DNA of 64,000 nucleotides, from contig NZ_JACGWS010000001.1 in NCBI RefSeq assembly GCF_014397005.1, forward strand, positions 434,001 to 498,000, read 5' to 3'. A program made the position numbers and the translations under genes. Below the pieces are notes generated by a model that saw only the letters and a list, made by a program, of their open reading frames with translations, was not told the DNA's origin and did not search any database. Source of the stretch: Kordia aestuariivivens. Lineage in GTDB: Bacteria > Bacteroidota > Bacteroidia > Flavobacteriales > Flavobacteriaceae. Below are positions 1 to 64,000 of the stretch, piece after piece (the stretch's first letter is position 1; each line of letters opens with the position of its first letter).

Positions 1-238
1 TTTTTGAACTTAATTCTTTTGCCCAAAGAATATGATTGTGTAATGTTTCTTTATTTTCAATTTCAAGAAATTCATCTTGAAAAAGTTCTTGATAATCTTT
101 GTCAATCATTGTGTTTAGTAACTCAATATCATAGTTGTTTCGCGTGTCAATAAACGCATCAACAAGTGTTTCAGTATTTTTTTTACAAGAAGAAAAACTA
201 AGCAATATGAATGTGATGATTGTAAACTGTAAACGCAT
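1..238 (-). CDS. Lipoprotein of unknown function, 3' part cut off by the window edge
   Basis: The reading frame is open from the ATG at 238 to the window edge, giving 79 residues of an incomplete protein. The first 18 residues form a hydrophobic signal sequence ending in a lipobox (LSFSSC), followed by KKNTETLVDAFIDTRNNYD, so the product is probably a lipoprotein acylated on the Cys. The rest is acidic and polar, with no family I recognise. It precedes and runs in the same direction as no complete gene here; the SGNH hydrolase gene ends 58 bp upstream of it, so co-transcription is possible. Confidence 0.7.
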   Translation of the reverse strand, partial: MRLQFTIITFILLSFSSCKKNTETLVDAFIDTRNNYDIELLNTMIDKDYQELFQDEFLEIENKETLHNHILWAKELSSK

Positions 239-296
239 GTATGTTATTTTTAACTATTGATTTTTTTGTATTAGTTATAAGTCGATTGAAATTTTA

Positions 297-1088
297 TCAA
301 GATAAGTTTTTCGTCAAAAGGATTCTTTTTTCCAAAATATAATTCGCGATATCTTTTGCCCAAATTTGATAGGCGAATTCTGATGGATGAACACCATCGC
401 TGAAAAAATCGGCTGGTGTTGCGTCTAAATTCATTTGCTCAATGTACTCTTCAAACTTGATGATTCTCGAATGGTAATGCACATTTTCATAATCGTTCAC
501 AATTTTTTCGAGTTCTTTACTAAAATGTAATACCAAGTTTCCCATCACAAACTTGATTGTGCTCGTAAACGCAGGAAACTCTTTAATTGGCGGCATATTT
601 ATGAATACAATTGGTGTTTTAGCATATTTCTCACGAATATTTGAAATCAACTCACGAATGTCTGCATTCCATTGTTTTGGAGTATGCAACTTAAAACTAT
701 CATTTCCGCCAAGTCCAATCACGATTAAATCAACTGGTTCTTCAGTAATGTATTGTACAATTTTTTCTTTTACATGTTTTACTGTATAGCCACTTTTTGC
801 ATACACTTTCCATGAAATAGAAGATTGTACTTGTTCTGACAATGCATTGGCAAGTGTTCCTGTAAATCCATTTTCGTGCGTGGTAGCGCCGACACCAGCA
901 ATCGTACTTTCGCCAATAGTAATCAACCGGAATGTTTGATTGCTTGAAACTTCTACGATTCCTTCAATTCCTGTCGCTTCAGGCAATTGTGGAATCGTTT
1001 TTTGAATTTTTTTCCCTTGGACATACAAAATTGGCAACAACGGAACGGAAACAATCGCGCCAAGCGTATACTTAATATTCATAATCAT
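297..1088 (-). CDS. SGNH/GDSL-family hydrolase
   Basis: Predicted esterase or lipase of the SGNH fold, 263 residues. Visible blocks: block I as GEST with the nucleophile Ser61, block III GGND at 127-130 (oxyanion Asn129), and block V DGVH at 231-234 supplying Asp and His. Residues 1-25 are hydrophobic and could be a membrane anchor or signal peptide, so the enzyme probably acts at the membrane or outside it. A second ATG lies two codons in (1082). The substrate cannot be read from the sequence; related proteins include lysophospholipases and acyl-hydrolases. It ends just before the partial lipoprotein gene. Confidence 0.85.
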   Translation of the reverse strand: MIMNIKYTLGAIVSVPLLPILYVQGKKIQKTIPQLPEATGIEGIVEVSSNQTFRLITIGESTIAGVGATTHENGFTGTLANALSEQVQSSISWKVYAKSGYTVKHVKEKIVQYITEEPVDLIVIGLGGNDSFKLHTPKQWNADIRELISNIREKYAKTPIVFINMPPIKEFPAFTSTIKFVMGNLVLHFSKELEKIVNDYENVHYHSRIIKFEEYIEQMNLDATPADFFSDGVHPSEFAYQIWAKDIANYILEKRILLTKNLS

Positions 1089-1175
1089 TTCAAATTAGCG
1101 TACGAAAGATACAATTCTTTCTGTAGTAAATAATTTTGTTTAATTATTCACTACATTTGTTAAACAAAATAAACA

Positions 1176-1319
1176 ATGAAGAAAACGCACCTTCCATCAA
1201 AAATATGCAAAGTCTGCCAAAAACCTTTCAATTGGCGGAAAAAATGGGAACGTGTTTGGGACGAAGTTCAATATTGTAGTGAACGCTGTCGTAGAAATAA
1301 AAATAGTAAAAATGACTAA
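1176..1319 (+). CDS. DUF2256-type small zinc-binding protein
   Basis: A 47-residue protein with two CxxC-type pairs ([10 protein letters not shown] and YCSERCRRN) and the core [21 protein letters not shown], the pattern I know from the DUF2256 family. The four cysteines suggest one bound zinc. Its stop overlaps the start of the DASH cryptochrome by 8 bp (1312-1319), so the two are translationally coupled. Family members commonly sit beside photolyase or cryptochrome genes, and the context fits that exactly; the molecular function is unknown to me. It is the first gene of a four-gene photorepair operon. Confidence 0.85.
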
Positions 1320-2610
1320 AACTGGACTTGTTTGGTTCCGAAATGATTTGCGTGTACACGACCAAATTTCTTTGCTAAAAGCGAGTAAAGAAAACAGTTT
1401 TGTAATAGCGGCTTATTGTTTTGATCCGCGTCATTTTGAAAAAGATCGGTTTGGATTTGTGAAAACGGAAAAATATAGAGGACAATTCCTACTAGAAACA
1501 GTTGATGCTTTACAGTATGAATTAAACCAACTAAATATTCCACTTTTTGTACATGTTGGAAAGCCTGAAACTATTTTACCAGAATACATCAAGGTTCACA
1601 ACATAACTTCTGTGTATTTGCAAAAAGAATGGACTTCGGAAGAAGTGAAAGTACTTGAAAATGTAAAAGCGAATGTTGAAATTGAGGTGAATTTTGTAGA
1701 AAGCTACGATCAGTTTTTATACCATCCGGAAGATATTCCGTACGAAATTGAGAAGATTCCAAAAGTTTTTACAGGATTTCGAAAAAAGTGTGAAAAACAC
1801 GGAAACATTCGTCCGTTAGAAACAATTTCTAAAATGCCAGGAAAAAATCGTGTAGACCATCTGACGAAAGTCCCAACATTAAAAGATTTAGGTTTAGCCG
1901 AATTTGAGCAAGATGTACGAACTGCGTTTCCGTTTAAAGGCGGCGAAAAAGCTGGATTGGCACGTTTGCATAACTATACTTGGGAAACGAAAAAATTATC
2001 CTACTATAAAAAAACTAGAAACGGATTGGTTGGAACCGATTACAGTTCTAAATTTTCAGCTTGGTTGGCAAACGGAAGTTTGTCTCCACGGATGATTTAT
2101 CATGAAGTTAAAAAATATGAGTCGGAAATCGTGAAAAATGAATCTACCTATTGGATGATTTTTGAATTGATTTGGCGCGACTTTTTTAAATATATTTCCT
2201 TAAAACACGAAAATAAAATCTTCAAGCTTGAAGGTATTTTGGGTGCAACCTACGAATGGAAAAACGATTCAAAACTAATTCAACAATGGATTGATGGCGA
2301 AACTTCTGAACCTTTCGTAAACGCAAACATGTTAGAACTAAAACACACCGGTTGGATGAGCAATCGCGGTCGCCAAAACGTAGCTTCGTATTTTGCTAGA
2401 ACGTTACAACTCGATTGGCGGATTGGCGCCGCGTATTTTGAATCTGTCCTGCTCGATTATGATGTACACAGCAATTATGGAAATTGGATGTATGTTGCAG
2501 GCGTTGGAAACGATCCGAGAAACCGAACCTTTAATGTGAAATTGCAAGCGGAACGTTATGATGCAAACAAAAAGTTTCAAAACCGTTGGTTACAAACAAG
2601 TTTATTTTAG
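1312..2610 (+). CDS. DASH-family cryptochrome / single-strand DNA photolyase
   Basis: Light-driven flavoprotein of 432 residues that, in characterised DASH members, repairs cyclobutane pyrimidine dimers mainly in single-stranded DNA. The N-terminal photolyase antenna-domain signature [16 protein letters not shown] is at residues 2-17. The C-terminal FAD domain shows [20 protein letters not shown] and [17 protein letters not shown], then [15 protein letters not shown] near the end, typical of the DASH branch. The frame is open upstream to a GTG at 1252, but ATG 1312 is chosen because homology begins there and because it overlaps the DUF2256 stop. Its own stop directly abuts the next photolyase gene. 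Confidence 0.92.
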
Positions 2611-4146
2611 ATGAAAACACTCCGATTATTACTTGGCGATCAATTAAATCATAAACATTCTTGGTATGAAAACACAAACGATAATATTGTGTATTTCATG
2701 GCTGAAATGAAGCAAGAAACGAATTATGTAAAACATCACATTCAGAAAGTGGTGGCGTTTTTTAAAAGCATGCGTTCGTTTTCAGATTGGTTGCAAAGTG
2801 AAAAACATCAAGTGGTGTATTATACTTTGGATGATTCACAGAATCAACACGATTTGGTGGCGAATTTGAAACAACTTATCAAAGAATACAACATAGAAAA
2901 ATTTGAATATCAATTGCCCGATGAATATCGTTTGGACGAACAATTAACGGACTTTTGTGATGAATTAGACATTGAAACAGAAGCTTTTGACACCGAACAT
3001 TTTTTAACCTCACGAACCGATTTCACTCAATTTTTTGAAGGAAAGAAACAAATGGTCATGGAATATTTTTATCGCGATATGCGAAAGAAATACGATATTA
3101 TGATGTTGACCGAGAAAAATCCAGAAGGAGGAAAGTGGAATTTTGATCAGAGCAATCGTAAAAAGTGGAAAGGAACGCCCGAAATTCCAGCAGCAAAAAC
3201 TATTGAAAATTCAGTTGCTGAGATTTACGAAATGATTCAAAAAGCAGATATTGAAACTATTGGAAGTATTGATGTAGAAAATTTTGATTGGACCACAAAT
3301 AGAGAAGATTCGTTAGATTTACTCGATTATTTCTGTTCAACTCTATTAGTTCATTTTGGCGATTATCAAGATGCAATGCATACGGAAGAACATTTCCTAT
3401 TTCACAGTCGGTTGTCGTTTGCAATGAATTCCAAAATGTTGCATCCGAAAGAAGTCATAGAAACGGTGGTTTCGTATTGGAGATCGAATAAAGACACGAT
3501 TGAAATTTCGCAAGTAGAAGGTTTTGTGCGACAAATTTTGGGTTGGCGCGAATATATGCGCGGAATGTATTGGAAACAAATGCCAAATTATAGAACTTTG
3601 AACAAATTAAACAATACCAATTCGCTTCCTAATTTTTATTGGACAGGAAACACGAAAATGAATTGTTTGAAACATGCTATTACACAAAGTTTAGAAAAAT
3701 CGTATGCGCATCACATTCAACGGTTGATGATTACAGGAAATTTTGCTTTGTTAGCACAAGTGCATCCTGACGCGGTTGACGAATGGTATTTAGGAATTTA
3801 TATTGATGCGATAGAATGGGTTGAAATTACCAACACGCGTGGCATGAGTCAATTTGCAGATGGCGGTTTGGTTGCCACAAAACCATATGTGTCTAGCGGA
3901 AGCTACATTAATAAAATGAGCAATTATTGTAAAGGTTGCGCATATAAAGTGTCTAAAAAAACGGAAGATGATGCGTGTCCATTCAATTCGTTGTATTGGA
4001 ATTTTTTAGACGAAAAAAGAACATATTTAAAAGATAATCAGCGCATGTCGATGATGTTTAGTTTGTTAGATAAAATGGACGAAACAAAGTTAGAAGCGTT
4101 AAAAAATAGAGCACAAGCAATCATCGCAAATCCGGATGATTACTAA
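2611..4146 (+). CDS. Fe-S cluster photolyase (FeS-BCP / PhrB-like, probable (6-4) photolyase)
   Basis: A 511-residue member of the bacterial cryptochrome/photolyase group that carries a [4Fe-4S] cluster. The start MKTLRLLLGDQL is the usual opening of this group. Four cysteines fit the cluster ligands: Cys352, Cys440, Cys443 and Cys456 (NYCKGCAYKV...DDACPFNSLYW); spacing matches the ligands I recall for Agrobacterium PhrB (350/438/441/454). Characterised members repair (6-4) photoproducts. The gene starts on the base after the cryptochrome stop, so the two enzymes are co-translated and cover both major UV lesions. Confidence 0.9.
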   Translation: MKTLRLLLGDQLNHKHSWYENTNDNIVYFMAEMKQETNYVKHHIQKVVAFFKSMRSFSDWLQSEKHQVVYYTLDDSQNQHDLVANLKQLIKEYNIEKFEYQLPDEYRLDEQLTDFCDELDIETEAFDTEHFLTSRTDFTQFFEGKKQMVMEYFYRDMRKKYDIMMLTEKNPEGGKWNFDQSNRKKWKGTPEIPAAKTIENSVAEIYEMIQKADIETIGSIDVENFDWTTNREDSLDLLDYFCSTLLVHFGDYQDAMHTEEHFLFHSRLSFAMNSKMLHPKEVIETVVSYWRSNKDTIEISQVEGFVRQILGWREYMRGMYWKQMPNYRTLNKLNNTNSLPNFYWTGNTKMNCLKHAITQSLEKSYAHHIQRLMITGNFALLAQVHPDAVDEWYLGIYIDAIEWVEITNTRGMSQFADGGLVATKPYVSSGSYINKMSNYCKGCAYKVSKKTEDDACPFNSLYWNFLDEKRTYLKDNQRMSMMFSLLDKMDETKLEALKNRAQAIIANPDDY

Positions 4147-4163
4147 TTGTAAAAGAACGAAAG

Positions 4164-4580
4164 ATGCAAGAAGAAGATAAGAAACCAGATAATGTAGTTT
4201 TTGATGTAGAAACACAAAAATATGATGCGGCATTAAAGCCGTATGCTACTGATGTTGGCGCGCCAGTTATTACAACGCCTGATACAGTGACTTGGAAAAA
4301 TGTCAATATTGATAAAGTAAATAAGCAAGTCAAAGCGAAATATGAAGAACTCAAAGCTGAGTATGACGCGTTGATGGAAAAGTTTGAATATAACAATTTG
4401 ATTTATAGCGCAAAGTTTAACTTTGAACCAATTGTTGGTGAAATTTATCATTTATATCGCGATAAAAAACAATTGCCATTTTTGTCTATCATTGCGCCTG
4501 ATCAATGTCGTTTTGATTATGTAGAAAGCTTCCGCTTGAATGCTGATAAAATGTGGGAAGTTGTGAAGAAAGAAGCATAA
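4164..4580 (+). CDS. DUF2452-like conserved protein
   Basis: A 138-residue soluble protein, last gene of the photorepair operon, 17 bp after the photolyase. No signal peptide or membrane segment. It opens with KKPDNVVFDVETQKYDA, has a conserved-looking GAPVITTPDT segment, a charged helix around residues 50-75, and ends with an aromatic-rich GEIYHLYRDKKQLPFLSIIAPDQC block. This matches my memory of the DUF2452 (C1orf50-like) family, but that assignment needs a profile search. Position suggests a role linked to the photolyases; nothing in the sequence proves it. A hairpin terminator follows at once. Confidence 0.72.
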   Translation: MQEEDKKPDNVVFDVETQKYDAALKPYATDVGAPVITTPDTVTWKNVNIDKVNKQVKAKYEELKAEYDALMEKFEYNNLIYSAKFNFEPIVGEIYHLYRDKKQLPFLSIIAPDQCRFDYVESFRLNADKMWEVVKKEA

Positions 4581-4620
4581 AAAAACGTCCTGCTGAAAAT
4601 ACATTCTGCAGGACGTTTTT
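4581..4620. terminator. Bidirectional rho-independent terminator
   Basis: A 13-bp perfect stem (AAAAACGTCCTGC, 4581-4593, with its complement at 4608-4620) closes a 14-nt loop and ends in T-runs on both strands. It lies between the convergent DUF2452-like gene and the membrane-protein gene at 4642, so it can serve both. Confidence 0.9.
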
Positions 4621-4641
4621 AAAACTTTTTAAATATTGAAT

Positions 4642-5259
4642 TTAGTTCTTCAGTGTTTCAATATCTGTAATGAGTTGTTTCAACTTATTAGCAATTGGTC
4701 CATATCCATATTTAAAAGATAAACGATAAATAACTACCGAAAATATAGTTCCTAACGGAACAATGATAAATAATAATTCGTTTGGATATGACAAACTTTC
4801 TACACCGAAAATCTCACCAAAAGTCTTCTCATATTGATTGTAATAGGTGTAAATTACCATTGGTAAAATTAAAATAGGCGTTCCAATCCAAAGCATTTTA
4901 GTTATTTCGTTTCTACTCCGTAATAGCAGTTTATGCAGCGATTTTAAGAATTCATAACAATTGGTTTCCTTGTTTGCATTTTCAATATTCTGAATTTGCT
5001 TTTTGATGATAAAATACCAAATAATACACCAAATAGAAGCGATACTTCCCGACCAGAAATCATTGCCAATAGCGTAATTTCCGAAAATGAAAACGATAGC
5101 CATGATGAGCAAAACTTTTGGTTCCGTATTTAGCATACGAATTAGTTTATCGCCTAAATGCTTCGATTTTTGATTGTATAGGTTTTGAATTTTAGGTGCG
5201 ACTAAGGTGTCATTATTGACGAATCCTTCTTTCCAAATGTGTTCAATTGATTTTTCCAT
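4642..5259 (-). CDS. Membrane protein encoded with an ECF sigma factor
   Basis: A 205-residue protein with about four membrane-spanning stretches (around LLIMAIVFIFGNYAIG, IASIWCIIWYFII, ILILPMVIYTYY and LLFIIVPLGTIFSVVIY) and a soluble N-terminus of about 45 residues. The start ATG 5259 (MEKSIEHIW) overlaps the sigma-factor gene end by 17 bp; an in-frame upstream extension to 5319 lies inside that gene and is less likely. Its place after an ECF sigma gene and its topology suggest a regulatory partner, possibly an anti-sigma factor, but there is no recognisable zinc or FecR anti-sigma motif. Function is therefore only inferred. Confidence 0.8.
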   Translation of the reverse strand: MEKSIEHIWKEGFVNNDTLVAPKIQNLYNQKSKHLGDKLIRMLNTEPKVLLIMAIVFIFGNYAIGNDFWSGSIASIWCIIWYFIIKKQIQNIENANKETNCYEFLKSLHKLLLRSRNEITKMLWIGTPILILPMVIYTYYNQYEKTFGEIFGVESLSYPNELLFIIVPLGTIFSVVIYRLSFKYGYGPIANKLKQLITDIETLKN

Positions 5260-5737
5260 GTAATAATTTTTTAAGCTGTTCTTTGATTCGATTGATGCGA
5301 ACACCAATTGTATTGGCATTCATTCCGATAATATTTGCAATTTCTTGGTATGATTTCTCTTCCAAGTACAGTAAAATGATAGCTCTGTTGATTTCTGTGA
5401 GCTGTTTGATCGCTTTGTACAATTCATTCAACGATTCTTCTTTGAAAAACGACTGACTGTCTTCAACGACTTCTTTTGGAATGACATCAGAAACAAACGT
5501 CTTTGTCTTTTTTTTGTCTTTCTTTAAAAGTGTCAAACACACATTCAACGATAAACGATAAATCCAAGTTGACCATTCAGATCTCTCGCTGAAATTATCT
5601 CGACTTCGCCAAATTTGCAAACACACTTCTTGGTAATAATCTTCAAAATCTTCTTGCGAATTGCTATATGCACGGCAAATTTTAATGATAATTCCTGCAT
5701 GCGGAAGAATGTGTGTAGTGTAAAAATCGTGACTCAT
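5243..5737 (-). CDS. ECF-type RNA polymerase sigma factor
   Basis: A 164-residue alternative sigma factor. Region 2 is visible around residues 28-70 (FEDYYQEVCLQIWRSRDNF then WSTWIYRLSLNVCLTLLKKDKKK) and region 4 near the C-terminus (LTEINRAIILLYLEEKSYQEI, then the HTH IIGMNANTIGVRINRIKEQL). No extra C-terminal domain. It sits in the middle of a compact three-gene operon: a 55-residue membrane peptide whose stop directly precedes this ATG, and a membrane protein overlapping its end. That arrangement suggests control by an envelope signal. Confidence 0.92.
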   Translation of the reverse strand: MSHDFYTTHILPHAGIIIKICRAYSNSQEDFEDYYQEVCLQIWRSRDNFSERSEWSTWIYRLSLNVCLTLLKKDKKKTKTFVSDVIPKEVVEDSQSFFKEESLNELYKAIKQLTEINRAIILLYLEEKSYQEIANIIGMNANTIGVRINRIKEQLKKLLHGKIN

Positions 5738-5905
5738 TTAAAAGTTGTATTTCAATTGTGCTTGAATGAATTTTAAAATGCTAAAACTAGCGAGTAGTAA
5801 ACTACACATCAATGAAACTACGAATAGTTTTGTGTTGATTCCTGTATTCATCAACAATGAAAATACATAAATAAATATCGTGTGAAAATAGAAATGAACT
5901 AACAT
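5738..5905 (-). CDS. 55-residue membrane peptide upstream of the sigma factor
   Basis: A short frame, MLVHFYFHTIFIYVFSLL..., with two hydrophobic stretches (residues 4-18 and about 27-42) and a short basic tail (KFIQAQLKYNF). Its stop codon (5738-5740) is immediately followed by the sigma-factor ATG (5735-5737), with no base between them, which is unlikely by chance if it were non-coding. It would be the first gene of the operon. I know no family for it; roles such as a sensor or leader peptide are inference. Confidence 0.55.
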   Translation of the reverse strand: MLVHFYFHTIFIYVFSLLMNTGINTKLFVVSLMCSLLLASFSILKFIQAQLKYNF

Positions 5906-5989
5906 ATTGAGCTTTTTTACTGTTTTATAAACTGTCTACACTTCGTTAGTGGCTCAAAATGAAAATTATTACATGAAGATTTTATTTTT

Positions 5990-7024
5990 TTATGAAAGTG
6001 TTTCTTTTTGAATATTCAAAGCAGCATCTACAAAAGTTTTAAAAGCAATGTCTTTATCAACGTGAAGCGCCAATTTTGTGAATTGTTTTTTAATCCCAAA
6101 TAATCCGTGAAGTGTTTGTCCATTGCAAACTTCGATAATTACATTGTGACTTTCTAGTTCGCCCAATAATGCAAATCGAGTGATGTTATCTTCTTTAGTG
6201 AATGATTTCTTAGAAAGCTTTATTTCTTTGATTTCACTGAGTGGAATTGTAGCTTCTTGCATGATTCCGTAACGCAATAATACGCTGTCTTTCGTGACTT
6301 TAATTGGTCGTTTCATCAACGATTTTGCAAATCCAAATACTTGAAAACCTGAATAGATACTTAAAATTGTCAGAATCCAAGCAACAACCACATTCCATTT
6401 TGCCAACAAATGGTGAATTGGCGTAATTTCAATCGCGATAAGCATAATTAACACAAAAAATAATGCAACAGAACCACTTTCTTTGTGATAGCTAAATTCG
6501 TTTTTGGCTAGTTTTCTACGTTTCCAATAGATGAAACCATAATAGAATACCGAAATTTCAGTCGCAAAAGGTACAACTACAGGTTTCGGAAGGATTTCTG
6601 CGCAGGTCTTTTTTAGTGTAGTGAAAAAATCTAGCGAAGTATCTTTCTGTGATTTATGAAAAAGAATCGCTTTTCGCACTTTTACAATCACAAATGTAGC
6701 AACACTAATTTCTATGATTGGTAAAAACCAAGTTTTGAAAGCGTTGAGGTATTGATGATTTGTTTCTGGTAAGACAAATATTCCAATGATTAGTCCCAGT
6801 ATCATCATCGGAACAATCGTTGTTTTTGGAATTGTAGTTTTTCTGATTAATAGAAAGTAAATAATCGGAATTGTGACTAATAAATCAAGTGTGATTCCTA
6901 AAGTTAATGCAGTGGAATCTAACTGAAAATAAGGTGATTTTACAAAAAGTATAAGTGTGATGAATAGTAGCGCAGGAATTCCAAATCGTAGCAAGTTGCG
7001 ATTGAATAGCGGTGTAATAATCAT
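5990..7024 (-). CDS. Multi-pass membrane protein with a C-terminal PH-like soluble part
   Basis: A 344-residue protein with about seven to eight membrane segments in the first 240 residues, in two groups separated by a polar linker around residues 120-150. The C-terminal 100 residues are soluble; the stretch SVLLRYGIMQEATIPLSEIKEIKLS resembles the bacterial PH-type domain found in several membrane proteins (tentative). No catalytic motif is visible. A perfect 14-bp inverted repeat at 7055-7087 lies about 30 bp upstream of its start and may control it. Function unknown. Confidence 0.75.
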   Translation of the reverse strand: MIITPLFNRNLLRFGIPALLFITLILFVKSPYFQLDSTALTLGITLDLLVTIPIIYFLLIRKTTIPKTTIVPMMILGLIIGIFVLPETNHQYLNAFKTWFLPIIEISVATFVIVKVRKAILFHKSQKDTSLDFFTTLKKTCAEILPKPVVVPFATEISVFYYGFIYWKRRKLAKNEFSYHKESGSVALFFVLIMLIAIEITPIHHLLAKWNVVVAWILTILSIYSGFQVFGFAKSLMKRPIKVTKDSVLLRYGIMQEATIPLSEIKEIKLSKKSFTKEDNITRFALLGELESHNVIIEVCNGQTLHGLFGIKKQFTKLALHVDKDIAFKTFVDAALNIQKETLS

Positions 7025-7054
7025 GCGTTTCTTTTTTAGCTTTGGTACTAAGAG

Positions 7055-7087
7055 TTAGTGTAACAATTGATGTAATTGTTACACTAA
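7055..7087. promoter_or_regulatory. Large perfect inverted repeat, candidate operator
   Basis: Two 14-bp arms, TTAGTGTAACAATT at 7055-7068 and its exact complement at 7074-7087, separated by 5 bp. There is no T-run on either side, so it does not look like a terminator. It lies 31-63 bp upstream of the membrane-protein gene starting at 7024 and 68 bp after the arylsulfotransferase-like gene. Confidence 0.6.
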
Positions 7088-7154
7088 ACTTATAGGTATT
7101 TTATGGTATAGCTAAAACTTCACAATTAAGTTTTGCTTAAAGAAATCTTGAATT

Positions 7155-8453
7155 TTATAATCCTAAACTATTTAATACTGGATCATCTACTTCGTAATCG
7201 TAACATCTCCAGAAACCTGCACCATCGCCACCATTGTAGCGCCAAGCAATATCTTTTTCAGGTGTTACTTCCCAAAAACCAAAATCGCCTTCACATATTA
7301 AGGTATTTCCATTAGAGAGACGAACTGCACCAGATAGTTTACTTGCGAAGAAATCAGGATGTTCAAAAGACCAAACTACATTTGGTTCGTTGTCAGCATC
7401 TGGCGTAAGCGAAAAGGTTTCTGGCATTTCAAGTTCCATTACTTTAGACGCTCCTGCATTAAACCCATTGACAAAAATCAACATATTTCCTTCACCAGGA
7501 ACACCATTTTCAAGTAAATTAGGAAAATGGTTATTATCGCTTCTTACTTCTCCAACCGTATTTCCATACGCTAACGGATTTCCGAATCGGTATAATAAAT
7601 CGCCACCTTTTCCATAGTTTCCACCTGTACTTGAAGCAGCTTCTGCGGTTGTTGTACTGTGATCAATCACCCAAACTTCACTGAAAAAGTTTACGCTTAA
7701 ATAGATGACATCTTTAGCTGTATCATAATCAAAACCATTGGCATGCATGATATCTCCGTTATTTGCAGGATTGTAATTGATATGGATTTTGTGTGGATTT
7801 TGACTTACTGAGCCATAATTTGGAAACATAGCATCGTTATCTTGAATGATATGGTCAAAACTTCTCCATTCCCAAACAATTGCATTGGTCTCAGGATTAA
7901 TTTCCATTAATTTCTCTGGATAAATATCACCTGGATTTGCAGAACCTTGTAGTTCAGCAGTTGCTTCGTCGATGCGTTCCCAAACTAACAACAATATGTT
8001 TCCGTTTGGTAACATTTCTACATCGTGATGCAAAATGAAATCATCAGTATTTAATGTATATTCCCAATCTATCGAACCATCTAAGTTGATGATTCTTGCC
8101 ACACCACCAAAACCACCAAAAGTGATTGATGGAGTTGAACCTTTAAAGAGACCTAATAATTTTCCATTCGGTAAAAGTTCCAAATCATTTCCTAAGTTAT
8201 CGTCAAAAGTCCATTCGTGTAATTTTTGACCAGCTTTGTCCATTAAAAAAGCGGTTTGCGAACCGTTCACAACAGCCAATGTTAGATTGTCATGAATTTT
8301 GGCAGGGTCATATATTTCTACCTCTACAGCTAGTGTTGGAACAACTGGATCTGGATCCGTTGTGGTTGCAGGATCATCATCTGAACAGCTTGCAAATGCA
8401 ACTAAACTTGCAACTAAAAAGTGTTTTAGTGTTGATTGTATTTTCATTTTCAT
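7155..8453 (-). CDS. Arylsulfotransferase (ASST)-like lipoprotein
   Basis: A 432-residue exported protein with a signal sequence and lipobox (VAFASC, then SDDDPATTTDPDP), so probably a lipoprotein. The body consists of beta-propeller-like repeats with the family-typical phrases HDVEMLPNGNILLL, ETNAIVWEWRSFDH and NPHKIHINY, followed by NGNTLICEGDFGFWEVTPE. These match the aryl-sulfate sulfotransferase / ASST family, in which a histidine carries the sulfate in the bacterial enzyme; whether this member is active is not shown. Many Bacteroidota homologues have unknown substrates. Single gene with no obvious partner. Confidence 0.82.
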   Translation of the reverse strand: MKMKIQSTLKHFLVASLVAFASCSDDDPATTTDPDPVVPTLAVEVEIYDPAKIHDNLTLAVVNGSQTAFLMDKAGQKLHEWTFDDNLGNDLELLPNGKLLGLFKGSTPSITFGGFGGVARIINLDGSIDWEYTLNTDDFILHHDVEMLPNGNILLLVWERIDEATAELQGSANPGDIYPEKLMEINPETNAIVWEWRSFDHIIQDNDAMFPNYGSVSQNPHKIHINYNPANNGDIMHANGFDYDTAKDVIYLSVNFFSEVWVIDHSTTTAEAASSTGGNYGKGGDLLYRFGNPLAYGNTVGEVRSDNNHFPNLLENGVPGEGNMLIFVNGFNAGASKVMELEMPETFSLTPDADNEPNVVWSFEHPDFFASKLSGAVRLSNGNTLICEGDFGFWEVTPEKDIAWRYNGGDGAGFWRCYDYEVDDPVLNSLGL

Positions 8454-8569
8454 TTCTTTTTAAAGTCTATAAAAGTATGGAATTATTGAGAATATTCTAT
8501 TGAAAAATATAGGGTTTTTTATTTTTCAATTATTTTCTATCTAATTTTGTCAATTTTTTAAGAGATACC

Positions 8570-9085
8570 TTACTTTTTAAATTTTATTTGTTTCCGATCT
8601 AATGGAAAATTCACCGTAAGTTGTATGGAACCTTTATCAATTGGTTGAAAATCTTTATTGCTTAAAATGACTTGTGGATTTACGGTTAGTTTAAACTTTT
8701 CCCCGCCAATTCCGATGATAGGAACATATCGTATGGATGTTTGTGAAAAGTCAGTATACATTATTAATTCAGATCCAATTACAATAAATTGATAGTATAT
8801 AAAACCGTTAATTTTTGGTCCAATAGTGAAGTTTCTTGTATTAAGTCCAATGTCTGTTCCAATTCCGTAAGCGAAGCCGCCGCCATGTCTTCCACCATAA
8901 TTTGTTTTGTTAATTCCGATAGAAAGTAAGTGAAAATTTCTATTGTTTGGTTTTCCAAAACTGTAACTATACCCTGTTTCAATGTTTGTGGATGTATAAA
9001 AATGATCATCACGATTTTCTTGGCTATAACTTATCATGATACATAAAAATGATGCGAGTACTACGAATATATGATTGGGTTTCAT
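8570..9085 (-). CDS. Exported protein, probable small beta-barrel
   Basis: A 171-residue protein with a clear signal peptide (cleavage expected after SYSQ, near residue 22). The mature part alternates hydrophobic and polar residues in short strands with glycine-rich turns (YGGRHGGGFAYGIGTDIGLN) and ends in a basic tail, which suggests a small outer-membrane or periplasmic beta-structured protein. I do not recognise a named family. It is transcribed in the same direction as the arylsulfotransferase-like gene but 116 bp separate them. Confidence 0.7.
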   Translation of the reverse strand: MKPNHIFVVLASFLCIMISYSQENRDDHFYTSTNIETGYSYSFGKPNNRNFHLLSIGINKTNYGGRHGGGFAYGIGTDIGLNTRNFTIGPKINGFIYYQFIVIGSELIMYTDFSQTSIRYVPIIGIGGEKFKLTVNPQVILSNKDFQPIDKGSIQLTVNFPLDRKQIKFKK

Positions 9086-9250
9086 GGTATGATCGGTTTT
9101 TACAACTAACGTGTAGGTGATATAATCTAGTATGTGGTTCTATAAAAGTTTTAAAAAGTGTGTGCGAAATTATTTCAATGATTCTCCGTTTTATAACCTA
9201 GAATATTTATTTTAGCCAATAAGTCATTTTTTATCAATTAATATCATGCA

Positions 9251-10030
9251 TTGCTACTGCACGAATTCCTTAAATTTTTGCTATTGTTACTAAACCTTTT
9301 TCAAGGATTTTTTTATAAAACATTGCGTATGCATCGTTTTGTGTTGTCTGCGGATCAATTTTCCGAAAGGCAGCGTGCTATTGTTGCGGAAGAAATTTCT
9401 TTTTATAACAAACTAACGCCAAAAGAGCAACGTGTTTTTGAACACAGAGTCTTGCGATTCATTCGCTATCATACGTTTGTAGGTCGTGAAGAATTGTTAG
9501 TAACCGAACGTATGGAATTGCTAATTTCGGCAACAGCCATTATGATTACGTTTGGATTTAATCGGTATTTATTATCGAAATTTGAGACAATTTTGGTGTA
9601 TCCAGAACATTATTTTTCAAACATTACACAAGAATATCACAAAGGAGAAGCGAATCCGAGTTATAAAACCATTGTTTTTTCGTGGGAAGATTTTCAGGAA
9701 GGAATCAAGGTTGAAGATGATAATCTCAATTTAGGAATTCATGAACTTACGCACGCGCTGCATTTTAGTTTTTTGACAGAACGCAGTTATAGTGCTTCAC
9801 AGTTTTTAAAACATTACAAATTATTATTGCTTTCGCTCCGAAATAAAGATGCTCAAAAACGCTTGATAGAAATGGAATATCTTCGTGAATATGCATTTGA
9901 AAATCAATATGAATTTTTATCCGTTTTGATCGAACATTTCTTTGAGACACCTGAGGAATTCAGATCAAAACTGCCAACTATTTACCATCGGGTGAAACTG
10001 ATGTTAAATATGGATGTGGCTGGCTTTTAA
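9251..10030 (+). CDS. MtfA-like zinc-dependent peptidase (M90 family)
   Basis: A 259-residue metallopeptidase homologue. The zinc motif HELTH is at residues 164-168, preceded by VFSWEDFQEGI and LNLGIHE, a segment typical of the MtfA/DgsA anti-repressor family; the conserved region starts near RFVLSADQF. The TTG start at 9251 includes a hydrophobic N-terminal anchor (KFLLLLLNLF) like those of Bacteroidota homologues; the first in-frame ATG is 9329 and would drop it, so the start is uncertain. In enterobacteria MtfA acts on the glucose regulator Mlc; the Bacteroidota target is unknown. Its last 4 bp overlap the convergent kinase gene. Confidence 0.82.
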   Translation: MLLHEFLKFLLLLLNLFQGFFYKTLRMHRFVLSADQFSERQRAIVAEEISFYNKLTPKEQRVFEHRVLRFIRYHTFVGREELLVTERMELLISATAIMITFGFNRYLLSKFETILVYPEHYFSNITQEYHKGEANPSYKTIVFSWEDFQEGIKVEDDNLNLGIHELTHALHFSFLTERSYSASQFLKHYKLLLLSLRNKDAQKRLIEMEYLREYAFENQYEFLSVLIEHFFETPEEFRSKLPTIYHRVKLMLNMDVAGF

Positions 10031-10689
10031 AGTTGAATCAGCGGGACTCTAAGGCAACTTTGTGTGCCAAGTGCTATTCCTGTGTCATTTTTCAATGTTC
10101 GCACATCTAGAAGCTTCTTTTTATAAGTATCTCCATTAATGATTTTTAGTCGCTCGTTGATATTTTCTAGTGAAATCCCCGAGCCTTCGTTGAGTTCTTT
10201 TTTTGTTTTTGTAATGCCATCGCCGTTATCCGTAATGCAAACGTATAGCATTTCTTTTTCTATCGTAATCTTGATACATAATTCACCTTCTCCAGTACAT
10301 TTTTTACCTTTTAATCCATGTAAAATTGCATTTTCAATGAGCGGTTGAAAAATAAGCGGCGGCACTTTTGTGTATTGCAAATCATCTTCTAAAAGCGGAT
10401 CAATTTCAATTGTGTATGAAAAGCCTTTGTCAAAAAGATCTTTTTGCAATTCGATGTACAATCTTGAAATTTCAATTTCATCTTGCAGTTCAATCATTTT
10501 GCGCTTTGTTGATTTTTGAACCAATCGGTACAAATGTGAAAGTCTATTTAGCCAGTTTATAGACTGAGTTACATTTCCTTTGGTCATGGCGTTACAGATA
10601 CTTTGAATTGCATTATTAATAAAATGCGGATTCATTTGAGAGTTCAATAGATCGTATCGTAACGATAATTCATTTAATGTCATGTGCAA
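10027..10689 (-). CDS. Sensorless LytS/YehU-type histidine kinase
   Basis: A 220-residue kinase core of the His_kinase (LytS) family. His22 lies in the motif SQMNPHFINNAIQS, followed by the N box FQPLIENAILHG, the G box ITDNGDG and the lid GSGISLENINERL. Normal relatives carry membrane or sensor domains before this point; here nothing precedes it, and no coding sequence continues upstream, so it is a stand-alone cytosolic kinase. No LytTR response regulator lies nearby, so its partner is elsewhere. ATG 10683 (two codons in) is an alternative start. The 400 bp upstream hold several inverted repeats. Confidence 0.85.
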   Translation of the reverse strand: MHMTLNELSLRYDLLNSQMNPHFINNAIQSICNAMTKGNVTQSINWLNRLSHLYRLVQKSTKRKMIELQDEIEISRLYIELQKDLFDKGFSYTIEIDPLLEDDLQYTKVPPLIFQPLIENAILHGLKGKKCTGEGELCIKITIEKEMLYVCITDNGDGITKTKKELNEGSGISLENINERLKIINGDTYKKKLLDVRTLKNDTGIALGTQSCLRVPLIQL

Positions 10690-11094
10690 TACATTTTTTA
10701 AGTTTATAATTAATGATGCTGGCTTTTAGGGTTTGTTATATAGGTGTTTGTAAATGTAACATCGTTACAGAGGATAATCAAACAGTTGTTGTAGGCTTTC
10801 CGTGAAAAGCGTGTTCTACATTCACGGAAAGTAGAAACCTATTTTTTGAGTTAAATTATTGATTTTTAACGATTTAATGACATTCTTGTGCATGTTGCAG
10901 TATGATCGTTAAAATTCACGAATTGCAGTGTTTTTCCGTGAAAATACAGTTGAAATACATGAAATTAAAGTTAGTTTTTACACTAAACTTGACTAGAAAA
11001 AGTCTATTTGAAGTTTTTAGTCTAAAAAAATGAGCACAAAAAAAGCAGTATTTTATCAATACTGCCTTTCGTTTTTTGTATAAAATGATGTTTC
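10690..11094. other. Structured non-coding region upstream of the kinase gene
   Basis: 405 bp with no convincing reading frame. It contains an 11-bp perfect inverted repeat CTTTCCGTGAA/TTCACGGAAAG (10796-10806 and 10821-10831), a related pair TTCACG/CGTGAA (10915-10920 and 10937-10942), a 10-bp pair TTTTAACGAT/ATCGTTAAAA (10864-10873 and 10905-10914), and the rpe terminator at its right end. It could be a control region, a long 5' leader or a small RNA gene. Confidence 0.5.
11038..11065 (-). terminator. Rho-independent terminator of rpe
   Basis: On the minus strand an 8-bp stem GCAGTATT/AATACTGC (11045-11052 with 11058-11065, 5-nt loop) is followed by a run of T's (A's at 11038-11044 on the plus strand), about 30 bp after the rpe stop. 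Confidence 0.85.
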
Positions 11095-11754
11095 TTAAGA
11101 AACGATTTTCTTCAAATTTGCAATCGTTGCGGTTGGGTTTTCAGACTTAAATACAAAACTTCCTGCCACTAACACATCTGCGCCAGCATCAATCAAATCT
11201 TTTGCATTTTGGTCGTTTACGCCGCCATCAATTTCAATCTCAGTTGCCGCACCTTTTTCGGTAATCAACGCTTTTAAGTTTCTAACCTTATCGTATGTGT
11301 TTTCTATAAACGATTGTCCACCAAATCCAGGATTCACACTCATAATACACACCAAGTCAATATCTTTAATAACGTCTTCTAAGAGATTTATATTAGTATG
11401 TGGATTCAAGGCTACTCCAGCTTTCATTCCAGCAGCTTTGATCGCTTGTAGCGTTCTGTGTAAATGTGGACACGCTTCGTAATGAACCGTCAATACATTT
11501 GCACCTAAATCAGCAAACGTTTGAATATACCGATCCGGATCAACGATCATTAAATGCACATCAATCGTTTTGGTAGCATGTTTGCTAATTGCTTTTAAAA
11601 CTGGCATTCCAAAAGAAATATTCGGAACAAAAACGCCGTCCATAATATCAATATGAAACCAATCGGCTTCACTGTGATTGACCATTTCAATATCGCGTTG
11701 TAAATTGGCAAAATCTGCGGCTAGGATAGAAGGCGCAATTCGTTTTGTAGACAT
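11095..11754 (-). CDS. rpe: Ribulose-phosphate 3-epimerase
   Basis: Interconverts ribulose 5-phosphate and xylulose 5-phosphate in the pentose phosphate pathway; a 219-residue TIM barrel, normal family length. Key segments: APSILAADFANL at the start, the first metal His in DIMDGVFVPN/HIDIMDG, VHLMI with the second His, MSVNPGFGGQSF in the middle, and EIDGGVNDQNAKDLIDAGADVLVAGS near the end. The frame is open to 11832, but that extension contains a hairpin at 11799-11822, so ATG 11754 (MSTKRIAPS) is the start. It lies downstream of and in line with the sigma factor gene. Confidence 0.97.
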   Translation of the reverse strand: MSTKRIAPSILAADFANLQRDIEMVNHSEADWFHIDIMDGVFVPNISFGMPVLKAISKHATKTIDVHLMIVDPDRYIQTFADLGANVLTVHYEACPHLHRTLQAIKAAGMKAGVALNPHTNINLLEDVIKDIDLVCIMSVNPGFGGQSFIENTYDKVRNLKALITEKGAATEIEIDGGVNDQNAKDLIDAGADVLVAGSFVFKSENPTATIANLKKIVS

Positions 11755-11798
11755 AATTTGTAGTGTATTGTTGTTCGCACAAAAGTAGTATAAAATAA

Positions 11799-11822
11799 AC
11801 GCTCTCGCAAAAGCGAGAGCGT
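11799..11822 (-). terminator. Hairpin between rpoD and rpe, probable terminator of rpoD
   Basis: A 10-bp perfect GC-rich stem ACGCTCTCGC/GCGAGAGCGT (11799-11808 and 11813-11822) with a 4-nt loop. On the minus strand it comes 66 bp after the rpoD stop and is followed by a T-rich tract, though not a pure T-run, so attenuation or mRNA stabilisation is also possible. Confidence 0.6.
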
Positions 11823-11887
11823 CATTCATCAATCAAAAAACGAACAGTTATGTTATAAAAACTAAACTGCTGTGCGGTTTTAGGAAT

Positions 11888-12751
11888 TTATCCTAAATAT
11901 GTTTTTAGTATTTTACTACGTGAAGTGTGTTTCAAACGACGAATCGCTTTTTCTTTAATCTGACGTACACGCTCACGAGTTAAGTCGAAAGTTTCACCAA
12001 TTTCTTCCAAAGTCATTGGATGTTGGTTTCCTAATCCGAAATACAAACGAATTACGTCTGCTTCTCTTGGTGTTAACGTCTCTAATGCACGCTCAATCTC
12101 TGTTTTTAAAGACTCATGTAATAACTCTTTATCAGGATTTGGCGATTCACCAGAATTTAATACATCATATAAATTAGAATCTTCTCCTTCTACAAGCGGC
12201 GCATCCATTGATACGTGACGCCCAGAATTTTTCATAGATTCCTTTACATCATTCACGGTCATGTCTAATTCTTTTGCAATTTCTTCTGCAGAAGGAATAC
12301 GCTCATGACTTTGTTCTAAATATGCGAAGGTTTTATTAATCTTGTTAATAGAACCAATTTTGTTTAATGGTAATCGAACAATACGAGATTGTTCTGCTAA
12401 TGCTTGAAGGATAGATTGTCTAATCCACCATACGGCATACGAAATAAATTTAAAACCACGTGTTTCATCGAAACGTTGTGCAGCTTTAATAAGACCCAAA
12501 TTCCCTTCATTAATTAAATCAGGAAGTGTTAATCCTTGATTTTGATACTGTTTTGCAACCGAAACTACGAAACGAAGGTTAGCTTTTGTTAATTTTTCTA
12601 GCGCTATTTGATCGCCAGCTTTAATTCTCTGTGCTAATTCAACTTCTTCGTCTGCTGTAATAAGGTCAACTTTACCGATTTCTTGAAGATATTTGTCTAA
12701 GGATGCAGTTTCCCTGTTGGTAACCTGCTTGGTAATTTTAAGTTGTCTCAT
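11888..12751 (-). CDS. rpoD: Primary RNA polymerase sigma factor (sigma-70/SigA)
   Basis: The housekeeping sigma factor of Bacteroidota, 287 residues and lacking the long region 1.1 of proteobacterial RpoD. Region 1.2 [25 protein letters not shown], region 2 ([44 protein letters not shown]), region 3 and region 4 ([14 protein letters not shown], then [27 protein letters not shown]) are all present. In this phylum it reads promoters of the type TTG-N~19-TAnnTTTG. Spacing of about 135 bp separates it from queE upstream. Conserved throughout and evidently intact. Confidence 0.96.
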
Positions 12752-12886
12752 GTAATTTACTTGGGATTTTAATCATTGTGCTTACGCTCTTGGTTATACG
12801 TATGAAGTCATAAAAATGTTACAGAAGTTTCAGTATTATTTTAAATAAAACTAATAAAATAGTGTAATTAATTCATAATTAATGAA

Positions 12887-13648
12887 TTAAACGCCTCTTT
12901 TATCACCATAAATATGCACGTGCAAACGATCTGTATAATTAAATTGATGCTTTTTGCAGATTTCAATGAGCCATTGTTGCTTTTTTTGTAATGCTTCCGG
13001 ATTGGTTCCTTCGGGCATTAAATATACCTTTCGATTCGGAATTTTGTAGGTTGCGCAAATTTCTAACACTTCCGTGAGATCGTTCTCGGAGGTAATTACA
13101 AACTTAAAAACAGCTTTATCATTCGTGGAAAAGTAGTTATAGGCTTCTGGTTTTTCGCGAAGTTTTTTAGGATTGTTAGAGTTTGCCAATTTGGGCGATA
13201 CATTATATTGATCGATCAATGCTTCAAATCGAGCGTCAGGAACTAGAGTTCCGTTGGTTTCAATCTCAAAAAAATAATCGTCAGCTTTCGTATTGAAAAA
13301 TTCCATTAAATCTGATAATTCTTCGAGTTGCATCATCGGTTCACCGCCAGTTAAGACAATATTTTTGCAACCACTTGCGGCAACTTCATCGTATATTTCT
13401 TCCAGCGTAAGCGAAATAATCATTTCCTCCATCTTAAACTTTTTATACGACGGATCAGTATCTTTTACATGTGCAAAACGCGTTTTCTCCCAATTCCATG
13501 TATAATCGGTATCACACCAAATACAGTGTAAATTGCAAAGTGACGTTCGGATAAACACACTTGGTTGCCCAATATTTTTTCCTTCTCCTTGTATGGAATG
13601 AAAAATTTCAGGTTTCCCGTCAAGATTTGCAATTTTTAATGTAGTCAT
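12887..13648 (-). CDS. queE: 7-carboxy-7-deazaguanine synthase (radical SAM)
   Basis: Radical SAM enzyme of queuosine (7-deazaguanine) biosynthesis: converts 6-carboxytetrahydropterin to 7-carboxy-7-deazaguanine. The 253-residue protein begins with IFHSIQGEGKNIGQPSVFIR, and the cluster motif CxxxCxxC is Cys38, Cys42, Cys45 (CNLHCIWCDTDYTW). NIVLTGGEPMMQ is the SAM-binding GGEP motif. ATG 13648 is chosen; an upstream in-frame ATG at 13675 would only add nine residues. No other queuosine genes lie in this window. Confidence 0.95.
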   Translation of the reverse strand: MTTLKIANLDGKPEIFHSIQGEGKNIGQPSVFIRTSLCNLHCIWCDTDYTWNWEKTRFAHVKDTDPSYKKFKMEEMIISLTLEEIYDEVAASGCKNIVLTGGEPMMQLEELSDLMEFFNTKADDYFFEIETNGTLVPDARFEALIDQYNVSPKLANSNNPKKLREKPEAYNYFSTNDKAVFKFVITSENDLTEVLEICATYKIPNRKVYLMPEGTNPEALQKKQQWLIEICKKHQFNYTDRLHVHIYGDKRGV

Positions 13649-13805
13649 AAATTGTACGTGTAAAACAGGTAACAAAATTAAAGTATTAAAACTATAGACA
13701 CAACACCTAAAGCAGATAGTTACTAAAAGTCTGAATTGTTAAATAAAACGTAATTTTTTTTCAATTTTAGATTGAGTTTCCTACATTCACAACAAATAAA
13801 AATTA

Positions 13806-14921
13806 ATGGGTTCCAATTTTTTTAATTTTTTATTGATTGCTGGCGCGATTCAAGGATTTATCTTTAATAGCGTGACATTGTTATCGAAAAAAAAAGTAGA
13901 TAAGGTTATTATCTTTTTAAATTTAACCGTCTTCTTTTTATCGTTAAACAATTTGCAAGCATGGTTAATTGCTAAAGAATTTCGATTTGACATCTTCTTT
14001 TTAAGACAATTTCTCGTGCCTTGGTATATGTTTATTATGCCAATGTTCTATATGTTTTTGATTCATTACTTAAAAATTCAAGATAAAGTAAAAGGTTTTT
14101 TAACGTTTGCGATTGTACTTTTTGTGATTGAATTAATTTCGCGTACAATTCTTATTATGAATACTACCGAAGCAGAAGTGTCATTGATAAAAAGTTATAC
14201 TTCTATTGAAGAAATTGTAAACGCAGGATTTTCTATATTTCTATTTTATAAATGTCTTGAGATTGTCTTCAAAAAGGGAAAATTACTCGATTTCATTGTA
14301 AGCTACGACGATATAAAATGGTTGAAACTGTTTTTAATCTTAGGCGGATTTGTACTAAGTTTTTGGATTTTAGCCATTGTGTTAAATAACTTTTTTGATG
14401 ATTTCCGCGTCTATTATCCGTTGCGTTTGGCGACTTCCATATTGTTATATTGGATTGGTTATCAAGGATTTTTTAGATATACATTGGTGCATGATCGAAT
14501 TTTGCTACGCGGAAAATTAGCGGAGTTAAAACCAGAAACTGCTCAAAAACCAGTGCAGCAAACTGAAAATGGCTTGTCTGAGAAACATCAACAAGAATTT
14601 GAGAGTATTGCAAATTATATCATTGCTGAACAACGGTTTTTAGATGCGAAATTGGGCTTGGATCAATTGTCTGACGAATTGGAAATCAGCGCAGGACATT
14701 TATCAAAACTGATCAATACATATAGCGAATACAACTTTTCTGATTACATTAATTCGTTGCGTGTTTCGCAAGCAAAAGCGCTATTAAAAGATGACGATTT
14801 TGACAATTATACCATTGTCGCCATTGGTTTAGAATGTGGATTTAATTCGCGATCAACCTTTTACACAGCGTTCAAAAAGTTCACCGATTTAACACCTTCA
14901 GAATATCGGAAAGCAAACTAA
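13806..14921 (+). CDS. Membrane-embedded AraC-family transcriptional regulator
   Basis: A 371-residue regulator. The first ~235 residues hold about seven hydrophobic segments (for example FLLIAGAIQGFIFNSV, FIMPMFYMFLIHYL, FLTFAIVLFVIELI), and the last ~105 residues are an AraC/XylS DNA-binding domain with two HTH units (LDQLSDELEISAGHLSKLINTY and YTIVAIGLECGFNSRSTFYTAFKKFTDLTPSEYR). Such 7TM-AraC proteins are common in flavobacteria and presumably sense an envelope or lipid signal; the ligand is unknown. Two 37-bp dyads downstream (14923-14959, 15160-15196) may relate to a former 3' end or to its control. Confidence 0.9.
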   Translation: MGSNFFNFLLIAGAIQGFIFNSVTLLSKKKVDKVIIFLNLTVFFLSLNNLQAWLIAKEFRFDIFFLRQFLVPWYMFIMPMFYMFLIHYLKIQDKVKGFLTFAIVLFVIELISRTILIMNTTEAEVSLIKSYTSIEEIVNAGFSIFLFYKCLEIVFKKGKLLDFIVSYDDIKWLKLFLILGGFVLSFWILAIVLNNFFDDFRVYYPLRLATSILLYWIGYQGFFRYTLVHDRILLRGKLAELKPETAQKPVQQTENGLSEKHQQEFESIANYIIAEQRFLDAKLGLDQLSDELEISAGHLSKLINTYSEYNFSDYINSLRVSQAKALLKDDDFDNYTIVAIGLECGFNSRSTFYTAFKKFTDLTPSEYRKAN

Positions 14922-14922
14922 T

Positions 14923-14959
14923 ATGTCCTGAATTTTCATCCGAATAAGATTTCGGACAT
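14923..14959. repeat. Imperfect dyad element, copy 1
   Basis: A 37-bp element with arms ATGTCCTGAA and TTCGGACAT around a central part, beginning two bases after the AraC stop. A diverged copy of the same length lies at 15160-15196. Both share the block AAGATTTCGGA. Confidence 0.5.
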
Positions 14960-15159
14960 TCAAAAAACTGCATGCTAACTTAAATTTTCTGCATCAATTT
15001 TCTTTCATATATCAGTCAAGCTGAAAGCAATCGTGCTTTAAGTCAATTTTTCTTGAATCATTCGTGTTTCTTGCTAGTTTGAAAACTTTTTGATGTTTAG
15101 TTTTAGGTTGAAACATCACGTATCGAATTGTAGTTTCATCAAAAAAGAACCAACTAAAT

Positions 15160-15196
15160 ACGTCCGAATTTTTCCATTAGGCAAGATTTCGGATGT
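15160..15196. repeat. Imperfect dyad element, copy 2
   Basis: 37 bp, arms ACGTCCGAA (15160-15168) and TTCGGATGT (15188-15196), 8 of 9 bases pairing. It lies 55 bp before the lipoprotein start at 15252. The rest of the 330-bp gap from 14922 to 15251 shows nothing else I can assign. Confidence 0.5.
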
Positions 15197-15251
15197 TGAA
15201 CTTCTAAATCACGGTTACATTCGTTTCATATTAATTTTAAAACCGATTATT

Positions 15252-15629
15252 ATGAAAACACTCAAAAAACAATCTCGATTTTTTAGTATGCTACTAATTT
15301 TATTGATGCTTTTTCAAAGTTGCCAAGTATACAAAACGAAGTCTTCCACAATCGATGAAGCAGTTGCAAGCAAGCATAGAGTAAAAATACATACCAAATC
15401 TGGAGGTAAAATAAAGTATAAGAAAATTTTCAAGGAAGATGGAGTTTATTATGGACTTAAGCGAAGTGATACGTTGCAAGTTAATATTTCAGATATTGAT
15501 AGAATTCGTTTAAAAAATAGAACATTATCTACGATTTACACGGTTCTACTTTCCTCGATTGCAAGCTTTCTCATCATCGGATTTATTCAGTTTAGTCAAA
15601 GTGGTCTTTCTATAAATATTGGTGGATAG
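15252..15629 (+). CDS. Small lipoprotein of unknown function
   Basis: A 125-residue protein starting at ATG 15252 with a signal sequence and lipobox (LMLFQSC, Cys near residue 23). A short soluble part with a GGKIKYKKIFKEDGVYYGL block follows, resembling the YgdI/YgdR-like fold of small lipoproteins (weak impression), and a hydrophobic helix near the C-terminus (TVLLSSIASFLIIGFI) could be a second membrane segment. The frame is open upstream to 15090 but that part overlaps a dyad element and lacks any protein-like character. No family recognised. Confidence 0.7.
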   Translation: MKTLKKQSRFFSMLLILLMLFQSCQVYKTKSSTIDEAVASKHRVKIHTKSGGKIKYKKIFKEDGVYYGLKRSDTLQVNISDIDRIRLKNRTLSTIYTVLLSSIASFLIIGFIQFSQSGLSINIGG

Positions 15630-15719
15630 CAGATTTTTGCTTCTATCTATTTAGTATAAAAAATAATTGGCAATCAATAAAATCATCTTGATTTATCGTA
15701 TTAAGTGATATTTCAGATA

Positions 15720-15753
15720 TCAGTATAATACTGACGTATACTAGTTTTAGTAT
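15720..15753. promoter_or_regulatory. Two adjacent AGTAT/ATACT dyads, candidate operator
   Basis: TCAGTAT-A-ATACTGA (15720-15734) is a perfect 15-bp dyad, followed by ATACTA-GTTT-TAGTAT (15738-15753). They lie 25-58 bp upstream of the gene starting at 15778. The two share the AGTAT half-site, which suggests a protein-binding region. Confidence 0.45.
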
Positions 15754-15777
15754 CTATTAACATTAAAATTATTTATT

Positions 15778-16287
15778 ATGAAAAAATATATTATTATAGT
15801 ATGCATGGTCGTACCAATGTTTATATTCTCACAAGAAAAGAATGGGTTAAACTTTAGATCAATAGCTATCAATCCATTATCTGTCACCAATGCAGGTTTG
15901 GCTATCAATGCAGATTTAAGTTTTATGAATTCTAAAAACATTTATACACTATCGGGTTATGCAGGAACGGAACTTACATTTCCATTTGATAATAAAACTT
16001 CAGAAGATTCTTTTCAAGATTATAGCTTATTGTGGGGACGAGAAGTGAAAATAGAAAATTGGTTGCGATTAGAAGGACACGCAGGATTAGGATATTTTTT
16101 ATTTAAAACGGAACATTTTAATGATGAAATTGAAGATGAAAAGAAAACGACGATAGGAGTTCCATTACTATCTAAATTAAAATTTATGTTGGGAAATCAT
16201 TTTTCAATAGGAATTCAATTTCGAGCAAATATAAATTCAGCAAAAATTGTTAGAGGCGGCGGAATTTTTTTTCAATATGATATTTGA
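15778..16287 (+). CDS. Exported protein, probable small outer-membrane barrel
   Basis: A 169-residue protein with a signal peptide (MKKYIIIVCMVVPMFIFSQ, cleavage after the Q-ending motif usual in flavobacteria). The mature chain is made of alternating beta-strand-like segments (LGYFLFKTEHF, LKFMLGNHFSIGIQFRANI) and ends with an aromatic-terminated strand GIFFQYDI, as in outer-membrane beta-barrels. No named family recognised. A candidate operator with two dyads precedes it and a bidirectional terminator follows. Confidence 0.72.
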   Translation: MKKYIIIVCMVVPMFIFSQEKNGLNFRSIAINPLSVTNAGLAINADLSFMNSKNIYTLSGYAGTELTFPFDNKTSEDSFQDYSLLWGREVKIENWLRLEGHAGLGYFLFKTEHFNDEIEDEKKTTIGVPLLSKLKFMLGNHFSIGIQFRANINSAKIVRGGGIFFQYDI

Positions 16288-16365
16288 AAAATATACAGTA
16301 ACGCTTTTAGCTTTTCTAGTCAATCTAGCTCATTAGCTCTAACAGACGAGACAAAATTTCAACAA

Positions 16366-16396
16366 AAAAAACGCCTCGAATTTCGAGGCGTTTTTT
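16366..16396. terminator. Bidirectional rho-independent terminator
   Basis: Inverted repeat AAAAAACGCCTCGAA / TTCGAGGCGTTTTTT with T-runs on both strands, placed between the exported-protein gene (plus strand) and the 3' end of pnp (minus strand). Confidence 0.9.
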
Positions 16397-16414
16397 ACTA
16401 TATGTGAGAAAAGA

Positions 16415-18649
16415 TTAACTTTTATCTTCTCTTGGTTTGCGATCTTCACGAGGTTTTCTGTCGTCACGTCTGTTATCACGTCCACCAGAACGTTTGTCAT
16501 CTCTTGGTGGTCTTGCAACATACCCTTCAGGTTTTGGTAAGATAGCTTTACGAGAAACTTTCTCTTTACGTGTTTTTGGATCAACTCCAAAATACTTCAC
16601 GTCTAAAACTTCGCCCATTTTAACAACGTCAGTTACATTATCAGTACGTTCCCAAGCTAACTCAGAAATGTGTAATAATACTTCGTTTCCTGGTGCTTCT
16701 GTATATTCTACAACCGCTCCAAAGTCAAGCATTTTTACAACTTTCACTTCGTAAATACTTCCTTTTTCAGGTTTGAATAATAAAGAATCTATTTTTGCTA
16801 ATACAGCATCAATACCTGCTTTTCCAACACCTAAAATTTCTACGATACCTTCTTCAGTCACTGGATCTTCGTTAATAACGATCGTTGTCTCAGTTTCTTT
16901 TTGCATTTCTTGAATTACTTTTCCACCAGGTCCAATTAAGGCTCCAATGAATTCGTTAGGAATTCTACGCGTAACCATTGTTGGTGCGTGTTCTTTAACG
17001 TCAGCATTTGGTTGAGCAATCGTATCTGTCAATTTACTTAAGATATGTAAACGTCCGTCACGTGCTTGTTGTAATGCATTTACAAGAATTTCGTATGATA
17101 ATCCTTTTACTTTAATATCCATTTGACATGCTGTAATACCAGCATCTGTTCCAGTAACTTTAAAGTCCATATCTCCTAAGTGATCTTCATCACCTAAAAT
17201 ATCAGATAAAACCGCATACTTTCCAGATTCTGCATCAGAAATTAATCCCATTGCAATCCCAGAAACTGGTCTGATCATTTGAACTCCAGCGTCCATCAAT
17301 GCCATTGTACCAGCACAAACAGTTGCCATAGAAGAGGAACCGTTAGATTCTAATACTTCCGATACTATACGTACTGTATATGGACAATCATCAGGAATCA
17401 TTCCTTTTAAACCACGTTGCGCTAAGTTTCCGTGACCAACTTCTCTTCTAGAAGTTCCTCTTAACGGTCTTGCTTCACCTGTACAAAAAGGAGGGAAGTT
17501 ATAATGTAAATAGAAATTCTCTTCACCTTCATGAGATGGCATATCTATTTTGTTTGCATCTCTTGACGTACCTAAAGTAACGGTTGCTAATGCTTGCGTT
17601 TCTCCACGCGTAAATATTGAAGAACCGTGTGTAGATGGTAAGTAATCTATCTCACACCAAATTGGTCTAATTTCGTTAGTTTGACGACCATCTAAACGTA
17701 AACCTTCATCTAAGGTTAAGTTACGAATTGCCGATTTTTCAGCTTTTCTGTAATATTTAGAAACTAAATCACCGAAATCTTCTAATTCTTCTTCAGAAAA
17801 TGTTGCTTTAATTTCATCTTTAATTTCTGCGAAAGAAGCACTTCTTTCATGTTTAGCAGAACCAGCTTTTGCGATAGCGTATACTTTATCGTACGCCATG
17901 TCATATACTTTTTTCTCTAAATCTGCATCTTCTCTTTCTGGTTCGTACTCACGCGTTTCTTTTTTACCGAAAGCTTCCGCTAAACGTACTTGTGCAGCAC
18001 ATTGAGCTTTAATTGCTTCGTGAGCAAATTTAATAGCATCCGCCATTTCTTCTTCAGAAATCTCATCCATTTCACCTTCAACCATCATTACAGAATCAGC
18101 TGAAGCTCCAATCATCATATCGATGTCAGATTCTGCTAATTGCGTTCTTGTTGGGTTGATGATAAATTCACCATTTACACGTGCTACTCTTGCTTCAGAG
18201 ATAGGACATTCAAATGGAAAATCTGATAATTGAATAGCTGCCGAAGCCGCTAAGCCTGCCATTGCGTCTGGCATAACGTTTTCGTCATGAGACATTAACT
18301 GAATCATCACTTGTGTTTCCGCGTGATAATCTTTTGGGAATAATGGACGTAAAACTCTATCCACTAAACGCATTGTTAATACTTCACCGTCACTTGGTCT
18401 TGCTTCTCTTTTGAAGAAACCACCAGGGTAACGACCTGCTGCAGCAAATTTTTCACGATAATCTACCGTTAATGGTAAAAAATCAACATCACTTTGTTTG
18501 TAGTTTGAAACAACTGTACATAACATCATACATTTTCCAGACTGAACAACCACTGAACCGTGTGCTTGCTTTGCTAACTTTCCGGTTTCGATAGAGATTT
18601 CTCTTCCGTCTCCTAGGTCTATGACCTCTTTAAAAACTTTTGGAATCAT
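16415..18649 (-). CDS. pnp: Polynucleotide phosphorylase
   Basis: 3'-to-5' phosphorolytic exoribonuclease of RNA turnover, 744 residues. Two RNase PH domains are visible ([18 protein letters not shown] in the first; [28 protein letters not shown] and [15 protein letters not shown] in the second), then a KH domain with the loop [12 protein letters not shown] and an S1 domain ([12 protein letters not shown]...LLHISEL). The C-terminus has a flavobacterial Arg/Asp/Lys-rich tail ([17 protein letters not shown]). It lies downstream of rpsO, the classical arrangement, with a terminator-like hairpin between the two. Confidence 0.98.
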
Positions 18650-18785
18650 AAATTTTTTTTAATTCTAATTAAACAAAGGTCGTTGTGTTGTTGTTGTGTG
18701 TAGTTGTTGTTTTGACCCAATGAAAAACCAGTAATAATAGCTTTTTATTACTTCTAAATTATTGTTAGAAGGCACTTTTGCATAT

Positions 18786-18810
18786 AAAAAAAGAGGCACG
18801 AAGCCTCTTT
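18786..18810 (-). terminator. Rho-independent terminator after rpsO
   Basis: Stem AAAGAGGC/GCCTCTTT (18790-18797 and 18803-18810), 5-nt loop, with a T-run on the minus strand. It lies close behind the rpsO stop, so pnp either has its own promoter in the 166-bp gap or depends on read-through. Confidence 0.8.
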
Positions 18811-18815
18811 AGTTT

Positions 18816-19085
18816 TTATTTTCTTAATCCTAATTCTACGATTATCGCACGATATCTGTTGATCTCTTTTTTCTTTAAGTAATCTAGTAAGCTTCTTCTT
18901 TTACCTACCAACATTACTAATGAACGCTCTGTATTATAATCTTTACGATTTTTTTTCAAATGCTCCGTTAAGTGATTAATTCTGTGTGTGAATAATGCAA
19001 TTTGACACTCTGATGTTCCAGTGTCTGTTGCAGATTTCCCGTGCTTTGCGAAAATTTCCGCTTTAACTTCTTTAGTTAAGTACAT
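18816..19085 (-). CDS. rpsO: 30S ribosomal protein S15
   Basis: An 89-residue small-subunit protein that binds the central domain of 16S rRNA. The whole chain fits the family: KHGKSATDTGTSECQIALFTHRINHLTEHL in the first half, then RSLVMLVGKRRSLLDYLKKK and the end YRAIIVELGLRK. Length is normal. Paired with pnp downstream, as in most bacteria. Confidence 0.98.
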   Translation of the reverse strand: MYLTKEVKAEIFAKHGKSATDTGTSECQIALFTHRINHLTEHLKKNRKDYNTERSLVMLVGKRRSLLDYLKKKEINRYRAIIVELGLRK

Positions 19086-19194
19086 GCCAATATTAATTTT
19101 AATGATTTTTATGTATTAATACGTATCTCGTATCAAGCGGCAAATATAGTACTATTTTTTTGAAACCAAATTAATAATTAAACCTTTTTGATTG

Positions 19195-19282
19195 CTAAGA
19201 GTCTTAGAATCATAAAAGTTAAAAAATGTTAATTATGAAATGAGCTATCACAATTAGTTGGTACCAAACTAATAAGACTCTT
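19195..19282. promoter_or_regulatory. Nested palindromes upstream of the lipoprotein gene
   Basis: CTAAGAGTCTTAG (19195-19207) is a perfect 13-bp dyad; its core recurs inverted as TAAGACTCTT (19273-19282). Between them lies TTGGTACCAA flanked by ATTAG and CTAAT (19253-19273). All are within 135 bp of the start at 19328 and suggest a complex control region. Confidence 0.4.
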
Positions 19283-19327
19283 GGCGAATTTCATCTAACA
19301 AAATTTAAACACTAAAAACAAAAACAT

Positions 19328-20155
19328 ATGAAAACCACATTCAAAAAGCAACAAGGGATTTTATTTTTAGTATTAAGTCTCTTAGTAATGACAGCTTGTC
19401 AAAACGAAGATGCAACTTCAATAGTAGAAGAAGAAGTTGCAATAAACACCGAACTGGCACAAAAGAGTGCCGATATTGATTTAATTTCCGATGATATTGG
19501 ATTTATCGTAGAAGAAGCATATCAAGAAGATGAATCGAGTGTATCCTTTTTACCAGCATGTGTTACCATTACAACAGTACTTACCGCAGGTTTTAGAGAA
19601 CGTACTTTAGATTTCGGTACTGGTTGCGAATTGCCAAACGGAAATGTACTAAGCGGAGTTGTGACCATGACGCACGAAATTGATAGCGATCCAGCACGAA
19701 GAATGATTTCAGTAACTTTTGATAATTTTCACAGAAATGATGTACTGGTTGAAGGAACTAGAAGTGTAGAGCGCGTATTATCAAATGATGTAGGGAATCC
19801 ACAATCAACAGCAATTGTAAACATGCAGGTTACTTGGCCAAATGGCGCTACGTACACACGTGATGGAACACGAATTCGCGAATGGATCGAAGGCGTTGGC
19901 TCTGGAACCTGGACAGACAATGTATATTCTATTACAGGAAGTGTAACAACTACAAATGTATTAGGAAACATATACGCAGCTACAATTACCACCGCATTAC
20001 GACGCGAATTAACGTGTCCTTTTATTGTAAGCGGAACTGTATTGTTATCTAGAAATAATGCAACAGGAACATTGGCTTTTGGTGATGGAAGTTGTGATAA
20101 CGAAGCTTCTTGGACAAATCCGAATGGAGATACACAAACAATTTACTTAAACTAA
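19328..20155 (+). CDS. Lipoprotein of unknown function
   Basis: A 275-residue protein with a signal sequence and lipobox (LLVMTAC, Cys near residue 24). After a short acidic linker, the mature part has repeated beta-type segments rich in Thr, Gly and Asn (VLSGVVTMTHEI, GSVTTTNVLGNIYAATITT, GTVLLSRNNATGTLAFGDG). Three cysteines of the mature chain (CVTI, GCELP, GSCDN) could form disulfides outside the cytoplasm. I do not recognise a named family. Single-gene unit between a dyad-rich upstream region and a strong terminator. Confidence 0.72.
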   Translation: MKTTFKKQQGILFLVLSLLVMTACQNEDATSIVEEEVAINTELAQKSADIDLISDDIGFIVEEAYQEDESSVSFLPACVTITTVLTAGFRERTLDFGTGCELPNGNVLSGVVTMTHEIDSDPARRMISVTFDNFHRNDVLVEGTRSVERVLSNDVGNPQSTAIVNMQVTWPNGATYTRDGTRIREWIEGVGSGTWTDNVYSITGSVTTTNVLGNIYAATITTALRRELTCPFIVSGTVLLSRNNATGTLAFGDGSCDNEASWTNPNGDTQTIYLN

Positions 20156-20180
20156 CAATTTAAGCGTTTTAGGCAATGAA

Positions 20181-20206
20181 AAAAGGCATCCAATTGGATG
20201 CCTTTT
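20181..20206. terminator. Bidirectional rho-independent terminator
   Basis: An 11-bp perfect stem AAAAGGCATCC/GGATGCCTTTT (20181-20191 and 20196-20206) around a 4-nt loop, between the convergent lipoprotein gene and the exported-protein gene at 20208. Confidence 0.92.
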
Positions 20207-20207
20207 A

Positions 20208-21395
20208 TTAGAAAGAATATTTTAGACTCATAGCAGTTCCCAAATAACGCTGTTCGGCAAATGCTAATAGATTGCTGTTATTGGCATCTAAATAAAACTG
20301 TCGTTTGGGCGCATTATCGTATATATAGTTGATAGTAGCCAATAATGAAAGTGATTTTGATAACTTAAATTCAAATTTTGATTGGAACTGAATCCAAAAA
20401 TCAGTCAGTTTACTTTCTCTAAAATCGTTAGGATCTGTAATTAGGCTTGTATTGTCTATTGAAGATTCATCATCGCCAGCAACTCTGATTTTTCCGAATA
20501 ACGTATTTGACCATTTAAACTTTTCTCCTCTCAGTTCAAACTTAGGAGCTAAAACCAGTCTAAAAATAGTAGTTCCTTTGAAATTGTTAGTAAATGTTGA
20601 GTCATTGGCATATAATTCTAAATTCTCTTTAGTTTGTTCTACTTCTGTATTAAATCCAATTAAAAAAGCAAAACGGTATCGACTGTATTTTACCTTGACA
20701 GTGTTTTTATGTTTTTCCGTTTCTGTAAACAATTTTTCAATGTCATCAGCACCAAAAGTTTTTTTTAAATGGGTATAATAATCTATATTATCTAGCGTAT
20801 TTTTTGAATAATTCCCCTCCCATTTTTTAATACTATTTATCAACGCTTGTCCTTCTTTCATTGTACTTTTGAATAAGTTTGCGACATATCCACCGCCAAT
20901 TTCATAACGTTGATTGACGCCTAAAAACGTATTTCTACTCCTTATTACAAATGCATATCCTTCATGAGTAGTGTTTTCTGATAGATAATCTACAGAAAGA
21001 TCTATATTAGAAACTACTTCGTTAAACTCACCATTTTGAATTTGTGTTTGTATATTCATAGAAGCTTCTACGTTTAATGGAAAAAGACCGCTGTTAAAAT
21101 TCATGCCACTTTGAATGGTATATTGGTCAGCATTATCTGATTCGTTTCCAATGATTCCAAAATTTATAGAGCCTGATAACGAATTAATTTCACCTATTTT
21201 TCCGATAGTTTTAAGATAAGAATTGAAATCTTCAATCATATCTAATGTAGTATTGTCAGTTGTAAATGATCCATGTGTATAGGAGAATAAATCTAAACTT
21301 ATATTGCGTATAAGTTTTTTTGAATCTCCAGAATTTTGAGCAATCCCTAAAAATGGAGCGCATACTAATAGAAGTACGAGTAGTTTTGTTTTCAT
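20208..21395 (-). CDS. Exported protein, probable outer-membrane beta-barrel
   Basis: A 395-residue protein with a signal peptide (MKTKLLVLLLVCAPFLGIAQ). The chain contains many amphipathic strands (SGSINFGIIGNESDN, FRFAFLIGF-like segments, TIFRLVLAPKFELRGEKFKW) and ends with the aromatic C-terminal strand GTAMSLKYSF, typical of outer-membrane beta-barrels. A helical stretch around residues 170-230 breaks the pattern. No named family recognised; a porin-like or structural role is inference. Located downstream of accD in the same direction, separated by a terminator. Confidence 0.72.
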   Translation of the reverse strand: MKTKLLVLLLVCAPFLGIAQNSGDSKKLIRNISLDLFSYTHGSFTTDNTTLDMIEDFNSYLKTIGKIGEINSLSGSINFGIIGNESDNADQYTIQSGMNFNSGLFPLNVEASMNIQTQIQNGEFNEVVSNIDLSVDYLSENTTHEGYAFVIRSRNTFLGVNQRYEIGGGYVANLFKSTMKEGQALINSIKKWEGNYSKNTLDNIDYYTHLKKTFGADDIEKLFTETEKHKNTVKVKYSRYRFAFLIGFNTEVEQTKENLELYANDSTFTNNFKGTTIFRLVLAPKFELRGEKFKWSNTLFGKIRVAGDDESSIDNTSLITDPNDFRESKLTDFWIQFQSKFEFKLSKSLSLLATINYIYDNAPKRQFYLDANNSNLLAFAEQRYLGTAMSLKYSF

Positions 21396-21444
21396 GTCGT
21401 TAGTTTTTTATTGTTAACATGAAAGTACTTAGAAGTGGTAAATG

Positions 21445-21470
21445 AAAAAATCCCCAATGTTGGGGATTTT
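21445..21470 (-). terminator. Rho-independent terminator of accD
   Basis: Stem AAAATCCCCA/TGGGGATTTT (21447-21456 and 21461-21470) with a T-run on the minus strand, about 25 bp after the accD stop. Confidence 0.88.
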
Positions 21471-21494
21471 AATAAAATGTATTTTAAAACAAAA

Positions 21495-22352
21495 TTATGC
21501 TCGTATCGGTTGATTCTGAATTAAATCAATGTATAAGTTAATTCTATTTTTGAGCTCTTTTCGGTGTGTAATAAAATCTAAGAATCCGTGTTCTAGTAAG
21601 AATTCTGAGGTTTGAAAACCTTCTGGTAAATCTTTTCCTGTTGTATCACGTACAACTCTTGGTCCAGCAAACCCAATTAATGCGCCAGGTTCTGCAATGT
21701 TAATGTCTCCAAGCATTGCAAACGAAGCAGTTGTTCCTCCCGTAGTTGGATCAGTACATAATGAAATGTATGGAATTCCAGCGTCTGCTAATTGTGCTAA
21801 TTTTGCAGAAGTTTTTGCTAATTGCATTAATGATAACGCAGCTTCCATCATACGTGCACCACCAGATTTTGAAATAATCATGAATGGAACATTGTTTTTA
21901 AGCGAATATTCTGCGGCACGCGCAATTTTTTCTCCCACAACACTTCCCATAGAACCTCCGATAAAAGAGAAATCCATACAGGCAATGACTAAATCTTTTC
22001 CTTTCGATTTTCCAACGGCAGTTCGCACTGCGTCTTTTAATCCTGTTTTTTCTTTGGCAGCTTTTAATCTGTCAACGTATTTTTTACTGTCTTCAAATTT
22101 TAAAGGATCTTTTGAAGTTAGATTTTTATCTAATTCTTTAAATTTTCCTTCATCAAATAATATTTCGAAGTATTCTTTACTACCTATTCGAACGTGATAA
22201 CCGTCTTCAGGACTTACGTAATAGTTTTTTGCCAATTCTTCCGAATCTACAATTTTACCCGTTGGTGATTTGTACCAAAGTCCTCTGGGCGTATCTTTTT
22301 TATCTTCCGTAGAAGTTTGAATTCCTTTTTCTTTTCTTTTAAACCAAGCCAT
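21495..22352 (-). CDS. accD: Acetyl-CoA carboxylase carboxyltransferase beta subunit
   Basis: Transfers the carboxyl group from carboxybiotin to acetyl-CoA, first committed step of fatty acid synthesis; 285 residues. Crotonase-fold motifs are clear ([60 protein letters not shown]). The usual N-terminal C4 zinc ribbon is lost: where other AccD proteins carry two Cys pairs this one reads [16 protein letters not shown] and [14 protein letters not shown] recall the same change in other Bacteroidota. ATG 22352 ([10 protein letters not shown]) is the conserved start; the upstream extension is ignored. Confidence 0.96.
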
Positions 22353-22510
22353 AATGATTTGTGATTTATGATGTTCGATTGAATGTTCAATCGTCATCGT
22401 TGGGATCAATTAGTTAGTTTTTACTTTTCCAAGCCCACAAAATTACTGTTTTTATTAATTAAACTCAAAATTTGAATCCGCTATCTATTGATAAGTATCT
22501 TTTTTATACT

Positions 22511-22558
22511 AAAAAACCTCGTTAACACATTGTATTTCAATGTGAACGAGGTTTTTTG
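22511..22558. terminator. Long terminator hairpin between accD and fba
   Basis: Stem AAAAAACCTCGTT-AACACATTG (22511-22532) pairs with CAATGTG-AACGAGGTTTTTT (22538-22557) with a small internal asymmetry. T-runs on both strands. On the minus strand it would end the fba transcript after the repeat RNA. Confidence 0.85.
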
Positions 22559-22562
22559 AGTT

Positions 22563-22596
22563 TCTCACTTTTGTGAGATTCCCGTTTTCACGGGAA
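22563..22596. repeat. Two short hairpins next to the terminator
   Basis: TCTCAC/GTGAGA (22563-22568, 22573-22578) and TTCCCGT/ACGGGAA (22579-22585, 22590-22596), each with a 4-nt loop and no base between the two hairpins. The second resembles ATTCCCGA/TCGGGAAT at 32648-32667. Confidence 0.6.
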
Positions 22597-22600
22597 CTTC

Positions 22601-22678
22601 CGCGTTAGGGATTGAGGTTTTGTTGAAGCTCCTCGAAGAGAGCGACTACCGAAAGCCCGACCTTTAGGGAACGCCCAA
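22601..22678 (-). ncRNA. Structured repeat RNA in the fba 3' region (Flavo-1-type?)
   Basis: Read on the minus strand, the segment starts GGGCGTTCCCTAAAGGTCGG, continues with GCTTTCGGTAG and ends with CAATCCCTAACGCG. The ends pair (GCGTT at 22602-22606 with AACGC at 22670-22674) and an inner stem forms around GCTC/GAGC. This is a frequent intergenic element in flavobacterial genomes and, from memory, may correspond to the Flavo-1 RNA motif; a covariance-model search would be needed to confirm the name. It begins directly after the fba stop. Confidence 0.5.
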
Positions 22679-22681
22679 ATA

Positions 22682-23749
22682 TTATAATGTATTTACGTTG
22701 TTTAAATCTTCAAAAGCTTGTTTTAAACGCGCTTTGAATGTCAATTCGCCTTCACGTAACCATTTTCTTGGATCGTATGTTTTTTTGTTTGGAATGTCGT
22801 CACCATCAGGATTTCCAATTTGTTTTGCTAAATAGTCTTGTTTCGATAACATATAATCACGAATTCCAGACATGAACGCAAATTGTAAATCTGTATCAAT
22901 GTTCATTTTGATCACTCCATATCCAATAGCTTCTCTGATTTCTTCTAACGTAGAACCAGAACCACCATGGAATACAAAGTCAATATGATTGTGCTCAACA
23001 TTATATTTTTTAGAGATGTGTTCTTGCGAATTTTTTAAGATTTTCGGCGTTAATTTTACGTTTCCTGGCTTGTAAACACCGTGAACGTTTCCAAAAGCTG
23101 CTGCAATGGTAAATCGTGGACTTACTTTCATCAATTCTTCGTATGCATACGCAACTTCTTCTGGTTGTGTGTATAATTTAGAATCATCCACATCGCTGTT
23201 GTCAACTCCATCTTCTTCACCACCTGTAATTCCTAATTCTATTTCTAACGTCATGCCCATTTTACTCATGCGCGTTAAGTATTCTTTACAGATTTCGATG
23301 TTTTCTTCTAATGGTTCTTCCGAAAGATCAATCATGTGTGAACTGTATAAAGGTTTTCCAGTTTCGGCGAAGTGTTTTTCGCTTGCGTCTAGTAAACCAT
23401 CAATCCAAGGTAATAATTTCTTTGCACAGTGATCGGTATGTAAAATTACAGGAACACCATACGCTTCTGCCATTTCATGTACATGTTTTGCGCCAGCAAT
23501 AGAACCTGCAATAGCTGCTTTTTGATTTTCATTGCTCAATCCTTTTCCTGCGTTGAATTGTGCGCCTCCATTTGAGAATTGTATAATTACAGGAGCGTTT
23601 AGTTCTGCTGCGGTTTCTAAAACACCATTGATAGTGTTTGATCCTACAACATTTACTGCTGGTAAAGCAAAGCCTTTTTCTTTGGCTAAGTTAAAGATTT
23701 CTTGCACTTGGTTTCCAGTAGCAACTCCTGCTTTGATTGTATGACTCAT
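22682..23749 (-). CDS. fbaA: Class II fructose-bisphosphate aldolase
   Basis: Zinc-dependent aldolase of glycolysis and gluconeogenesis, 355 residues. Visible family motifs: FALPAVNVVGSNTINGVLE near the start, the zinc-binding VPVILHTDHCAKK, the glutamate-rich MTLEIELGITGGEEDGVDN, and the second zinc and substrate site DFVFHGGSGST with GVIKMNIDTDLQFAF. Length and order of motifs fit the long class II-A form. A structured repeat and terminator lie at its 3' end; 319 bp without genes lie upstream. Confidence 0.97.
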   Translation of the reverse strand: MSHTIKAGVATGNQVQEIFNLAKEKGFALPAVNVVGSNTINGVLETAAELNAPVIIQFSNGGAQFNAGKGLSNENQKAAIAGSIAGAKHVHEMAEAYGVPVILHTDHCAKKLLPWIDGLLDASEKHFAETGKPLYSSHMIDLSEEPLEENIEICKEYLTRMSKMGMTLEIELGITGGEEDGVDNSDVDDSKLYTQPEEVAYAYEELMKVSPRFTIAAAFGNVHGVYKPGNVKLTPKILKNSQEHISKKYNVEHNHIDFVFHGGSGSTLEEIREAIGYGVIKMNIDTDLQFAFMSGIRDYMLSKQDYLAKQIGNPDGDDIPNKKTYDPRKWLREGELTFKARLKQAFEDLNNVNTL

Positions 23750-24068
23750 CTGCTTTAGTTTTTTTTGTTTGGTTTACAAAAGTACTAAAAATGTAAAGAG
23801 TTTTTACGTAGTTGCTATTTTTAGAAGCGAATGCCAAGCTACTTTTACGAATTTGATAATTAAAAGCGATTTGATACTTGAAATACTATCAAATTATTTG
23901 CGTTTTCACTGAAAAATTGATTTGTTGTTGGTAGTTTTTTAGGAAAGATTAGGGTGTGATTTGTAGTTGCTTGATGGCGAAAACGTTATCGCTTTTTTTG
24001 AATTGTAAATTTTGAATGCTGAATTTTAAATTAAATAAGATTTCTTTTAAGAGCCAAGAGCCAAATAA
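23750..24068. other. 319-bp gap upstream of fbaA
   Basis: No reading frame worth calling. It should hold the fbaA promoter. I see one small inverted repeat (TTTGATA...TATCAAA, around 23871-23894) and a short AAGAGCC direct repeat next to 24060; neither is enough to assign a function. Confidence 0.5.
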
Positions 24069-26615
24069 TTAAAAAGGATAATTAATCCCAATGTTGTATA
24101 CTGCATTTCCGAAGTTGTAATCTTTAAACCAACGATTGCCTATTGGATACGCCGGATCGTACGTTTTGAAACCAACATCAAATCGCAAGACGAAGAAACT
24201 GAAATCGTATCGAATTCCAAAACCTGTTCCAAGTGCGATGTCTTGCAACGATTCAAGTCCATTAAATTCGCGCTCTTCATCTTCAATGTCATCAAATACA
24301 TTCCATATATTTCCAGCGTCTGCAAAAAATGCACCTTTAAAACTTCCAACCAAATCAAAACGATATTCTAAGTTAAACGTCATTTTTAAGTTGGCTTCGT
24401 TAAAATCTAACACACTTGCCGAACGTCCAGGACCTAATTGATACGCACTCCACGCTCTGTTGTCATTGGATCCTCCACCAAAATAACTTCGTGCAAACGG
24501 AATGTTTTCTGAGTTTCCATACGGAATGGCAATTCCGAAGAAACTACGAAAAGCCAATACATCTTGCTTTCCAGAAAGTTCCCAATGCTTGATGAAATCG
24601 AATTCTGTTTTGACATATTGCGAATACGGAACACCAAAAAGTTTGTTTTTTCCACGTGCGTCTTTTTCTAAGTTTGCAACGTTTGCAATGGTAGATAATA
24701 AGTTTCCTGCAAGTTCAAGTTCTGTTCGGAATTGAAAAAAGGTATTGTCCGAAATATTTTCTTTGTTATTGTGTAAAAAGTTGATTTTAGAAGAAGCAAT
24801 TAAGTTGTCTTGCGTCAATCGGAATTGTCGTTGTTCAACACTTAATACCGTAGAAAGTTCATTGGCTGTTACAGCAAAGTTATTAGAAATAACATCTTCA
24901 ATAAATTGATCAGTTTCACCATTTGCGATATTTAAAGAAGCATCATCAGCAATATAATTAGAACTTTGTGCAACGCCATTTAAACGATCGTACGAACTTT
25001 GGTATACATTAAAATAGTTGCTCGCATTTAGGTTTCTAATGAATTGAAGATTGAATAATTCTAGGTTAAAACTGTTTTTCTTGCTCGGTGTCCAATTATA
25101 CCGAATCAATCCTGTAAAGGTTTGTCTGTCCAATCCAATATTTTGCTGCACACTTGTTCCTAACGATAAAACCGTTGTTGGTAACATATATTTCGGAATA
25201 ATTTTATCTGTATTAAACGGAAAGAAGAAACGCGGAAAATTCAATCGAATATCTGCGCCAATTTCAGAAATATTAAAGAATTGATCTTCCGAATCTGCCA
25301 CATCTTTAGAAGCTCCTAAAGTTCCTCTTGCAGAAATTTCTAAGGTTTCCGCACCGCGAAATACATTTCGGCTAATTAACGATGTGCTAAACGAAAATCC
25401 GTAATCTTGAATGTTGGAATGTGTGACATCAATATCAAAACCCAATGAAAATTTCTTTCGCGGCGTTAAATATATATTTGTGACTAAATCTGTGAGACTG
25501 TCATTTTCGTATTGATACTGAATGGTTGGATATTTAAACGTCCGTAAGTTACTAATGTGTTTGTACGTTAACGATCGGTCATTGTCACGATATACTTCTC
25601 CTGGATTGATAAAAATTGCATCCGTAATCGCTTTTGGACGAAAACGCAACTTGTCATTTGAGTAAATAGTATAATTTTTATAGGTAATAGAATCTATATA
25701 TTTTGATCGCGAATTGGCAAATGTATAATCCGTATAAATGTTTACTTTCTTAACGCGATGTACTTTGTATTCAGTTTCAACAATGGTATCATTTTTTCGT
25801 TCACGCAAGTTGTTTATTTTTAATAACACAGGAAGTTTATAATCGCGATCTGCGCTAGAAGAATCAATTCCAACAGTTGGTTTAATAGAGTTCAACTGAA
25901 AATTATAAATTCCAGAATTTCTAAATAAAACGGTTAAACGTTCGCGTTCGTTATAAAAATCACCTGTATTGTATTGTTTTCCTTGCTTGAGAATCGATTT
26001 GTCTTTGTGTAAATTGTAGATAGAATCTAAATCGGGTGACGAAATTTGAACTTGTAAGCTATCTAAAAAATACGGATTTCCAGTGGTTACCGTATAATCT
26101 ATACTAGCTCTTTTTTCTTTTTCAGAAGGAATAATTTCGTAATTAGCTTTCGCGTTAAAATATCCTTTATTTTGATAGTATACTTTTAAACGATTGGTCG
26201 TTTTCTTGGTTTTTTTATCGTCAATAATTACAGGAGCTTCCCCAGTTTTCTTCAACCAATTATTAAATCCTAGTTTATAATTTCGCATTTCTCTCACTTG
26301 CTTCTTAGAATATCTTTTGTGCAAGCGTGGCTTTCTATTCGGGTTTCTATCAAGCCAAGCCTGAAAGGTAGAATCGGGATTTAAACCCGCAAGATTATAA
26401 ATATTGAGACGTAACGGATAGTTCAAAAAACGACTGTTCGGTTTTTGATACATCTGACTCAACGCGTTTGGATCGTTTGAGTTTTCATCATTCACCGTTA
26501 AGTTATTATTCACCAGTAGCAATTCACCATCCTTAACTCGTTTAATAGAGTTACAAGAACTAATGAATGCGCCAATTATAATAAATAATGATATTTTTGC
26601 TAAATAAGATTTCAA
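24069..26615 (-). CDS. tamL: BamA/TamA-superfamily lipoprotein (TamL-type Omp85)
   Basis: An 848-residue Omp85 protein. It starts with a signal sequence and lipobox (IGAFISSC, Cys at residue 21), which marks the Bacteroidota TamL type rather than BamA. A periplasmic POTRA-like part follows (for example VYYQNKGYFNAKANYEI and YKVHRVKKVNIYTDYTF), and the C-terminal ~380 residues form the barrel, with FGGGSNDNRAWSAYQLGPG (the L6-loop region), DLVGSFKGAFFADAGNIW and the last strand YNIGINYPF. The role is outer-membrane protein assembly or lipid homeostasis. Divergent from the RNA methyltransferase gene. Confidence 0.92.
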   Translation of the reverse strand: MKSYLAKISLFIIIGAFISSCNSIKRVKDGELLLVNNNLTVNDENSNDPNALSQMYQKPNSRFLNYPLRLNIYNLAGLNPDSTFQAWLDRNPNRKPRLHKRYSKKQVREMRNYKLGFNNWLKKTGEAPVIIDDKKTKKTTNRLKVYYQNKGYFNAKANYEIIPSEKEKRASIDYTVTTGNPYFLDSLQVQISSPDLDSIYNLHKDKSILKQGKQYNTGDFYNERERLTVLFRNSGIYNFQLNSIKPTVGIDSSSADRDYKLPVLLKINNLRERKNDTIVETEYKVHRVKKVNIYTDYTFANSRSKYIDSITYKNYTIYSNDKLRFRPKAITDAIFINPGEVYRDNDRSLTYKHISNLRTFKYPTIQYQYENDSLTDLVTNIYLTPRKKFSLGFDIDVTHSNIQDYGFSFSTSLISRNVFRGAETLEISARGTLGASKDVADSEDQFFNISEIGADIRLNFPRFFFPFNTDKIIPKYMLPTTVLSLGTSVQQNIGLDRQTFTGLIRYNWTPSKKNSFNLELFNLQFIRNLNASNYFNVYQSSYDRLNGVAQSSNYIADDASLNIANGETDQFIEDVISNNFAVTANELSTVLSVEQRQFRLTQDNLIASSKINFLHNNKENISDNTFFQFRTELELAGNLLSTIANVANLEKDARGKNKLFGVPYSQYVKTEFDFIKHWELSGKQDVLAFRSFFGIAIPYGNSENIPFARSYFGGGSNDNRAWSAYQLGPGRSASVLDFNEANLKMTFNLEYRFDLVGSFKGAFFADAGNIWNVFDDIEDEEREFNGLESLQDIALGTGFGIRYDFSFFVLRFDVGFKTYDPAYPIGNRWFKDYNFGNAVYNIGINYPF

Positions 26616-26653
26616 TAAGTGGTATTTTTCAAATTCAAAAATAAACTATTTGC

Positions 26654-27391
26654 ATGGTTAGCAAAAGACAAATAAAAATAATAACGAGCCTATCTCAAAA
26701 AAAGTGCCGAAAATCAACAGGTTTGTTTGTTGCGGAAGGAAAAAAGGTCATTGATGAGTTTTTAAACTCATCTTTTGAGCTTGATTCTTTATTTACCACA
26801 GATGAAAACTTATTTGCTGCCGATGAAAAAGTAATGCTTATTTCTGAGATAGAATTAAAAAAGATAAGTTTTCTTAAAACGCCCAACAAAGCGTTAGCAC
26901 TTTTTAAAACTTCTGAGATTGTAAATGTTGATACAGAAGGTTTAATCGTTGTACTTGATGATGTCCGCGATCCAGGAAACTTAGGGACAATTATTCGCTT
27001 GTGTGATTGGTTTGGCGTGAAACATCTTGTGTGTTCTGAAGCAACTGTTGATTGTTACAATCCAAAAGTAATTCAAGCGACTATGGGTTCGTTAACGCGA
27101 GTTAATATTGTGTATACAGACTTAGAGAACTATCTAGCAGCAACAGAACTTCCTGTATTTGGTGCTTTTATGGATGGAAGCAATGTATACAAAACTAATT
27201 TGCCAACTGATGGAATTTTAGTCATGGGAAATGAAGCCAATGGCGTTTCTGAAGCAGTTTCAAAATATATTACACAAAAAATTTCCATTCCACGATTTGG
27301 AGAAATTCAACAAACCGAAAGTTTAAATGTTGCCATGGCAACTGGAATTTTATTGAATGAGTTTAAGCGAAGTGCGTTTACTGAAACGTAA
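26654..27391 (+). CDS. TrmH/SpoU-family RNA 2'-O-methyltransferase
   Basis: SAM-dependent SPOUT methyltransferase of 245 residues. N-terminal substrate-binding part (KKCRKSTGLFVAEGKKVIDEFL), then the SPOUT motifs: LDDVRDPGNLGTIIRLCDWFG (motif 1), ILVMGNEANGVSE (motif 2) and ISIPRFGEIQQTESLNVAMA (motif 3). These are the trefoil-knot SAM-binding features. Whether it modifies tRNA or 23S rRNA cannot be decided; the RlmB/TsnR-like layout favours rRNA. Its last 14 bp overlap the convergent PorT-like gene. Confidence 0.92.
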   Translation: MVSKRQIKIITSLSQKKCRKSTGLFVAEGKKVIDEFLNSSFELDSLFTTDENLFAADEKVMLISEIELKKISFLKTPNKALALFKTSEIVNVDTEGLIVVLDDVRDPGNLGTIIRLCDWFGVKHLVCSEATVDCYNPKVIQATMGSLTRVNIVYTDLENYLAATELPVFGAFMDGSNVYKTNLPTDGILVMGNEANGVSEAVSKYITQKISIPRFGEIQQTESLNVAMATGILLNEFKRSAFTET

Positions 27392-28097
27392 AATTAATAA
27401 ATATTCCGCGCGATTGCATTTTCTGAATGTTTCCAGTCCAAGGACTGTTTGGATCTACATCACGAACCAATTCATCATTCAAAGCAAAAACACCACGTAT
27501 AGAAGGTGTGAATTTAAAATAATAAAGATAAAAATCAACTCCGAAACCTAATTCGTAATAATAGGTCGTTTTTTTCATACGAAACTGATTGTTACTATTA
27601 TCATCCGGATTATTTTCATTACTCGATAAATTCAGCGAAGTAGAAAATCCGCCCACAATAAACGGCTTAAAGTTGTTGATACGTTTGGTTCCTATCTTTA
27701 AAAGCAACGGAATGTGTACATAACTCGATTTTATTTCGCGCAATTGATCCACAGGATCTGTCAATCCATAACTTGCAGGATATTCTAAATTACGTGTTGA
27801 AAAGAAAATCCCTGGCTCCAAACGCAAGTTCATATAATCGTTCAACTTTACATCACCGACCAATCCAACATTAAAACCTGTTGATGGTTTTAGTTGAATA
27901 GCATCCGCATTTGTGTTGTATGTAAACTTAAAATCGTAACTATTAAACCCTAAAAAATAACCCCAAGTTAAGGTGTTATTGTCAATCTGACCATTTCCTC
28001 CACTGGCATCATTTCGCACTTTATTTTTGCTAAATAACTGAGAATATGCTGGTTGCAAAGCAAAAATACAGCAGATGATTATTAAAATCTTCTTCAT
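27378..28097 (-). CDS. porT: PorT/SprT-like beta-barrel of the type IX secretion system
   Basis: A 239-residue exported protein: signal peptide (MKKILIIICCIFALQPAYSQ), then an eight-stranded-type outer-membrane barrel (LTWGYFLGFNSYDFKF, YMNLRLEPGIFFSTRNLEY, SYVHIPLLLKIG, KPFIVGGFSTSLNL, ending RGIFINFTFQ). Length and strand pattern fit PorT, a gliding and T9SS protein. It lies 5 bp after ubiE, the neighbourhood I remember for flavobacterial porT/sprT. A general porin-family call is the alternative. The 3' end overlaps the methyltransferase gene. Confidence 0.82.
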   Translation of the reverse strand: MKKILIIICCIFALQPAYSQLFSKNKVRNDASGGNGQIDNNTLTWGYFLGFNSYDFKFTYNTNADAIQLKPSTGFNVGLVGDVKLNDYMNLRLEPGIFFSTRNLEYPASYGLTDPVDQLREIKSSYVHIPLLLKIGTKRINNFKPFIVGGFSTSLNLSSNENNPDDNSNNQFRMKKTTYYYELGFGVDFYLYYFKFTPSIRGVFALNDELVRDVDPNSPWTGNIQKMQSRGIFINFTFQ

Positions 28098-28102
28098 AAA
28101 AT

Positions 28103-28831
28103 CTATTTTGTTGCGGTGTAAATACTAGCTACACCAAACGTTTGTGGTTTATCGTTCACATCTATAAACCCAATTTTTCGTAAAATATTGTTGAAGTTCT
28201 CACCATAGGGAAAAGCAGCTGCGGATTCTGATAAGTATCCGTAGGCAGAATTGTCTTTAGAAAATAATTTTCCGATGAGTGGTAGGATATTTTTTGTGTA
28301 AAATTTATAAAATTGTTTAAACGGCGTTTTTACAGGAACAGAAGTTTCTAACACTACAAAAATTCCGCTCGGCTTTAAAACTCTTAAAATTTCTTGCAAG
28401 CCTTGTTCTAAATTTTCAAAATTCCGAACACCAAAAGCGACTGTAATTGCATCAAAAGAATTGTCTTCAAACGGTAGTTTTTCGCCATCGCCCAACACCA
28501 TTTCTATCTTTTCGCTCAATGCTTTCTTTTGAATTTTTTGTTTTCCTACTTCCAGCATTCCTGGTGAAATATCGAGTCCAACAATACGTTCAGCACTTGT
28601 TTTGGCTAAATTAATTGCTAAATCGGCAGTTCCAGTAGCAATATCCAAAACGCTCTTTGGATTCGTTGCTCCAACTAATTTCACGACCTTTTTTCGCCAT
28701 TTAATATCAATACCAAAAGAAATCACACGATTCAGTCCATCATAATTTTTTGAAATCGTATCAAACATCTCTGTAACCTGCTCTTTTTTGCCCAGATTAG
28801 ACTCTTTATACGGTGTTACATTCTTCGACAT
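28103..28831 (-). CDS. ubiE: Demethylmenaquinone methyltransferase (UbiE/MenG)
   Basis: SAM-dependent C-methyltransferase performing the last step of menaquinone synthesis, 242 residues; flavobacteria use menaquinone, so the MenG activity is the relevant one. Signatures: MFDTISKNYDGLNRVISFGIDIKWR near the start, SAM motif I SVLDIATGTADLAI, VGLDISPGML, and FDAITVAFGVRNFENLEQGL. It feeds the quinone pool used by the Nqr complex encoded downstream in this window. Forms a two-gene unit with porT (5-bp gap). Confidence 0.95.
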   Translation of the reverse strand: MSKNVTPYKESNLGKKEQVTEMFDTISKNYDGLNRVISFGIDIKWRKKVVKLVGATNPKSVLDIATGTADLAINLAKTSAERIVGLDISPGMLEVGKQKIQKKALSEKIEMVLGDGEKLPFEDNSFDAITVAFGVRNFENLEQGLQEILRVLKPSGIFVVLETSVPVKTPFKQFYKFYTKNILPLIGKLFSKDNSAYGYLSESAAAFPYGENFNNILRKIGFIDVNDKPQTFGVASIYTATK

Positions 28832-28959
28832 ATAGGAAATTTTGGCAAATATAAATAATCCTTAGATGAATGTTGTGTTGCAATGCCTATAATTTCTGTC
28901 TGAAATACGATTCTGATAGGCAACAATGAAAGTATTAGCATAGAATCGCTTTTTTGCTG

Positions 28960-28967
28960 TATATTTG
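28960..28967 (+). promoter_or_regulatory. Candidate -7 box upstream of trkA
   Basis: TATATTTG fits the Bacteroidota -7 consensus TAnnTTTG and lies 26 bp before the trkA start. No convincing TTG box is seen at the usual distance upstream, so confidence is low. Confidence 0.35.
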
Positions 28968-28992
28968 TATACTTTTTCAATAAGTTGAATAA

Positions 28993-30342
28993 ATGAAAAT
29001 TATTATTGCAGGAGCTGGTGAGGTTGGATATCATTTAGCAAAACTCCTTTCTTACGAATCCCAAGATATTACCCTAATAGACTGTGATAAGGAAAACTTA
29101 GCATACGCAGATGCACACTTAGACATTCGTGTGATCAGAGGAGATGCTACATCTATAAGTATATTAAAAGAAGCCAGAGTAGCAACTGCTGATTTGGTAA
29201 TTACGGTAACTTCTTCAGAAACTACAAACATTACCATATGTGTATTGGCAAAGCAATTGGGCTGTAAACGAACCATTGCGCGAATTTCAAACACAGAATT
29301 TATAGACAATCAGGAAGAATTACGATTTAAAGATTTAGGAATCGATGAATTAATTTCTCCTGAAAAATTAGCTGCTGCCGAAATAAAATTATTATTAGAT
29401 CAATCTGCATTTAATGATAGTTACGAATTTGAAGATGGTGCATTAACAATGGTTGGAACAACTTTGCAACGGACCGCGCCATTTGTTGGAAAAAGTGTTC
29501 AAGAAGCCGCAAATATATTTCCTGAATTACACTTTGTGCCGATCGCAATTCAGCGTTTTGGAACACAATATACTTTAATTCCTCGCGGAGATACATTATT
29601 TAAAGAAGGCGATCAAGTATATTTCATTACGTCCAAAGAAGGTGTAGAGGAATTGTACAAATTAATCGGGAAAGTAAAAGAAGATATCAAGAATGTCATG
29701 ATTCTTGGAGGAAGTAATATTGGTTTCAAAACTGCACGTGATCTTTGCGAGAATAAATTCAATGTAAAATTAATCGAAAAAGACAAAGAAAAAGCTTTTG
29801 ATTTAGCAGACGATTTGCCAAATGCCTTAGTCATTCAAGGTGATGGACGAAATGTTGAACTGTTGGAAGAAGAAGGCGTGTACGATATGGACGCGTTTAT
29901 TGCCGTTACTGGAAATTCTGAAACCAACATCATGTCGTGTTTGGTGGCAAAATCAAAAAACATTCGAAAAACGATTGCATTGGTTGAAAATATGGATTAT
30001 TTTCAACTCTCACAATCGATCGGAATTAATACGCTGATCAATAAAAAATTACTGGCGGCAAACAATATATTTAGACACATTCGTAAAGGTGATGTTGTGG
30101 ATATGACACGACTCAACAATATGAATGCGGAATTATTAGAATTTATTGTAAAGCCTACTTCTCGCGTATGCAATCAAAGAATTAAAGACTTAGATTTTCC
30201 TCGATCAGCCATTATTGGTGGTGTTATTCGCGAAGGTGAAGGACTGATCGCTTTGGGAGATTTCCTCATAAAATCAGGCGATAGAGTCGTCGTTTGTAGT
30301 TTACCACGATCCATTAACAAAGTAGAAAGTATGTTTCTCTAA
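28993..30342 (+). CDS. trkA: Trk potassium uptake regulator (TrkA)
   Basis: Peripheral NAD-binding subunit of the Trk K+ channel-transporter, 449 residues, double-RCK form. Two Rossmann units begin at residue 1 (MKIIIAGAGEVGYHLAKLL) and about residue 230 (NVMILGGSNIGFKTARDLC), each followed by an RCK-C domain; the phrases ARISNTEF and DAFIAVTGNSETNIMSCLVAK are typical. It sits 9 bp before trkH, with which it forms the uptake system at the inner membrane. Confidence 0.96.
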   Translation: MKIIIAGAGEVGYHLAKLLSYESQDITLIDCDKENLAYADAHLDIRVIRGDATSISILKEARVATADLVITVTSSETTNITICVLAKQLGCKRTIARISNTEFIDNQEELRFKDLGIDELISPEKLAAAEIKLLLDQSAFNDSYEFEDGALTMVGTTLQRTAPFVGKSVQEAANIFPELHFVPIAIQRFGTQYTLIPRGDTLFKEGDQVYFITSKEGVEELYKLIGKVKEDIKNVMILGGSNIGFKTARDLCENKFNVKLIEKDKEKAFDLADDLPNALVIQGDGRNVELLEEEGVYDMDAFIAVTGNSETNIMSCLVAKSKNIRKTIALVENMDYFQLSQSIGINTLINKKLLAANNIFRHIRKGDVVDMTRLNNMNAELLEFIVKPTSRVCNQRIKDLDFPRSAIIGGVIREGEGLIALGDFLIKSGDRVVVCSLPRSINKVESMFL

Positions 30343-30351
30343 TCGTTGATA

Positions 30352-31842
30352 ATGAAGGTAAATTATAAAATCATATTTCACTTAATGGGATTGCTATTAC
30401 TCTGTAATGGTGGCTTTATGTTTATCGCAACATTGGTTAGTTATATCTATAAAGATGGTGTAACATTTCAACTTTTCTTAGCAGGTTTGGTAACCATTTT
30501 GGTAGGCTCACTTTTAATGCTAACCACACGCGATCATAAAAAAGAAATCAAAAAACGTGAAGGATATATTGTCGTCACTTTTGGATGGATTTTTATGTCC
30601 CTTTCGGGAATGTTTCCGTATTTATTTACAAAAACGATTCCGAGTTTTACCAATGCTTTCTTCGAAACGATGTCTGGTTATACCACAACAGGAGCTACAA
30701 TTCTTGAAAAAATAGAAGGCTTGCCGGAAGGTATTCTGTTTTGGCGAAGTATGACACATTGGATTGGCGGAATGGGAATTATTGTATTAGCGATTGCTAT
30801 TCTTCCTTTATTAGGAATAGGAGGAATGCAGTTATTTGCCGCAGAAGCTCCAGGACCAAGTGCTGATAAATTGCATCCTAGAATCACAGATACCGCAAAG
30901 CGTTTATGGTTAATTTATGTAGGATATACGGTTGCAGAAACTATTCTATTGAATATTGCTGGAATGTCGTTTTTTGATGCTATCAATCATGCATTGTGTA
31001 CGTTATCTACAGGAGGATTTTCCACAAAAGATGCAAGTATTGCACACTGGAACGGACAACCAATTATTCAATACATCATCATACTATTTATGTTTTTGGC
31101 AGGAACGAATTTCGTATTGAGTTATTTTGCTTTTAAAGGAAGAGTGCAAAAAATTATCAAAGATGAAGAGTTTAAAGTCTATGCAATTCTCATAGGAATT
31201 TTTACTATAATAGCAACAATGATTGTCTATTTTCAAGCTGATGTTTCACAATCGGCGTATCATCCCATGGTTTGGGGAGAATTTGAAAGCTCATTTAGAC
31301 ATTCGCTGTTTCAAGTCATTGCAGTTGTAACTACTACAGGGTTTGTAACCGCCAATTTTACATCATGGACTACTTTTTTAACGATTTTCTTTTTTGGATT
31401 GATGTTTCTTGGAGGTTCCGCAGGATCTACTTCGGGAGGTGTAAAAGTAGTGCGCCATTTATTAATGATCAAAAATGGGTTGTTAGAGTTTAAACGAACG
31501 TTGCATCCGCGCGCAATTATTCCAGTGCGATATAATAATAAATCAGTTTCTGAACATATTGTATATAACATTCTAGGATTCTTTATTCTGTATATGTTGT
31601 TATTTATTATTGGTGCTTTAGTGTTGGGATTTGTAGGTTTAGATTTTGAATCGGCAATTGGAGGAGCTGCTTCTTCTTTAGGAAATGTCGGTCCAGCTTT
31701 GGGCGATTTGAATCCGCTTGAAAATTATAATAAAATACCTGCTTTTGGGAAATGGTGGTGTGCCTTTTTGATGCTTCTCGGGCGTTTGGAATTATTTACG
31801 GTATTAATCCTAATCACGCCATTCTTCTGGAGAAATCGCTAA
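30352..31842 (+). CDS. trkH: Trk potassium uptake channel subunit (TrkH)
   Basis: K+-translocating membrane subunit, 496 residues, with about ten to twelve membrane segments. The four selectivity-loop motifs are visible: GYTTTGATIL, CTLSTGGFST, VVTTTGFVTANF and SLGNVGPALGDL. The stop of trkA is at 30342; a TTG at 30346 opens the frame two codons earlier, but ATG 30352 is the more likely start. TrkA and TrkH form one operon. Potassium uptake is relevant to the sodium-pumping physiology suggested by Nqr. Confidence 0.96.
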   Translation: MKVNYKIIFHLMGLLLLCNGGFMFIATLVSYIYKDGVTFQLFLAGLVTILVGSLLMLTTRDHKKEIKKREGYIVVTFGWIFMSLSGMFPYLFTKTIPSFTNAFFETMSGYTTTGATILEKIEGLPEGILFWRSMTHWIGGMGIIVLAIAILPLLGIGGMQLFAAEAPGPSADKLHPRITDTAKRLWLIYVGYTVAETILLNIAGMSFFDAINHALCTLSTGGFSTKDASIAHWNGQPIIQYIIILFMFLAGTNFVLSYFAFKGRVQKIIKDEEFKVYAILIGIFTIIATMIVYFQADVSQSAYHPMVWGEFESSFRHSLFQVIAVVTTTGFVTANFTSWTTFLTIFFFGLMFLGGSAGSTSGGVKVVRHLLMIKNGLLEFKRTLHPRAIIPVRYNNKSVSEHIVYNILGFFILYMLLFIIGALVLGFVGLDFESAIGGAASSLGNVGPALGDLNPLENYNKIPAFGKWWCAFLMLLGRLELFTVLILITPFFWRNR

Positions 31843-31946
31843 TTTACAGTGATTTAAAAAATGATTTCTACAAATTTTTTTGAAATATCTTGTAACATAA
31901 TTTATGTTCATGCGTCTTACTAGTATCAATCAAAAAAAACAATATC

Positions 31947-32204
31947 ATGAAATCAACACATCAATTACAATCAATTACGGTTCCCATAGAATCGTCACAA
32001 GAACAATCAAACTTCTTTTACAGAGGAATGTTAACTTCTAGTTATAAAGAAGAAATTAAAGAAAATTTCCGCAACTTAAAATCGCAGTCATTATTTAGTT
32101 TAAAGCAAACTGTAAAAACAAATCAATATCGATTCATGCCTGCAGTTGGAACCATTTTAAAGGTCTCTGTGTTCGTCATCGCTTATTTAATTGCTTTCAT
32201 CTAA
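31947..32204 (+). CDS. Small protein with a C-terminal membrane helix
   Basis: An 85-residue protein. The first 60 residues are polar and charged (SSYKEEIKENFRNLKSQSLFSLKQTVKTNQYRF in part), the last 20 form one hydrophobic helix (AVGTILKVSVFVIAYLIAFI), suggesting a tail-anchored inner-membrane protein. No family recognised. It has its own terminator and so looks like a real single-gene unit. Confidence 0.6.
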   Translation: MKSTHQLQSITVPIESSQEQSNFFYRGMLTSSYKEEIKENFRNLKSQSLFSLKQTVKTNQYRFMPAVGTILKVSVFVIAYLIAFI

Positions 32205-32215
32205 AAATTGGTAAA

Positions 32216-32240
32216 AAAAAGGGGAAAAATCCCCTTTTGC
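32216..32240 (+). terminator. Rho-independent terminator
   Basis: AAAAAGGGG/CCCCTTTT stem (32216-32224 and 32231-32238) with a 6-nt loop and a short T-run, a dozen bases after the small tail-anchored protein gene. Confidence 0.85.
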
Positions 32241-32295
32241 ACTTCAAATGTTTTAATCATCTTTACATCTGTAAATCACAAGATATTAAAACACA

Positions 32296-32592
32296 ATGCG
32301 AAAGACATTCAACTTCTTAGAATTTTGTTTGTTGGCCACCATACTTTTATTAACAAGTACAGTGGTCATGCTTTTTGTAAATATGGACGTTTCAGCAGAA
32401 ATGCCTATATCAAGAACATTGTTTGGAATAGACTTAAATTATTGCATTGTTATTTTTTACGCCTTTAATACGTTTTTGTTTTTCGGAATTAAAGAGTTTT
32501 TCTGGCGTTATGAACGAAAGTTTCCAAACACTATTATCATGCTTAGTGGTAGTATATTGACAATTTCACTTTTAATCCTTAATATTATATAG
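32296..32592 (+). CDS. Small three-helix membrane protein
   Basis: A 98-residue protein with three hydrophobic helices (LEFCLLATILLLTSTVVML, LNYCIVIFYAFNTFLFFGI and MLSGSILTISLLILNII) and short polar loops (the second ending in KEFFWRYERKFPN). No family recognised. The start ATG at 32296 lies 104 bp after the previous gene, with a terminator between, so it is a separate unit. Confidence 0.65.
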   Translation: MRKTFNFLEFCLLATILLLTSTVVMLFVNMDVSAEMPISRTLFGIDLNYCIVIFYAFNTFLFFGIKEFFWRYERKFPNTIIMLSGSILTISLLILNII

Positions 32593-32647
32593 TTAATCTT
32601 AATCAAGCCAAAAGATGTCCTTATCAAACATTTTTTGGTTTGTTTTT

Positions 32648-32667
32648 ATTCCCGAAAAATCGGGAAT
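32648..32667. repeat. Perfect hairpin ATTCCCGA/TCGGGAAT
   Basis: An 8-bp perfect stem (32648-32655, 32660-32667) around AAAA. It is preceded by a T-rich tract and similar to the hairpin at 22579-22596; probably part of the 3' region of the small membrane protein gene or a common flavobacterial intergenic element. Confidence 0.5.
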
Positions 32668-32696
32668 CTCTTATTGCAACTTCTTATAGTTTAAAA

Positions 32697-32726
32697 AAAA
32701 GCTGCTCTCCTAAGAAAACAGCTTTT
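32697..32726 (-). terminator. Rho-independent terminator of the aminotransferase gene
   Basis: AAAAGCTG/CAGCTTTT stem (32697-32704, 32719-32726) with a 14-nt loop, followed by a T-run on the minus strand (A-run at 32693-32700). Confidence 0.72.
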
Positions 32727-32752
32727 GTATATGTTGTGAACTAATTTTTCTT

Positions 32753-33934
32753 TTATAAAACTTCTTTAATTTGCTTGATAGCTGCTCTTAATTGTTCTTC
32801 TGAAGCAGCATACGAAATTCGGATACAGTTTGGATTTCCAAAAGCGTCACCTGTTACGGTTGCTACTAAAGCTTCATCTAGTAAGTATAATGAAAAGTCA
32901 GTTGCGTTATTGATCGTTTTTCCACGCAATGTTTTTCCAAAGAAATGTGAAACATCTGGGAATACGTAAAAAGCACCTTCAGGAATATTGACCTTGAATC
33001 CTTCAATTTCGTTCAATAATCCTAACACAATGTCTCTGCGCTTTAGAAACTCATCAATCATGTACTGAATTTTGTCTTTAGAAGCTTCTAAGGCTGCAAT
33101 TGTTGCACGTTGAGCAATACAATTGGCGCCACTGGTAATTTGTCCTTGAATCTTGTTACAAGCTCTTGCAATCGCTGTTGGCGCACCAATATATCCAATT
33201 CGCCAACCTGTCATGGCAAATGCTTTGGAAACTCCATTTACGGTAATTGTTCTATCATACATTGATGGAATTCTCGCAATGCTAAAATGTTCGCTGGTAA
33301 AGTTGATATGTTCGTAAATTTCATCAGAAACAATATAGATATTCGGGTGTTTTTCTAAGACTTCAGCCAACGCTCTTAATTCTTCTTCACTGTATACAGA
33401 ACCACTAGGATTACATGGCGAACTGAACCAAATCATTTTTGTTTTTGGAGTAATCGCAGCTTCCAATTGTGCAGGCGTCATTTTAAAATCTGTTTCAATA
33501 GATGTTGCTACTTGTACCGGAACACCTTCTGCTAGTTTTACAATATCGCTATAACTTACCCAAAATGGCGCTGGAAGAATTACTTCGTCGCCATCATTTA
33601 ATAAAACCATCGCAACATTTGCTAACGATTGTTTTGCGCCAGTAGAAACTACAATTTGCGAAGGTTCGTACGTTAATTGATTGTCCCTTTGGAATTTATG
33701 AATAATGGCTTCTTTCAATTCTGCATAACCATCAACAGGTGTGTAGCTGTTGTAGTTGTCATTAATTGCTTTAATTGCTGCTTCTTTGATAAACTCAGGT
33801 GTGTTAAAGTCTGGTTCACCCAAACTTAAACCAATAATATTTTTCCCTTCATTTCTCAATTCTCGTGCTTTTGCTGCCATTGCTAGCGTAGCCGATGTAG
33901 ACATGTTTAATACGCGTTCAGATAATAGTGCCAT
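32753..33934 (-). CDS. Class I pyridoxal-phosphate aminotransferase (aspartate type)
   Basis: A 393-residue fold-type I aminotransferase, probably aspartate transaminase of the I-gamma type. Features: IGLSLGEPDFNTPEFIKEA near the start, SYTPVDGYAELKEAI, the substrate/PLP segment FSSPCNPSGSVYSEEEL, YIVSDEIYEHI with the PLP-binding Asp and Tyr, and the PLP lysine in NGVSKAFAMTGWRIGY. The final RISYAASEEQL contains the carboxylate-binding Arg. It links glutamate and oxaloacetate metabolism; exact substrate range is not readable. Confidence 0.93.
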   Translation of the reverse strand: MALLSERVLNMSTSATLAMAAKARELRNEGKNIIGLSLGEPDFNTPEFIKEAAIKAINDNYNSYTPVDGYAELKEAIIHKFQRDNQLTYEPSQIVVSTGAKQSLANVAMVLLNDGDEVILPAPFWVSYSDIVKLAEGVPVQVATSIETDFKMTPAQLEAAITPKTKMIWFSSPCNPSGSVYSEEELRALAEVLEKHPNIYIVSDEIYEHINFTSEHFSIARIPSMYDRTITVNGVSKAFAMTGWRIGYIGAPTAIARACNKIQGQITSGANCIAQRATIAALEASKDKIQYMIDEFLKRRDIVLGLLNEIEGFKVNIPEGAFYVFPDVSHFFGKTLRGKTINNATDFSLYLLDEALVATVTGDAFGNPNCIRISYAASEEQLRAAIKQIKEVL

Positions 33935-34032
33935 TGTTGTGTTATGTTAATTCTGTGTTTAGTAACTGAATTGTGCGAAATTAGTTATTTTTGGTTTAGG
34001 ATAAAAAATAGTTGTCAATAATAACAATAGAA

Positions 34033-34761
34033 ATGGATAATAAAGAAAAATTGAATTCAGAAGAGTATTTTGTGTCAACTGTCACAACACAAATTTTAGA
34101 GACCAAGAAGCGACTAGATCGGTTGGTATTTCTTTTGATTTTGATTACAGCTATTGGCGCAATTTATTATAAAAACCCGCCAGAAAGCTTTAATTTTTTA
34201 GTTTCTAAAATCACACCATTTGGATATCATTTAGGGATTATTTTCGGTTTGTTGGGTTTGTTTGCAGTAATTGGTTCTAAATTGATTGATTATATTATCA
34301 AGCGAAGAAAAATAGATAATTATTTATTAAATGATATTTTTTTGATTAAAAATTATAAAGAAGAGCATGTGTTGTTTCCCGAAGAAACTTCTGAAAAGGA
34401 AATCATCACAAATAAATTACATTACATTTCAAGAACCGTAATTCCTAGTTCGTTTTACGAGTTCTTTTACACCTTGTTTATTTCCAAAAAAGATTTACGT
34501 TTGCCTTCAGTTATTGTGTTGATGTGTATTTTTATGAGTGCTCATGCAGTTTCTATTGTTCATGTTGTAACGATATGCGAAGGAAATTTTGAATATCTTG
34601 GCGCTATTGGAATGATTGCTTTTTATGTTGTTTTTTATAGTGGATTTTTAAGTTCTATAAAAAAGTATCGAGCAGAACTTGTTCATCCAGCGCTTAGTTT
34701 TATGGCTATTATAGGAATCCTTACGATACTTCTTTTGATTATTGGATATAATACCATTTAG
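34033..34761 (+). CDS. Polytopic membrane protein of unknown function
   Basis: A 242-residue protein with about five to six membrane segments (LVFLLILITAIGAIYY, GYHLGIIFGLLGLFAVIGS, VIVLMCIFMSAHAVSIVHVV, YLGAIGMIAFYVVFYSGFL, FMAIIGILTILLLIIGY) and one polar central region of about 60 residues. ATG 34033 is chosen; a TTG at 34012 would add seven residues. No motif or family recognised. Divergent from the aminotransferase and followed by a terminator. Confidence 0.7.
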   Translation: MDNKEKLNSEEYFVSTVTTQILETKKRLDRLVFLLILITAIGAIYYKNPPESFNFLVSKITPFGYHLGIIFGLLGLFAVIGSKLIDYIIKRRKIDNYLLNDIFLIKNYKEEHVLFPEETSEKEIITNKLHYISRTVIPSSFYEFFYTLFISKKDLRLPSVIVLMCIFMSAHAVSIVHVVTICEGNFEYLGAIGMIAFYVVFYSGFLSSIKKYRAELVHPALSFMAIIGILTILLLIIGYNTI

Positions 34762-34798
34762 AGTATAACTGGCATAAGGTGTAATGTTTATGTGAAAC

Positions 34799-34828
34799 GA
34801 AAAAAGCCTACGCGAAGTAGACTTTTTT
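34799..34828. terminator. Bidirectional terminator hairpin
   Basis: Stem AAAAAG-CCTAC with GTAG-ACTTTTTT (one mismatch) and a short loop, between the convergent membrane protein and desaturase genes. Confidence 0.75.
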
Positions 34829-34850
34829 GATATTGTATAGTTTTGTAGAT

Positions 34851-35903
34851 TTAGTTAGAAAAACGCACTTTTTCCAATCGGTAATATTCTCTAAACGTAA
34901 TCATACGTTGTTCTTCTTCATCCCATAATTTGTGAAACATCATTTTCAATCCGTCTTTAAACGAAAGTGTAGTCACATATTTTGATAATATTTTATTCTC
35001 AGTGAAACACTTTTTTAGGTTGTAATTTGGAATTCTACTGTTTAAATGGTGAATGTGGTGAATTCCAATATGTCCTGTAAACCATTCCATAATTTTTGGA
35101 AGTTTTATGTAGCTACTTCCTTTGATTGCAGATAATAAAAAGTCCCAATCTTCTTTCCATTTTTTATATGAGTGTTCATGCTGATGCTGGATGTAGAAAA
35201 ACCAAAAGGCAATGATTCCAAAAAAGAATAATATGATAAACTGAACCGCAAAGAAATCTGCCCAACCTATAAAATATCCTAATATTAAATAGGGAACAAT
35301 CATTACAATATTATCTTTAATTAGTAAGTATGTGGTTCTTTTCCAGTTATTGAATTTTAGAAAAGGATATTTTGTGGTAATTATTAAATAATATGCAGGA
35401 GCAATTACAAAAATTACAATTGGACTTCTGAATACTTTGTATTTGAATCTTCCCCATCGACTTTTTGCTCTAAACTCTTCGACAGTTAGTGTTGGTAAAT
35501 CGCCAACTTGTCTGACTTCTTTTTCTAGTTGTCCGTTGTGTCCGTGGTGAAATGTATGTGTTTCTGCCCAATATTTGAATGGTAAAAAACTAAATATGCT
35601 GCACACATATCCTATAAAATTACTTGCTTTTTGTGATTTTATAAATGAATTGTGTCCGCAATCATGCTGAATGATAAAAATTCGAACTAAGAAAAATGCA
35701 TTTACAATTCCTAGTAAGAAAGTAAGTATTAGTGAAAAGTCAAGTGTGAAGTACATTAATGCCCAAACAGCTATGAATGGTAAAAAAGAGGATGCTATTT
35801 GGCCAATTGCTTTTCCTGTACTTTTCTTTTTATACTTTGCAATAATTGATTTCCAATTTTTTAAAGCTTCTTTAATTTCTTGATCAACGTTTTGATGCGT
35901 CAT
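34851..35903 (-). CDS. Fatty acid desaturase
   Basis: Di-iron membrane desaturase of 350 residues. The three histidine boxes are present: HDCGH (80-84), HTFHHGH (116-122) and HIGIHHIHH in the C-terminal third. Four or so hydrophobic segments surround them (FLPFIAVWALMYFTL, LTFLLGIVNAFFLVRIFI, VIFVIAPAYYLII, FIILFFFGIIAFWFFYI). The family introduces cis double bonds into acyl chains, used for membrane fluidity in cold or marine bacteria. Position specificity is not readable. The final cytosolic tail is basic. Confidence 0.93.
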   Translation of the reverse strand: MTHQNVDQEIKEALKNWKSIIAKYKKKSTGKAIGQIASSFLPFIAVWALMYFTLDFSLILTFLLGIVNAFFLVRIFIIQHDCGHNSFIKSQKASNFIGYVCSIFSFLPFKYWAETHTFHHGHNGQLEKEVRQVGDLPTLTVEEFRAKSRWGRFKYKVFRSPIVIFVIAPAYYLIITTKYPFLKFNNWKRTTYLLIKDNIVMIVPYLILGYFIGWADFFAVQFIILFFFGIIAFWFFYIQHQHEHSYKKWKEDWDFLLSAIKGSSYIKLPKIMEWFTGHIGIHHIHHLNSRIPNYNLKKCFTENKILSKYVTTLSFKDGLKMMFHKLWDEEEQRMITFREYYRLEKVRFSN

Positions 35904-36025
35904 GGGAGGAACTATTTTTTAATCTTTAAGTAGTAACGATTATACGGTACAATATATTGCAAATATCGTAATTTGAAAACAATAAATTTACAGAATCATA
36001 AATAAAGATTAGTTTTGTCGAAGAT

Positions 36026-36655
36026 ATGGAAATTATACAAAAATATTTTACAGAATTAACAGAAGAACAAATTGCACAATTTGAGCAATTAGAAGCTTTA
36101 TACAAAGAATGGAATGCACAGATTAATGTGATTTCGAGAAAAGACATTGACGAATTGTACATTAGGCATGTATTGCATGGTTTGGCAATAGCAAAAGTAC
36201 AACCGTTTGTAGCGGGTTCCCGAATTTTAGATGTTGGAACTGGTGGCGGTTTCCCTGGAATTCCTTTGGCTATTTTATTTCCAGAAGTACAATTTGTACT
36301 CGTAGACGCTATTGGTAAAAAAATTAAAGTTGTGGAAGCTGTTGCAGAAAGTATTGGACTTACAAATGTTTCTGCACATCATATCCGCGCTGAAAAAGTA
36401 AAAGGAGAATTCGATTTTATCGTAAGTAGAGCAGTGACCAATATGCCTGATTTTGTAAAATGGGTTCGAAAGAAAGTTGCTAAAAAGCAAAAACACGAAT
36501 TGAAGAATGGAATTTTATATTTAAAAGGAGGCGATCTTGCTGAAGAATTGAAAGATTTTGCGAAAGCAACCTTATTTCCAATTCCAGATTATTTTGAAGA
36601 AGAATTTTTTGAAACAAAAAAAGTAGTGCATGTACCTTTAAAATATAAACCTTAA
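36026..36655 (+). CDS. rsmG: 16S rRNA (guanine-527-N7)-methyltransferase
   Basis: SAM-dependent enzyme methylating G527 in the 530 loop of 16S rRNA, 209 residues, normal family length. Signatures: LYKEWNAQINVISRKDIDEL, RHVLHGLAIAKV, and the SAM motif RILDVGTGGGFPGIPLAI, then FVLVDAIGKKIKVVE and FIVSRAVTNMPDFVKW. Single gene, divergent from the desaturase, ended by a strong hairpin. Confidence 0.97.
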   Translation: MEIIQKYFTELTEEQIAQFEQLEALYKEWNAQINVISRKDIDELYIRHVLHGLAIAKVQPFVAGSRILDVGTGGGFPGIPLAILFPEVQFVLVDAIGKKIKVVEAVAESIGLTNVSAHHIRAEKVKGEFDFIVSRAVTNMPDFVKWVRKKVAKKQKHELKNGILYLKGGDLAEELKDFAKATLFPIPDYFEEEFFETKKVVHVPLKYKP

Positions 36656-36701
36656 AAAATTACAAGTAAGAGTTCAGAGCTTTTCTGTAGCATATAAAAG
36701 T

Positions 36702-36737
36702 AAAAATCCCTTATGTATAACACATAAGGGATTTTTT
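36702..36737. terminator. Bidirectional rho-independent terminator
   Basis: A 15-bp stem AAAAATCCCTTATGT (36702-36716) with its complement ACATAAGGGATTTTT (36722-36736), between rsmG and the convergent DUF6029-like gene. Confidence 0.92.
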
Positions 36738-36775
36738 GTAATTAGTTAGTTGGGGTTGGTTGGTAATTGAGCGTT

Positions 36776-38455
36776 TTAAAATGCTGTTGATATATTAACA
36801 GTAACTCCTGTGCTTTGTGGTACAAAACGGCAAACACCTCCGACACAGACTAATCCGCCTCTTTGTCTTCCGTAGTTTAAGGCAATTCTTGAAGCGCCTC
36901 TTGCATAACTACCTCCAACATTATAATAGTGAATTTGTTCGTCTTTGTCATCGTTTCCGTAATTGTAAATGTCATTTAAGTAGAATGATAGTCTTGGTGT
37001 TACATTAAATTCTAATGTTCCTCCGACCCAGTTTTTGTTGTCGTCTGGTGTCCACAAGTGTTGCACTTCAGCACGAATCGATCTTTTAGAGTTGATTCGG
37101 TAAGTTGTTTCTACTACACCAATATTAGAATTTACTACACCAAGTTTGTCTACTATATAACGTTCGTTGTAATATTGATTTACATAGTAAAATATACTTT
37201 GCCACTTACGATTCCATTTTTTACGAACTTCTAAACTGAATTCAGAAAAGTATTTTTGTCCAAAACCGAAATAGTCTATTTCTGCTTCTCTATCTGTAAA
37301 ATTAAAATCTCCTCTTAATCCAGCCCAATATGAAGCATTTACTGCGATTTTTGTCCCGTACTTTCCTCCAATTGGAGTCCCTTTTTTAAAGTTGTAAAAA
37401 ACATCAACCTGCCCTCCAATTTCACCATATTTTAATAAAGATGGATCTGGAACTGAAATAGTAGGTTGCGCTTGATACACGTATATATTTGTCAATAAAT
37501 AATCGTGTTGTTTTGTCAATCCTGGTAAATAATTCAAGATATTTTCATTGAATACATTTCCAGAAGCTTCCCTTTCAGAAAAGAGGCTCATGTTTTCCAA
37601 CCTTCTAAATGTTGCATCGATTCCTAATCCTTTTTGAGAATATCCGAAGTTTATTAAAAGACCGTTTCCTGGTTCTACAAAATCTGCTATGTATCGTTGT
37701 GTATTTACAACGGCATCTTTGCTTTTAGTAATATATTCTATTCCAGAATAAAATGAGTTTCCTGAATAATCAAGTCGTGCAGAAAAAGCATTCGTCATTT
37801 CATTAAAGCCAGTATTTTGAAATTCTTCAGGAATATCTTCTTTTCTCCCAACATAACTAAATCCAGCTGAGAGTGATGAAGTTTCTAATTTGAATAAATT
37901 TGTAAGATCAACTTCAGAATTAAATCCAAAAATTTCACCTTCCGACACTTCAAAACCATCACGTTGTCTCGCATACATTGCCGTAAACGATAATGCATCT
38001 GATGGATCGTATTTTACACGCCCACCTCTAAAGGAGTTATTAATACCTAAAGGTCTGTTTTCCCATCCGCGTAAAATAAGTCCGCTTCCAAACTGCTCAT
38101 AAAAATAACCTGCGGTGATTTCTAATTTTCGCGTTTTGTACATTGCATAATATTGCGCAATGCCAGAGTCGTCTAGTTTTGGTGAATAGTTTAACAAAGG
38201 CATTGGCGCATAAGATTCTACTTGAATTCCTGCAAACCAATTTCCATAGTTATAGTCTAATTTTAGATAATTATTAGATCGTACATGTTCATCTTCGGCA
38301 AATTTTCCAAGCCCAGTGTCATCATTGTACCACTGGACAATTGATTCAAATCCACCAGTTAGTGCTCCCCAATCTTTCTTTTCTTCATCATCCTTGTCTT
38401 GGGAAAATCCTACAGAAAAAGCCAATGCAAAAGAAAGGTATAGTAATTTTTTCAT
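36776..38455 (-). CDS. DUF6029-like exported beta-barrel protein
   Basis: A 559-residue protein with a signal peptide (MKKLLYLSFALAFSVGFSQ) and an acidic N-terminus. Almost the whole chain is beta-strand-like (NWFAGIQVESYAPMPLL, LEITAGYFYEQFGSGLILRG, SIRAEVQHLWTPDD), ending in a strand GVTVNISTAF, so an outer-membrane barrel is likely. My memory places it in DUF6029; a profile search should confirm this. Two cysteines close together near the end (LVCVGGVCRF) could form a disulfide. It lies downstream of the TlpA-like gene, in the same direction (43-bp gap), and opposite Omp28. Confidence 0.78.
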   Translation of the reverse strand: MKKLLYLSFALAFSVGFSQDKDDEEKKDWGALTGGFESIVQWYNDDTGLGKFAEDEHVRSNNYLKLDYNYGNWFAGIQVESYAPMPLLNYSPKLDDSGIAQYYAMYKTRKLEITAGYFYEQFGSGLILRGWENRPLGINNSFRGGRVKYDPSDALSFTAMYARQRDGFEVSEGEIFGFNSEVDLTNLFKLETSSLSAGFSYVGRKEDIPEEFQNTGFNEMTNAFSARLDYSGNSFYSGIEYITKSKDAVVNTQRYIADFVEPGNGLLINFGYSQKGLGIDATFRRLENMSLFSEREASGNVFNENILNYLPGLTKQHDYLLTNIYVYQAQPTISVPDPSLLKYGEIGGQVDVFYNFKKGTPIGGKYGTKIAVNASYWAGLRGDFNFTDREAEIDYFGFGQKYFSEFSLEVRKKWNRKWQSIFYYVNQYYNERYIVDKLGVVNSNIGVVETTYRINSKRSIRAEVQHLWTPDDNKNWVGGTLEFNVTPRLSFYLNDIYNYGNDDKDEQIHYYNVGGSYARGASRIALNYGRQRGGLVCVGGVCRFVPQSTGVTVNISTAF

Positions 38456-38498
38456 GTAAATATGTTCGTTAGTTTAGTTTTTGGTTGGTTTATTAGGT

Positions 38499-38987
38499 TT
38501 ACTTCGAGTTTTCCTTAACTACGTCGTATAGTTGATCTTCTGCGCCAGGGAAATATCCTGTGTGACGAAATACAATTTTTCCATCTTTAATGACAATTAC
38601 ATGCGGAATTGTTGTGATATTTAAAGATCGTTGTAAATCTTGATTTTCATCTAAAAGAATTTTGTATTCCCAGCCTTTACCATTAATTAATGGCTTTATT
38701 CTTTTCTTGGTTCTAGCATCATCAGTAGCAATTGCAATGAGTTCTACATTTGTTTCATCTTTCCAATCGTCATATACTTCACTAATTGCATCCAATTCAT
38801 TAATACATGGTACGCACCAAGTAGCCCAAAAGCTAATAATTTTCACTCCTTTTTCTTTTGTGATTTCATCCATGTTTAATGAGCTTCCATCCAAAGTTTT
38901 CACAGAGATATTTGGAATTTGTTTCTGTGCATTTATTTGTAGTGTAAGCGCTAAGAATACAACAACAAAACTCATAATTGACTTCAT
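38499..38987 (-). CDS. TlpA-family exported thioredoxin-like protein
   Basis: A 162-residue thiol-disulfide protein: a signal peptide (residues 1-20, ALTLQINAQ) and a thioredoxin fold with the active site WCVPC (Cys58, Cys61) inside IISFWATWCVPCINELD. TTIPHVIVI supplies the cis-Pro region. Members act as periplasmic disulfide reductants for specific partners; here the neighbours DUF6029-like and Omp28 both contain close cysteine pairs and may be partners (inference). First gene of a two-gene unit. Confidence 0.9.
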   Translation of the reverse strand: MKSIMSFVVVFLALTLQINAQKQIPNISVKTLDGSSLNMDEITKEKGVKIISFWATWCVPCINELDAISEVYDDWKDETNVELIAIATDDARTKKRIKPLINGKGWEYKILLDENQDLQRSLNITTIPHVIVIKDGKIVFRHTGYFPGAEDQLYDVVKENSK

Positions 38988-39216
38988 AATTTTTTAGTTT
39001 AATAGTGAGAATGCTGTAAATATATAAAAGGAAAAGTTAAAAAAGCAAGAAAAGTAAAATAAATCAATTTTGCGATTTTCTCCACATTCTCTATATAAAT
39101 TATAGGCTATTTGATTGATTAACTGTTTATTAGTTTTTTCTTTTATTTAACAAAAATTTAATATAATTTAGAGCGCTAATTACACCTTAACCAAAAATTA
39201 TAAAAAAAGAAATCTT

Positions 39217-40536
39217 ATGAAAATTAAAAACATTTTTAAATGCTTAGTCGCGGTAATAGCTGTATTTACATACTCTTGTAGTGGTAGTGATGACGGAGAC
39301 GGCGGAACAACACCTGGAACTGGTGGTGGATCAGGAATCACATCAATTACAGTTACAGCAAGTGAAAATTCAATTGAATTAGGAGGTTCAGTAACATTTA
39401 CTGTAACAGCTAACGACGGTAGTAACGTAACAACTAGCTCAACAATTTTAGTAAATAATACTTCTATTCAAGGAGTATCTTTTACACCAACAGCTACGGG
39501 TTCGTATGTTGTAAGAGCTACAAACGGATCATTATCTAGTGCTAACATTAATGTAGAAGTAATTCCACCAGTAATTACTGCACTGCGCATAGAAAGTCCA
39601 GATGCAAGTATTAAAGTAGGAGATACAGCTGATTTTGTTGTTATTGGAACAGATGCTTCAGGAAATGATTATACAATTACAGATGATGCTACACTTTCTA
39701 TAAACGGAACTCAAATTGAAGGAAGCAGATACATGGCAACTGTTATGGGAGATTTAGTAGCTACAGCTACAAATGGTGGAGTAACTTCTACTGCATTTAC
39801 TTTACCTGTAACTGAAGAAGTTGCACCAGGAACATTTCAAAGAACAGTTGCTGTTATGGATGCAACTGGAACATGGTGCCAATTTTGTCCTAGAGTATCT
39901 TACGGAATTGAATTAGTTGAAGCTGCTACAGATAAAGCATTTATTATTGCTGCACATGTTGGTGATAACATGCAAAATACAGCTAGTTCAGCCTTAATTG
40001 CTCAAATTAATCCAGGAGGAACTTACCCAACAGCAGTACTTAATGGTACTATTGATTGGACATTCCCAGAGCCAAACAATGTTGCTCAAGTAACTAACTT
40101 AGCTAGTGGGACAACATCTAGAGGGTTATCTGTAAACTCAATGGTAGTTGGAAACAACTTACAAGTATATGTGAGTGCAGCATTTGCAGAAAGTTTGCCA
40201 AACGCTAAATTAGTAGTATATGTTCTTGAAAGTGGAATTGATGCTAATCAAGTAAACGGTACAAGTTATTATGGAGGTGTTAATCCACTTAATGAAGCAA
40301 GTGGTTTTACACACAATCACACATTAAGAAGTTCACTTACAGCTGTGCTTGGAGATGCTATCCCTGCAGGAAATACTGGAGCAGGTCAAAAGTATACGCA
40401 AGTATTTGATATTCCTATCCCTACTAATATTGATGATCCAAGTGAGATATCTGTTGTAGCAATGATCGTTGGTAATAACTTTGAGATTGTAGCATCTAAT
40501 GGAGGTCACACAGGAGAAGACAAAGACTTTAATTAA
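39217..40536 (+). CDS. Omp28-related lipoprotein with Ig-like domains
   Basis: A 439-residue exported lipoprotein: signal sequence and lipobox FTYSC (Cys21), then a Gly/Asp/Ser-rich linker. Two Ig-like (Big/PKD-type) domains span about 40-115 and 120-197 (SITVTASENSIELGGSVTFTV; LRIESPDASIKVGDTADFVV). The C-terminal ~230 residues form the Omp28 domain, thioredoxin-like, with a CxxC site Cys221-Cys224 in GTWCQFCPRVSYG. The protein sits outside the cytoplasm and was named from P. gingivalis Omp28. Divergent from the TlpA-like gene; a shared redox role is inference. Confidence 0.9.
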   Translation: MKIKNIFKCLVAVIAVFTYSCSGSDDGDGGTTPGTGGGSGITSITVTASENSIELGGSVTFTVTANDGSNVTTSSTILVNNTSIQGVSFTPTATGSYVVRATNGSLSSANINVEVIPPVITALRIESPDASIKVGDTADFVVIGTDASGNDYTITDDATLSINGTQIEGSRYMATVMGDLVATATNGGVTSTAFTLPVTEEVAPGTFQRTVAVMDATGTWCQFCPRVSYGIELVEAATDKAFIIAAHVGDNMQNTASSALIAQINPGGTYPTAVLNGTIDWTFPEPNNVAQVTNLASGTTSRGLSVNSMVVGNNLQVYVSAAFAESLPNAKLVVYVLESGIDANQVNGTSYYGGVNPLNEASGFTHNHTLRSSLTAVLGDAIPAGNTGAGQKYTQVFDIPIPTNIDDPSEISVVAMIVGNNFEIVASNGGHTGEDKDFN

Positions 40537-40580
40537 TAATTAATTATAATTAGCTAGAATACTCTTAAATTCTTAAAATA

Positions 40581-40607
40581 AAAGCAGCTCACTAGAGCTG
40601 CTTTTTT
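40581..40607 (+). terminator. Rho-independent terminator of the Omp28 gene
   Basis: A 10-bp stem AAAGCAGCTC/GAGCTGCTTT with loop ACTA, followed by TTTT. Confidence 0.9.
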
Positions 40608-40630
40608 AATATACAGAATTTATAACTTTA

Positions 40631-40654
40631 GTGTGTTGTTATGGTTTAACCGTA
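40631..40654 (+). promoter_or_regulatory. Conserved dyad element upstream of precursor gene 1
   Basis: GTGTGTT, then 2 bp, then TATGGT-TTA-ACCGTA. The dyad (40640-40654) begins 9 bp after the GTGTGTT block starts and ends 59 bp before the start codon. The same layout recurs at 40954-40977 with 20 of 24 bases identical. Confidence 0.6.
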
Positions 40655-40676
40655 CTTTAAATTTAAAAATGTTTTA

Positions 40677-40684
40677 TAGTTTTG
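40677..40684 (+). promoter_or_regulatory. Candidate -7 box of precursor gene 1
   Basis: TAGTTTTG fits TAnnTTTG and lies 29 bp before the ATG and 22 bp after the dyad. No clear -33 TTG is present, which could mean an activator-dependent promoter using the dyad. Confidence 0.35.
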
Positions 40685-40712
40685 ATAGTATAACAACAAA
40701 ACTTATAAAATC

Positions 40713-40886
40713 ATGAAGAAACAAAAAATCAACAATTTGCAACTTAACAAAAAAAGCATTTCAAATTTCACTTCAACGCAAGTAAAAGGGAAAGGTTATG
40801 ATCCTGTGTACCTTACGAATCTTCCTACTATGATCTTTTATTTTAATGATAAAGGCGAATGTTTGTGCTTGTCTGTTGATTGCTAA
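40713..40886 (+). CDS. Lanthipeptide-type precursor peptide (LxLNKK leader), variant KGK
   Basis: A 57-residue peptide. The leader MKKQKINNLQLNKKSISNF matches the Bacteroidota leader LxLNKKxIxxL of class I lanthipeptide-like (GG-leader) precursors. The expected processing site reads KGKG here instead of GG. The core of about 30 residues (YDPVYLTNLP... ending ECLCLSVDC) has three Cys and a few Ser/Thr. No LanB, LanC, radical SAM or peptidase-transporter gene lies nearby, so it is an orphan precursor; the modification type is inferred from the leader only. Confidence 0.72.
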   Translation: MKKQKINNLQLNKKSISNFTSTQVKGKGYDPVYLTNLPTMIFYFNDKGECLCLSVDC

Positions 40887-40953
40887 AATATTGAAGTAAG
40901 TATAAATAAAATTATTTATAGAACTATTGTTTTATGTAAATTACAGATAGTGA

Positions 40954-40977
40954 GTGTGTTATTACGGTGAAACCGTA
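40954..40977 (+). promoter_or_regulatory. Conserved dyad element upstream of precursor gene 2
   Basis: GTGTGTT, 2 bp, then TACGGT-GAA-ACCGTA, a perfect dyad at 40963-40977. It ends 60 bp before the ATG, against 59 bp for the first copy. Shared sequence and shared spacing argue for a common regulator or promoter architecture. Confidence 0.6.
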
Positions 40978-41036
40978 TCGGGAAATGTATTTGAATGATT
41001 ATATTTAATTTTATTAATATTCAAAATCACATAACC

Positions 41037-41198
41037 ATGAAAAAAAAGTCGTTAAAAAAAATCAGTTTAAACAAAAATGTAGTTTCAAATCTTAAAGTTG
41101 GAAGTGTAAAAGGCGGAATGCCATCTCAGCAATGTAGCGAGATTTATTATGAAGATGAAGATGGAATGATCATTTGTTGCACTTTTGTAGGTTGCTAA
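41037..41198 (+). CDS. Lanthipeptide-type precursor peptide with GG leader
   Basis: A 53-residue peptide starting at ATG 41037 (an upstream in-frame ATG at 40995 has no leader character). Leader MKKKSLKKISLNKNVVSNL, processing site KGG, then a 26-residue core (MPSQQCSEIYYEDEDGMIIC..., four Cys in total, ending CCTFVGC). Few Ser/Thr remain in the core, so lanthionine rings would be limited and another modification is possible. It follows precursor gene 1 by 150 bp with its own copy of the upstream dyad and a strong terminator. Confidence 0.75.
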   Translation: MKKKSLKKISLNKNVVSNLKVGSVKGGMPSQQCSEIYYEDEDGMIICCTFVGC

Positions 41199-41237
41199 TC
41201 AAATTGAATCACCAATAATAACAATAATTGAAGAATG

Positions 41238-41272
41238 AAAAAGCCAGTGTATCCCATGTACACTGGCTTTTT
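41238..41272. terminator. Bidirectional rho-independent terminator
   Basis: A 14-bp perfect stem AAAAAGCCAGTGTA/TACACTGGCTTTTT (41238-41251, 41259-41272), between precursor gene 2 and the convergent pruA. Confidence 0.93.
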
Positions 41273-41292
41273 AAATATGATAACTTTATAGT

Positions 41293-42918
41293 TTACCCTA
41301 AAAATGGATATCTATAATCTATTGGTGTTACAAATGTTTCTTTAATTAATCGTGGAGAAACCCAACGCAATAAGTTTTGTGCAGAACCAGCTTTGTCATT
41401 AGTTCCTGATGCTCTTGCACCACCAAATGGTTGTTGTCCAACAACAGCACCAGTTGGTTTATCGTTCACGTAGAAGTTTCCAGCACAGTTCTCCAATGCT
41501 TTTGTAGCTTCATCAATTGCATAACGATCGCCAGAGAAAACAGCTCCTGTTAATGCATATTCAGAAGTTTCATCAACTAACTTTAATGTTTCTGACCAAT
41601 CTGCATCTTCATACACATAAACGGTCATTACAGGTCCGAATAACTCAGTTTCCATGGTGGTATACTTTGGATCTTTTGCCACAATTACTGTTGGCTCAAT
41701 AAAGTATCCTTTCGATTTGTCATAATTTCCACCAATAATAACTTCTGCGTCTGCATCCGTTTTTGCTTGATCGATGTATTTAGCTAATTTGTCAAATGAA
41801 CCTTCATGAATTACCGCTGTAATGTAGTTTCCTAAATCAGCAGGAGAACCCATTTTAAAAGAAGCAACATCTTCTTTTACATACTTTAATACTTCATCAG
41901 CAATTGATTTTGGTAAATATGCTCTTGAAGCAGCACTACATTTTTGTCCTTGAAATTCAAAAGCTCCACGCGTAATTCCTGTAGCAACTTGCTTAGGATT
42001 TGCACTTGGATGCGCTATAATGAAATCTTTTCCTCCAGTTTCTCCAACAATTTTTGGATATGTTTTATAGGTATGAATCTTGTTTCCGATCTTTTTCCAA
42101 AGTTCTTTAAATACATAGGTAGAACCTGTAAAATGAACTCCAGCAAAATCTGGACTGTCTAAAACAGTATCTGTAATCATTACAGGGTCGCCATATACAA
42201 CATTAATAACACCATCTGGTACACCAGCTTCTTTAAAAATATCTACAATCACTTTTGCAGAGAAAATTTGACTATCACTAGGTTTCCAAACAACCGTATT
42301 TCCCATCATAGCTGCACTTGCAGGTAAGTTGGCAGCAATAGCTGTAAAGTTAAAAGGTGTAATTGCATATACAAATCCTTCCAAAGGTCTGTATTCAACA
42401 CGATTCCAAATTCCTTCTGCTGAATCTGGTTGCTCTTCATAAATCTGAGTCATAAACTCTACGTTAAAACGTAAAAAGTCAATCAATTCACAAGCAGCAT
42501 CAATTTCTGCTTGATGTACCGTTTTTGATTGCGCAATCATTGTCGACGCATTAATCTTTGCTCTATAAGGTCCGGCGATCAATTCAGCAGCCTTTAAAAA
42601 GATAGCTGCACGTTGTTCCCATGCCAATTGCGACCATTTTTTACGAGCTTCCAAAGCATTTTCAATAGCTTGAGTTACATGTGCCTTTTCAGCTAAATGA
42701 TACGTTCCTACAACATGTTTGTGATCATGTGGAGGTGACATTGTATTGGTGTTCCCAGTTCTTACTTCTTCACTACCGATATACATTGGAACATCAACAG
42801 TTCCATTGAAATATGTTTCGTATTGAGCAATAACAGCAGCTCTTTCTGGAGTTCCAGGTGCATACGATTTTACAGTTTCGTTAATTGCAGTTGGAACTTG
42901 AAAAAATCCTTTTCCCAT
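41293..42918 (-). CDS. pruA: L-glutamate gamma-semialdehyde dehydrogenase (P5C dehydrogenase)
   Basis: Oxidises glutamate semialdehyde (from pyrroline-5-carboxylate) to glutamate with NAD+, second step of proline degradation; 541 residues, the stand-alone type rather than the bifunctional PutA. Family motifs: SAEGIWNRVEYRPLEGFVYAITPFNFTAIAANL, FTGSTYVFKELWKKIG, the general base in KIVGETGGKDF, and the catalytic Cys in EFQGQKCSAASR. YVNDKPTGAVVGQQPFGGARASGTNDKAG is also typical. No proline dehydrogenase gene in the window. Confidence 0.96.
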   Translation of the reverse strand: MGKGFFQVPTAINETVKSYAPGTPERAAVIAQYETYFNGTVDVPMYIGSEEVRTGNTNTMSPPHDHKHVVGTYHLAEKAHVTQAIENALEARKKWSQLAWEQRAAIFLKAAELIAGPYRAKINASTMIAQSKTVHQAEIDAACELIDFLRFNVEFMTQIYEEQPDSAEGIWNRVEYRPLEGFVYAITPFNFTAIAANLPASAAMMGNTVVWKPSDSQIFSAKVIVDIFKEAGVPDGVINVVYGDPVMITDTVLDSPDFAGVHFTGSTYVFKELWKKIGNKIHTYKTYPKIVGETGGKDFIIAHPSANPKQVATGITRGAFEFQGQKCSAASRAYLPKSIADEVLKYVKEDVASFKMGSPADLGNYITAVIHEGSFDKLAKYIDQAKTDADAEVIIGGNYDKSKGYFIEPTVIVAKDPKYTTMETELFGPVMTVYVYEDADWSETLKLVDETSEYALTGAVFSGDRYAIDEATKALENCAGNFYVNDKPTGAVVGQQPFGGARASGTNDKAGSAQNLLRWVSPRLIKETFVTPIDYRYPFLG

Positions 42919-43128
42919 AGGTTATATTTTTAATTGTATTTGATTAGAATTTTGAGGTGCAAAGATACAAAAAAAAAGCACCTCAATCTTAGAGATCATT
43001 TTTTATCATGTTTACTACTTTACATTAATTTTAAAGCTATTTTTCAAAAAAAACATACAGGTTGCAATTTGTTCAATATTTAATGAAAATTTTGTAAGTT
43101 GCCTCCTTAAAGTCAGACAAAAAGTACG

Positions 43129-43854
43129 ATGTGTACAGTAAGTTTTATATATAAAGGAAATTCAGCGTTTGTGTTGACATCTAATCGAGATGAATCGCCA
43201 ATGAGAGTCACACATGCACCTAGTATTTATGACGCATTGGATACAAAAATGATTTTTCCAAAAGATGCAATTGCTGGCGGAACGTGGATTGGAACAAGTG
43301 ATAAAAAACGTGTCGTTTGTTTGTTAAATGGAGGTTTTAAAAATCATGCACGTTTACCAGAATATCGTCATAGTCGTGGTGTTGTGGTAAAAGATTTTTT
43401 GGCAGCTACTGATATTACAGAAACAGTACATCGTTACAATCTTAATCTTATAGAGCCATTTACCATAGTTATTGTTGACTGGAATGAAACGCTACAACTT
43501 TTTGAACTTGTTTGGGATGGCGCACAAAAACATTTCCAAAAGCTTCCATTAACATCACATATTTGGTCATCTTCTACATTATATACTGAAAAAATGAAAG
43601 AAATGCGACGCGATTGGTTTTCAAAGTTAAAACAAGAAAAAACATTAAACGCTGACACATTGCTCAACTTTCATAAAACCGCAGGTATTAATGATCCTAA
43701 TGTGGATGTCATTATGGATAGAGGCATTATAAAAACGATTAGTATCACGCAAATAGAAAAAACCGAAGATAGTATCGCAATGAATTATTATGATCTCACA
43801 AAAAATAGGCATAGCGTTATATCTTTTAATCCAATAGAGGCTTTGCATGAATAA
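43129..43854 (+). CDS. NRDE-family protein (TANGO2-like)
   Basis: A 241-residue protein starting MCTVSFIY, with Cys2 able to become N-terminal after Met removal as in Ntn-type hydrolases. The name-giving NRDE motif is in LTSNRDESPMR, and GGTWIGTSDKKRVVCLLNGG is the second conserved block. The family (human TANGO2) has been linked to transport of metabolites or haem; the biochemical role in bacteria is unclear. Its last 8 bp overlap the next gene, a conserved pairing. Confidence 0.9.
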   Translation: MCTVSFIYKGNSAFVLTSNRDESPMRVTHAPSIYDALDTKMIFPKDAIAGGTWIGTSDKKRVVCLLNGGFKNHARLPEYRHSRGVVVKDFLAATDITETVHRYNLNLIEPFTIVIVDWNETLQLFELVWDGAQKHFQKLPLTSHIWSSSTLYTEKMKEMRRDWFSKLKQEKTLNADTLLNFHKTAGINDPNVDVIMDRGIIKTISITQIEKTEDSIAMNYYDLTKNRHSVISFNPIEALHE

Positions 43855-44860
43855 TTCTGGTACTATACTTACATTGGCGTATCCTGATACTATTGTAATG
43901 ACTGCCGAAGAATGGTATTCTCCGTATTTACGATTTATAGGAATAGGTAAAAAAAAATATGTTCGCGCAGGACATGCCGCTTTGGTGCTTATCAATAATA
44001 CAACGGGAGTTTTATCCTATCATGATTTTGGACGATACATTACAGCGGAACCTCACGGAAGAGTTCGAGGGAAAATGCGCGATCGAGAGCTCGATTTCCC
44101 AATAAAAGCTAGGATTGTCAATGGAACTATTGCAAATCTGGATGAAATTTTACAATTTTTAGCAAACAATCCAAAATTAACACACGGTGATGGAAAATTA
44201 CTTGCTTCTGTTTGTGATGCTATTAACTATGAAAAAGCACTAGAATGTATTACACATTTGCAACGAAAAGGCTCTATGTATTATGCCGCTTTTAAAAAAG
44301 AATCTTGTAACTGCGCCCGATTTGTAACAACTACTTTAATAGCTTCACTGACGAATGAAAAAGTCAAAAAGGCATTAAAAAGATCTACTTGGTTTACACC
44401 AAGTACGGTTGGGAATGTAGTATTAGCAAATACACAGCAACATGTATATGAAGTCATAGAAGATCGTGTTGAAATTTTTACATCCACATCTCGAAAAGAA
44501 ACCATACGTTGTTTTTTGGATCGATTAAAAGATCATACGCCTAATTTCATTGGAACCTTAGAGCCAAAACAGGTCAAAGGAGTTGAAGATCATGCGCAAT
44601 GGTTGCCCGGAATCGCATGCGGATCTTGGTTTGAAATTCATTCGCTTCCGGCAAGAACTTTTAGTTATAGAATCAGAAGAATTGCGCCTTACGGAAATAT
44701 AGATGTAGACGGAATCTTTAAAGTAAACGATCCGGCTTTTGACATTCAAAAACCGTATCAATTCATACACAATTCAAACTGTTTATATTGTAATATTCTG
44801 CAAAATGGAAAAGTATTTTATTTCAGCTTTCAGCAAGATTATATATTAGCCATTCAATAA
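43847..44860 (+). CDS. Conserved protein, DUF6695-like (tentative)
   Basis: A 337-residue soluble protein translated from an ATG inside the end of the NRDE gene (8-bp overlap), which indicates coupling. Features: ILTLAYPDTIVMTAEEWYSP at the start, AGHAALVLINNTTGVLSYHDFGRYI, RVRGKMRDRELDFPIKA, and a cysteine-containing KKESCNCARFVTTTLIAS in the middle; the latter with the earlier His recalls NlpC/P60- or DUF4105-type Cys-His hydrolases. I think the family is DUF6695 but am unsure. Function unknown. Confidence 0.78.
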   Translation: MNNSGTILTLAYPDTIVMTAEEWYSPYLRFIGIGKKKYVRAGHAALVLINNTTGVLSYHDFGRYITAEPHGRVRGKMRDRELDFPIKARIVNGTIANLDEILQFLANNPKLTHGDGKLLASVCDAINYEKALECITHLQRKGSMYYAAFKKESCNCARFVTTTLIASLTNEKVKKALKRSTWFTPSTVGNVVLANTQQHVYEVIEDRVEIFTSTSRKETIRCFLDRLKDHTPNFIGTLEPKQVKGVEDHAQWLPGIACGSWFEIHSLPARTFSYRIRRIAPYGNIDVDGIFKVNDPAFDIQKPYQFIHNSNCLYCNILQNGKVFYFSFQQDYILAIQ

Positions 44861-44870
44861 ACTTCCAGAT

Positions 44871-45455
44871 TCATAAGGAAGAATTTATTTTTTTATAATG
44901 GTGACTATGATTATATGAAGTTCCTGCGGAAAAAATAAGAATAGAGCCAAAACTATCGTACGCATAATTCAATAAAAGATTTCCTTCCTTAGAAAGTCCA
45001 ATGCGCATTTTTTTGCTCGTGATTCCTCCAAAAAGAAAAGGAATTCCTGTTGCTTTTACATATTTATTATCTAAATGAATAAGTCCATTTGATTTAAGTT
45101 TCATCTTTAGGGTCGTTTCATAAACAAGTGTATTTTTATTTTTAAAGGAGAAGGAAATCTCATGCTGCGAAACCACTTTTAGGTCAACAGTATAATCAGT
45201 TTTTGATCCAAATGCTATTGCTTCGCCTACAAGGTATTGATCAATGTTTTTAATATCATTACTAACATCATATACGCGGTTGCCTCTTGCGCCAAACGAT
45301 TTAAAAGGTTGAAACTCGTACGTTCCTTCAATATCTTGAATATTTTTCTTCGTTAGTCTTACACTTTCTTTTTTCGAAATCTTATTCGAAAACGAAGCAC
45401 AACTTGATAAGCTAATTATTAATACTCCGAGAATTAGTTGATGTAATTTTTTCAT
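44871..45455 (-). CDS. Lipoprotein, tandem paralogue 2
   Basis: A 194-residue lipoprotein: signal sequence and lipobox SLSSC (CASFSNKI). It shares with the upstream gene the blocks SCASFS, RLTKKNIQDIEGTYE, FKNKNTLVYETTLKMKL and MRIGLSKEGNLLLNY, so both are paralogues from a tandem duplication. Predicted beta-rich, outer-membrane or periplasmic. The start ATG overlaps the stop of the first copy by 4 bp (45452-45455). No family name recognised. Confidence 0.75.
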   Translation of the reverse strand: MKKLHQLILGVLIISLSSCASFSNKISKKESVRLTKKNIQDIEGTYEFQPFKSFGARGNRVYDVSNDIKNIDQYLVGEAIAFGSKTDYTVDLKVVSQHEISFSFKNKNTLVYETTLKMKLKSNGLIHLDNKYVKATGIPFLFGGITSKKMRIGLSKEGNLLLNYAYDSFGSILIFSAGTSYNHSHHYKKINSSL

Positions 45456-46054
45456 GATGTTTTTTCTATTCGTTTAAAATAATAAGAAGTATTTCTTGTT
45501 CTTGAATCTGAAAGTAGGATCAGTGCTCCACCTGTAATATGATATACATGATTAATGATGAGGTCGTTACTTTTGCTAAGTCCAATTCGAGATCTGCTAA
45601 TCTCAAAATTTCCATAAATAAGCGGAACGCCCATCATATCTCTTTCACGGTTTTTCAAATGCAACATGCCGTTTTTTCGAAGTTTTACGCCTAAAACTGT
45701 TTCATTAACAATAGAATCTTGATGTCTATATGTGAATGAAATTTCTTTGTCAGAAATAAATTTAATATCTACCACAAGCTTTTTTACAAGCGTAGAATCA
45801 ATAGTATAGGTATTTGTGAAACTGTTTATAAATGCATCGCTGTTTGGTTTGTCAAACTGTATAATTTCTCTTCCTACACGAGACTTGAAATAGGAATCAT
45901 AACATTGAATTTCATACGTTCCTTCAATATTTCGAATACTTTCTTTGGTTAGTATCTCAGTTTTATCTCGAATAATTTTTCCAGAAAACGAAGCGCAACT
46001 TGCTAAACTAAGGATGCTGATAAGTGTTATAACGATGTATTGTATTTTTTTCAT
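45452..46054 (-). CDS. Lipoprotein, tandem paralogue 1
   Basis: A 200-residue lipoprotein starting at ATG 46054 with a signal sequence and lipobox LASC (CASFSGKI). Shared blocks with its downstream paralogue: EILTKESIRNIEGTYEIQCY, EISFTYRHQDSIVNETVLGVKL, RIGLSKSNDLIINHVY. The pair is one operon, divergent from an HTH regulator gene starting 86 bp away, which may control them. Function unknown. Confidence 0.75.
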   Translation of the reverse strand: MKKIQYIVITLISILSLASCASFSGKIIRDKTEILTKESIRNIEGTYEIQCYDSYFKSRVGREIIQFDKPNSDAFINSFTNTYTIDSTLVKKLVVDIKFISDKEISFTYRHQDSIVNETVLGVKLRKNGMLHLKNRERDMMGVPLIYGNFEISRSRIGLSKSNDLIINHVYHITGGALILLSDSRTRNTSYYFKRIEKTS

Positions 46055-46140
46055 GTTGAATGATTTTGAATTACACTTCAAATTTATTGCAATAATTACA
46101 AGATAAATCGTAGGAATAGCAACTAAGAATATTTATTTTT

Positions 46141-47121
46141 GTGAAAATCGCAAACGACATGCAAGAATTCTTTCTCTCTAAAATAAAAGACGCGTTACCC
46201 GCGAATGTTTCCTTAATCGATACCGTCGCAGAAATACTCGACATCAGTTATGATGCTGCACACAGGCGCACAAGTTTGAAAAGTAAGTTATCGTTAGAAG
46301 AATCTATAAAATTGTCACGTCATTTCAATATGTCTATCGATCAATTATTCGGAATTGGTTTGCAGAATGTTGTCGCCGTAGAAAAAACACAAACCATTAC
46401 AACGCAAGCAGAATTGGAAGCGTATTTTGTGGCTTCTCATGAAAATTTACAACAAATACTAGCGATGAAAGGCTCTGAAATCATTTACTCAGCCAAAGAT
46501 TTGCCTATATTTTATACGTCTTCCGACAATGTTTTATCGCGATTCAAAATGTATGTGTGGTTGCAATTACTAAGCGAAGAACAAAAAGTGATTGCTTTTG
46601 AAAACTTTGCACCTTCGGTTTCGTTGGTTTCGGCGGCTTCACGTTTGGGAGAATTGTACGCCAATTTAAAAGTAACCGAAATTTGGGATATCACTACAAT
46701 TAATAGTACCATGAAACAAATTCACTTCTATTACAAATCTATGCTACTTACAGAAACGATGGCGTTGCGTTTGTGTGACGATTTAAAAAAGCTAGTGGAA
46801 ATGATAGAAGATAAAGTCGCGAATGACGAACAATACAAACTGTATTACAACGAATTATTATTGATGAACAATACAGTTTTAGTCAAAACGCCGATCATAA
46901 AAACGTTATTTGTTCCATATACCATCTTGTCGTATTACAAAACAAGTGACACACAAACCTTAGCGCAAGTTGATCAACATTTAGAACGACAAATGCGAAA
47001 CTCGAAGCTATTATCTTCCGCAGGAAAAAAAGAACAACGCATCTTCTTCAACAAAATGTATAAAAAAATTCAAGCATTAACCTATTTAATAGAAGCGGAA
47101 AATGTGTTGGATTTTGAGTGA
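46141..47121 (+). CDS. XRE-like helix-turn-helix regulator
   Basis: A 326-residue protein. Residues ~15-70 form an HTH of the Cro/XRE kind: SLIDTVAEILDISYDAAHRR then LSLEESIKLSRHFNMSIDQLFG. The remaining ~250 residues are helical, without a ligand-binding family I can name. The frame opens with GTG 46141; ATG 46159 (six codons in) is possible but both retain the HTH. It faces the tandem lipoprotein operon across an 86-bp region. Confidence 0.78.
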   Translation: MKIANDMQEFFLSKIKDALPANVSLIDTVAEILDISYDAAHRRTSLKSKLSLEESIKLSRHFNMSIDQLFGIGLQNVVAVEKTQTITTQAELEAYFVASHENLQQILAMKGSEIIYSAKDLPIFYTSSDNVLSRFKMYVWLQLLSEEQKVIAFENFAPSVSLVSAASRLGELYANLKVTEIWDITTINSTMKQIHFYYKSMLLTETMALRLCDDLKKLVEMIEDKVANDEQYKLYYNELLLMNNTVLVKTPIIKTLFVPYTILSYYKTSDTQTLAQVDQHLERQMRNSKLLSSAGKKEQRIFFNKMYKKIQALTYLIEAENVLDFE

Positions 47122-47181
47122 TTATTATGAAATTGAAGTTAAAACTGAAAATATCGAATACTGAATGTAGAAGCTTTTGAA

Positions 47182-47215
47182 CCCTGAGCCGAGCATTGAG
47201 CGGAGTCGAAATGCT
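47182..47215. repeat. Short intergenic repeat of the CCCTGAGC-AGTCGAA type
   Basis: Contains CCCTGAGCC, then AGCATT (47192-47197) pairing with AATGCT (47210-47215) around GAGCGGAGTCGA. Elements of this kind are frequent between flavobacterial genes. It overlaps the apaG stop codon by two bases. Confidence 0.45.
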
Positions 47216-47600
47216 AATTCAGCGCAAAAGGCGCACTCAACTTAAACGTAGGAACAAAAACTCTAAACTTCTTTGTAGTTGTAAAGTTGACCATATTGTA
47301 ATGACCGTGCATTGCACCAATTGGCGACGCAAGTAAACAACCAGATTGATAGGTGTGTGATTCTCCAGGTTTTAAAACGGGTTTCTTTCCAATAACACCT
47401 TCGCCTTCAACAAGTTCAGTGCTATTTAAAGCGTCAAAAATTTTCCAATGTCTAGATGTTAACTGTACAGAATCTTTACTTTGGTTTTCAATGGTAATTT
47501 GATAACCAAACGCAAAATGCATCTTGTAGTTCTTGAAGAATGTACCTTCAAAACTAGTCTGTACGGAAATTTTTATACCTCTGGTTACCTGTTGAATCAT
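47214..47600 (-). CDS. apaG: ApaG protein
   Basis: A 128-residue immunoglobulin-fold protein of the ApaG family. Conserved stretches: GIKISVQTSFEG, FGYQITIENQSKDSVQLTSRHWKIFDALN, and VIGKKPVLKPGESHTYQSGCLLASPIGAMHGHYNMV, the last being the strongest signature. Linked in other bacteria to Co2+/Mg2+ homeostasis. It lies about 140 bp downstream of the T9SS plug gene on the same strand. Confidence 0.96.
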   Translation of the reverse strand: MIQQVTRGIKISVQTSFEGTFFKNYKMHFAFGYQITIENQSKDSVQLTSRHWKIFDALNSTELVEGEGVIGKKPVLKPGESHTYQSGCLLASPIGAMHGHYNMVNFTTTKKFRVFVPTFKLSAPFALN

Positions 47601-47743
47601 CTGTGGCTTGTATATAAATGATTGCGAGCATTCTATGTAATTACTTCAAAATGCCAAATCAATACACTCAAAAATACGAATTTTCTATTTACTATATTCA
47701 AAGTCGTTAAAATTTTAACGCTTTTCAGTGTAAAAATTATTCT

Positions 47744-49003
47744 TTAATTTTTAATTACGCTCGAATTTGTGCTACCAATTCCAATAATACTGTCGTACAC
47801 TTCGCCAAACTTTCGAAAATATACGATGATTAAATAATCGTTTTCTGTTTCAAAATTAGAGCCGCTAATCTTCGTAGTTTCTACTTCATTCTTAGCATTT
47901 ACTACAACATACTTATAATTGTAAAATCCTTGTTTAAGCAAAATTTGTGCTTCATACAAATCTGTTTCCGGATTATAAAATAGTTGATTTTCTTCTGTCA
48001 ATTGATAATTATTAAAACGTCCGTACACATATACTTTGCTATTTTCTAAAGTCATATAATTGGCAAGCGAAAAATGAATCATGGCGTAATCTGCTTCAAT
48101 AGAAGGATCTGTTCCTTGAATGGTATTAATTAAAAAATCACCATTAATATCTGGATTGAAGGTATATGGTTCGGAAGCGCGTGTTGCATCGGTATGTAAA
48201 TAATTATGATAAATATCTCGTAATTCTATAGTTCTAACGCCAACATTTCCACCTCGAATTTCCTTATTCTCAAAATTGTAAAATTCGTTTCCGCCCGGAA
48301 AACTTGTTTCCGTATTATAACGATACATCAACTTTGAACCAAGCGTATATTGTGGTTTAATGTTCGTAATAGCTGTATTCCACTTGTAATTCTGTAAAAT
48401 AGCAATCTTAACTTCGCGCTCAGGATGTCGTAAAAATAGATTAGGCGAATTGATCTCAAACTGAATCAATTGATTTTGTTGTATGGTGCTGAGGTCGCGC
48501 GTTCTGTGTACAGCTGCTCCAACATTAACAGCATTTTGATACACAATAAACTTTCTGGAAAACATCAATTCATCATCATCATTATAAATAGAAAGCATAT
48601 AATTTCCTGTCAAGAGCAATGTTGTAAGGTTGTTAGGAATCGTTAATCTATAATTAGAATATAATTGTAAGGTGTTAAATGAATTTTCGTAATTTATAAT
48701 TCGCTGATTGTCAAAGCCTTTCATGTATTGTGCTTTCGATAAGTTTGAAGGTGTCCAATCATAATTGCAATGCACAATTTTATAATAATAATCCTCTTCA
48801 TCGCCATTAATATCATCAAAAGTAACATTCAGTGGTTCTCCCAATCGTAGTACCGGAAATTGATCGCCTTGATTTGTGCCAGCAAGTTCAATACTTTTTA
48901 TAAAATTTGGAGGTGCAACTTCTTCCAATGGTTCAACTTGTGCTTGTAAATAAAAGCTTACGAGTACTGAAAAAGTGAAAATATAAAAATTGCGATGTTT
49001 CAT
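47744..49003 (-). CDS. DUF5103 protein, type IX secretion system plug
   Basis: A 419-residue exported protein with a signal peptide (YIFTFSVLVSFYLQAQ). Family-typical stretches: FPVLRLGEPLNVTFDDINGDEEDYYYKIVHC-like opening (part), ANYDWTPSNL-like CNYDWTPSNLSKAQY, FENKEIRGGNVGVRT and AQILLKQGFYNYKYVVVN. DUF5103 members have been identified as the plug that closes the SprA pore of the T9SS. ATG 49003 is chosen so that the signal peptide is N-terminal; an upstream extension to 49054 is rejected. Other T9SS genes here: the PorT-like gene at 27.4-28.1 kb. Confidence 0.87.
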   Translation of the reverse strand: MKHRNFYIFTFSVLVSFYLQAQVEPLEEVAPPNFIKSIELAGTNQGDQFPVLRLGEPLNVTFDDINGDEEDYYYKIVHCNYDWTPSNLSKAQYMKGFDNQRIINYENSFNTLQLYSNYRLTIPNNLTTLLLTGNYMLSIYNDDDELMFSRKFIVYQNAVNVGAAVHRTRDLSTIQQNQLIQFEINSPNLFLRHPEREVKIAILQNYKWNTAITNIKPQYTLGSKLMYRYNTETSFPGGNEFYNFENKEIRGGNVGVRTIELRDIYHNYLHTDATRASEPYTFNPDINGDFLINTIQGTDPSIEADYAMIHFSLANYMTLENSKVYVYGRFNNYQLTEENQLFYNPETDLYEAQILLKQGFYNYKYVVVNAKNEVETTKISGSNFETENDYLIIVYFRKFGEVYDSIIGIGSTNSSVIKN

Positions 49004-49157
49004 TAAAAAAGAATTTTTGTAAATATAAGCAAAATGTATGCCTAAACAGGGCAATGATTTTTGTAGACTGAAAACGAGGAATGAAAATATTAATTTAGAA
49101 TCAATATAAATAAATTTTATAGTGATGATATGACTTTTAGTTGAGTGTATTAATACT

Positions 49158-49165
49158 TAAATTTG
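49158..49165 (+). promoter_or_regulatory. Candidate -7 box of the nqr operon
   Basis: TAAATTTG fits TAnnTTTG and lies 28 bp before the nqrA start. The nearest TTG (49141-49143) is only 14 bp upstream, shorter than the usual 17-19, so this is a weak call. Confidence 0.35.
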
Positions 49166-49193
49166 CATGTTTTTTAGAAAAAAATCCATAACT

Positions 49194-50543
49194 ATGTCAA
49201 AAGACATTCGCATAAAAAAAGGCTTAGATATTAAGCTTGTTGGCGAAGCAGAAAAGACTACAAAACCTGTAAAGGCAAGTAGTTTTTATGTGATAAAGCC
49301 CGAAGATTTTCACAGTATCATTCCTAAAATGTTAGTGAAAGTTGGTCATAAAGTTAAAGCCGGTCAGGCAATATTCCATTCCAAATTAGACGAAGCATTA
49401 CTTTTTCCTTCTCCCGTAAGTGGAGAAATTGCAGAAATCGTTCGAGGAGCAAAGCGTAAAATTTTAGAAATTAGAATTTTAGCAGACGCAACTCAAGAAC
49501 ATCATGATTTCGGTAAAAAAGAGGTTGCTAAAATGTCTGGTGACGAAGTAAAAGCGCATTTGCGTGCTACTGGATGTTGGCCATTTATCAAACAACGTCC
49601 GTATGACGTAATTGCTAATGCAGAAAAGTCGCCTAAAGCGATTTTTGTTTCAGGACATAACAGTGCTCCTTTAGCTGCGGATCTCGATTATGTTTTAGCA
49701 GGGAAAGAAGCTGAATTGACAGCTGCGTTGACCGCATTAACAAAATTGACTGACGGAAACGTTCATGTAGCCACAAAGAAAGGTGGAAATTCTCCACTAG
49801 CAAATGTTGCCGGAACAGTAAGTCATACAGTTTCTGGACCGCATCCATCAGGAAACGTTGGAACACACATTAACAAAATTGATCCTGTAAACAAAGGAGA
49901 AGCTGTTTGGACAGTTACTGCACAAGATTTAGTGATTATTGGCGAAGTATTACTTACGGGTAAATTCAACGCAACACGAACAATTGCAGTTACAGGTTCA
50001 CAAATAACGAATCCTGCGTATGTTACAGCAATTGCTGGAGCATCCATAAAAGATCTGGTTGCAAGCAACATTAACTTAGATAACACTAGAATTATTAGTG
50101 GAAACGTATTGTCAGGAAAGCAACAAGCAGAAGATGGCGCTTTAGGATATTACGACAATCAGGTAACGGCAATTCCAGAAGGTGACGATTATGAATTCTT
50201 TGGATGGAATAAACCAATCTTCAATAAAGTAAGTACGTCAAGAGCATTTACATTTTCTTGGTTAACACCAAATAAGAAATTCGATTTAAATACAAATACA
50301 AACGGTGAGCATCGCGCATTTGTAACTACTGGAACGTACGAAGAAGTATTTCCATTAGATATATATCCAATGCAAACACTGAAAGCTTGTATGTATGCAG
50401 ATTTAGATGAAATGGAAGCTTTAGGAATGTACGAAGTTGCTCCTGAAGATTTTGCATTGACAGAATTTGTATGTGTTTCAAAGCAACCACATCAAAAGAT
50501 TATTAGAGAAGGTTTAGACTTAATGCTTAAAGAAATAGGATAA
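49194..50543 (+). CDS. nqrA: Na+-translocating NADH:quinone reductase subunit A
   Basis: First gene of nqrABCDEF; 449-residue cytosolic/peripheral subunit of the sodium pump that contributes to the ubiquinone/menaquinone site. Start MSKDIRIKKGLDIKLVGE is conserved; the nine-codon extension to 49167 is not used. Family parts: biotinyl-like HKVKAGQAIFHSK, VSGEIAEIVRGAKRKIL, RPYDVIANAEKSPKAIFVSG and the GTHINKIDPVNKGEAVWTV block. Gap to nqrB is 4 bp. Confidence 0.97.
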   Translation: MSKDIRIKKGLDIKLVGEAEKTTKPVKASSFYVIKPEDFHSIIPKMLVKVGHKVKAGQAIFHSKLDEALLFPSPVSGEIAEIVRGAKRKILEIRILADATQEHHDFGKKEVAKMSGDEVKAHLRATGCWPFIKQRPYDVIANAEKSPKAIFVSGHNSAPLAADLDYVLAGKEAELTAALTALTKLTDGNVHVATKKGGNSPLANVAGTVSHTVSGPHPSGNVGTHINKIDPVNKGEAVWTVTAQDLVIIGEVLLTGKFNATRTIAVTGSQITNPAYVTAIAGASIKDLVASNINLDNTRIISGNVLSGKQQAEDGALGYYDNQVTAIPEGDDYEFFGWNKPIFNKVSTSRAFTFSWLTPNKKFDLNTNTNGEHRAFVTTGTYEEVFPLDIYPMQTLKACMYADLDEMEALGMYEVAPEDFALTEFVCVSKQPHQKIIREGLDLMLKEIG

Positions 50544-50547
50544 CACT

Positions 50548-51837
50548 ATGAGCTTAAAAAGTAAATTACATGATATAAAAGAGAAGTATAAAGGAACCAA
50601 AATGGCGCCTGCGTTCAATGCTTTGCATACGTTTTTATACTTACCTAACGAAACTACGCACAATGGAACGCACATTAAAGTGGCGGACGATTTAAAGCGT
50701 ACGATGAACACCGTAATCATGGCGTTAGTTCCATGTTTAATTTTCGGAATGTTCAATGCAGGGTACCAACATTACTTAGCATTAGGAGAAATTGAAGCTG
50801 CGAACGGATTTTTTGGCGCTTCTTTTTGGTCATTTGACAATTTAATTCTTGGTGCATGGCAAGTATTGCCTCTCGTAATTGTTTCTTATGGTGTTGGATT
50901 GGCTGTTGAATTTTTATTCGCAGTGATCAAAGGACACGAAGTAGAAGAAGGATACTTAGTAACAGGAATGTTAGTTCCGTTAATTGTACCAATTGATATT
51001 CCATTATGGATGTTATCAGTAGCGGTAATATTTGGAGTTGTCATCGGAAAAGAAGTTTTCGGTGGAACTGGAATGAACATCTTAAATCCAGCATTAACGA
51101 TTAGAGCATTCTTATTCTTTGCATATCCAACATGGATGTCAGGAGATAAAGTTTGGGTTCATGATGCTGTAAACAGAGATCAGCTAATTGCTGCAGGAGA
51201 AAATGTAGATGCTATTTCGGGTGAAACACTACTTGGTTTCTATGCGAAATCAGGACAAGAGTTAACCATTGCAGGAACGAATGGCGGATCTGAGATTATT
51301 ACAACATACGGTGATCGAGCTGCAGACTTATATTCATATTGGGACATGTTTTGGGGATTAATACCAGGTTCTGTTGGAGAAACTTCAAAGTTCTTAATCA
51401 TCATTGGAGCATTATTCCTAATCTTTACGAAAATCGGAAGTTGGAGAATCATGTTAAGTACTATAATTGGTGCCTTAGCAATGGGATTAATATTTAACGG
51501 AGTTGTAGGTGCTGGATGGATTCAAGAATCAAGCAAGTTCTTTGGATTAATGAATGTTCCATTTTGGCAACACTTAATCATCGGTAGTATATTATTTGGA
51601 GCCGTATACATGGCAACAGATCCAGTAACCGCCGCACAAACAAACAAAGGAAAGTGGATTTACGGATTCTTAATTGGTTTCATATCAATCATGATTCGTG
51701 TATTTAACCCAGCATATCCAGAAGGTGTATTCTTGGCAATCTTGTTAATGAATGTATTTGCACCAACTATTGATCACTATGTGATTCAAGGTAATGTGAA
51801 GAAAAGAATGAAGCGTCTAAAAGTAAAAACAGCTTAA
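50548..51837 (+). CDS. nqrB: Na+-translocating NADH:quinone reductase subunit B
   Basis: Membrane subunit with covalent FMN and riboflavin, forming part of the Na+ channel; 429 residues with about ten helices. Seen: HIKVADDLKRTMNTVIMALVPC, GKEVFGGTGMNILNPALTIRAF, and YMATDPVTAAQTNKGKWIYG. The FMN-attachment Thr should be Thr227, but the motif is DAISGET (221-227), with Glu where canonical DxxSGAT has Ala. It is the substrate of the ApbE transferase encoded at 58.9 kb. Abuts nqrC (2-bp gap). Confidence 0.97.
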   Translation: MSLKSKLHDIKEKYKGTKMAPAFNALHTFLYLPNETTHNGTHIKVADDLKRTMNTVIMALVPCLIFGMFNAGYQHYLALGEIEAANGFFGASFWSFDNLILGAWQVLPLVIVSYGVGLAVEFLFAVIKGHEVEEGYLVTGMLVPLIVPIDIPLWMLSVAVIFGVVIGKEVFGGTGMNILNPALTIRAFLFFAYPTWMSGDKVWVHDAVNRDQLIAAGENVDAISGETLLGFYAKSGQELTIAGTNGGSEIITTYGDRAADLYSYWDMFWGLIPGSVGETSKFLIIIGALFLIFTKIGSWRIMLSTIIGALAMGLIFNGVVGAGWIQESSKFFGLMNVPFWQHLIIGSILFGAVYMATDPVTAAQTNKGKWIYGFLIGFISIMIRVFNPAYPEGVFLAILLMNVFAPTIDHYVIQGNVKKRMKRLKVKTA

Positions 51838-51839
51838 CG

Positions 51840-52592
51840 ATGGAAAAAAGAACAGATAAAAATTCATACACCATACTATTTGCCATTGGAATGGTATTCG
51901 TTGTAGGTGCGTTACTTGCTTATTTAGCATCAGCGTTAAAGCCAAGAATTACAGAAAATCAGCGTTTAGAAAAACAGCAAAACATTTTGTATGCAATGGG
52001 CGTAAACAATAATGAAGGAACGAGTGCAGTTTTTGTATCTACTGAAGAAGCTCCTGAATTATTTGACCAATATATCAAACAACAATTAGTCATTGAAAAT
52101 GGAGAAGTAAAACAAGATACTACTGCATATCTAATTGATGTTAAAAAGCAACAAGCAAACGCTAAAGCCGGAAAGGTGAGAAGATTACCTTTATTTGTTG
52201 GTGAAAAAGATGGAAAAACATTCTATATCGCACCAATTAGAGGAAAAGGGCTTTGGGATGCAATTTGGGGTTATGTCGCTTTAGACGAAAACATGATTGT
52301 GCAAGGAGCTTATTTTGATCACAAAGGAGAAACACCTGGATTAGGAGCAAACATTAAGCAGCGTTTCTTTATGGATGATTTTATTGGAGAACACTTGTTG
52401 AACGATAAAGGTGCTTTCAAAGGAATCGTAGTCGCAAAAGGAAATGCAGATCCTAAAAACGTGAACAAAACCGATAATGAAGTTGATGCCATCGCTGGTG
52501 CAACAATTACTGGTGACGGAGTTACAGCAATGATCAGAAAAGATTTAAAGCTGTACTTACCATATTTTCAAAACTTAAAAAACAAACAATAA
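51840..52592 (+). CDS. nqrC: Na+-translocating NADH:quinone reductase subunit C
   Basis: A 250-residue subunit with one N-terminal membrane helix (YTILFAIGMVFVVGALLAYLA) and a periplasmic FMN domain. The flavinylation motif is DAIAGAT with Thr222 as the acceptor, close to DxxSGAT. GYVALDENMIVQGAYFDHKGETPGLGANI is the conserved FMN-domain stretch. FMN is attached by ApbE. Spacing in the operon is 2-3 bp on both sides. Confidence 0.97.
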   Translation: MEKRTDKNSYTILFAIGMVFVVGALLAYLASALKPRITENQRLEKQQNILYAMGVNNNEGTSAVFVSTEEAPELFDQYIKQQLVIENGEVKQDTTAYLIDVKKQQANAKAGKVRRLPLFVGEKDGKTFYIAPIRGKGLWDAIWGYVALDENMIVQGAYFDHKGETPGLGANIKQRFFMDDFIGEHLLNDKGAFKGIVVAKGNADPKNVNKTDNEVDAIAGATITGDGVTAMIRKDLKLYLPYFQNLKNKQ

Positions 52593-52595
52593 GTC

Positions 52596-53234
52596 ATGGG
52601 AAAAGATAGTAAACTAATATTAGACCCATTAGCAGATAATAACCCAATTACCATTCAGGTATTAGGAATTTGTTCAGCATTGGCAATTACAGCAGAGCTA
52701 GAAGCATCTATTGTAATGTCTATATCCGTATTGTTTGTATTAGCAGTAGGAAACGTAGTCATCTCTTTAATGAGAAACATTATTCCTTCAAAAATTAGAA
52801 TCATTGTACAACTAATCGTTGTTGCAACACTTGTAATTATAGTTGATTTAGTACTAAAAGCATTTGCTTACGAGTTGAGTAAAACACTTTCGGTATTCGT
52901 TGGATTAATTATTACAAACTGTATCATTATGGGACGTTTTGAAGCATTCGCTTTAGGAAACAGTCCATGGAGATCATTCTTAGACGGAATTGGAAACTCA
53001 TTAGGATACGCAGTTATCTTAATCATTGTAGGATTCTTTAGAGAATTATTAGGTTCAGGAACTTTATTAGGAATTCCTGTATTAGGAAACCCAATTCCAG
53101 GTGAGTTATCTGGTTTATATGCTTATGGATATGAAAATAACGGATTTATGTTATTATCACCAATGGCATTAATTGTGGTAGGAATTATCATTTGGGTACA
53201 ACGTACAAAGAATAAAGCTTTAATAGAAGACTAA
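52596..53234 (+). CDS. nqrD: Na+-translocating NADH:quinone reductase subunit D
   Basis: A 212-residue membrane subunit with six helices. Cys26 (LGICSALAIT) and Cys109 (IITNCIIMGR) are the conserved residues that, with their NqrE counterparts, hold the intramembrane [2Fe-2S] centre. EAFALGNSPWRSFLDGIGN is also typical. It is followed by an unusual 78-bp non-coding gap before nqrE. Confidence 0.97.
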   Translation: MGKDSKLILDPLADNNPITIQVLGICSALAITAELEASIVMSISVLFVLAVGNVVISLMRNIIPSKIRIIVQLIVVATLVIIVDLVLKAFAYELSKTLSVFVGLIITNCIIMGRFEAFALGNSPWRSFLDGIGNSLGYAVILIIVGFFRELLGSGTLLGIPVLGNPIPGELSGLYAYGYENNGFMLLSPMALIVVGIIIWVQRTKNKALIED

Positions 53235-53237
53235 AAA

Positions 53238-53300
53238 TTAGTTGCTAGTTTACAGATGTTGGTTGTTAGTAAAAACCAACAACGAACAACAAACAACTAA
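53238..53300. repeat. Inverted-repeat insertion between nqrD and nqrE
   Basis: Outer arms TTAGTTG (53238-53244) and CAACTAA (53294-53300), inner arms TGTTGGTT (53257-53264) and AACCAACA (53274-53281). Together they could fold into one stem-loop. The other nqr gaps are 9 bp or less, so this looks like a small inserted or expanded element. Confidence 0.55.
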
Positions 53301-53312
53301 AAACGAAAACAT

Positions 53313-54029
53313 ATGGAACATATAGAATTATTTTTCAAATCAATATTCATAGATAACATGGTGTTTGCAACATTCTTAGGAATGTGTTCTTACCTAGCTG
53401 TATCTAAAAAAGTAACGACTGCTGTTGGACTTGGAGCTGCCGTTATTTTTGTACTTGCAATTACAGTACCATTAAACTGGTTGTTGGATCAATACATTTT
53501 ACAGCCTGGCGCTTTATCATGGTTGGGAGAAGAATATGCAAGTTACGACCTTAGTTTCTTATCATTCATCATGTTCATTGCAACCATTGCAACCATGGTA
53601 CAATTGGTAGAAATCATCGTAGAGAAATTTTCACCTTCATTATACAATTCACTTGGAATCTTCTTACCGTTAATTGCGGTAAACTGTGCCATCTTAGGTG
53701 GATCATTATTCATGCAGTCAAGAGAAATTGCAACACTAGGATTGGCAACTACGTACGGAGTTGGTTCAGGAATCGGATGGTTCTTAGCCATCTTAGCCAT
53801 TGCTGCCATTCGTGAAAAAATCAGATACTCTAACGTACCACCAGCCTTAAGAGGTTTAGGAATTACCTTCATCATTACAGGATTAATGGCAATTGGATTT
53901 ATGAGTTTTGGAGGAATGTTAACAGGTGGAGATGAAGAAGAGAAAACAGAAAAAACAGCTCAGATCGAAACTGTAAAAGACAACAGTACTACAAAGGAAA
54001 TCGCTAACAATACAAAAGTAATTGATTAA
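53313..54029 (+). CDS. nqrE: Na+-translocating NADH:quinone reductase subunit E
   Basis: A 238-residue membrane subunit, paralogous to NqrD in inverted topology. Cys25 ([10 protein letters not shown]) and Cys125 ([10 protein letters not shown]) are the expected [2Fe-2S] ligands. It is about 35 residues longer than the usual ~200: after the last helix ([16 protein letters not shown]) comes a charged tail [20 protein letters not shown] and a Thr/Lys-rich end. The tail is likely cytosolic and of unknown role. Confidence 0.96.
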
Positions 54030-54030
54030 T

Positions 54031-55341
54031 ATGATATTAGCAGCAAGTACATTAGGAACAGTATTAGCAACCGTAGCAGCCTTTTTACTAATCACTTTAG
54101 TATTGGTTTCTTTATTGCTATTTGTAAAGCAAAAATTATCACCATCAGGACCTGTAAAAATTACCATTAATGGTGAGCGCGAAATTGAAGTAGCTTCAGG
54201 AAGCACACTTTTGACTACGTTAGGAGCAGAAAAAATATTTTTACCATCCGCTTGTGGTGGTGGTGGAACCTGTATTCAATGTGAATGCCACGTACTAGAA
54301 GGTGGAGGAGAAGCATTGCCAACAGAAGTTCCTCACTTTACACGTAAAGAATTAAAACACGGAGCACGTTTAGCTTGTCAAGTAAAAGTAAAGCAAGACA
54401 TGAACATTACGATTCCAGAAGAAGTATTTGGAATTAAAAAATGGGACGCTGTCGTAGTTCGTAACTATAATGTAGCATCATTCATTAAGGAATTCGTAGT
54501 AGAAATTCCAGAAGATATGGGTTACAAAGCTGGTGGATACATTCAAATAGAAATTCCTCCATGTGAAATAAAATATGCAGACATAGACATTACTGCGCAT
54601 CCAGAAGAGCATGAAACTCCAGACAAATTCCAAGCAGAATGGGATAAATTTGGACTATGGCCTTTAACGATGAAAAATAACGAAACGGTTGAACGTGCAT
54701 ACTCAATGGCTTCTTTCCCTGCAGAAGGACGTGAAATTATGCTAAACGTTCGTATTGCAACGCCGCCATGGGACAGAGCTAAAAATGCTTGGATGAATGT
54801 AAATCCAGGAATTGCATCTTCATATATATTTGCTCAAAAACCAGGAGACAAAGTAGTCATTTCAGGACCTTACGGTGAATTCTTCATCAATGAATCTGAA
54901 TCAGAAATGTTATATGTTGGTGGTGGAGCTGGAATGGCGCCAATGCGCTCACACTTATACCACTTATTCAAAACCATTAAGACTGGAAGAAAAGTTACGT
55001 ATTGGTACGGAGGACGTTCTAAGCGTGAATTATTCTACATTGAGCACTTTAGAGAATTAGAAAGAGACTTCCCGAATTTTAAATTCTACATGGCACTTTC
55101 TGAGCCAATGGAAGAAGATAACTGGAAAGTGAAAAAAGATATTAATGATGAAGCTGGAGACGGTTTTGTAGGATTCATTCACAACTGTGTAATTGATAAC
55201 TACTTAAACCATCATGAAACGCCAGAAGACATCGAATTATACTTCTGTGGACCACCATTAATGAACCAAGCGGTTCAAAAAATGGGAGAAGATTTCGGTA
55301 TTCCAGATGAAAGCATTCGATTTGATGATTTCGGAGGATAA
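54031..55341 (+). CDS. nqrF: Na+-translocating NADH:quinone reductase subunit F
   Basis: The NADH-oxidising subunit, 436 residues: N-terminal helix (LATVAAFLLITLVLVSLLLF), a [2Fe-2S] ferredoxin domain with Cys75, Cys81, Cys84 and Cys116 (SACGGGGTCIQCEC...LACQV), an FAD domain with RAYSMAS and an NADH domain (MLYVGGGAGMAPMRSH, WYGGRSKREL, ending ELYFCGPPLMNQAV). It starts directly after the nqrE stop; ATG 54031 is preferred to a TTG at 54022. Last gene of the operon, followed by a long terminator. Confidence 0.97.
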   Translation: MILAASTLGTVLATVAAFLLITLVLVSLLLFVKQKLSPSGPVKITINGEREIEVASGSTLLTTLGAEKIFLPSACGGGGTCIQCECHVLEGGGEALPTEVPHFTRKELKHGARLACQVKVKQDMNITIPEEVFGIKKWDAVVVRNYNVASFIKEFVVEIPEDMGYKAGGYIQIEIPPCEIKYADIDITAHPEEHETPDKFQAEWDKFGLWPLTMKNNETVERAYSMASFPAEGREIMLNVRIATPPWDRAKNAWMNVNPGIASSYIFAQKPGDKVVISGPYGEFFINESESEMLYVGGGAGMAPMRSHLYHLFKTIKTGRKVTYWYGGRSKRELFYIEHFRELERDFPNFKFYMALSEPMEEDNWKVKKDINDEAGDGFVGFIHNCVIDNYLNHHETPEDIELYFCGPPLMNQAVQKMGEDFGIPDESIRFDDFGG

Positions 55342-55363
55342 AAAACTTCATTACAACTATTAT

Positions 55364-55402
55364 AAAAAAGATCGTTTACGCACAGTAAACGATCTTTTTT
55401 TT
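55364..55402 (+). terminator. Rho-independent terminator of the nqr operon
   Basis: A 16-bp perfect stem AAAAAAGATCGTTTAC (55364-55379) with its complement at 55385-55400, loop GCACA, followed by T's. Confidence 0.93.
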
Positions 55403-55488
55403 GTTAAAAATGAAGTCAACACAACAGAAACTTATAAATAGAAAAATAATCTGCTTATATTTAGTGTTCTTAATATTTAGATTACAAA

Positions 55489-58257
55489 ATGATTCAAAAA
55501 TTACTATCACTACTCTGCTGTTTTATAGTAGGAATTTCGTTCGCTCAAAAAAAAGCAATCACACATGATGATTACGATTTATGGAAATATATAAATGGGA
55601 CAAAGGTTTCCGATAAAGGGAAACTTGTTGTATTTTCCACAATAACATCAACCAAAAGAGGTGACGGCTATTTGGAAATTTACGACACGGAAACGCAGCA
55701 AAAAGCAACCTATTTTAATGGCTATAAGAGTGCGATTACAAAAAACGAAAAATTTGTAATCTTTCAACAGAAGGCGACTTATGCTACAAAAAGAGCTGAA
55801 AAAAAGGAAAAAACAAAAAAGGAAGATCAGCAAAAAGATGTTCTATATATCTATGATGCATCAAACAATACACTATACGATTCTATTTTGCGTGTAAAAA
55901 AATACAGCTTGCCCAAAAAAAATAGTGATTATCTGGTCATCGAAAAATTTAAAAACAAAAAAGATTCTATAAAAGGCGATAGTTTGCCCGCTTGGAAAAA
56001 TAATTATGCGCTTATTTACAACCTAAAAACCAAGCGTAGAGATACGATTTTTGACATAAAAGATGTGGCAGTTCCTGAACATGGAACAACTTTTTATTAC
56101 ACTACAAAAGATAAAAAGAACGATAAAAAGGCAAAAGGAGTATATGCATACAATTTGATTTCTAAATCAATGAAAGTGATAGATACTTTATTATATGATT
56201 ATAAAAAACTAAATGTAAATAAGCTAGGAAATCAACTGACATTCATTGCAGAAAGAGATTCTGTAAAAACAGACTCAGTACCTTTTAAGTTATTTCTCTA
56301 CAAAGAAAACAAACTGAAATTATTAGTTGAAAACGAAGAAACGCGTTTAGGAACAAAGGAAACATTAAGTGACAATAGTGGGCCTTTCTTCTCGGAAGAT
56401 GGAAAGCGACTCTATTTCTATTCAAAACTAAAAAGTGAACATAAAAAAGATACGACCCTATTAGATGATGAAATTCCGCAAGTCGATGTTTGGAATTGGC
56501 AAGACAAAATAACGCAACCCAGACAGAAAGCACAAGAAGAATCGCTCAAAGAAGATACACGATTTTATTATTTTGATACAGAAACTCAGAAATATGTGCA
56601 ATTAAGAGGTGATACGTTAGAAAGTGTTTCTTTAGATAGAAAGTATGCTAAAAAATATATACTAGGTTACGATAGTAAACCGTATCAATTAGAAACTTGG
56701 ACAATACCTTGGAAGCACGATTACTATGTTGTCAATATAGCAACAGGGGAAAAACGACTGCTGGTAAAAGGAGCGAATTCAGCACTTGATATAGCTTTGA
56801 ATGGTGAATATGCTGTATACTTTGATTTGGAAGCTAAAAATTGGTTCTCTGTTAATTTAGAGACACTTCAAAAACACAATTTGACCAAAAATATTAAAGT
56901 TGCTTTTGAAAGAGAAGATCATGATACGCCAACATTGGCACGAGCTTATGGTTCTGGCGGTTATGATAAGGATGGAAGCCTATTGCTTTATGATAAATAT
57001 GATATTTGGAAAGTTTCTTTAGATGGAAGAACAAAACCTAAAAATATTACTAAAAAAGGAAGAAGAAACAAAATAACATTTCGAACATCAAGATTAGACA
57101 ATGAAAACCGCTTGTTAGCAAGTTATCTTGATGGGAAATTACTTTTAAACGGTTTCAACGAAAAAACAAAAACGGAAGGTATCTATTTACTTGATGATGC
57201 AAAACCTATTGAAAAAATCAAATCTGACTCGTATTTGATATTTGGTTATAAAAAAGCAGTATCAACAGACGTTTTAGTTTTCAGAAAAGAAAATTTCAAT
57301 AACTATGGAGACTTGTATGTAACTACAGATAATTTTAAAACATATAAAAAAATATCTGACGTAAATCCACAACAAAAAGAGTTCAAATGGGGAACTTCAG
57401 AACTCGTTTCTTGGAAAGCTTATGACGGAACAAAACTAGAAGGAATCGTATACAAACCAGAAGATTTTGATCCTTCAAAAAAGTATCCAATGATTGTCTA
57501 TTTCTACGAAAAAAGTGCATCTGAACTCAACTATTATTACATACCAAGCCCGAGTGCATCTACAGTAGATTTTACATATTCAGTAAGTAATGACTATATC
57601 GTGTTTGTGCCAGACATTGTATATAAGGAAGGACAACCAGGGAAAGATGCGTACAACTGTGTTATTTCGGGTGTAGAAGCCATGGAAAAGAAAGGATATA
57701 TAGACAGTGATCGTATGGCGTTGCAAGGACAAAGTTGGGGCGGATATCAAGTAGCATATCTTATCACAAAAACAAATAAATTCAAAGCTGCGATGGCTGG
57801 TGCGCCTGTAAGTAATATGACATCAGCGTATGGCGGAATTCGATGGGCTAGTGGACTCAGTAGAATGTTTCAATATGAAAAAACACAAAGTCGTATAGGG
57901 AAAAACTTATGGGAAGGATTTGATTTATACGTAGAAAGTTCACCATTATTCAGTCTGCCAAGTGTAGAAACTCCGCTACTCATAATGCATAACGACAATG
58001 ATGGAGCAGTTCCATACTATCAAGGAATTGAACTCTTTATGGGAATGCGTAGATTGCAAAAACCAGCGTGGTTACTTGTGTACAACAATGAAAGTCATAA
58101 TTTGCGTAAAACGAAAAACAAGCAAGATCTTTCTATCAGAATGATGCAGTTTTTTGATCATTATCTAAAAGATGCACCAGCACCAATGTGGATGACCAAA
58201 GGAGTTCCAAGAGCGGAAAAAGGAATTAACTTTGGATATGATTTAGACAAGGACTAA
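55489..58257 (+). CDS. Exported S9-family serine peptidase (prolyl oligopeptidase type)
   Basis: A 922-residue protein with a signal peptide (LLCCFIVGISFAQ). The N-terminal ~600 residues form a beta-propeller-like part with a lysine-rich insert at about 100-125; the C-terminal alpha/beta-hydrolase holds the catalytic triad Ser749 (GQSWGGYQ), Asp838 (HNDNDGAVPY) and His870 (NNESHNLRK). Such enzymes cleave peptides in the periplasm (DPP IV/acylaminoacyl type). No T9SS sorting domain is seen. It stands between nqrF and apbE with separate terminators. Confidence 0.92.
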   Translation: MIQKLLSLLCCFIVGISFAQKKAITHDDYDLWKYINGTKVSDKGKLVVFSTITSTKRGDGYLEIYDTETQQKATYFNGYKSAITKNEKFVIFQQKATYATKRAEKKEKTKKEDQQKDVLYIYDASNNTLYDSILRVKKYSLPKKNSDYLVIEKFKNKKDSIKGDSLPAWKNNYALIYNLKTKRRDTIFDIKDVAVPEHGTTFYYTTKDKKNDKKAKGVYAYNLISKSMKVIDTLLYDYKKLNVNKLGNQLTFIAERDSVKTDSVPFKLFLYKENKLKLLVENEETRLGTKETLSDNSGPFFSEDGKRLYFYSKLKSEHKKDTTLLDDEIPQVDVWNWQDKITQPRQKAQEESLKEDTRFYYFDTETQKYVQLRGDTLESVSLDRKYAKKYILGYDSKPYQLETWTIPWKHDYYVVNIATGEKRLLVKGANSALDIALNGEYAVYFDLEAKNWFSVNLETLQKHNLTKNIKVAFEREDHDTPTLARAYGSGGYDKDGSLLLYDKYDIWKVSLDGRTKPKNITKKGRRNKITFRTSRLDNENRLLASYLDGKLLLNGFNEKTKTEGIYLLDDAKPIEKIKSDSYLIFGYKKAVSTDVLVFRKENFNNYGDLYVTTDNFKTYKKISDVNPQQKEFKWGTSELVSWKAYDGTKLEGIVYKPEDFDPSKKYPMIVYFYEKSASELNYYYIPSPSASTVDFTYSVSNDYIVFVPDIVYKEGQPGKDAYNCVISGVEAMEKKGYIDSDRMALQGQSWGGYQVAYLITKTNKFKAAMAGAPVSNMTSAYGGIRWASGLSRMFQYEKTQSRIGKNLWEGFDLYVESSPLFSLPSVETPLLIMHNDNDGAVPYYQGIELFMGMRRLQKPAWLLVYNNESHNLRKTKNKQDLSIRMMQFFDHYLKDAPAPMWMTKGVPRAEKGINFGYDLDKD

Positions 58258-58283
58258 TTAAACAATAACATAACAATTTATAC

Positions 58284-58318
58284 CAAAAGATACGATTACT
58301 ACACGATCGTATCTTTTG
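58284..58318 (+). terminator. Rho-independent terminator of the S9 peptidase gene
   Basis: A 13-bp perfect stem CAAAAGATACGAT/ATCGTATCTTTTG (58284-58296, 58306-58318) with a 9-nt loop, 27 bp after the stop. Confidence 0.85.
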
Positions 58319-58374
58319 TATTTCTAACTGCAATATAAATCATCATTAAATTCGGAAAACTCTGATTCACAGGC

Positions 58375-58382
58375 TATCTTTG
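58375..58382 (+). promoter_or_regulatory. Candidate -7 box upstream of the 58.5-kb gene
   Basis: TATCTTTG fits TAnnTTTG; a leader of about 115 bp to the ATG at 58506 would result. No good -33 TTG is seen. Confidence 0.3.
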
Positions 58383-58505
58383 TATAATTGTTATTTTCAT
58401 CGTCAAAAATTGCACTTTATCGAGATTTATTACAAAAGAAATAATAATACTAAACGCTATCAATAAACCAATATTTTCGCAAGTGTTGGTATAGTGCTTC
58501 TAAAT

Positions 58506-58868
58506 ATGGAAAAGCTGACAAAACAAGAATTGCATAATCTTGCGATGAATATCGTAGGAAAAGAACTGGAAGAAAAAGGATACGAATTTTTAGCAGTAAA
58601 CAGTACACTAAACAAACATCCCCAATTTGTTTGTATAGATGAACACAACAAAAAGAAATTTGTACTTGTAAAAGCTGTTACCTATCCTGAAGATCCAAAA
58701 GAATACGATATTGTTTGGATGGAAACATTCAAGCAACACGTAGAAAAGTTTGAAGCCGAATTATTCTTTGCAGGCGTTGGACTTGGTAATGCAGACAATC
58801 CATTGGAAGAAGTGCTAAAAAACCAGCCATACATACTAGACTATGATGGTTTAATTCAAATAACATAA
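58506..58868 (+). CDS. Small conserved protein encoded next to apbE
   Basis: A 120-residue soluble protein starting MEKLTKQELHNLAMNIVGKELEEKGYEFLAVNS. It has a central KFVLVKAVTYPEDPKEYDIVW and a conserved-looking FFAGVGLGNADNPLEEVL before the end YDGLIQI. From memory, flavobacterial homologues are often labelled 'Nqr subunit F', a name that cannot be right: it has no Fe-S, FAD or NADH motif. Its stop is 3 bp before apbE, so the two are co-translated; a role in flavinylation or Nqr assembly is a guess. Confidence 0.78.
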   Translation: MEKLTKQELHNLAMNIVGKELEEKGYEFLAVNSTLNKHPQFVCIDEHNKKKFVLVKAVTYPEDPKEYDIVWMETFKQHVEKFEAELFFAGVGLGNADNPLEEVLKNQPYILDYDGLIQIT

Positions 58869-58871
58869 ATT

Positions 58872-59900
58872 ATGAAAGCAGTTACATTGCCCCTATACTT
58901 GTGTATAGCTTTTTTACTAACGTCTTGTGTTGACAAACCCAAAGATGTTATCATGCAAACCAATACAGGTTTTGCATTAGGAACTACCTACGCCATTCAA
59001 TATGAAATTTCGAGTGAAGATGAAAATTACAGCGAAGACATCGAAAATGTATTTCATGAAGTAAATCAATCGATTTCTGCATACTTACCAACCTCTGATA
59101 TTTCTAGAATTAACAGAGGAGAAAAAGATGTTGTAATAGATGATTATTTTAAAACGGTGTATGACTTTTCAAGAGAAGTTTATGAAAAAACAGATGGATA
59201 CTTTGATCCTAGTGTCGGCGCTTTAGTCAATGCGTGGGGATTTGGTCCAGAAAAACCTATCAATAACCTTAACAAAGAACAAGTAGATAGCATTATGACA
59301 TTTACAGGTTTTGATAAGGTAAAAGTAACAAGTGAGCGAAAAGTTGTAAAAGACCATCCTTCTGTAACGTTTGACTTTAACTCGCTAGGAAAAGGATATG
59401 CCATAGATCTCATTGGTAAAATGTTTGATGAAAAAGGAATCAAAAACTATATCATTGAAGTTGGAGGCGAAATCTTAACCAAAGGAAAAAATACGCACAA
59501 AGTAAAAAAATGGACAGTAGCTATTGACAGTCCAATACAAAATGCTGATGAACGTCAATACATTGAACTCATCACACTTGAAAACAAAGCAATGGCAACC
59601 TCTGGAAACTATCGAAAATTCAGAGTAGATCCTGAAACGGGTGATCATTATGTACACATCTTGAATGCAAAAACAGGATATCCAATGAAAAACAATGTAT
59701 TAAGTGTTTCTGTTGTTGCAGATAATTGCATGAAGGCAGACGCGTATGCAACCGCTTTTATGGTAATGCCTTATGAAAAAACGAAGGAACTCTTAAGCAA
59801 GCTAAAAGATGTAGACGCGTATGTTGTGAGTAAAGATGAATACGGAAACATTCAAAAATATACTACAAAAGGATTTCAGGATTTAATCATAAAAAAGTAA
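58872..59900 (+). CDS. apbE: FAD:protein FMN transferase
   Basis: Attaches FMN from FAD to Thr residues of NqrB and NqrC through a phosphoester. 342 residues with a lipobox (FLLTSC, Cys19), so a periplasmic lipoprotein facing its targets. Family motifs: FALGTTYAIQY, YFDPSVGALVNAWGFG, VTFDFNSLGKGYAIDLIG, YIIEVGGEILTKG and YVHILNAKTGYPMKNN, with the Mg-binding DAYATAFMVM near the end. Forms an operon with the small protein upstream. Its location behind nqr parallels the arrangement in Vibrio. Confidence 0.95.
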   Translation: MKAVTLPLYLCIAFLLTSCVDKPKDVIMQTNTGFALGTTYAIQYEISSEDENYSEDIENVFHEVNQSISAYLPTSDISRINRGEKDVVIDDYFKTVYDFSREVYEKTDGYFDPSVGALVNAWGFGPEKPINNLNKEQVDSIMTFTGFDKVKVTSERKVVKDHPSVTFDFNSLGKGYAIDLIGKMFDEKGIKNYIIEVGGEILTKGKNTHKVKKWTVAIDSPIQNADERQYIELITLENKAMATSGNYRKFRVDPETGDHYVHILNAKTGYPMKNNVLSVSVVADNCMKADAYATAFMVMPYEKTKELLSKLKDVDAYVVSKDEYGNIQKYTTKGFQDLIIKK

Positions 59901-59918
59901 GCCTATTTTTACGTTAGT

Positions 59919-59962
59919 TAAATGTTAATTAGGGTTTTAAAGTACAATAAGTCGGGTTTTTT
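59919..59962 (+). promoter_or_regulatory. Conserved upstream element, cassette A
   Basis: Begins TAAATGTTAATTAGGG and includes GTCGGGTTTTTT at 59951-59962. The first 21 bases are identical to 60380-60400 and the second block recurs at the same spacing of 32 bp; the element starts 105 bp before the ATG (104 bp in cassette B). Confidence 0.55.
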
Positions 59963-60023
59963 CGGGAATATTTGAATCTAAATAAAAGTACCTTGTGTCA
60001 TTAAATTTTTAAAATTCAAAATC

Positions 60024-60266
60024 ATGAAAAAAAAGCATTTACAACACAACGGACTTAGATTAAACAAAAAACTAGTTTCCAATCTTTCTACTGACGAATT
60101 AAAAGGAGGAAGAAGAACCTTCTCATGTTTTGCTGACGCAGATACTAATTGCGGAGGAGCTACAGGAACCTGTCAGACTGCTTTAGGTTGTCCATACACA
60201 AATGGTTGCGCTCCAACAGAATTATGTATTCCATCGATCTCTTGTGAGCCAGTAGGAATCTGTTAA
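60024..60266 (+). CDS. Cys-rich lanthipeptide-type precursor, cassette A
   Basis: An 80-residue peptide. Leader MKKKHLQHNGLRLNKKLVSNL with LxLNKK and the processing site LKGG; core of about 50 residues with eight Cys and many Thr/Ser (for example GCPYTNGCAPTELCIPSISC). The Thr/Ser plus Cys content suits lanthionine formation, but disulfides or another modification are possible. No modification or export genes lie nearby. It is a near-duplicate of the following precursor gene, with shared upstream and terminator sequences. Confidence 0.8.
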   Translation: MKKKHLQHNGLRLNKKLVSNLSTDELKGGRRTFSCFADADTNCGGATGTCQTALGCPYTNGCAPTELCIPSISCEPVGIC

Positions 60267-60286
60267 GAAACACCATCTTATAATTT

Positions 60287-60326
60287 AAAAAAGCGATCTT
60301 TAGTTTACATACTAAAGGTCGTTTTT
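60287..60326 (+). terminator. Terminator of cassette A
   Basis: A stem with one bulge: GATCTTTAGT with ACTAAAGGTCG, loop TTACAT, then TTTTT. The sequence CTTTAGT/ACTAAAGGTCGTTTT is shared with the terminator of cassette B. Confidence 0.82.
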
Positions 60327-60379
60327 GTGTATACAAACAACAAAAAGGTGTTTGTTAGAAGCTTTTCAGTTAACATAAT

Positions 60380-60423
60380 TAAATGTTAATTAGGGTTTTA
60401 GAGTATATATAGTGTGGTTTTTT
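60380..60423 (+). promoter_or_regulatory. Conserved upstream element, cassette B
   Basis: Second copy of the 44-bp element: 21 identical bases (60380-60400) followed by GTGTGGTTTTTT at 60412-60423. It starts 104 bp before the ATG at 60484. Confidence 0.55.
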
Positions 60424-60483
60424 AAGATGAAATATAGCTTGGATAAAGGTAACTTTAGGCTATAATCATAAAAATATAAAATC

Positions 60484-60744
60484 ATGAAAAAAAAGAATCT
60501 AAATCACAACGGACTTTCATTAAACAAAAAAGTAATTTCTAGCTTAGAATCAGGAGTTATAAAAGGTGGAGGAACAAATTCATGCTTTATTGATGTCGAT
60601 ACAAGATGTGCCAAAACGGTAGGTTGTAACTTCACAAATGCATGTCCAACAGGTGCGTGTCCAACAGATACATGTGACTGCCCTAGTCCAACAGATAATA
60701 CTTGTATTCTAAGTATCTCTTGTCCGCAAAACGGAATCTGTTAA
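60484..60744 (+). CDS. Cys-rich lanthipeptide-type precursor, cassette B
   Basis: An 86-residue peptide. Leader MKKKNLNHNGLSLNKKVISSL, processing site IKGG, then a core with ten Cys in short repeats (ACPTGACPTDTCDC, CILSISCPQNGIC). Leader, SISC and GIC end match cassette A, while the middle of the core has changed greatly, the usual pattern for fast-evolving precursor cores. No maturation genes nearby. Confidence 0.8.
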   Translation: MKKKNLNHNGLSLNKKVISSLESGVIKGGGTNSCFIDVDTRCAKTVGCNFTNACPTGACPTDTCDCPSPTDNTCILSISCPQNGIC

Positions 60745-60771
60745 GAAAATCATCATCATATAAATTTAAGT

Positions 60772-60806
60772 AAACGACCTTTAGTGTAAAAACTAAAGGT
60801 CGTTTT
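60772..60806 (+). terminator. Terminator of cassette B
   Basis: A 14-bp perfect stem AAACGACCTTTAGT/ACTAAAGGTCGTTT (60772-60785, 60792-60805) with a 6-nt loop, then T. Confidence 0.9.
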
Positions 60807-60845
60807 ACATACAAAACAATTGACTTTCAATAAAAAAGTATTTTT

Positions 60846-60879
60846 GCTAAAAGCTAAAAGCTAAAAGCTAAAAGCTAAA
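60846..60879. repeat. Tandem heptamer repeat
   Basis: GCTAAAA repeated four times plus a partial fifth copy (GCTAAA). A simple sequence repeat in the gap between the precursor cassettes and the DUF6090 gene; copy number may vary between strains. Confidence 0.85.
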
Positions 60880-60987
60880 TGAAAACCTACGCACAATTTT
60901 GACACCAAATAAGAAACGTGTAACTTAGACTATCAACAAAAACGAAATGTAATTATGGTAGTATTTACTTGATACAAAACTTACCCA

Positions 60988-61692
60988 ATGATAAAAATTT
61001 TTAGAAAAATTAGGCAAAATCTCTTGAAAGAAAACAAAATCAAGAAATACCTTCTCTATGCTATTGGAGAAATCATATTGGTTGTCATTGGAATTCTAAT
61101 TGCGGTATCCATAAATAACTGGAAGAATGCTAAAAATAAAAAAGTAGTAGAACAGAACTTATACGGTGATCTCATACAAGAATTGCAAAATGACTTATCG
61201 GACGTTGAGGGTAATCGTCAGTACAACAGCAAATACTTAGCGCGATATGCTAAGGCAAGTAACATCATCTTACATGATTCGTTGAGGCAATTGACAGACA
61301 CTTTAGGAATCATAGCTACCGAACTTATCTTCTTTTCGGATTTCAAAAATGAAGAATCGGCGTATAGTAAATTGGCTACTAGTGGTCAATTAGAACTCAT
61401 CTCAAACAAGGAGATTTTGATGCGTTTACAAAACATGGGAATGCTTTACAGTTACATCAATAGGTTAGAAAAAAATCAAGAACAATATATGTATTCAGTT
61501 GTCCCAAAAATCTCTGAATATATACAAATGAAACCATTCCAAGTAATGAAGCCAGCGGAATTATATGATTATAAATTCCACAATGATATTGAAATTATGA
61601 TCATGATTGGAAAAGAAAAAGATGGACTATATACACAAGCTGAAACCGATTTAAGGAACTTAATTAAGTTGTTAAAGACAGAATTAAATTAA
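60988..61692 (+). CDS. DUF6090-family membrane protein
   Basis: A 234-residue protein with the family hallmark at its start: a basic amphipathic stretch (IFRKIRQNLLKENKIKKYL) and one membrane helix in YAIGEIILVVIGILIAVSINNW. The rest is soluble and helical, probably periplasmic (VEQNLYGDLIQELQNDL and later heptad-like parts). DUF6090 proteins occur in many copies in flavobacteria; function unknown. The DUF6624 gene follows 17 bp later. Confidence 0.88.
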   Translation: MIKIFRKIRQNLLKENKIKKYLLYAIGEIILVVIGILIAVSINNWKNAKNKKVVEQNLYGDLIQELQNDLSDVEGNRQYNSKYLARYAKASNIILHDSLRQLTDTLGIIATELIFFSDFKNEESAYSKLATSGQLELISNKEILMRLQNMGMLYSYINRLEKNQEQYMYSVVPKISEYIQMKPFQVMKPAELYDYKFHNDIEIMIMIGKEKDGLYTQAETDLRNLIKLLKTELN

Positions 61693-61709
61693 AGCAAAAC
61701 CCAATAATA

Positions 61710-62390
61710 ATGGCGAAACCGATATTGATATTCTTTTCCATCCTAATAATAGCTTGTTTCAGTAAGAACAATTCAAAAGACTTCACAAACAGCGTTCAGA
61801 AGCCAGAAAACTTAATCGCTATTTTAGATACGATACGGCAAAAAGAACAAACACCAATACGTTTGCGGGATTCTCTGATGAATATCTATGGCGCGGAATC
61901 GAAAGAAGCGGAAGTATACCAGAAACAGTATCGGAAAAATCACGCTCAGAATATTATAAAAATTAAAGAAATTCTTCAAAATTACGGTTGGCCCGAACAA
62001 AAACAAATCGGAGATCGCGGAAATAGAACGATATGTAACGTATTACAACATTCAGATCTAAAAACACGTGAACACTACATTCCATTGATGAAAAAAGCAG
62101 TATTGGACAACAAACTAGAAGCAAGATTTTTGGTGCGTGCAGAAGACCGAATTGCAACCGACAAAGGACAATTGCAAATCTATGGCGGACAAATGAAATA
62201 CTATCCGGAGACAAAAAGTTTCAATCTGTGGCCAGTTTTCGATCCTGTAAACATTGACAAAAGACGCGCAAAAATTGGACTCGAACCTATTGCAATCTTC
62301 CTAAAAAACAGATTTAATTTTGAATGGAATTTGGAAGAACAACTCAAAAGAACAGCAGCATTTGAGAAAGAACGATTGAAAAAGGAATAG
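61710..62390 (+). CDS. DUF6624-type lipoprotein
   Basis: A 226-residue protein with a short signal and lipobox (IFFSILIIAC). The conserved block is ILQNYGWPEQKQIGDRGNRTICNVLQHSD, then PLMKKAVLDNKLEARFLVRAEDRI, GQLQIYGGQMKYY and DPVNIDKRRAKIGLEPI, which I recognise as the DUF6624 pattern. Function unknown. Close spacing (17 bp) suggests an operon with the DUF6090 gene. Confidence 0.82.
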   Translation: MAKPILIFFSILIIACFSKNNSKDFTNSVQKPENLIAILDTIRQKEQTPIRLRDSLMNIYGAESKEAEVYQKQYRKNHAQNIIKIKEILQNYGWPEQKQIGDRGNRTICNVLQHSDLKTREHYIPLMKKAVLDNKLEARFLVRAEDRIATDKGQLQIYGGQMKYYPETKSFNLWPVFDPVNIDKRRAKIGLEPIAIFLKNRFNFEWNLEEQLKRTAAFEKERLKKE

Positions 62391-62572
62391 GGAAAATGAC
62401 TGAAAAAGAATCTAGAGAAAAGAGCCAAGAGAAAAGATATCATTTTGCAACTTGCTAAACGATAGTATATGTATTACAAACTTCATTCTAAAATAACTAT
62501 GATGCACATCATTGGTTAAAATAAAGGTTCACTTTAGCTTTGATATCATAAGTTTAATTAAAAAAAGCACTT

Positions 62573-63820
62573 ATGAAAACATCAACTATCACTGGGAACA
62601 TAAAGACCAAAGAATTTCATAAGTCTAGTTGTTTCGCTATAAAGCGCATGCCAGAAGCCAATATGATTGCGCTAAATAGTATAAAACACGCTATTGATCA
62701 CGGTTTTGATCCTTGTGGTCATTGTTTAGGTACAAAAGATGAAATAGTCAGAAGTTTAGACAAAAAATATAAAGGAAAAGTAAGTAGTCCTATATATTAT
62801 TTTGGATATTTTCATGGTATCTTCAACGGACTTTCAACGAATGATTACAGTGGTATAGAAGCAAACATAGGTGACAAAATTGAATTATTTGCAACGCTTC
62901 ATCAATGTGCTTTTGAAAATGGCGAATGGAATTTTTCACCTGTTCAAAACCACAAAATAGACATAGCTTGTGATTATATTAACTTTCCATCACAGCAAAC
63001 GAATGCAGATGGGGCTGCAAAATGGAGTTATATCATACCACAAGGTTTTGAACCAGGAGATACTAGTATGAGCGCAAATTTTAATACGAGCGCAAATCTT
63101 ATATTGGCTACTGGGAGCGTTTTATTTTTTAGTGTGCCTGTAGGAATAAGTAATATTAGAATTTCGCCAAATCCTTTTGATCAAAAAACTAAAATATATT
63201 TTAAATTAAGTTATGATAAAAGGATTAAAGCTGATATCTACAGGAATACTTATTTCCAAAATCCATGGTCACATGTAAAAAATATTAGAAATTTTAATGA
63301 TGGAATCCTAAAGGCTAATGATGATGTTTGCTTAGAGTGGGACGGAAAAATTGATCATGGTTTTCGTGAAGGAGAATCAGTTATGCAAGGAAACTATGTT
63401 GTAAAAATTGAAGGCGAATTTGGAGAATCTGATTTTGAATATAAAGAAGGCTTGAAAAAGAAACTTGGAATACTTGGAGGTACAGACCCAAAACCAAATG
63501 AACCAACAGTATATGTCTCTGACATACGTTTTTCACCAAATCCATTCAGTATAGTAACAAGAGTAGAACTGAACTTTTTCTTAATAGACGATGCCAAAGT
63601 AAGTATACATATTCAACATGCAAACTGGCAATTTAAGGGCGATTGCGTTAAAGAGATTATTAATCATGTGTCTTTAAAAAAAGGTTCCCATTCATATACA
63701 TGGGATGGTACAAATAATAGAGGAAATAGAGTGGCTTTAGGAGAATACAAAGTAAGAATATTAGCAAATGAAATCCCTTTTGTTAAAAGAGGTTTACACA
63801 AAAAATGGAAAATACGATAA
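62573..63820 (+). CDS. Protein with an Ada-like zinc motif and two FlgD-like domains
   Basis: A 415-residue protein without a signal peptide. The N-terminus (1-55) carries GNIKTKEFHKSSC and HGFDPCGHCLG, i.e. His16, Cys20, Cys48 and Cys51 with the spacing of the Ada-type zinc site (H/C-x3-C...C-x2-C). The centre (60-190) is unassigned. Two FlgD-like Ig repeats follow: about 195-285 (RISPNPFDQKTKIYFKL...CLEWDGK) and 320-410 (RFSPNPFSIVTRVEL...YTWDGTNNRGNRV). I know no protein with this combination. Function unknown; a DNA-repair role should not be assumed from the zinc motif. Confidence 0.65.
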   Translation: MKTSTITGNIKTKEFHKSSCFAIKRMPEANMIALNSIKHAIDHGFDPCGHCLGTKDEIVRSLDKKYKGKVSSPIYYFGYFHGIFNGLSTNDYSGIEANIGDKIELFATLHQCAFENGEWNFSPVQNHKIDIACDYINFPSQQTNADGAAKWSYIIPQGFEPGDTSMSANFNTSANLILATGSVLFFSVPVGISNIRISPNPFDQKTKIYFKLSYDKRIKADIYRNTYFQNPWSHVKNIRNFNDGILKANDDVCLEWDGKIDHGFREGESVMQGNYVVKIEGEFGESDFEYKEGLKKKLGILGGTDPKPNEPTVYVSDIRFSPNPFSIVTRVELNFFLIDDAKVSIHIQHANWQFKGDCVKEIINHVSLKKGSHSYTWDGTNNRGNRVALGEYKVRILANEIPFVKRGLHKKWKIR

Positions 63821-63887
63821 AGCCCTTATGAGTAAGGGAACAATAAATAATATTGTGTTTTGCTTTTCTTTAGTTGAAAAACTGTTT

Positions 63888-64000
63888 TTATTCCAACGAA
63901 TGTTCCGCAACTAATTTTACAAAATCTAAAGAACTAACCATGCCTTCTATTTTTCCTTCATGCATTGCAACAATATGATGCACTTTATGCCGTAGCATCA
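63888..64000 (-). CDS. C-terminal end of a CBS-domain protein (cut off by the window)
   Basis: Thirty-seven codons remain, ending at the stop 63888-63890. The sequence MLRHKVHHIVAMHEGKIEG then MVSSLDFVKLVAEHSLE is the end of a CBS domain, whose two-copy pairs bind adenosyl nucleotides. The remainder lies outside the window, so the full architecture (stand-alone CBS, channel, kinase partner) is unknown. Confidence 0.8.
   Translation of the reverse strand, partial: MLRHKVHHIVAMHEGKIEGMVSSLDFVKLVAEHSLE

Follow-up and report, generated by a model that had tools for sequence, protein, structure and literature searches.

What do two orphan leader peptide genes of Kordia aestuariivivens share ahead of their start codons, and which regulator might act there? 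RiPP precursors are usually detected through neighbouring enzyme genes, and orphans therefore lack context. The two genes lie in the window, the whole 64,000-nucleotide stretch analysed here (C1:434001-498000 within a 5.46-Mb genome). Gene 1 (40713..40886, plus strand) encodes 57 amino acids with a KGKG processing region, and gene 2 (41037..41198, plus strand) encodes 53 amino acids with a KGG site and the ending CCTFVGC. The second ORF was listed as 67 amino acids from an ATG at 40995 (40995-41198); we preferred the in-frame ATG at 41037 because the leader begins there. A preliminary description of the window had reported a paired dyad upstream of both precursor frames and had proposed that a single regulator or promoter controls a dispersed set of precursors. 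Frames and dyads were present as described: the 24-bp elements (40631-40654 and 40954-40977) agree in 20 of their 24 bases, leaving 58 bp between the first element and its ATG (40713) and 59 bp between the second and its ATG (41037). With up to three mismatches, the 24-bp pattern matched twice in the 64-kb window, compared to a mean of 0.01 in shuffled sequences, none of 100 shuffles reaching two. The genes are probably paralogues that form a neighbouring pair within a regulon.

A scan of the genome with this 24-mer, as the preliminary description had advised, returned two exact matches (the window's own) and three with three mismatches. The GTGTGTT stretch that had been counted as part of the element did not prove general; the usual flank elsewhere is a weaker consensus, aTGTTAAt, and GTGTGTT appears to be a local form of it. 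Absent from the preliminary description was the other half of the element: a box, TAnnTTT, located exactly 22 bp after each dyad. Dyad 1 (TATGGT-TTA-ACCGTA, 40640..40654, plus strand) is followed by the box TAGTTTTG (40677..40684, plus strand), and dyad 2 (TACGGT-GAA-ACCGTA, 40963..40977, plus strand), symmetric at 12 of 12 bases, by TATATTTA (41000..41007, plus strand). Transcription start mapping in Flavobacterium psychrophilum placed the sigma-A box TAnnTTTG at -12 to -5 (accessible part of PMC9723704); TAGTTTTG matches this consensus in full and TATATTTA differs at the last base. Because the sigma-A box sits at that position, the dyad centre would lie near -42, where an activator would be expected, and transcription would begin about 24 nt ahead of the window ATGs, near 40689 for promoter 1 and near 41012 for promoter 2. 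We read the dyad as the upstream half of a promoter, TANGG-N5-CCGTA, separated by exactly 22 bp from a sigma-A box TAnnTTT. Inverted repeats with a T run, recognized by eye, occur at 40580..40607, after the upstream Omp28-like gene, and at 41237..41275, between the peptide 2 gene and a convergent gene for a 541-aa aldehyde-dehydrogenase-like protein. Both are terminator-like, and the first may set the Omp28-like gene apart from promoter 1.

The box was conserved at a fixed offset in an alignment of 55 sites. The selection of these sites had used dyad score and the presence of a leader or exported-protein ORF downstream, independently of the box. Its T and A were each present at 53 of the 55 sites, and the following T positions were conserved at 51 and 54; the distance from dyad to ATG varied, whereas that from dyad to box was constant. 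The regex behind this set overlooked one true leader, at C14:55684. Model R1 was built from 51 of the 55 sites, with both window sites omitted deliberately and C46:198947 and C46:227449 left out as poor or shifted. When a flank-based model was run over the genome (150 of 7644 candidates scored), the window sites came out weak, with E values of 0.08 and 0.46, despite their exact core and spacing.

The composite TANGGN5CCGTA-N22-TANNTTT, which includes both window sites, occurred at 36 exact sites in the genome and 198 in all 11 Kordia genomes (15 of them in G001), with no match to the reversed-pattern control in either case. These counts ruled out chance or local duplication alone. Immediately 3' of the 36 sites are 20 leader genes of the LxLNKKxIS type, both window genes among them, and 11 of a second leader family, MLKxIxxLxGxxxLxKxxQxxINGG, for which three peptides tested gave no confident NCBIfam match. 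The remaining genes encode three proteins of about 510 aa of the S74/T9SS surface type (the one tested had S74 and T9SS sorting domains) and one apparently exported protein of 375 aa, and one is a decayed leader gene, as judged from sequence. Of the 31 leader genes, 29 begin 51-59 bp past the dyad and the others at 71 and 93 bp. The preliminary description would have been undermined had the element occurred mainly away from precursors; instead, 31 of 36 sites precede leader peptides and one more precedes the decayed leader gene. Together, composite counts and gene placement strongly support its proposal of one regulator or promoter for a dispersed precursor set.

The gene assignment at the 36 sites is an unbiased count, whereas the set allowing one mismatch is biased, its stretches having been fetched partly for leader matches. 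In that set, 67 places were found: 54 before leader genes, four before S74-type proteins, two before other exported proteins, and seven without an ORF start within 40-105 bp. Six other Kordia species were sampled at 20 loci, where every one of the 23 exact sites was followed after 52-60 bp by a leader gene (21) or an S74-type gene (2). The sample largely followed the order in which about 106 sites of G001-G006 had been listed or counted, and it skipped a run of closely spaced G004 sites that we took for an S74 group. At the threshold used, 119 leader genes examined had no element, and they shared no common motif beyond an AACCAAA-type sequence and AT-rich words. Three S74/T9SS-type surface genes in tandem, every one carrying a promoter element of its own, were observed on the same contig as the window (L224 4774-9906, G000:C1); a three-gene tandem with promoter elements is also present in G003 (L240), and site spacing suggests a similar arrangement in G004-G006.

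We compared the window locus across the 11 Kordia genomes, using the 541-aa aldehyde-dehydrogenase-like neighbour gene as an anchor. Peptide 2 orthologues with the site were found in four other species (G002, G003, G005, and G009), with CCTF kept near the end; the syntenic dyad 2 was exact in G002, G005, and G009 and had one mismatch in G003. Syntenic peptides in G004 and G006 look like relatives of peptide 1 in which KGQ stands in place of KGK, and both arms of their site have changed together, symmetrically (TAAGGTAAAACCTTA). Neither site nor peptide relative was found at the locus in four species, one of them at a contig end. For peptide 2 compared to its G002 orthologue, dN was 0.16 and dS 1.34, and across the five peptide 2 genes pairwise Nei-Gojobori values were 0.08-0.34 for dN and 0.61-1.51 for dS. 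These values support peptide 2 being a translated gene under purifying selection, which bears on the concern in the preliminary description that the frames might not be translated.

Outside Kordia, the element pointed to a particular type of regulator. Among 249 genomes of the family, many exact sites occurred only in the two Kordia genomes (36 and 21). Another 41 genomes had one to five exact sites each, 60 in total versus 24 control matches in the set, which shows that many of these single matches are due to chance. Genomes that were also searched for the regulator held 43 of the 60 sites, and 14 of the 43 had a listed regulator match no more than 3 kb away. We examined 20 non-Kordia stretches around exact sites, selected on dyad symmetry while their gene content was still unknown; 12 encode one type of response regulator, DDHPMIIEGYQNTL-like, and eight do not. 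The site lies within 350 bp past the 3' end of the regulator gene in 11 of those 12, and 11 of the 12 also have a large ORF upstream of the regulator (the one tested encoded a TPR histidine kinase). At L259 14358-17025 (G125), the element stands next to a more distant member of this regulator type and precedes a lipoprotein-like gene; three tandem genes for small secreted Cys-containing proteins lie farther downstream.

The reverse search started from regulators. For 30 regulator loci, which were the best-scoring matches and not a random draw, the composite with at most one mismatch was found in the 500 bp downstream of 15, always with a gap of 22; 11 more had two mismatches at the same gap, four were worse, and the box was present in 21 of the 30. 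We then considered 72 non-Kordia orthologues, a set that overlaps in part with the genomes of the 30, using a wider composite (TRNGGN5CCRYA, TANNTTTG, at most one mismatch). It was present within 350 bp downstream of 58 orthologues and in none of the 72 reversed-sequence controls. All 58 composites had a gap of 22 where 18-26 was allowed, with spacing ties assigned to 22 in both reverse searches. The 14 orthologues without a downstream composite included all nine records titled Aquimarina.

A single clear orthologue of this regulator is encoded in each of the 11 Kordia genomes (E 1.5e-75 or better, compared to 1.8e-18 for the next best match). In K. aestuariivivens it is located at G000:C42:304849-305514 and shares 96-99% identity with the orthologues in eight records titled Kordia. 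In K. algicida, the regulator gene adjoins a kinase gene whose product has TPR, HisKA_3, and HATPase_c domains. The receiver domain (PF00072) scored above its cut-off, and Asp62, which we take to be the phosphoacceptor, is invariant in 22 aligned regulators. An EKRK sequence in the putative recognition helix is invariant both in those 22 and in an alignment of 11. Pfam matched the receiver domain only, with no GerE match, and NCBIfam models including MctR and NarL matched below their cut-offs. An AlphaFold model (pLDDT 86.6, pTM 0.66) had its best full-length Foldseek matches to spr1814, RcsB, and LiaR, with NarL lower. We treat the candidate as a NarL/RcsB-type response regulator with a putative C-terminal helix-turn-helix; it is most likely the activator that acts at the dyad. 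Inside Kordia, a link between this regulator and the operator is likely, on the grounds of orthology, with 55-56% protein identity, and of an identical motif.

Other readings of the dyad were weighed against control by this regulator. The least credible is that it forms an RNA hairpin in the 5' leader and is no DNA site. Some sites do pair perfectly as a stem of 6 bp around a loop of three bases, but the dyad is situated 5' of the -7 box, folding of 51 sites gave a consensus of two pairs with none covarying, and left-arm changes (TAA, TAG) opposite an unchanged CCGTA are uncompensated; we rejected this reading on the absence of covariation and the uncompensated arm changes. It is also very improbable that the dyad is the -35 region of a promoter for an alternative (ECF-type) sigma factor. 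Its fixed distance to the -7 region and its location where a -35 box would be are consistent with that idea, but the downstream box corresponds to the sigma-A consensus TAnnTTTG given in the accessible part of PMC9723704, and the upstream part is an inverted repeat with arms that differ symmetrically in G004 and G006. GntR and LytTR readings of the dyad were set aside once the regulator linkage had emerged. A weightier alternative, though still an unlikely one, accepts the promoter regulon as real and has it bound in Kordia by a NarL-type paralogue or another transcription factor. Kordia holds further related regulators (E 1.8e-18 to 8e-9), and the exact dyad was not found near the Kordia orthologue within 3 kb on each side in eight named records or within 1.5 kb in the K. 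aestuariivivens genome. Against this, many genera show a linkage of this orthologue group to the same core and 22-bp spacing, and the orthologue is nearly identical across Kordia. We favour the explanation that a NarL-type two-component system activates scattered Kordia peptide promoters through the dyad, and give it, taken as a whole, a probability of about 0.76.

That explanation is compatible with more than one type of product. The preliminary description had called the precursors lanthipeptide-like, with differing processing sites and few Ser/Thr in the cores. The latter two points held: where a Gly-Gly type processing site would be expected, peptide 2 has KGG, peptide 1 KGKG, and the apparent relatives of peptide 1 KGQ, and the cores have three Ser/Thr and three to four Cys each. 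With this composition, the products may be of the lanthionine or of the disulfide type. The leaders do have the LxLNKKxIS layout of the class I lanthipeptide leader family NF038153 (lant_leader_L1a), but both score below its cut-off of 22 bits (21.6 for peptide 1 and 13.2 for peptide 2), as do relatives in G002 and G004 (12.1 and 16.5 bits), and the window genes are orphans. We consider it a real prospect, at somewhat less than even odds, that the peptides are unmodified, disulfide-bonded products of the double-glycine type and not lanthipeptides. The core composition and low leader scores point this way, as do the peptide 2 orthologues, which keep CCTF, one conserved Ser, and one conserved Thr. 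On the other side, 20 element-bearing relatives average 6.6 Ser/Thr and 4.7 Cys per core, and a LanB-LanC locus exists on another contig. A scan with NF038153 returned at least 147 matches in the genome at E values up to 10, 139 of them starting at ATG; this count of leader genes should be taken as a minimum, since the scan, which scored 150 of 235 candidates, failed to recover peptide 1 and 21 of the 41 leaders of this type that bear the element.

The suggestion that maturation enzymes are encoded elsewhere is compatible with these data and goes no further: no modification enzyme was the next gene at any of the 36 exact sites, and LanB and LanC were not found beside the window precursors on C1. 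The sole LanB (PF04738) match in the genome is at C16:8242-10203; it follows a LanC gene and is itself followed by a 302-aa gene reminiscent of a split LanB partner. LanC (PF05147) matches occurred on C16, C17, C34, and C44, one of the three outside C16 lying within a LanM-like protein. This class II LanM-like enzyme (DUF4135 and LANC_like; L212 9361-12501, G000:C34) adjoins a 63-aa precursor-like gene. Near the LanC-like gene on C44 (L211 11085-12350), a 414-aa protein with many near-repeats of GPTGTQGC and TGYEGCH and no Pfam match (L211 7504-8748, about 59.5-60.7 kb on G000:C44) is possibly a very large multi-core lanthipeptide-like precursor. Past the LanC-LanB locus on C16, tandem genes for 588- and 630-aa proteins, presumably TPR proteins with AraC-type C-termini, precede leader peptide genes (L210 11620-15656); these proteins are perhaps local regulators.

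In many Flavobacteriaceae, a conserved stretch of about 100 nt directly after the NarL-type regulator gene looks like an sRNA. Nine sites aligned past the box share, with variation, TCAACA, ATTAATTAATCCCTC, and AATAGC, and their terminator helix has compensatory changes in 5 of 11 pairs. A TTAATTAATCCC-like box was present at 45 of the 72 non-Kordia orthologue loci. The apparent sRNA was observed downstream of the response regulator gene at L250, L251, L252, L255-L258, L262, and L268. At eight loci, no Rfam family reached its gathering score over the apparent sRNA, one tRNA elsewhere reached its own, and of three sub-threshold matches, mir-374 (24.2 versus 54 bits) overlaps the L255 sRNA. In Kordia, model R2 for the sRNA gave weak matches (best E 0.013), the TTAATTAATCCC box was absent from the four match regions examined (L291, L296, L298, and L301), and no such sRNA turned up next to the regulator gene. 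A minus-strand site at G000:C8:27424 (L225) has a perfect dyad, a -7 box with one mismatch, and a terminator-like hairpin within about 100 nt but no ORF, and is a possible short RNA gene in Kordia.

We propose that the dyad would act as the DNA operator of a dimeric activator bound near -42, replacing the usual upstream box of a sigma-A promoter. The activator would most likely be the NarL/RcsB-type regulator encoded on C42, partnered by a TPR-containing histidine kinase that would phosphorylate it in response to a signal. Once phosphorylated, the regulator is predicted to bind TANGG-N5-CCGTA at about 60 scattered promoters (predicted target TACGGTGAAACCGTA) and so to give rise to short transcripts for secreted leader peptides and to those for a small number of T9SS surface proteins. 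The putative operator of many other Flavobacteriaceae lies directly downstream of its own regulator gene and before the apparent sRNA, whereas Kordia is apparently without a regulator-adjacent operator and has it dispersed over peptide genes. The regulator may have kept its operator preference while its targets shifted from one sRNA to many peptide genes. Orthology makes it likely that an ancestral control of an sRNA was rewired in Kordia to peptide genes, with the direction of change as our inference. With confidence only moderately above even, we suggest that operator spread turned a single-sRNA system into a Kordia master switch for about 60 unlinked genes.

Parts of this arrangement resemble known systems. 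The prochlorosins of Prochlorococcus likewise combine many dispersed precursors with few modification enzymes; they are class II, made with ProcM, whereas the one dehydratase of K. aestuariivivens was matched by the model of the class I LanB family, and its precursors are joined by a shared operator. Lantibiotic operons under NisR/NisK-type control also pair a kinase and regulator with peptide genes, but in one local cluster and with an OmpR-type regulator, where Kordia would have a NarL-type regulator acting at about 60 scattered promoters, including those of surface proteins. RcsB, among the best structure matches of the candidate, is a NarL-fold regulator with an sRNA target, RprA; the apparent flavobacterial sRNA differs in directly adjoining its regulator gene, with no Rfam match above gathering score at eight loci. 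Rfp18 of F. psychrophilum is likewise a conserved flavobacterial sRNA (accessible part of PMC9723704). We found no link between the candidate and a two-component system of Riemerella in the accessible part of PMC5399024. No description of the promoter or of the kinase-regulator-sRNA module was found in titles and abstract openings, mostly of open-access papers, on orphan Bacteroidetes precursors, flavobacterial class I lanthipeptides and sRNAs, TPR kinases, and double-glycine leaders, or in the accessible parts of PMC9723704, PMC5399024, and PMC10352776. The accessible parts of Kordia papers on lanthipeptides and RiPPs, PMC10734526 among them, dealt with gene clusters only.

A 2023 survey described knowledge of Kordia secondary metabolites as scarce, if not non-existent (accessible part of PMC10734526). 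The shared promoter supplies the context that orphan precursors lack, in that it tells which of them group together. The set defined in this way gains a second leader family, surface proteins, and a candidate regulator that can be named. Since a named regulator can be deleted or induced, Kordia peptides become directly testable, and the conserved kinase-regulator-sRNA arrangement offers a second handle in several culturable genera. If the proposed mechanism is correct, the targets in Kordia would be two leader peptide families and T9SS surface proteins, with fast-evolving members behind a fixed promoter, and the kinase-regulator-sRNA module would be a new conserved regulatory unit of the Flavobacteriaceae.
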